20,787 bases of DNA. Origin: a virus. The notes under the pieces are model-generated. The model saw nothing but the letters and a program-made list of their open reading frames with translations. It was not told the DNA's origin and ran no database searches. The stretch is taken from positions 1 to 20,787 of the IMG/VR virus record IMGVR_UViG_3300035034_003141, one strand, 5' to 3'. The position numbers were made by a program, and so were the translations under genes. This document shows, one piece after another, positions 1 to 20,787 of the stretch (positions within the stretch are counted from its first letter, which is position 1; the number at the start of each line of letters is the position of its first letter).

Positions 1-2060
1 AGGTTATCAGCAACCAAATCCCCCTGCACCGTAGTAGTCCCCACCCCGTCATGCTGCAAACGAATCACCCCGCCACTGGCAAGGATCAAATTGTCGGTTA
101 AGTCAGGCGCAAGCCCGCTTACGTTTGCGCCGAATATACTATTGCCGGAGCCTGTCTCGATGCCTGTGCCAGTGTTCCTGCCGTTAGCGGTGTTGCTGTT
201 GCCTGTGGTGTTGTAGTAGAGTGCGTACGTGCCGTTGGCGGTGTTTTCGTTGCCCTCAGTGTTGTTGTGGAGTGCTCTCCTGCCGTTGGCGGTGTTTTCG
301 CTACCATCAGTGTTGTTGTAGAGTGCGTTCCTGCCGTTAGCGGTGTTTTCGCTGCCCTCAGTGTTGTTGTAGAGTGCGTCCGTGCCGTTGGCGGTGTTGT
401 CGTTGCCTGTGGTGTTGTTGTAGAGTGCGCTCATGCCGTAGGCGGTGTTTTCGCTGCCCTCAGTGTTGTTGTAGAGTGCGCTCCTGCCGTTGGCGGTGTT
501 GTCGTTGCCCTCAGTGTTGTTGTTGAGTGCGTCCGTGCCGTTGGCGGTGTTGTCGTTGCCTGTGGTGTTGTTCTGGAGTGCGCTCCTGCCGTAGGCGGTG
601 TTTTCGCTGCCCTCAGTGTTGTTCTGGAGTGCGGCCCTGCCGTTAGCGGTGTTGTCGTTGCCCTCAGTGTTGTTGTTGAGTGCGTCCGTGCCGTTGGCGG
701 TGTTGTTGTTGCCTGTGGTGTTGTTCTGGAGTACGTTTTCTCCATAACCACTATTAGTAGTATCCCCGCCCGCGCCACGATAATTAATCTCGCCAGTAAA
801 GATCTGGCCGGATATATTTGCTTTGTCGTCCAGCAGCCCGTCAACTTCCGTCTCGCTGTAGGTCGTGGCTTTGTCTGCTTTTTCATCAAGAAAAGACTTG
901 CCCGCCAGCACAAACGACAGGTCCGTGGTACCCAGGGTGATATCTGCGTCCGTAGCCAGCTGCCAGATCGAATTTGCGTTTTCGATGCCCTCGGATATCG
1001 GCACCAACATAGCCGGCGGCAACTTGACCGCTTCGTCTGCGTCTTCGGACCGGATCCAATCCGAGCTTGAGGCAATGTATATGCCGTTTACCGTCTGGGC
1101 GACCTGATTTTTTACAAGCACCCGGTCAGCCTCTGCTAGTAAAACGCCGTCCACAGTCTGCAAACCGGTAAGCGTGATCTCTGCATCAGTGGCCACGCGC
1201 ACCGGCTCCTTACTGGCCCGCTGCTGGTGGTCATCGACCACCTGTTTCAATGATGCGTATGCCCCTGAATCCACGGTCATGCTCAGGCTTGCATCCGCGG
1301 AAATAGTAGTGCGCATGATTAAATCGGTTTCAATCAGGGTTGCACCGCCTGCGGCCGGAAAATAATCGCCCTGTTCGCCCGCGTTGGTTATTGAGTACAG
1401 AATTTCTCCCAGATCCGGATCCTGAGCAAAAATTCCGAGCTCCGCCAGGTAATACCCGGTGGAAAGCCACTCGTTTGAAAGCACAGTGGAAATCTCTGTA
1501 ACCACGTCATCTACCCGCTCCACGGTATTGACGGCAAGCTCCTGGCGCTGGTCAATCAGGGCGTACAGATCAGACAGAGCTATCCGGAAATGGTCTATTG
1601 TCTCGGCCAGCTTCTGAGCCACTGCGGCTGCGCTGTCCAGCCCGTCAAGAGCCACATGGATGCCAACACGGGCTGCCAGGCCGGGATCGATTCCACTGCC
1701 ATCAATGGAAAACCACACATAAAAGTCAATATAAGGCGAGCTGATATGAAACCGCTCCCCGCCGGCCAGATCTCCTGCGGCCAGGCATTGGATTGCAGTC
1801 TCTGCTTTTGTGGTACTATCACCGACCACCTCCGTAGTAATGGTAAAACCGGTATCCACATCAGACGCGCCGGCTGCACCGTTTTCCGTCCGCGCCACGG
1901 CCACTGTGTCGTCACTTGCCGTAGCGGTAAAGGGCGCATTGTCCGGCGGCAACCGTCCGGCGCCGGTAGCGGCCATGGTAAAGCTCAGCGTGTCCCCGGC
2001 CTGTACTTTTGCCAACAGAGCCTCTCCTTTTGTAGTCAGCACAAATCCTGGAAACTTCAT
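1..2060 (-). CDS. H: Tail fibre protein, P2 gpH-like, 3' end outside window
   Basis: The frame is open from the ATG at 2060 to the left edge (686 codons, no stop). The start has the ribosome site AAAGGAG six bases upstream. It would form the distal receptor-binding fibre on the baseplate. Seen in order: residues 1-45 resemble the N-terminal tail-collar domain of gpH-like fibres; about 68-158 is an inserted module with the signature WFSIDGSGIDPG; about 160-280 resembles the second half of the collar domain (GYYLAELGIF, then LKQVVDDH); about 286-388 is a module common in phage fibres (RVATDAEITL...NGIYIA...DWIRSEDAD); about 396-417 has a YSETEVDGLLDDKA motif; 443-629 is eleven 17-residue repeats; from 630 there is a GANVSGL...NLILASGG stretch often seen ahead of a C-terminal chaperone. 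I infer an S74-type intramolecular chaperone off-window. Gene I ends 15 bases upstream, matching the P2 I-H order. Confidence 0.88.
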   Translation of the reverse strand, partial: MKFPGFVLTTKGEALLAKVQAGDTLSFTMAATGAGRLPPDNAPFTATASDDTVAVARTENGAAGASDVDTGFTITTEVVGDSTTKAETAIQCLAAGDLAGGERFHISSPYIDFYVWFSIDGSGIDPGLAARVGIHVALDGLDSAAAVAQKLAETIDHFRIALSDLYALIDQRQELAVNTVERVDDVVTEISTVLSNEWLSTGYYLAELGIFAQDPDLGEILYSITNAGEQGDYFPAAGGATLIETDLIMRTTISADASLSMTVDSGAYASLKQVVDDHQQRASKEPVRVATDAEITLTGLQTVDGVLLAEADRVLVKNQVAQTVNGIYIASSSDWIRSEDADEAVKLPPAMLVPISEGIENANSIWQLATDADITLGTTDLSFVLAGKSFLDEKADKATTYSETEVDGLLDDKANISGQIFTGEINYRGAGGDTTNSGYGENVLQNNTTGNNNTANGTDALNNNTEGNDNTANGRAALQNNTEGSENTAYGRSALQNNTTGNDNTANGTDALNNNTEGNDNTANGRSALYNNTEGSENTAYGMSALYNNTTGNDNTANGTDALYNNTEGSENTANGRNALYNNTDGSENTANGRRALHNNTEGNENTANGTYALYYNTTGNSNTANGRNTGTGIETGSGNSIFGANVSGLAPDLTDNLILASGGVIRLQHDGVGTTTVQGDLVADN
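174..734 (-). repeat. Eleven tandem 51-bp repeats inside the tail fibre gene
   Basis: Eleven in-frame units of 51 bp encode 17-residue repeats of the form AL-x-NNT(T/E/D)G-xxNTA(N/Y)G-xx. Units alternate in a period of three: a TTG type, an EG-ND type and an EG-SE type. Units 1-3 and 4-6 (counted from the N-terminal side) therefore form a 153-bp higher-order repeat, and unit 7 restarts it. Units 4 and 7 differ at one codon. Such NTTG-type repeats are known from trimeric phage fibres and adhesins, where they are thought to form stacked beta-rolls. Confidence 0.95.
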
Positions 2061-2075
2061 ATCCTTCTCCTTTGA

Positions 2076-2726
2076 TTAATCTATCATCACCCGGCCGCGG
2101 GTAATATGCGTGCCGGAAAAAAAGCAATACTGCGAATCTGTCAATTCTACCGAAAGTATATACGGCAACACCATTGTTTCCGGCTTTACCCAGAGGCCCA
2201 TCCGGCAAAAGAGTGGCCACATGTCTCCCTCCTGAGCCAGGCGCAGGCTGCCCCAGGACCGGACATTTTTATAAGCCTCAATATTGCTCATCATCCCCAA
2301 GACAGCCTCCCGGGAAAGTGGATCTGCAATCGCCTGCACGCGCACCCGAAAGTAATATGGGTCGCCCCCATACTCCCACCACTCCTCTAGGCCAATGGGC
2401 ACGCCGACTGCAGCCATTGCCTGCTCCACAGCCCAAGGGGTTCCTTTCTTTCTGTGTATGACAAGGGCAATAGGAATCAAATCCCTTTTGTTTTCCACCG
2501 GCAGATCCGAGCGCCAGGCATCCACCTGTAGCTGCCAGGCCAGATGATCCAGCACGTCACTGGATAACGTGTCGAGCCTGGAAAACAGCCGCGGTACTTC
2601 GCATAATGCAGATACCTTTCTGATCTCGGCATCCAGGGCGGCAATGGCCGCAGCCACTCGCTGGTCATCTTTGATGCTGTCGGGCACCAGGTCTTTTAAG
2701 CTGATGCTTTGGATTTTATCAGGCAT
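2076..2726 (-). CDS. I: Phage tail protein I (baseplate)
   Basis: Encodes 216 residues from the ATG at 2726, the first residues being MPDKIQSISLKDLVP. The typical tail protein I core follows (DALDAEIRKV-like helix, LDHLAWQLQVDAW at about 73-85, KKGTPWAVEQ at about 109-118). In P2, gpI lies at the baseplate periphery and is thought to help attach the fibres. The start overlaps the stop of J by 8 nt (ATGCCTGA), so translation is probably coupled. A longer frame upstream to 2813 lies inside J and is rejected. The fibre gene follows directly, the usual J-I-H order. Confidence 0.88.
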   Translation of the reverse strand: MPDKIQSISLKDLVPDSIKDDQRVAAAIAALDAEIRKVSALCEVPRLFSRLDTLSSDVLDHLAWQLQVDAWRSDLPVENKRDLIPIALVIHRKKGTPWAVEQAMAAVGVPIGLEEWWEYGGDPYYFRVRVQAIADPLSREAVLGMMSNIEAYKNVRSWGSLRLAQEGDMWPLFCRMGLWVKPETMVLPYILSVELTDSQYCFFSGTHITRGRVMID

Positions 2727-3828
2727 CTTCAATTCCCCGGTAATTGACTGTAACCGTATATTCCAGGGCCACTTCGGTCTTGTCGAGCACCACAAAGATC
2801 GGACTGGACACATCCACCCGCTTGGCCCCGGCTTCCATCATCTTCCGCACCAGCTCTGATGGATTGATGTCTCTTCCAATGGCCCCTTTTTGCCAGCCCG
2901 CAAAAATCTCTACGGCATCTTCCACGGCTGCCTGGATGTTTGTTGTCTGGGAGGCATCGGCCTCGCTGACCCAGTAATCCACAGTGATGTCATAATTAAA
3001 TGCCGTTGGGGCCAGCACATTAACCTGATCTGTAAGCGGGCGCACGTCATTACTTGTCAATACATCTGCAACCTGGTCCAGTAGATCACTGTCCGGAAGT
3101 TCGCCGCCGGTCATAAGCGGCCGAACCTCTACCACTCCGGGCGTCGGGCTGATTACGGTAACATCGATTATAGACTGATTCGCAGATCTGGCCCAGTATC
3201 GATATGCTGAGGCCGGCCCGGCCACGGAAAAAGACGAGGGAGCCAGGCGGATACGGTCACGCAAATTTTCGTCATTTTCCTCTTCCGAGCCGCCGGTGCT
3301 CACCGTGGTGTTTCTCACGGCGTCGATATACTCCATGGGCTCAACAAGGGTGTCAATTTGCCCGGGTTTGCGGCCGTTTCCTTCCGTGCCGACTGTGGTG
3401 CACTGCGCTGTTGCCGTGCCAGAAAGATCTCCTGCGGAAATGTCCATGGCTTCGGTTGTCTCCCATACAAGGCGGCCGTCCGTGGCTGCTGTGCCTTTGG
3501 TAATGGTGTAAACATCTTGCCTTGCCTCAGACAAAACAAATTCCAGGGTGACAACAGAGGGCTGGGGATAGAGCCGATAAACCCCGAGCAGGTCGCCAAG
3601 CACATCCAGGTAATCGTCTTGCGCGTAAGAAAGCAGATTCATCTTCCCGGCAAAATCAATAATAGAGCGCTGCTGTACCAGCAAATCGGCAATGGAGAGC
3701 AGAAACAGCCGCACCGGATCGCCGGGATACAACTTGCGGCCGGATATCGCCTCATAAGCGGTGATCACTTCAGTTTCGATGATGCCGGCGTCTTTTTCTG
3801 TAAATTTAATTTCTGGCAGTTCAGGCAT
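2719..3828 (-). CDS. J: Baseplate assembly protein J
   Basis: Encodes 369 residues starting MPELPEIKFTEKDAG. The J/gp6-like pattern is clear: an N-terminal helical part with YPGDPVRLFLLSIADLLVQQ at about 35-54, GDLLGVYRL near 78-86, and a C-terminal part with EDAVEIFAGWQKGAIGRDIN-type sequence near 295-318 that ends in a predicted beta domain. gpJ forms the wedge ring of the P2-type baseplate with W and I. The start overlaps the stop of W by 8 nt (ATGCCTGA) and the end overlaps I by the same motif. There is no strong ribosome site of its own, which fits translational coupling. Confidence 0.92.
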   Translation of the reverse strand: MPELPEIKFTEKDAGIIETEVITAYEAISGRKLYPGDPVRLFLLSIADLLVQQRSIIDFAGKMNLLSYAQDDYLDVLGDLLGVYRLYPQPSVVTLEFVLSEARQDVYTITKGTAATDGRLVWETTEAMDISAGDLSGTATAQCTTVGTEGNGRKPGQIDTLVEPMEYIDAVRNTTVSTGGSEEENDENLRDRIRLAPSSFSVAGPASAYRYWARSANQSIIDVTVISPTPGVVEVRPLMTGGELPDSDLLDQVADVLTSNDVRPLTDQVNVLAPTAFNYDITVDYWVSEADASQTTNIQAAVEDAVEIFAGWQKGAIGRDINPSELVRKMMEAGAKRVDVSSPIFVVLDKTEVALEYTVTVNYRGIEDA

Positions 3829-4138
3829 TGATCCGTATCCTTACTCTGGGTTTCAGCGCCCCGGAAATCCCGTCTCCATCAAAACTGACTTTTGTGATTT
3901 CCGCACGGGGCTCATATCTTTTTATCGCTGCAATAATGTCTGCAGAGATACCTGCTTTTGCGCGGGGCAATGGCTGGTCAACAACGGATGCATCCAGGCC
4001 GAAGTCCCGGTGCAGCGGTACGTCATATTTGCGGGTAGACAGAATTGTTTTAACGTTTTGCACAATTTCGGCGGCCTCTTCTATGGGTGCAAAATCAACA
4101 AGTCCCGGATCGGTTAAAATATCAATTTCCCGGCTCAT
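3821..4138 (-). CDS. W: Baseplate wedge protein W (gp25-like)
   Basis: Encodes 105 residues from MSREIDILTDPGLVDF. The GPW/gp25 family pattern is visible: EEAAEIVQNVKTILSTRKYDVPLHRDFGLD, including the R-x-Y-x-x-P-L-x-x-x-x-G core, and a basic C-terminal strand KPRVRIRINA. gp25-like proteins are inner wedge components that also nucleate sheath assembly. Two ATG starts are possible, 4147 and 4138. The AAAGGA motif ends two bases before the first and eleven before the second, so I chose 4138. Either start overlaps the end of the U homologue. Confidence 0.88.
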   Translation of the reverse strand: MSREIDILTDPGLVDFAPIEEAAEIVQNVKTILSTRKYDVPLHRDFGLDASVVDQPLPRAKAGISADIIAAIKRYEPRAEITKVSFDGDGISGALKPRVRIRINA

Positions 4139-4523
4139 TATCGGCATATTCCTTTATGCGTATGGTCAGATCAGAGACGATCACGCGGCCCCGGTTGTCA
4201 ACATGCCGCCACTCCTCGGTCACCTCTGTGATGACAAAATCCCCTCTGTACTCATCGGCCAGGGAGAGGGGCAAAACAACACCTTCGGCAACCGCCCGGA
4301 GAATCCGATCGGTCTCCGCGCCCGGATCTACTCCGTAAAAAGCATCCAGACGCATAGAAAACCGGATTTCCGCCACGTCCGGGCCAGAAAACTCCAACTC
4401 CGGCTTTTTACCGTGAAGATTGTGCGTGGCCCACCGGCCGGTGGTTTTGCGGCTAAAGCCACGAAAAGTCCGGGCTTTTTCCGAACTAACCTCAAATACG
4501 ATGTCTCCGAGATATCCAATCAT
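4122..4523 (-). CDS. U: Phage tail protein U (P2 gpU-like)
   Basis: Encodes 133 residues starting MIGYLGDIVFEVSSEK, the usual opening of P2 GpU homologues, then TFRGFSRKTTGRWATH and HGKKPELEFSG. It ends in an acidic/basic tail (RIKEYADNEPGN). In P2, gpU is a small tail-completion protein acting near the tail end. Longer in-frame starts up to 4625 lie inside V and give a non-family N-terminus, so they are rejected. The ribosome site is weak. The gene sits between V and W, unlike P2 where U follows T. Confidence 0.85.
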   Translation of the reverse strand: MIGYLGDIVFEVSSEKARTFRGFSRKTTGRWATHNLHGKKPELEFSGPDVAEIRFSMRLDAFYGVDPGAETDRILRAVAEGVVLPLSLADEYRGDFVITEVTEEWRHVDNRGRVIVSDLTIRIKEYADNEPGN

Positions 4524-4542
4524 AATTAACTTTTGCGCCTCT

Positions 4543-5214
4543 CTACATCGGCGGGTCCGTGGGGCCGCCGGAATCGTTTTCAAGGTGCACATGACCCAGA
4601 AAAGATATTCCGGAAATAATAACATCCCCGTTAACCGTCACACCCCCGGTAAATTCAGACCCATCCCCTCCTTCTCCTCCCCCTTGGGTCAAGGGACCGT
4701 CCAGAAAGATATTGCCATGGATATTAACCTGAGGCGCAGAAACATCCGCCTTTGTCCCGGCCTCTGCATTGATATCTGCCTGAGCCTGGGCTGAAATGCT
4801 GCCGGTGGTGATAATATCCGCATCACCTTTTACGTTGGCTGCCAGCTTGTGGGCCATCCGATCGTATTCCAGCCAGGTTCCATCGTCAAAAAGTAGATGA
4901 CGCTTGTTGCGGTCCTTTACCGGAGGAGTGTCGGCATGGTTGTATGCGCTGCCCAAAACAAACCCTTGCTCCGGGCCGGAGGGCAAAAACACGCAGACCA
5001 CCATCTCATCCACATCCGGCATAGCGTAATCCTTGTTTTTCAGCGTCTGGGGCACCAGCACCGGCAAGTTGTAACTCACCTTCCCGTCCCGGTCTGCAAA
5101 TGTGACCCGGACGGTGCCGGCATTATCATCCACGGCAGACACCTGACCGACCCGAACGATATCGTCTATCCGGTCAGAGACTTCCCGGATTTTTCGCTCC
5201 AATTCATCAATCAT
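4543..5214 (-). CDS. V: Baseplate spike protein V
   Basis: Encodes 223 residues. Order: a short N-terminal helix (1-20), an OB-fold (about 20-95, with RVGQVSAVD, VRVTFAD, MPDVDEMVVCVFLPSG and GFVLGSAYN), then a beta-rich C-terminal spike (about 125-215) with repetitive GDADI, GSISAQAQADI and GNIFLDGPL strands. Near the tip is GHVHLENDSGG, a His-x-His motif (residues 208 and 210). In P2 gpV a similar HxH from three chains binds iron at the needle apex. A Gly-rich loop (178-185) interrupts the spike. The start overlaps the stop of D by 8 nt (ATGATTGA). The trimer would puncture the outer membrane on sheath contraction. Confidence 0.92.
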   Translation of the reverse strand: MIDELERKIREVSDRIDDIVRVGQVSAVDDNAGTVRVTFADRDGKVSYNLPVLVPQTLKNKDYAMPDVDEMVVCVFLPSGPEQGFVLGSAYNHADTPPVKDRNKRHLLFDDGTWLEYDRMAHKLAANVKGDADIITTGSISAQAQADINAEAGTKADVSAPQVNIHGNIFLDGPLTQGGGEGGDGSEFTGGVTVNGDVIISGISFLGHVHLENDSGGPTDPPM

Positions 5215-6214
5215 TTTCCGCCCTCTGCACGTCTATCCGGGTAGTATAACCGCCGGAAATTCCATGGACCGCCTTGGTGATCAAATATTTGTCGGAAAAA
5301 GCCCCAAAGCCTTCCAGCATCACATTCACGCCGGCCACCAACCCCGGTTTACCGGAAAGGGATACGGATCCGGCCACCTCTCGTTTGTTTTTTTGATACA
5401 GCAGGTTTTTTGCGCGCTGCTTGGCCTGTGTGTAGGAATGCACCCGGCGGTTGTCCACCAGCACCTGGCCGGAAGAGATATTTTTTGCTTCATGGGTGTA
5501 TTCAAAGGTTTTTTTAACGATTGCATCATAATATTTCACCCGGCAAGCTCGATATATGTCATGAGCCTGGGCCCGAAAGTTGCAGTCAATGATCCCACTG
5601 TTTTTTTGTATGGTCGAAACAGCAGCTTTTTTGCCGTATTCCGCCTCGTCAAAGATTACCAGGCGGCTATCTGTCACCTTTACTGCCAGGCCCGCATCTT
5701 CGCAGAGCCGCTGGAGAAAGGCCAGGTCGCTTTCTCCCCGCTGATCTATCCGGTCATAATCCACGTTTATGCCCACATCAAAAAACATCTGCAGACCGGC
5801 ATTGCCCGCCAACTCGGCGGCAATGCCGAAAAGGGAGGTGGATTCCCACGCCTGGTTTTTTTTCTCCCTTCGGAGGCTGCCGTCCACAGGCGTAGATACG
5901 GCCTGAATTTTCAATGCCTGCGGCGGAAAGGAAAAATCCAGCTCATCTACGGAAAATTCGCCGCAGAAAAGCCGTGCCTGGTCGCCGGTAGCATCCCAGT
6001 GCCGGGTAATAATCGCCGCTTTAATCCGGTCGGATTTTTGCGGAAACCAGTCCGAAAGCCATTTGCCAGACCTGTCATTTAAGGCCACGGAAACTTCATC
6101 CACCTTGCCGTGAATATTATCTGTATAAGAAAACCCCTCCATGAACGGAGCCACGTCCTCGGATATATCCACGCCCTCATATATCAGCTCCACCTGTGTG
6201 CGCCGTGCAGTCAT
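5207..6214 (-). CDS. D: Tail hub protein D (late control D family)
   Basis: Encodes 335 residues starting MTARRTQVELIYEGVDISED. The late control gene D / gp27-like hub family is recognisable from VDEVSVALNDRSGKWL, the central ESTSLFGIAAELAGNAGL, DRIDQRGESDLAFLQRLCEDAGL (the usual Q-x-x-E-S-D-x-x-F-L motif) and a C-terminal GFGAFSDKYLITKAVH. The protein would form the trimeric hub linking tail tube to spike V, which follows directly and overlaps by 8 nt. The ribosome site AGGGG lies seven bases before the ATG. Despite the family name it is a structural protein. Confidence 0.92.
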   Translation of the reverse strand: MTARRTQVELIYEGVDISEDVAPFMEGFSYTDNIHGKVDEVSVALNDRSGKWLSDWFPQKSDRIKAAIITRHWDATGDQARLFCGEFSVDELDFSFPPQALKIQAVSTPVDGSLRREKKNQAWESTSLFGIAAELAGNAGLQMFFDVGINVDYDRIDQRGESDLAFLQRLCEDAGLAVKVTDSRLVIFDEAEYGKKAAVSTIQKNSGIIDCNFRAQAHDIYRACRVKYYDAIVKKTFEYTHEAKNISSGQVLVDNRRVHSYTQAKQRAKNLLYQKNKREVAGSVSLSGKPGLVAGVNVMLEGFGAFSDKYLITKAVHGISGGYTTRIDVQRAEND

Positions 6215-6217
6215 GGT

Positions 6218-6424
6218 TTATCCCCTTTTCCAGGGCGGCAGAGTTTCAGGCATGGATTCGTCGATTTTCGGCACAACCAGCCGAGCCCCGGCGGCAAAAA
6301 ACACAATTTCCCGGTGTGCTGTATTTGCGGTAATCAGCCGATCCATGTATTTTTCCGCGCCGTAAACTTTCTTGGAAACAATATCCCAAGTATCGCCCTG
6401 AATGGTCACGTAATCATCAGGCAA
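6218..6424 (-). CDS. X: Tail protein X, LysM-like, TTG start
   Basis: I place the start at TTG 6424, preceded by GAAAGGAGG with seven bases between GGAGG and TTG. This gives 68 residues, close to the 67 of P2 gpX. The sequence contains VTIQGDTWDIVSKKVYG, then LITANTAHREIVFFAAGARLVVPKI, a compact LysM-like tail protein X pattern. The start overlaps the stop of the tape measure gene by 8 nt (TTGCCTGA). An ATG-started version reaching 6532 lies inside the tape measure frame and adds non-family sequence. The product probably joins tape measure, hub and tube. Confidence 0.85.
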   Translation of the reverse strand: MPDDYVTIQGDTWDIVSKKVYGAEKYMDRLITANTAHREIVFFAAGARLVVPKIDESMPETLPPWKRG

Positions 6425-8723
6425 AAGACAACCTCCTTTCGCGCCGGAATACAGCCCGCATACGATCAGCCAGATAGTCCGACCCGGCACGGATGCCTTG
6501 TTCCGCCTGCTGCCGTACGTCTCCGTCACCATTTACATAAATGGTGGGATTATAGTTGATTTCCACGGACGGCCGTTGACGACCGGATGTCGGTCCACTC
6601 CGGGCGGAAACCGTTCCAGACGGGGTATTCGCACCGGAAAGAGCCTGATCCATGGCCCCGGATACCGGCCGAGGGCCGGACCGGCGGATACCCGCACCGA
6701 TGGTGTGAGGAATGGACTTTCCGGACGCGATCAGATCAGAAAGCGGACCGGTTTTGGCATCGGAAAATGGAAGAAGTTCCCGGACTTTTTTAAACACGCC
6801 CTTTACGGCTTCAACCGGCTTCATGGCCAAAGCCTTCAGGCCTGAAACCAGAGAGCCGATGATGTTTTTGCCGATTTCAAAGAGGTTAATAGAGCTCAAC
6901 CAGTCCCACAGGTCGGTGAAAAAAACCTTGACCGTCTCCCATTTTTTTACCAGGAAATAGGCAGCTGTGCCAAGAAGGGCTACACCGGCAATCACTAGGC
7001 CAATAGGGCTGGCCCACATGGCCGCATTGAGTAGCCACTGAGCCGCGGTCCAGGCCTTAGTGGCACCAGCCACGATCCACTGCCAGGCCGCCAGGCCCAC
7101 GGCAACAGCCTTTTGCTTAATCAGGGAGGCATTTAACGCCAGCACTGAGGGGCGGAAAAAATCAAATGTTGCCTTGCCAAACTGCACTGCATCCGATACC
7201 AGGGACATGCCGTAGCGCCCGGCAAGCGATGCCACCTTAAAACTCACCAGGGCAGCGGCTGCGCCGAATACCACTTTGGTCAAAAACGGGTGCTCATCCG
7301 CCAGATCCGCCACGACACCGGCGGTTTTGCCCGCAACGCCCATAACCGCATTAAGCGGCGGCAACAGGGCGAAACCCAGGGTAATGCCTAGCTTGGAAAC
7401 TCGATTTTGGAAAATCTGCATCTGGTTTTCCGTGGTCTTGGCCCGCTCGGCGTATTCTTTTTGCATAGATCCGGCATACTTAGTTTTATCCGAAACCATA
7501 GCAAAAGCCTGATCCAGATTTTCCAGGTTAGTAAGCAGCGGCGAAATCACGTCCTTACCTTCTTCGCCGAAAACCTCCTTTAGCATTCCGGGCCGGGCGG
7601 CCTCGGGAAGCTCTTTTAGTGCCTGGAAAACAGATCGGATCGCGCCCTGTGCGTCAACTTGCATGCGCTCTGCCATGCCCTTGGCGGAAAAGCCCAGGGC
7701 CTGCAAAGAATTTTTAATCCGGTTCGGAGCCTGCTCACCGGCGGTCAGGGTACTGAGCAGCTTTTTCATAGCCGTGGCGCTGCGTTCCGCCCCCTGGTTG
7801 GAAGTCAGCAGCGTGGCGCCCAGTGCGGCCACTTCTTGTTTCATCAAACCCGCTGTCTGGGCCGAGGCCCCCTGCCGATTGATCACCCGGGTTAGTTCTC
7901 CGGCCTCCGCATTCATGCTGTTGGAAAGATGGTTGACTGCATCGGCCAGCTCAATCGTCTCGTCTTGTGACAGCCGCATGGCCGCGCGCCATCCAGCCAT
8001 GGTTTTGCCCGCCACCCGGCCGGTCATGTCAAAGGCCGTACCCATTTTGACCGCTGTTTCGGCAAACGCGGTTAGTTCATCCCTGGCAATACCGGCTTGA
8101 CCAGCAGAGGCCATGATGTCCCCGATCCCGGATGCGGCCATGGGAAGCCGGGTGGAAAGATTGAGCACGCCTCGGGAAAGCGCCTTGAATTGCTGCGGGG
8201 TCTCGAAATCCATGACCTTTTTGACATCGGCCATCTTAGATTCGAACTCCATAGCCTGCTTAATCGGAAAGGCTACGGTCGCACCGGCTGCGGCCACGCC
8301 CATAAACTGGCCATGGATCTGCTGGCGGGTATCGCGATTTTGCTGCATTTTCTGCATGCGGCCCATGCGACGCTCTGCCTGGCCCATGGCCGTATCCAGG
8401 CGCTTATACTGCCGGGCGGCTCCGCCGATTTCAACCCCGTGTTTTTGCGCCGCGCGCGCGGCTTCCCGAAACTTATGCTGGGTTTCGGCAATCTTGGCAT
8501 TCAGGTCCCGGTTGGCGTAGCCCGCCTTTTCCTGGCGGCGGCGAAGGTCTTTTAACTCCTGGGAGTATTTGGCCACCTCGCCGGCATGGAACTTCTGCTT
8601 TTCCATGCCCCGCATGGTGGCGCCCAATTTCTGCATATGGTCCTGTGCAGAGCCCAGAGACCGTTTAAAGCTCGAGCCCAGGGCCGCGCCAATATTAAAT
8701 TCAACAGAATACGTACGGGCCAT
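6417..8723 (-). CDS. T: Tail tape measure protein (P2 gpT-like)
   Basis: Encodes 768 residues starting MARTYSVEFNIGAALGSSFK. Residues 1-135 are Arg/Lys/Gln-rich helix, probably coiled coil. About 155-460 match the TP901-type tape measure core (FESKMADVKKVMDF, GIGDIMASAGQAGI, NQGAERSATAMKKLL, KVFGEEG-like). Hydrophobic segments lie near 480-503 and 573-592, and the C-terminus is Ser/Gly/Pro-rich and basic (RRERRLSFA). It sets tail length and is expected to enter the host membrane at infection. The ATG overlaps the E+E' stop by one base (TAATG), which supports E' being translated. Confidence 0.93.
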   Translation of the reverse strand: MARTYSVEFNIGAALGSSFKRSLGSAQDHMQKLGATMRGMEKQKFHAGEVAKYSQELKDLRRRQEKAGYANRDLNAKIAETQHKFREAARAAQKHGVEIGGAARQYKRLDTAMGQAERRMGRMQKMQQNRDTRQQIHGQFMGVAAAGATVAFPIKQAMEFESKMADVKKVMDFETPQQFKALSRGVLNLSTRLPMAASGIGDIMASAGQAGIARDELTAFAETAVKMGTAFDMTGRVAGKTMAGWRAAMRLSQDETIELADAVNHLSNSMNAEAGELTRVINRQGASAQTAGLMKQEVAALGATLLTSNQGAERSATAMKKLLSTLTAGEQAPNRIKNSLQALGFSAKGMAERMQVDAQGAIRSVFQALKELPEAARPGMLKEVFGEEGKDVISPLLTNLENLDQAFAMVSDKTKYAGSMQKEYAERAKTTENQMQIFQNRVSKLGITLGFALLPPLNAVMGVAGKTAGVVADLADEHPFLTKVVFGAAAALVSFKVASLAGRYGMSLVSDAVQFGKATFDFFRPSVLALNASLIKQKAVAVGLAAWQWIVAGATKAWTAAQWLLNAAMWASPIGLVIAGVALLGTAAYFLVKKWETVKVFFTDLWDWLSSINLFEIGKNIIGSLVSGLKALAMKPVEAVKGVFKKVRELLPFSDAKTGPLSDLIASGKSIPHTIGAGIRRSGPRPVSGAMDQALSGANTPSGTVSARSGPTSGRQRPSVEINYNPTIYVNGDGDVRQQAEQGIRAGSDYLADRMRAVFRRERRLSFA

Positions 8724-9108
8724 TACTTGCTCCCTGATCGCAAAAGTCGGTCAATGTCTTTTTTATGCTCAATTAACTCGTCGATTTCCAGCTCCATCCA
8801 GTATTCCATGCCAGTGCTGGCGGCCATGCTCATATCCAGGCACATTTTTCTGAGCTCCGGCCAGCTTATGACAAAAAATCCGAGTACGCCTTTTGGAGCT
8901 GCTGATAATCGGCAAGATCGAGCTCATCGAGATCCTCCGGGTTGATATGGGAAAGGACGGCAAACAAACGGATTTCCCGGTCGGCATCTGAACCGCCAGC
9001 TTTGTCCGCGCTACGCATGTCCTTTACCCTGGGCCGGCGCATTTCGATCTTGTTGACGGTCTGGCCATCTATGGTTATCGGGTAGTTCAGTTCTACAATC
9101 TGACTCAT
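8723..9108 (-). CDS. E': Tail assembly protein E+E', -1 frameshift product
   Basis: Predicted by reading E to codon 79 and shifting -1 at the heptamer T-TTT-TTG (8878-8872). The new frame runs 49 further codons to a TAA at 8725-8723, giving about 128 residues (P2 E+E' is 142). The added segment begins VISWPELRKMCLDMSM and includes EYWMELEIDELIEHKKDIDR, a Trp-Pro plus acidic helix pattern fitting an E' extension. No ATG-started gene explains this frame, yet it is open right up to the tape measure start. In P2 the same heptamer is used between FII and T. E' products are chaperones for the tape measure. Confidence 0.82.
8866..9108 (-). CDS. E: Tail assembly protein E
   Basis: Encodes 80 residues starting MSQIVELNYPITIDGQTVN, typical of the P2 gpE / gp41 tail-assembly chaperone family (a beta-rich opening followed by LRRPRVKDM-like sequence, here MRRPRVKDMRSADKAGG). 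It ends DYQQLQKAYSDFLS. The ribosome site is AAAGGAG, five bases before the ATG. It follows the tube gene and precedes the tape measure gene, the standard position. The last codons contain the slippery run that yields E+E'. Confidence 0.88.
   Translation of the reverse strand: MSQIVELNYPITIDGQTVNKIEMRRPRVKDMRSADKAGGSDADREIRLFAVLSHINPEDLDELDLADYQQLQKAYSDFLS
8872..8878 (-). promoter_or_regulatory. Programmed -1 frameshift slippery site TTTTTTG
   Basis: On the minus strand the heptamer reads T TTT TTG in the E frame, a canonical X-XXY-YYZ slippery sequence, three codons from the E stop. It is the same heptamer reported for the P2 E/E' shift. I see only a weak 4-bp AGCT...AGCT stem just downstream, with no strong pseudoknot visible by eye. 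Confidence 0.8.
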
Positions 9109-9142
9109 GATATCTCCTTTCCGGGATTATTGCCGCGGCCGC

Positions 9143-9664
9143 TTACAGCCCGAGGTCCCGGCGGACGCCAGCCAGGTAATCCGTGCCATGCATCTTGCAG
9201 ATGAAATTGTATTTGTCGATCTCGATACGCTCTTCGCCGTCCACCCAAACCTTGAGATAGTTGACCTCCATCTCGGTGGAGCCCTCCTGACTGGAACCCA
9301 CGGACAGGTTGCCCAGGCTGGTGTTTTTAGGCACCGCCTTGACCACCACCTTTAAGGGCACACTGTAGTATTTGCCGTCAGACGCGTTGTATGTCTGCAT
9401 GGCCCCGCGCAAATCCAGATGATGAGCGACGGGCCGGGCCAGGATGGTCTGTGTTTTGGTAGTAGTGCGCCAGTTGAGCGTCAGGGTCATTGAGCCATAA
9501 TGACCGAGCACGGGCGAGTCTACCTCGCCGGCTATGCCGGCGCCGGAGACGGTATCGGTCATGGCCTCCAGGCTAGGCAGCTCCGCGTCCGAAGTGCCGA
9601 GCAAATCGGTCCCATCCCGATATACCCGAAAGTTAATCAGTTTTTCAGACCTCGGATTTGACAT
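9143..9664 (-). CDS. FII: Major tail tube protein (P2 FII-like)
   Basis: Encodes 173 residues starting MSNPRSEKLINFRVYRDGTD, with LGTSDAELPSLEAMTDTVSGAGIAGEVDSP and the strand pattern YGSMTLTLNWRTTTK. The FII family shows the same opening, the ELPxLE motif and a GEVDSPVLGHY-type loop. Length is close to P2 FII (172). The monomer would stack in hexameric rings inside the sheath. The ribosome site AGGAG is six bases before the ATG. Sheath lies upstream and E downstream, as in P2. Confidence 0.93.
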   Translation of the reverse strand: MSNPRSEKLINFRVYRDGTDLLGTSDAELPSLEAMTDTVSGAGIAGEVDSPVLGHYGSMTLTLNWRTTTKTQTILARPVAHHLDLRGAMQTYNASDGKYYSVPLKVVVKAVPKNTSLGNLSVGSSQEGSTEMEVNYLKVWVDGEERIEIDKYNFICKMHGTDYLAGVRRDLGL

Positions 9665-9680
9665 TTTGATCTCCTATAAA

Positions 9681-9743
9681 GTTTTAAGTTTTAAGTGGCT
9701 AAGCCCCTTGTTTTTCACTTGAAACTTAACGCTTGACACTTAA
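9681..9743. repeat. Inverted and direct repeats between sheath and tube genes
   Basis: The 88-bp gap between sheath and tube holds a 14-bp near-perfect inverted repeat (9684-9697 with 9716-9729, one G-T pair, 18-nt loop). A direct repeat CTTGAAACTTAA / CTTGACACTTAA lies at 9718-9729 and 9732-9743, and a tandem GTTTTAA pair starts at 9681. No long T run follows on the minus strand, so it is not a standard terminator. It is the largest non-coding element in the tail block. Confidence 0.7.
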
Positions 9744-9752
9744 ATTTTTCCC

Positions 9753-11192
9753 TTACCCAAACAGTGTGCTCAGGTATTCAGGATCATATTCCAGAATAAA
9801 ATCGATTTCCCGGGCCGGGCTCGGCGGAGTAATATACACATGGAACTTGATATTGCCGTTCATGAGATCTGTCACCACGTTTTCGCTTTCATTAAACTCC
9901 ACCCGTCCACCCAGAATGAACTGGCGGGCGGCCAGGCCGTTCAACCAGATGTTGGCCGAATCCACAATAGTCTCGATCAGACGGCGATTGACTGGATAAT
10001 CGGTCTTTTGCCAGATAGTGAGCACCAGGGTGTTACCGATCCAGTTAAACATCCGTCGGATAGGTAAAAAGGTGTCCTTGACATCGGTTACCGCAGGATA
10101 GGCCGCCGTCCGGTTGCCCCAGCACTTCCAACCGCCGATGAAATTAAGAGCAGTGACAATGCCGTTTCCATTTAAATAATTGGCCTCGCCCGGGCCGAGC
10201 CAAACCTCTTCGCTGTTGGCTGTGGCCGCATCCATCTGGAAGTTGTGATTTGACGGGCTGGCATAGGGAATGTCCTCGTTTTCCCCGTCCACCTGGGCAA
10301 TTAAGCCGGCAAGCTGAGAGCTCATCCAGTAAGTCTTGTCTCCAAGGCTGACCCGGGGCCAGCAAATGACCTGGAGCTCGTCTGTGAGATTATTGTCGTT
10401 TTTATACCCGGGCACGTCCGAATACCGGATAACCGTGACATCATCAATATCAATCAGGGCTATTGCCTTGAAATGGCTATTGATGTTGCCCGCCTTGGCC
10501 GACATGGTGGCGGCCACCTCGGGCAGATGCGACCAGCCCGGGGCCACGATCTGGCCGGGCACCAGGCGAAACTTGGGAAACACTTCGTTGATCAGCTCCA
10601 AGCCAGTCTTGGCCCCAGTTAGGGAATCCACCCCGCCCACAATATCGTCTGCGGTAAGCGCCGAAGGGTCAAGGTGATCATAGGCGATGGTCAGGGTTTC
10701 GCCAGCGGTGATGGTGCCGTCTTCAACGCGCGTAACCACCGTATATCCGTCATCGTCAAAATCCAGGGAGTAATCCGTATCCAGCGCATAGACAGCGTCG
10801 GCGGTGTCGCTGACCACCACTGTATCCTGCAACACCCCGAGCTTTTCCAAAGTGCATTCCCCGTCGGCAAGGATCTGGGTCTCACCTGTGACACTTGCGG
10901 TATGCGATGCCGGGTCCATCACGTTGATAAAGACTACCGGGGCCATTGCAAACTTGCCGAAATAGGCGTCCATGAACTCGCAGAGCTCAAATCCGGCCCA
11001 GGGCTCCACGTATCCCAGTGCAGCCACGGCCGCCTGGTGGGTGTGAACTAAAACAGGCTTGTTAACCGGCGGAGCATCGAGCATGTTGACCGGGGCCGCG
11101 CCGAACACTACCGGCAGGGCCGCGGAAACCGTGCGCGGCGGCACAATGCTAGTGGGCTGCTCCGAGACGTAGACTCCGTGTTTATATGCCAT
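9753..11192 (-). CDS. FI: Tail sheath protein (P2 FI-like)
   Basis: Encodes 479 residues starting MAYKHGVYVSEQPTSIVPP, the standard opening of contractile tail sheaths, followed by VVFGAAPVN. The C-terminal half has GNRTAAYPAVTDVKDTFLPIRRMFNWIGNTLVLT and VNRRLIETIVDSANIWLNGL, matching the conserved sheath C-terminal domain that forms the inter-subunit handshake. P2 FI is 396 residues; the extra length is in the variable outer region (about 100-220). The ribosome site GGGAGG lies nine bases upstream. This gene is the main reason for calling the phage a myovirus-type. Confidence 0.95.
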   Translation of the reverse strand: MAYKHGVYVSEQPTSIVPPRTVSAALPVVFGAAPVNMLDAPPVNKPVLVHTHQAAVAALGYVEPWAGFELCEFMDAYFGKFAMAPVVFINVMDPASHTASVTGETQILADGECTLEKLGVLQDTVVVSDTADAVYALDTDYSLDFDDDGYTVVTRVEDGTITAGETLTIAYDHLDPSALTADDIVGGVDSLTGAKTGLELINEVFPKFRLVPGQIVAPGWSHLPEVAATMSAKAGNINSHFKAIALIDIDDVTVIRYSDVPGYKNDNNLTDELQVICWPRVSLGDKTYWMSSQLAGLIAQVDGENEDIPYASPSNHNFQMDAATANSEEVWLGPGEANYLNGNGIVTALNFIGGWKCWGNRTAAYPAVTDVKDTFLPIRRMFNWIGNTLVLTIWQKTDYPVNRRLIETIVDSANIWLNGLAARQFILGGRVEFNESENVVTDLMNGNIKFHVYITPPSPAREIDFILEYDPEYLSTLFG

Positions 11193-11207
11193 TTTGCGCT
11201 TCCTCCC

Positions 11208-11465
11208 TTAGAATAATTTTTTCATAACCGCCCGAAAAGCGCGAGCCTCTTTTCCGTGACGTAGCAGTTCGCGCCGAGCTTTAGCTATGTGAGATACCGG
11301 TACGAACAAATCCGATAGCTCCGGGGTTTGCCTGACCATTTCCTCCACGTACGCAGGCACTCCGTTTTTAAACACTGTAAACGATGACAGCGCGCCCCCG
11401 GGCAGGTTCGGCCCGATATACACCTGGGGTGCGGGCTGGGTTTTCTTTTTCTTTTTTCCGGCCAT
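11208..11465 (-). CDS. Small basic phage protein of unknown function
   Basis: Encodes 85 residues from the ATG at 11465, with AGGAAAGG just upstream. The N-terminus is a Lys run (MAGKKKKKTQPAPQ), then YIGPNLPGGALSSFTVFKNGVPAYVEEMVRQ-type sequence and a basic helical C-terminus (KARRELLRHGKEARAF). I do not recognise the function. Its place, directly before the sheath gene and after the putative tail terminator, suggests a small tail-related or connector protein. Longer in-frame starts to 11663 run into the upstream gene and are rejected. Confidence 0.7.
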   Translation of the reverse strand: MAGKKKKKTQPAPQVYIGPNLPGGALSSFTVFKNGVPAYVEEMVRQTPELSDLFVPVSHIAKARRELLRHGKEARAFRAVMKKLF

Positions 11466-11496
11466 AAGCCTTTCCTCTGGATTTTTGTTGCCGTGT

Positions 11497-12006
11497 TTAT
11501 TGCAAACCCGAACCGTAGGCCTCAATCTCCTGGGCAATGGATTGCAACACGGCCGCATGCACAGCATGCCAGGTGGCCGTGATTGTGCCGATGTAATAAG
11601 GATGGGGCTGGTTTCGCTCCTCATCCGTGCCCAGGCTCCAGGTGAGCGGGAGCTGTAGTTCAAACTTTTTGGCCAGCACCCGGTTTGTCAAAAGGTATGT
11701 GCGAATCCGGTCCACCATGTTCTGGATCTCGTTTCCCCCGGCGGTAATGCCTTCGGCCGTATAAATGCCGCAAAAAATCTGCGTGCTGATCTCTGCGTAC
11801 TCCTGCTCGTCGCGGCCCTCTGTAGCCCGGACCAACACAAACGGGAAGTCCTCATTGTCTTTGCCATGCTTGCGTTTGGGTGGCAGGGAGTTGATGAAAA
11901 ACCGGGGTGCGATAAACACCTCATCCTTTCCCGGATCACGAAAAGCCGTGTCGGCAAAGTGTTTCTCCAGGACATCCTTTAACTCCTGCACCAGAAAAAA
12001 GCTCAT
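11497..12006 (-). CDS. Probable tail terminator/completion protein
   Basis: Encodes 169 residues starting MSFFLVQELKDVLEKHFADT. I recognise no diagnostic motif. The length, the helix-then-strand pattern, FVLVRATEGRD and TQIFCGIYTAEG followed by a NEIQNMVDRIRTYLL helix fit small tail-terminator proteins. The ATG follows the stop of the Z homologue with no gap. Its position between Z and the sheath also suits a tail terminator. The role is inferred from position and shape. Confidence 0.6.
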   Translation of the reverse strand: MSFFLVQELKDVLEKHFADTAFRDPGKDEVFIAPRFFINSLPPKRKHGKDNEDFPFVLVRATEGRDEQEYAEISTQIFCGIYTAEGITAGGNEIQNMVDRIRTYLLTNRVLAKKFELQLPLTWSLGTDEERNQPHPYYIGTITATWHAVHAAVLQSIAQEIEAYGSGLQ

Positions 12007-12570
12007 TTATTGTAGTCCTTTTTTGCGCAGGTAAAAATCAATTTCATGATCCAGGGTTTTGTTAAATCGGTCTGCGGCGCCGGACTGGATCTCCGGCAAA
12101 ACCTGGTCATGGCTCAGCATCTGGGGCACGGACGGGCCGTACAGTTTTTTAATCGGCAACCGGGCCCGGTCCTTTCTCTGAAAGACCCCGATACCGCCGC
12201 TTGGCATCCGGGCCACAAATGCGCCCGGAATCTTTTGACGGGTTTGGGTCACCTTGACAGACACACCGATCCGCGGCCGCCGGCCTGGGGTTGCTGGCCT
12301 GGGACCAAAACGCCATAGGGAAATGGTCGATCCGGTGGCAATAGCCGCAGCAGAAAGGCCCTCCCGGCTGGCCGTGATAATTTTAAAGCTGGTGCGCACA
12401 TCCTTTGCCCGGATATTGTATCTCTGCCGAACCATGCGGCTGGCATCTGTACGCACACCCTGGGTGGAGCGGTTTAAAGATTTGGCAATCAGCGGCCGGG
12501 CCGCATCCCCAAGAGCTTCAAGGGCCTTCTGGGCCTGCACAATCTCTGAGGTATCAATTTTTATTCGCAT
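12007..12570 (-). CDS. Z: Phage tail protein Z homologue
   Basis: Encodes 187 residues starting MRIKIDTSEIVQAQKALEAL. The lambda gpZ family pattern is visible: IAKSLNRSTQGVRTDASRMVRQRYNI (helical, with basic residues), then WRFGPRPATPGRRP with VSVKVTQTRQKIPGAFVA. The C-terminus is a helical RFNKTLDHEIDFYLRKKGLQ. Lambda Z acts late in tail completion so that tail and head join properly. Here the phage has a contractile tail, so it is a shared head-tail interface function. The start overlaps the upstream stop by one base (TAATG). Confidence 0.82.
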   Translation of the reverse strand: MRIKIDTSEIVQAQKALEALGDAARPLIAKSLNRSTQGVRTDASRMVRQRYNIRAKDVRTSFKIITASREGLSAAAIATGSTISLWRFGPRPATPGRRPRIGVSVKVTQTRQKIPGAFVARMPSGGIGVFQRKDRARLPIKKLYGPSVPQMLSHDQVLPEIQSGAADRFNKTLDHEIDFYLRKKGLQ

Positions 12571-12890
12571 TATGCCCGCTCCCTGAAAAAGGTAATTTTA
12601 ACTGCGCCCCTAACCGGAAAAACCTCCAACACGGTCCAGGTCTCGCCATTAATCTCCACGTCCTCCCATGGTACTGGCACCAGATTCAAATCAATTTCCC
12701 GGAAATGATATGCCCTGCGCTCTTCAAGCACTCCCTGCTCCGGGCGGTTTTCAAACCCGTAGTCCGAGTCCCGGGAGGTAACCTGGTTGGCCATAAGCGT
12801 CTGTCCGTTGAAATCCAGCTCCAGCGTGGCGTCATCCAGGTCAAAAAACAGGCTTTCCATGTCTTCATACATCTGCTGTTTAAGCGTCAT
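12570..12890 (-). CDS. Head-tail joining protein (lambda FII-like, tentative)
   Basis: Encodes 106 residues from MTLKQQMYEDMESLFFDL (ATG 12890; ten extra upstream residues to 12920 are less likely). The pattern is an N-terminal helix, then acidic strands and a short beta C-terminus (WTVLEVFPVRGAVKITFFRERA), suggesting a small head-tail attachment protein. The start overlaps the holin stop by 11 nt and the stop overlaps the Z start by one base. Name based on shape and neighbours rather than a diagnostic motif. Confidence 0.62.
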   Translation of the reverse strand: MTLKQQMYEDMESLFFDLDDATLELDFNGQTLMANQVTSRDSDYGFENRPEQGVLEERRAYHFREIDLNLVPVPWEDVEINGETWTVLEVFPVRGAVKITFFRERA

Positions 12891-13320
12891 CCGGCTTCCC
12901 CCGCTTGATCCGGTCCACAATCTTTTCCCCGGACCGGCCGGCCACGTATCCGCCTACGCCGACATTTAACAAAGCCCAAAGGCCGTTTGGCAACTCCAGC
13001 ATAGTTACCTTGCTGGTAAACATGGACAGGTACGGCACCAGCACGCAGTTGTTGAAAATAATGGCCACCACGCAAAGCATGAGCAGCGGACGCCAGTTTC
13101 GCTGCAGCCAGGACTCCCCCTGCGCCTCTGATTTGACAATACCGGCCTGGGCGCGGACCAGGGTCTGGATCTCCTTATGATCCATGTCCATGGCCCTTTG
13201 CTTAATTTGGGCCTTCAAGGCATTGGCCTGGTCTTTGTCCTCGACAAACTGATCTACCACCTCCAGGCCCTTGTCCAACACCTTTCCGATCACCGGCAGC
13301 GCGCTTAGGAAACCGCTCAT
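12880..13320 (-). CDS. Holin of the 3TM (GTA-type) family
   Basis: Encodes 146 residues. A helical N-terminus (KVLDKGLEVVDQFVEDKDQAN) is followed by a Gln/Lys-rich linker with WLQRNWRPLLM. Hydrophobic segments lie at about 78-102 (LMLCVVAIIFNNCVLVPYL) and 111-127 (LWALLNVGVGGYVAG). It ends RSGEKIVDRIKRGKPDD. The ESWLQRNWRP motif before the first membrane segment is typical of the 3TM holin family. It would make inner-membrane lesions at lysis. No endolysin is recognisable in this window. The start forms an ATGA overlap with the micro-ORF upstream. Confidence 0.85.
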   Translation of the reverse strand: MSGFLSALPVIGKVLDKGLEVVDQFVEDKDQANALKAQIKQRAMDMDHKEIQTLVRAQAGIVKSEAQGESWLQRNWRPLLMLCVVAIIFNNCVLVPYLSMFTSKVTMLELPNGLWALLNVGVGGYVAGRSGEKIVDRIKRGKPDDA

Positions 13321-13418
13321 GTCTCACCTCTGTTTTGCTGCGAGTTAATGTATGGCCGCCAGGCGCCGCGCTGCAGATGCGGCCATTCCGCATCCAGCCC
13401 AGTCCGATAAGTATCCAC
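13317..13418 (-). CDS. Possible micro-ORF upstream of the holin
   Basis: A 33-residue frame from GTG 13418 (VDTYRTGLDAEWPHLQRGAW...) ends in TGA overlapping the holin ATG as ATGA, the same coupling seen at other junctions here. Composition (two Trp, two Tyr) looks protein-like. There is no clear ribosome site and the frame stays open upstream into the cement gene, so the start is uncertain. I do not recognise it. It could be a leader peptide or a relic. The rest of the gap up to 13458 shows nothing else. Confidence 0.35.
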   Translation of the reverse strand: MDTYRTGLDAEWPHLQRGAWRPYINSQQNRGET

Positions 13419-13458
13419 GCCCGATGAACCGGCATAGCACAGCGCCCGGCAGGCCGGC

Positions 13459-13800
13459 TTACCCCTGTTTGAGCCGCACCCGGATCTCTTTTGTTTCCCC
13501 GGCGTTGACAGTATCCAAGGCGTGGCCGAAATGCAAGCCGTCGGTGTCGTCAGCATTTAATACCGTGCCGTCCACATAGACCTTGCCGCCCGCGGAAATG
13601 GCCGCATCTCCAGCATTGTCCGCGCCGATGACTTCCAGGCTGTATACGCCAATCAGATTGCACTGGGCATTGTCATTATTGTCTGCATCCCCGTTTAAAA
13701 CCACTGCCAGATCCCCAATCATCTCCCAGGCCCCGGACTTGGCTCCGGAAGTAACTGGCAGCTTTATGCTGTTTCCGGGCTGCACGTAATTGATAGCCAT
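13459..13800 (-). CDS. Capsid cement/decoration protein, DUF2190-type
   Basis: Encodes 113 residues from the ATG at 13800, which has GGAGG eight bases upstream; the ATG at 13806 is only two bases from that motif, so the second start is preferred. The sequence starts MAINYVQPGNSIKLPVTSGAKSG, typical of DUF2190 proteins that coat capsids, with GKVYVDGTVLNADDTDG in the middle. It sits directly after the capsid gene, as expected. Probably trimeric on the outer capsid surface. Confidence 0.85.
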   Translation of the reverse strand: MAINYVQPGNSIKLPVTSGAKSGAWEMIGDLAVVLNGDADNNDNAQCNLIGVYSLEVIGADNAGDAAISAGGKVYVDGTVLNADDTDGLHFGHALDTVNAGETKEIRVRLKQG

Positions 13801-13837
13801 GATCATATCCTCCGTTTTATAATTGGTTTTCAGATGC

Positions 13838-13865
13838 GGCGCCCGGATACGCTTGCTCGGGCGCC
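13838..13865 (-). other. GC-rich hairpin between capsid and cement genes
   Basis: A perfect 8-bp inverted repeat (GGCGCCCG at 13838-13845 and CGGGCGCC at 13858-13865) with a 12-nt loop lies in the 84-bp gap. Beyond it the arms continue with one bulge. No T run follows on the minus strand, so it is not a standard terminator. It could stabilise the upstream capsid message or attenuate. Confidence 0.55.
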
Positions 13866-13884
13866 GGCATGTCTATTTGCTATT

Positions 13885-15474
13885 TCACGATTCTCCGGGG
13901 TTTTTGTAAAAGCTCCGGTATTCCATGACCCCGGCGCCGAAATCATGGCGCACCTTGTAGCCGATGGCGTCACGCTCAAACAGCTCATTTTCATCGAGAT
14001 AAGGCTGCTCGTTTCCGTCCAGATAGGCCACCTCTATGGTGTCCACCATGGCCGGATCAGCGATTAGATACCAGGCCTTGGCTGAGATTGCATCCAGCCT
14101 GGGCTCGGAAATCGGAGTCAGCCGGTTGGCCCATGGGTTGTACACGCCGGAGGACATCTCCGTGCTGGGCAGAGCAGTGGAGCGCAGCAGGACTTCGGCA
14201 TCGGTCTCCTGATCCGTGGGAGTCAGCAGAAAAGCAGGCTGCAAATCAAGGTAAGATCCATTCAAACCTTTTTGTTTGCGCACGGCCGACCGGGCCGCAG
14301 ATAGCCCGGCGGTCGTGACCGGGCCAATGGTCGTTGCCTCCAGATTTTCGTGGTCCGCATGGAACAGGGTTTTTCCTGTCTCATTCATGGTGGGATTCTG
14401 CAAAAGCAGCTCGGTGTAGATGATGTCCGCTTCCATGCGCCGGGCCGCGGCCCCAAAAAGCTGCGGTATTCGCATGAAAGCCCGCAAGTCGTCGTTAATG
14501 ATCATCTTACGGGTCAGGTACACGATCTTTCCGCGAGATTCCACCCGATAGGATTCCTGCTTATCCTTGAAAGCTCCGGATTTGTATTCCCCGTTTTCGT
14601 TCAGCAGCTCCAGGGTCGGGGCCTCGGACAGAGCAATGCCATACATGTCCTTGAAATCCGTGGCGGTCACCACGTTGACCCAGGGCCGCCAGGTTGCAGG
14701 GGCTTCTTGATAAGTGCGCAGCAGACGCTTTCCGGCCGCATCCATGAAAATGGAGGGAAAATCGCTTGTGGACAGCGAAGACCGCTGGGAAAGCAGCATG
14801 TCCGCGATCTGCCGCCGGGAATGTATGCCCTGGGTGGAAATCCCGGCACGCTCCAAACAAACCTTTCCAATGTCGGCAATGGACATGCCCCGAAACTCTT
14901 CATACCCCGCTGCCGGCTGTTGCTCCCGGGCCCCGCTGCGATGCGTAATGCCGGACACCACTGCGGCCCGGAACTTGTCTGCCTCGTGAGCGCCTTCATA
15001 CAGTCGGCCCGGGCCCACTGGCGAATTTTGAGTTTTCATTTTCTCGAAAATCGCCGCCCGGGCCTGATCGATATTAATATCCTGACGGATCATGGCGTCT
15101 GCCTCGGAAGCATCCAGGCCGGCCAGACGAACGGCCTCCTGGATGCCGTCAATGCGGTCACGTTCCGCGCACACAGCTTCCTGTGCCGCACGCCGGGCGG
15201 AAGCGTCCATGTCCTGCCGGGAATACTGGTTCTGTCCGCCGCCAGAAGGGTTCTGCGGGGCATTTTTCTGGGCGGCGACCGGGTTAGAAGAAGCGCCGAT
15301 GGAAGGCGCCTGATTGACGGCTGCTTCGGCTTTGAGCTGATCCAGTTCACTTCGGGCGCTCACCTCCAGGTCCTGTCGGGCTTCAAACTCCATCAGGAAC
15401 TGTCGGGCCTGCTCATCAGTGGCATCCACCGGCAGGCCCATGCGCACCAGAAACTTTCTTAATTTTTTGTTCAT
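13885..15474 (-). CDS. Nested in-frame scaffold-capsid product (internal start)
   Basis: Inside the protease-capsid frame, the ATG for residue 210 (MNKKLRKFLVRMGLPVDATD) is preceded by GAGGAGG, eight bases from GGAGG to ATG. It would give a 529-residue protein lacking the protease and starting at the domain boundary. This parallels lambda, where Nu3 scaffold starts inside protease gene C. It would explain how most capsid subunits are made without the protease. The motif encodes Glu-Glu-Asp, so chance cannot be excluded. Confidence 0.55.
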   Translation of the reverse strand: MNKKLRKFLVRMGLPVDATDEQARQFLMEFEARQDLEVSARSELDQLKAEAAVNQAPSIGASSNPVAAQKNAPQNPSGGGQNQYSRQDMDASARRAAQEAVCAERDRIDGIQEAVRLAGLDASEADAMIRQDINIDQARAAIFEKMKTQNSPVGPGRLYEGAHEADKFRAAVVSGITHRSGAREQQPAAGYEEFRGMSIADIGKVCLERAGISTQGIHSRRQIADMLLSQRSSLSTSDFPSIFMDAAGKRLLRTYQEAPATWRPWVNVVTATDFKDMYGIALSEAPTLELLNENGEYKSGAFKDKQESYRVESRGKIVYLTRKMIINDDLRAFMRIPQLFGAAARRMEADIIYTELLLQNPTMNETGKTLFHADHENLEATTIGPVTTAGLSAARSAVRKQKGLNGSYLDLQPAFLLTPTDQETDAEVLLRSTALPSTEMSSGVYNPWANRLTPISEPRLDAISAKAWYLIADPAMVDTIEVAYLDGNEQPYLDENELFERDAIGYKVRHDFGAGVMEYRSFYKNPGES

Positions 15475-16101
15475 GGCCTTGTCCTCCTCTAGTTTGTGTT
15501 CGGTCCGTACCTTGGCCAAGGTGTCGGCTCCGATGGCTGTAAGAGAGGTCTCTTTTATCTCCCACTTGGTTGCAATCCGCACGGGTCCTTCATATGTGTC
15601 CCCGCCGATGGTTTTTTGCTCGCCTTTCCGGAGCACTTCCTTTTCCAGCACCTTATATCCAACGGATACATCCGTAACATGCCCCTCCAATACCAGGCGG
15701 GCAGCATCCCGCGCGCGATCCGTGGTGGCAAACCAGACCTGGGCCTCTACGGCCCTGTATCCGCTGACCTCTGTCATTTGAAAATCCCGGGCCGAGCCCA
15801 GCACGTCCGAGACCTCAAACCGGGAATGATCGTCTAAAAGAGGCACCTGACCGATATCGGGCGCCATCATGCCGGCCATGCATAGGACTTCATCAATAAT
15901 GTCCATCTGATCAAAGTCAAAAACCTGTGTGGGCCGCTCTGTGGCTACAACAAAGCGCACGGTATCGTTTTGCGAATCATAGGTTTCCGGTCGAACCGCG
16001 CTGGTGGCTGTGCGCACGGCACTAATCCGGCTGGAGTCGCTGCGCAGGGATAGGGAGTTGAGGGGTAGGAAGTTGTATGTTTTCAAAATCCTGTATGTCA
16101 T
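13885..16101 (-). CDS. Prohead protease / scaffold / major capsid fusion
   Basis: Encodes 738 residues. About 40-195 is an HK97-type (S78) prohead protease: LLDDHSRFEVSDVLGSARDF with His92, VSVGYKV with Ser146, and KWEIKETSLTAIGAD, matching the usual (E)xSLVxxPA-type motif. About 205-360 is a low-complexity Gln/Glu/Lys linker that probably acts as scaffold. About 440-738 is the major capsid protein (SDFPSIFMDAAGKRLLRTYQEAPATW, DLRAFMRIPQLFG, ARRMEADIIYTELL, and a C-terminal DEEL-type strand ending GAGVMEYRSFYKNPG). The start overlaps the portal stop as ATGA. Fusions of protease and capsid are known in Mu-like and related phages. Confidence 0.88.
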   Translation of the reverse strand: MTYRILKTYNFLPLNSLSLRSDSSRISAVRTATSAVRPETYDSQNDTVRFVVATERPTQVFDFDQMDIIDEVLCMAGMMAPDIGQVPLLDDHSRFEVSDVLGSARDFQMTEVSGYRAVEAQVWFATTDRARDAARLVLEGHVTDVSVGYKVLEKEVLRKGEQKTIGGDTYEGPVRIATKWEIKETSLTAIGADTLAKVRTEHKLEEDKAMNKKLRKFLVRMGLPVDATDEQARQFLMEFEARQDLEVSARSELDQLKAEAAVNQAPSIGASSNPVAAQKNAPQNPSGGGQNQYSRQDMDASARRAAQEAVCAERDRIDGIQEAVRLAGLDASEADAMIRQDINIDQARAAIFEKMKTQNSPVGPGRLYEGAHEADKFRAAVVSGITHRSGAREQQPAAGYEEFRGMSIADIGKVCLERAGISTQGIHSRRQIADMLLSQRSSLSTSDFPSIFMDAAGKRLLRTYQEAPATWRPWVNVVTATDFKDMYGIALSEAPTLELLNENGEYKSGAFKDKQESYRVESRGKIVYLTRKMIINDDLRAFMRIPQLFGAAARRMEADIIYTELLLQNPTMNETGKTLFHADHENLEATTIGPVTTAGLSAARSAVRKQKGLNGSYLDLQPAFLLTPTDQETDAEVLLRSTALPSTEMSSGVYNPWANRLTPISEPRLDAISAKAWYLIADPAMVDTIEVAYLDGNEQPYLDENELFERDAIGYKVRHDFGAGVMEYRSFYKNPGES
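15483..15487 (-). promoter_or_regulatory. Ribosome site for the internal capsid start
   Basis: Minus-strand GGAGG (inside GAGGAGG) lies eight bases before ATG 15474, optimal spacing and one of the strongest such sites in the window. It lies in the codons for Leu-Glu-Glu-Asp at residues 204-207, the hinge between protease and scaffold. Confidence 0.55.
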
Positions 16102-17576
16102 GATCCGTCCTCCGGGTTTTCCTGAATAATGTTGGCGTCTGCGAGTTGCTGCCGCTCCCGCTTGAGCTGTTCTACGAGCTCGTCAAAGTCGTGCCCGCGA
16201 TCCGCTGCCAGCTTCCGGCGGGTATTAATGCCGAGTTTGATCTCGTTCTCTGCAGCCTTGGAATCCTTGAGCGGATCCACCCAGGGCCAGCCAGGGGCCT
16301 GCCAGGTAACCGGGATGTCTTCGGGCAGTGTATCAATGGAAAACAGCCGCATATAACGGCAAAACACCCGCCATATCGGCGTGTTGAATTTGCGGTTCAA
16401 CAGGTCTTGTTGTTTCTGGTATCCCCTGCGTTCTTCGAGCGTAGCGGATCGGGCTGATGAATAGCTGGCATCTGTATAGTCATTGGAAAAAGACTCGTAG
16501 CTCATGCCTACGCCGGTGGACGCGCCCTTCAAAGTGGTCTTGGTAAAGGGCTCGTAGGTTTGGCCCGGGCGCTCATATTTTGCGGTGGTGATCTTCATTC
16601 CCGGTGGCAACACGTCGATACGGCCCGGGTCGATATAGTCGGAAATCTCATCAACGCCCGTATATCCGGAAGACTGAAACAGGGGATGATTTTCCGGCAT
16701 CTGGTGCTCTGGATAGGGGGATTCCACAAAGATCCCGAAAGCCGAAGCCAGGCGCGCGGCCAGGCGCTCGTTTTGCTGATATTCGCCGAAATCCTTGATT
16801 TCCATGATTGCGGCCACCAGCCAGGGCACACCCCGAGATTGCGACACACGATCCGGGGCATATATATGAATCATGTTTTGCGCCGGTATGCGCCGGGAGC
16901 GGGATAGTGTAAACATGGTGTTTTCACCCGGATGCTCCGGAAATATATGATATGCCACTACTTTACCGGCACCATTGTATTCCACGCCCCGCTTGGCCTC
17001 TCTGCCGCTGCGCAGCCGGCCGTCAACAGAGGTGTCTAGATGATCGCATTCCAGCAGTTCGATACCCAAAGGAACGATGTCCAGGGCGTACAGATCCGGG
17101 TCATAAAAAAAGTGAGCAAGGATTTCTCCGTCTTGCCAGAGATGGCGCAGAATCAACTCCTGTTTTTCAAAAAAGTCAATGGCTTCGGCCCATCGCTTAA
17201 AATGAGCTTCTGCCTGGGCGTTTCGCTCCCGCTGCAGCTCCCCGGCGCCGTCTTTTAAGGCCGCCTGGGGCCGGATGCCGTTGAACACCACATTGTTGAC
17301 AATCTTACGCAATGCGCCGGCAATGTGAGAATCGTTTCGGACCAAATCCCGAGAACGGGCTATAATCAGCTTGTGATCTCTTTTTAAGATCTCGTCGCCG
17401 GACTTGTTTGACGGCCGCCATGCGGCATTCGGCCCGCCTTTGCCGGCGGCTATATAATTTCGCAGCACGGTTCTGCGGCCGACATAGCGCATGGCCGTAT
17501 TCGGAGCCACAGTGCCAACAACCGCCGCAACGACCCGGGTCAGCAGATCAGATTTAGTGCGACTGTAACTATTCAC
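16098..17576 (-). CDS. Portal protein, lambda gpB family
   Basis: I start at GTG 17576 (492 residues), preceded by GGAGG with five bases between; TTG 17588 is the alternative and lacks a site. The sequence begins NSYSRTKSDLLTRVVAAVVG and carries lambda-portal features: an N-terminal AMRYVGRRTVL segment, LIARSRDLVRNDSHIAGALRKIVNNVV, EHPGENTMFTLSRSRRIPAQNMIHIYAPDRV-type region and ASYSSARSATLEERRGYQ near the C-terminal half. Twelve copies would form the packaging and head-tail vertex. The start overlaps the joiner stop by 8 nt (GTGAATAG) and the end overlaps the capsid fusion as ATGA. Confidence 0.92.
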   Translation of the reverse strand: MNSYSRTKSDLLTRVVAAVVGTVAPNTAMRYVGRRTVLRNYIAAGKGGPNAAWRPSNKSGDEILKRDHKLIIARSRDLVRNDSHIAGALRKIVNNVVFNGIRPQAALKDGAGELQRERNAQAEAHFKRWAEAIDFFEKQELILRHLWQDGEILAHFFYDPDLYALDIVPLGIELLECDHLDTSVDGRLRSGREAKRGVEYNGAGKVVAYHIFPEHPGENTMFTLSRSRRIPAQNMIHIYAPDRVSQSRGVPWLVAAIMEIKDFGEYQQNERLAARLASAFGIFVESPYPEHQMPENHPLFQSSGYTGVDEISDYIDPGRIDVLPPGMKITTAKYERPGQTYEPFTKTTLKGASTGVGMSYESFSNDYTDASYSSARSATLEERRGYQKQQDLLNRKFNTPIWRVFCRYMRLFSIDTLPEDIPVTWQAPGWPWVDPLKDSKAAENEIKLGINTRRKLAADRGHDFDELVEQLKRERQQLADANIIQENPEDGS

Positions 17577-17796
17577 GCCTGCCTCCAAATACGACCTGGG
17601 CCGTATTGATGCGTCCGGCGTTGGCTTTCATGGCAATGCGAGATTCCAGCTCATTGATGCGTTTCTCAATAACCGACAAATCCGCGCGGTCAGCCCGGAA
17701 ATCCCCGGATCGGTATGATTGCGCGCCGGTCAAGATCTTTTTCCGGGCATTCTTGTATAACGCCAGTTCGTCTTGTAATTCAGTGATATTAGCCAT
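17569..17796 (-). CDS. gpW-like head-tail joining protein
   Basis: Encodes 75 residues from the ATG at 17796 (MANITELQDELALYKNARKK). The helix, ...QSYRSGDFRADRADLSVIEKRINELESRI... hairpin and helix pattern, plus a basic C-terminus, fits small gpW-type joiners that sit between the terminase and portal genes in lambda-like phages. A TTG at 17823 would add nine residues but has no ribosome site. Its own ATG also has only a weak site, so translation may start from a dedicated promoter in the gap. Confidence 0.78.
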   Translation of the reverse strand: MANITELQDELALYKNARKKILTGAQSYRSGDFRADRADLSVIEKRINELESRIAMKANAGRINTAQVVFGGRRE

Positions 17797-17823
17797 GGGT
17801 TCAGAATACAGAGGGGCTGACAA

Positions 17824-17919
17824 TAAATCAATAAAACGGATACTAAATTAGTACAATACTACACGCCGTCTTGCATAAACCAGTGTTTTGGCGGCCTCCC
17901 TTCCCCGAAGGAAGGGGTT
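17824..17919 (-). promoter_or_regulatory. Gap with palindrome and hairpin, possible internal promoter
   Basis: This is the only gap of note in the packaging module. Contents: a perfect 13-bp palindrome TACTAAATTAGTA (17841-17853), a TTGTAC about 17 bases ahead of a weak TATTGA on the minus strand, and a 7-bp stem CCCTTCC/GGAAGGG (17898-17916, 5-nt loop) right after the Ogr-like stop. No T run follows the stem. I see no TGT-N12-ACA, the known P2 Ogr target. Regulatory role is inferred. Confidence 0.3.
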
Positions 17920-18180
17920 TCAGAGATCAGGTGGGGGTAGTTGACCCAGGCTTTCCACTGATTTAATGGTTTTGCCGATCTGGTTGAGATAACATCTCGG
18001 GTTGTCGCACTTGTGATACCGTATCCGGGTGTAGCCGTCCCAAGGCCGGGTGGTATAAACCGACACTTTTTTTTTGCCGCAAAACGGACAGTACGCGCCG
18101 GTGGTCGGGTAATAGTCCACGCCGCATTCCGCGGCCTGGATAGCTGTGGCCAGGAATTTTACCATGTCTTGTTCGCTCAT
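17920..18180 (-). CDS. ogr: Ogr/Delta-like zinc-finger late-gene activator
   Basis: Encodes 86 residues from MSEQDMVKFLATAIQ. The ORF is open upstream but the ATG at 18180 overlaps the terminase stop as ATGA, so I take that start. Four cysteines (31, 34, 58, 63) form C-x2-C-x23-C-x4-C, and RIRYHKCDNPRC matches RYHQCQNVNC of P2 Ogr (C-x2-C-x22-C-x4-C). Ogr/Delta proteins are zinc-binding activators that contact host RNA polymerase at P2 late promoters. Differences: a 30-residue N-terminal extension and position between terminase and joiner, whereas P2 ogr follows D. A packaging-associated zinc protein is the alternative. Confidence 0.72.
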   Translation of the reverse strand: MSEQDMVKFLATAIQAAECGVDYYPTTGAYCPFCGKKKVSVYTTRPWDGYTRIRYHKCDNPRCYLNQIGKTIKSVESLGQLPPPDL

Positions 18181-20066
18181 CTTTGCCCCGCAAAAGGATT
18201 TTGACCATTGGTATAAGGATTGACTTTTTTCTTCTTTTTTGCCGGAACACTGGATTTGGATTTGATCTGCAGAGCCATGGTCTGCAAACTTGGCGACCAC
18301 TGCCAGTGTGTCATGGCCAGATGCCCCACCGCACAATCTAACCAGTGATTATCGGCTCGAACCTTTTTCCAGACCTCCTTGCCCTTCTTAACCACCTTTC
18401 TTTCCGCCAAGATCTGCTTAAAATATTGGCGGGATATCTCTCCGTGGAACAAGATTGGCTCGGTGGACTCATCCGAAAGACGCCAAAACAATTCATCCTT
18501 AAATGCGCCTGTATCTATAAAATACAGTTTTAGCCCATATTTCATAGCCCGGCCGTCCGGAAACTTCTGCCGAGGCTTAAACTTGACGTGCACGCCCGGC
18601 TCTTTTCGGCTCTTTCCTTTTGTGCCAAACACCACACCAGGGGGTTGGCGCAACAGCCATTGATAAACCTGTTGGGTGCGGGTCATCTCCCATCTAAAGC
18701 CTTCGCCGCCACCGGTGTCCACGGCGGCGCGCCAGATGGAAACCATATCATCATCCGTACCGTCTCGCCGGAACCTGGATTTAAAAATCATTTCTTCCAG
18801 CTCTGCGAAATTTCCGACAATGCCGGCATCAATAACCCAGTCTTTGCGCGGATCCATTGCATGGGCCCAGATCGAGTAATAAAAATAGTCCTTTTGGGTA
18901 TCCGCCGAAAATGTCAACGCAATGGCATCCTTCGGCACAACCTGCGGAGACAGGTCCGGCACAATCAAATTTTTGAGCTGCTCCTCAGTCTGCTCGGTTA
19001 CCACGGTCTGGCCGGGCACGGCCTTGTGATTATTATCAAACCTTTGCAGAGCGGACGGGCCGGCGGCATGGGCACGGAAATAATCGGCCATGACCTTAGA
19101 AAGGGATACAAACGGCGAGTTCCAGCTTGGAATATGGAACCCAACAACAGACGGGCGGTTGTATTTTTTGGACGTAAAGCAGCCGCCGGCTGCGATCGCA
19201 TTGTCTCTAACCTTATCGTTCCACTGCGAGCTGCACTGGATGCATTTATAATATCCCAGGCGCTCGCCAAGTATTTTTTTAGGGTTTCGCTCATCGTTTC
19301 GGACATGGATATTTTCCAGTTCCATTTTTTGAAGAGTGCCACACACCGGGCAGCGGGCATGCGGCTCTAGGATCACCTGAGACTCGGACTGCATATCCTG
19401 CCAAATCCGGGACTCCTCATCTATTCCCCGGGGTTTAGAAAACCGCAGAATCTTGGATGTATGCGCAAAAGCGATGGTACGTTCTTCCATGGACGTGATG
19501 CTGGCCGGCTTTTCGTAGGCGTCCTCCTCATCGATGAGTAAATACTGCAGAGAAACCGAGCTCATCCGGGACTCAGAACCGGCCCACAGCCCGTACACAC
19601 GGGAGCCGTCTTTTAAACGGACCTCCTGTTTTTGCATGGCCAGGTAAGAGTCCAACAACAGCCGGCGCAAGGCCGGAGATGTCTTAAAATGAGGTATTAA
19701 TTTTTCATCAAAAATTCGGTTGACAGCCGCCTCATCCGGCATGCCGACCCCTGCCGGGCCGGGCCGGCGGCACAGGGCTGCCGCTATGCAAGCATAAGCA
19801 ATAGTGGTTTTTCCGGTCTGGGACGGGGCGCAGATAAAGAGCTTTCGCACATACGGCCGGTCAAACCACTCCATAATGTCGCTGGCATAAGGAATAACAG
19901 ATGGTGTCCAAAACTTGCCTTTTAATGGTCCGGTCACAATCCGAAAGTTTTGCTGGGCCCAGGTATATGTTGGCGTTTGCTCGCGCCGCCGGAAAAAAGT
20001 GCGTTCCGCCCGGAAAAACACCGGATCCGGTTTTCGGGTATATGTCAATGATCCTGCTGTTTCCAT
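18177..20066 (-). CDS. Terminase large subunit, lambda GpA type
   Basis: Encodes 629 residues. ATPase: Walker A CAPSQTGKTT at about 79-88, Walker B LLIDEED at 176-182. A CPVC...CIQC pair (239-242, 275-278) may bind zinc. Nuclease part: ALTFSADTQKD (Asp389), AVDTGGGEGF (Asp450) and DNHWLDCAVGH (572-582), as in GpA-type terminases. Length is close to lambda GpA (641). The C-terminus is Lys-rich (AKKKKKVNPY). It cuts concatemeric DNA and drives packaging into the portal. It overlaps the small subunit by 22 nt. Confidence 0.95.
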   Translation of the reverse strand: METAGSLTYTRKPDPVFFRAERTFFRRREQTPTYTWAQQNFRIVTGPLKGKFWTPSVIPYASDIMEWFDRPYVRKLFICAPSQTGKTTIAYACIAAALCRRPGPAGVGMPDEAAVNRIFDEKLIPHFKTSPALRRLLLDSYLAMQKQEVRLKDGSRVYGLWAGSESRMSSVSLQYLLIDEEDAYEKPASITSMEERTIAFAHTSKILRFSKPRGIDEESRIWQDMQSESQVILEPHARCPVCGTLQKMELENIHVRNDERNPKKILGERLGYYKCIQCSSQWNDKVRDNAIAAGGCFTSKKYNRPSVVGFHIPSWNSPFVSLSKVMADYFRAHAAGPSALQRFDNNHKAVPGQTVVTEQTEEQLKNLIVPDLSPQVVPKDAIALTFSADTQKDYFYYSIWAHAMDPRKDWVIDAGIVGNFAELEEMIFKSRFRRDGTDDDMVSIWRAAVDTGGGEGFRWEMTRTQQVYQWLLRQPPGVVFGTKGKSRKEPGVHVKFKPRQKFPDGRAMKYGLKLYFIDTGAFKDELFWRLSDESTEPILFHGEISRQYFKQILAERKVVKKGKEVWKKVRADNHWLDCAVGHLAMTHWQWSPSLQTMALQIKSKSSVPAKKKKKVNPYTNGQNPFAGQR

Positions 20067-20704
20067 TTTTCCACCGTTCTGGCCATTTCATCCGTGTACC
20101 ATGCGCCGGTAGCATAAGCGTTTAGCCATTCTTCTTTTCGCTCCAGATAGTAAGAAATTAAATCCGGTACCCGAGCTTGCATCCACTGCAGAAGATCCCA
20201 GGCTTTGCCCGGATCACCGGCCACCAGGTCAATAATTTCATGGGCCCGCTGCTCGTCGCCCCCAAATAAGGCGGCCACATCATCTGAGTGCTCTTGGAAA
20301 AAATTGTCCAAGCTGTAAGAGAAAATCCGGTGCCGGGTGACAAGCTCCTGCTCCACGGTCTCGGTCTTGACCAGGCGGGCCTCTTCTTTGAGCCGAGTCA
20401 TCCGGGCACGCCTGGCCTGCTCTTCTTTTAGTTCAGCGTCGGCCAGTTGCCGTCGCTCCTGGGCGCCGACAGCCTCTGCAGGCTCTTCCTCTCCCGAATC
20501 CTTCAACTGTTCAGGGCCGGGCCTGGGCGTTAAATGCGCTTTCGCATAAGCCTCCACGGTTCGTAGCGCAAACCCGCCGCCATGCTTTGATCTCAGTTTG
20601 CCGGTTTCCACATGATGATACAGAGTTCTCTGGCCAACAAGATACCGATCTTTTAGATAATGATAGACCTGCCGGGGATTTTTGAGTTCGGTGCTATTCT
20701 TCAT
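20045..20704 (-). CDS. Terminase small subunit with N-terminal HTH
   Basis: Encodes 219 residues starting MKNSTELKNPRQVYHYLKDR. Residues about 1-60 look like an excisionase/Nu1-type winged helix (VYHYLKDRYLVGQRTLYHHVETGKL). About 70-120 is a Glu/Arg/Ala-rich coiled coil (EERRQLADAELKEEQARRARMTRLKEE type), and the rest is helical (FSYSLDNFFQEHSDD, SYYLERKEEW). Size and layout fit Nu1-like subunits that bind the packaging start and recruit GpA. GGGAG lies eight bases before the ATG. First gene of the module here. Confidence 0.85.
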   Translation of the reverse strand: MKNSTELKNPRQVYHYLKDRYLVGQRTLYHHVETGKLRSKHGGGFALRTVEAYAKAHLTPRPGPEQLKDSGEEEPAEAVGAQERRQLADAELKEEQARRARMTRLKEEARLVKTETVEQELVTRHRIFSYSLDNFFQEHSDDVAALFGGDEQRAHEIIDLVAGDPGKAWDLLQWMQARVPDLISYYLERKEEWLNAYATGAWYTDEMARTVEKWKQQDH

Positions 20705-20725
20705 GAAGACTACTCCCTGCTAACG

Positions 20726-20741
20726 TTTGCCAATTTGCCAA
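20726..20741. promoter_or_regulatory. Tandem 8-bp repeat TTTGCCAA before the terminase gene
   Basis: TTTGCCAA occurs twice head-to-tail (20726-20733 and 20734-20741), 22 bases upstream of the small terminase start, followed on the minus strand upstream by an AT-rich tract. A repeat in this place could be a terminase small-subunit binding (cos/pac) site or an operator. I cannot assign a promoter with confidence; the remaining bases to 20787 hold nothing else I recognise. Confidence 0.3.
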
Positions 20742-20787
20742 AATTTTTTTTATTTAAAACCTCACGTTTTTCGCGCTCGATAGTACC

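Follow-up and report, generated by a model that had tools for sequence, protein, structure and literature searches.

The fusion gene and its surroundings

The window, by which we mean the whole stretch of DNA analysed (20,787 nucleotides), is a 20.8-kb virus record from IMG/VR with a tailed-phage head cluster on its minus strand, comprising a terminase large subunit (gpA type), portal, fusion gene, cement protein, 3TM holin and tail genes. Its nearest relatives in bacterial genomes are from Desulfobulbaceae and another deltaproteobacterial MAG. The holin (PF11351; 12880-13320, minus strand) stands within the head cluster, directly after the capsid and cement genes, and one relative (L005) has holin-like and peptidase-like ORFs (6107-7161) in roughly the same place. 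A small ORF between the terminase and the head-tail joining gene (17920-18336, minus strand) is weakly similar, below threshold, to Ogr/Delta-like zinc fingers of the P2 late-gene activator type, and a tail-fibre-like protein (3-2060, minus strand), which is without a Pfam match, consists in its C-terminal half of a tandem repeat of ~22 residues (NNTxGNxNTANGxxALxNNT).

The fusion gene (13885..16101, minus strand) encodes a protease-scaffold-major capsid protein of 738 aa, which scores 557.1 bits against NF045541, the NCBI model for 'prohead protease/major capsid protein fusion', and so exceeds the curated cut-off of 525. Its start codon (16099..16101, minus strand) overlaps the end of the portal gene and has the Shine-Dalgarno (SD) sequence CGGAGG. 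Sequencing error as the source of the open frame was rejected; the frame is also open in relatives of 99% (L002) and 71% (L003) identity and in 129 diverged fusions.

An AF2 model of the protein, built from a 46-sequence alignment, has a beta-rich protease domain at residues ~40-199, a flexible hinge of low confidence at 202-207 and helices from 212. The protease domain (15505..15984, minus strand) is S78-like; it matches Peptidase S78 (PF04586) at 19.8 bits, below the gathering cut-off of 21; H92 (37/37) and S146 (36/37) are conserved in agreement with that family, and hence the protease is likely to be active. The helical region that follows (residues ~210-370; 14992..15474, minus strand; helices modelled at 212-358) we infer to be a delta-type scaffold. 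Residues ~387-738 (13888..14943, minus strand) form an HK97-fold major capsid domain, aligned to HK97-like shells by VIA-align with Z 13-15 and matched by PF25209 over residues 439-734 with 202 bits. For a ClpP-type member the structure prediction (pLDDT 45) was of insufficient quality.

At the joint of protease and scaffold the minus strand reads ...GAACACAAACTA GAGGAGG ACAAGGCC ATG AACAAAAAATTAAGA..., with the SD at 15483..15489 and a spacer of 8 nt before an in-frame ATG at 15472..15474, which is residue 210. An earlier note had described this arrangement, placed it between the protease and scaffold domains and derived a product of 529 residues if the ATG is used, all of which our analysis bears out as a reading of the sequence: the hinge at 202-207 precedes residue 210 and the helices begin at 212, so that the nested start sits on the domain joint, and the predicted nested scaffold-major capsid gene (13885..15474, minus strand) would encode 529 aa. 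SD strength was measured for every ATG on both strands of the window as the anti-SD duplex against the 16S tail. The nested start, at -12.0 kcal/mol, is the best among 692 ATGs; the gene's own upstream start has -9.5, and its remaining 21 internal in-frame ATGs reach -5.9 at best. The window has a single exact instance of GAGGAGG-N8-ATG, where dinucleotide shuffles predict 0.03 occurrences, and a chance origin of the pair was rejected on this ground. Neither start shows unusual local RNA folding (z 0.26 and 0.86). When codons of the window gene alone were exchanged for synonymous ones, the SD was not significant (p = 0.29), because the residues LEEDKA are SD-friendly. The weight for the nested start comes from relatives rather than from the window gene alone.

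Conservation of the internal SD and start codon

The first relatives to be compared (99, 71, 49 and 53% identical) each have GGAGG and ATG at the joint, while the residues preceding the nested Met vary between EEDKA, EENA, TEDV and GGNT; in one of them (L004) a ClpP protease lies ahead of the same scaffold start. Across the clade, SD and start codon are kept in all 23 members with a located homologous start, whether the protease is S78-like or ClpP-like, and GTG replaces ATG in L100. Every one of the 23 has a duplex of -8.4 or stronger, with a mean of -10.0; when these residues are recoded with synonymous codons sampled from each member's own gene, the mean is -6.1 (Stouffer p = 2e-6, Fisher p = 1.6e-4). 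The SD core occurs in all three codon phases, with differing linker residues. Two members, L116 and L123, were left out of the count, their homologous start not being clear; their junction ATGs have moderate duplexes of -5.9 and -6.1. The prediction that the pair would be kept in close relatives beyond codon need is thereby upheld at the level of DNA. In five relatives (L005, from residue 217 on, L041, L101, L102 and L120) a zinc-ribbon motif, CPxCGK...CxxCG, is found right at the nested start, for example MHKCPDCGKDFDGRHCTACG, where the MNKKLRKFL helix would otherwise be.

Conservation beyond codon need extends to a survey of 129 fused genes of <70% identity, in which the junction was defined as up to 80 codons before the scaffold/capsid anchor and the statistics are independent of the protease-class label. 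Strong SDs precede 72 of 257 junction ATGs (28%), compared to 41.1 +/- 4.7 in synonymous shuffles (maximum 53 in 200), and 49 of 1977 ATGs elsewhere in the same genes (2.5%), which is below the shuffled expectation of 78 +/- 7.5; the odds ratio of junction against elsewhere is 15 (p = 3e-40). By these counts, fused genes are purged of internal SDs elsewhere but enriched in them at the joint. A junction ATG with at least a moderate SD (-5.5) is present in 107 of the 129 genes and ~17% are without one. The idea that members without an SD belong to hosts that make no use of SDs finds only a slight tendency in its favour (Spearman 0.21, p = 0.04; group difference p = 0.14). Members with a ClpP protease have a conserved ETW motif able to mimic an SD. 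In four genes without a strong SD (L072, L076, L081 and L097) the junction Met is followed by KREQ and the upstream DNA is AT-rich; these perhaps use an SD-independent nested start.

The nested start also bears the codon signature of an N-terminus. Early codons that are rich in A and T are a usual mark of true N-termini, and the nested start is followed at codons +1 to +7 by an A/T excess of 0.317 per codon over synonymous expectation (p = 1e-10), which falls to zero at +8. Other junction starts with a strong SD have an excess of 0.105 (p = 3e-5), and at control ATGs (n = 1883) it is slightly negative.

Split relatives and competing explanations

In a sister clade of the window phage, comprising 13 non-redundant rows, protease and scaffold-capsid are two genes, and the protease gene stops shortly before the second start. 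The scaffold-capsid gene begins at the ATG homologous to the nested start (MNKKLRxFL; MNKKLRAFLEANGL, MNPKLRKFLEQNGL and MHPKLRAFLLANGL) and has its own SD, mostly of AAGGAG or AGGAG type. Both halves align over their length to the halves of the window protein with 42-45% identity. Dulem virus 34, a human faecal phage and Faecalibacterium phage Epona, all gut phages, are split likewise.

On a tree of 59 capsid domains, with protease class assigned by phmmer, the split state requires two changes (the window's sister clade and the gut phages), the ClpP label five and the S78 label seven. The class of protease is exchanged upstream of the joint and the scaffold-capsid part stays; since several changes of state are needed, the joint is a repeated point of exchange and of fission or fusion. 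Under midpoint rooting, split clades fall within fused lineages, but this root serves for drawing only and the direction between fused and split is therefore tentative.

Several explanations of the conserved pair compete with its use as a start. It could be the unused relic of two adjacent genes fused by loss of a stop codon, and such an origin is possible because in close relatives there are two genes, the second beginning at this start. That the pair is only a relic is, however, very improbable, given that 23/23 members with capsid domains separated by several tenths of a substitution per site keep the SD, to a degree that codon choice does not account for, and that internal SDs are purged elsewhere in fused genes; furthermore, split clades nest within fused ones under midpoint rooting, which suggests that the fused state is not recent. 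Alternatively, the protein itself may need an acidic or flexible linker (EE, ED, KE) and a Met, for instance as a protease cleavage site, leaving the SD incidental. Many linkers are indeed rich in E and K, and synonymous shuffles already supply SDs to 41 of the 257 junction ATGs; yet the SDs observed exceed this null and persist in different codon phases while the residues vary (GGNT, EDDD, KETK, TEDV, RGGST). A constraint on protein would also leave the AT-rich codons after the Met unexplained, and it is at this same Met that the gene of split relatives starts, so we give it scant credence.

A similar fragment could arise by proteolytic cleavage, with no initiation at the nested ATG. It is also conceivable, if unlikely, that the nested start is in use but chiefly serves a purpose other than setting protease dose, such as capsid yield or the supply of protease-free protein to a separate step of assembly. 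Yield as the driver fits the internal SD being stronger than the upstream one, both in the window (-12.0 against -9.5) and on average among genes whose nested SD is strong (-9.5 against -7.6); but to make more protease-free capsid is to lower the protease dose in one act, and the two readings overlap and are inseparable by sequence alone.

Two predicted products and known head genes

We consider it very likely that the fusion gene is two overlapping in-frame genes, giving a full-length protein of 738 aa and a protease-free product of 529 aa that co-assemble with few copies of the protease; the short scaffold-capsid protein, in particular, is very probably made from the nested start as well. 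One mRNA would be read from two in-frame starts, initiation at 16101 giving the protease-scaffold-capsid protein and initiation at 15474, with the stronger SD, giving scaffold-capsid without protease. That both products are made is inferred, as are, by analogy with lambda, HK97 and Mu, their ratio, co-assembly and cleavage. Long and short products would co-assemble via their common scaffold/capsid part, so that a minority of subunits would carry protease into the procapsid, and on maturation these copies would remove the scaffold by cleavage, and probably themselves too. The role that the earlier note proposed for the internal start, of setting the stoichiometry of protease to capsid in the manner of lambda C/Nu3, would be served in this way. 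More broadly, it is reasonably likely that most 'protease/major capsid fusion' genes, of either protease class, are two overlapping genes in which the internal scaffold-capsid start is what is conserved, preceded by an exchangeable protease cassette that has been replaced several times and separated at the joint at least twice. A nested start would explain how the protease module can be swapped for another or become a separate gene while the capsid is left undisturbed.

Among the closest known systems are the 'tripartite' genes of Gifsy-2, MD8 and ES18, which have the same protease-scaffold-capsid fusion and a homologous capsid domain (PF25209), but a protease of ClpP type where that of the window is S78-like; at their junctions, too, there is an ATG, its SD being moderate to strong. 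In MD8 the three domains are treated as one gene product and an internal start is unmentioned (PMC8508860). Such genes pose a puzzle, in that a protease on every capsid subunit means hundreds of proteases to be fitted into each shell, to which a conserved nested start would be a simple answer. If this is true, what is probably the main capsid precursor is missing from the annotations, proteomics and structural models of a widespread capsid family, lambdoid prophages of enterobacteria and Pseudomonas included. The papers we covered take the gene to make a single protein, and we did not find the internal start described in the literature on the protease-capsid fusion family, our coverage of which is partial, and an earlier description is possible.

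The predicted 529-aa product follows the logic of HK97 gp5, a scaffold domain joined to an HK97-fold capsid, and the split relatives resemble the HK97 layout; in HK97, however, gp4 (protease) and gp5 (scaffold-capsid) are separate, whereas those of the window overlap in frame. In Mu, gene I encodes a protease with a nested in-frame start for the scaffold, Z. In the window gene, too, the in-frame nested start falls where protease and scaffold meet, and the capsid domain weakly matches Mu gpT (PF10124), but gpT is encoded by a separate gene. In lambda, C is a protease-scaffold gene with the scaffold gene Nu3 nested in frame (Shaw and Murialdo 1980, as cited in PMC8508860). The hallmark of this type, an in-frame internal start with an SD at the protease-scaffold joint, is present in the window gene, and the predicted likeness extends to one gene with two in-frame starts, a long product with protease, a short one without, and a scaffold common to both. 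The sequence families differ, the window protease being S78-like, and the lambda capsid protein has a separate gene, whereas the short product predicted here includes the major capsid protein itself and not scaffold alone. The layout of C/Nu3 and Mu, with capsid in its own gene, is absent. Hence the window gene would be C/Nu3-like in its working but different in gene arrangement, because the capsid domain belongs to both predicted products.
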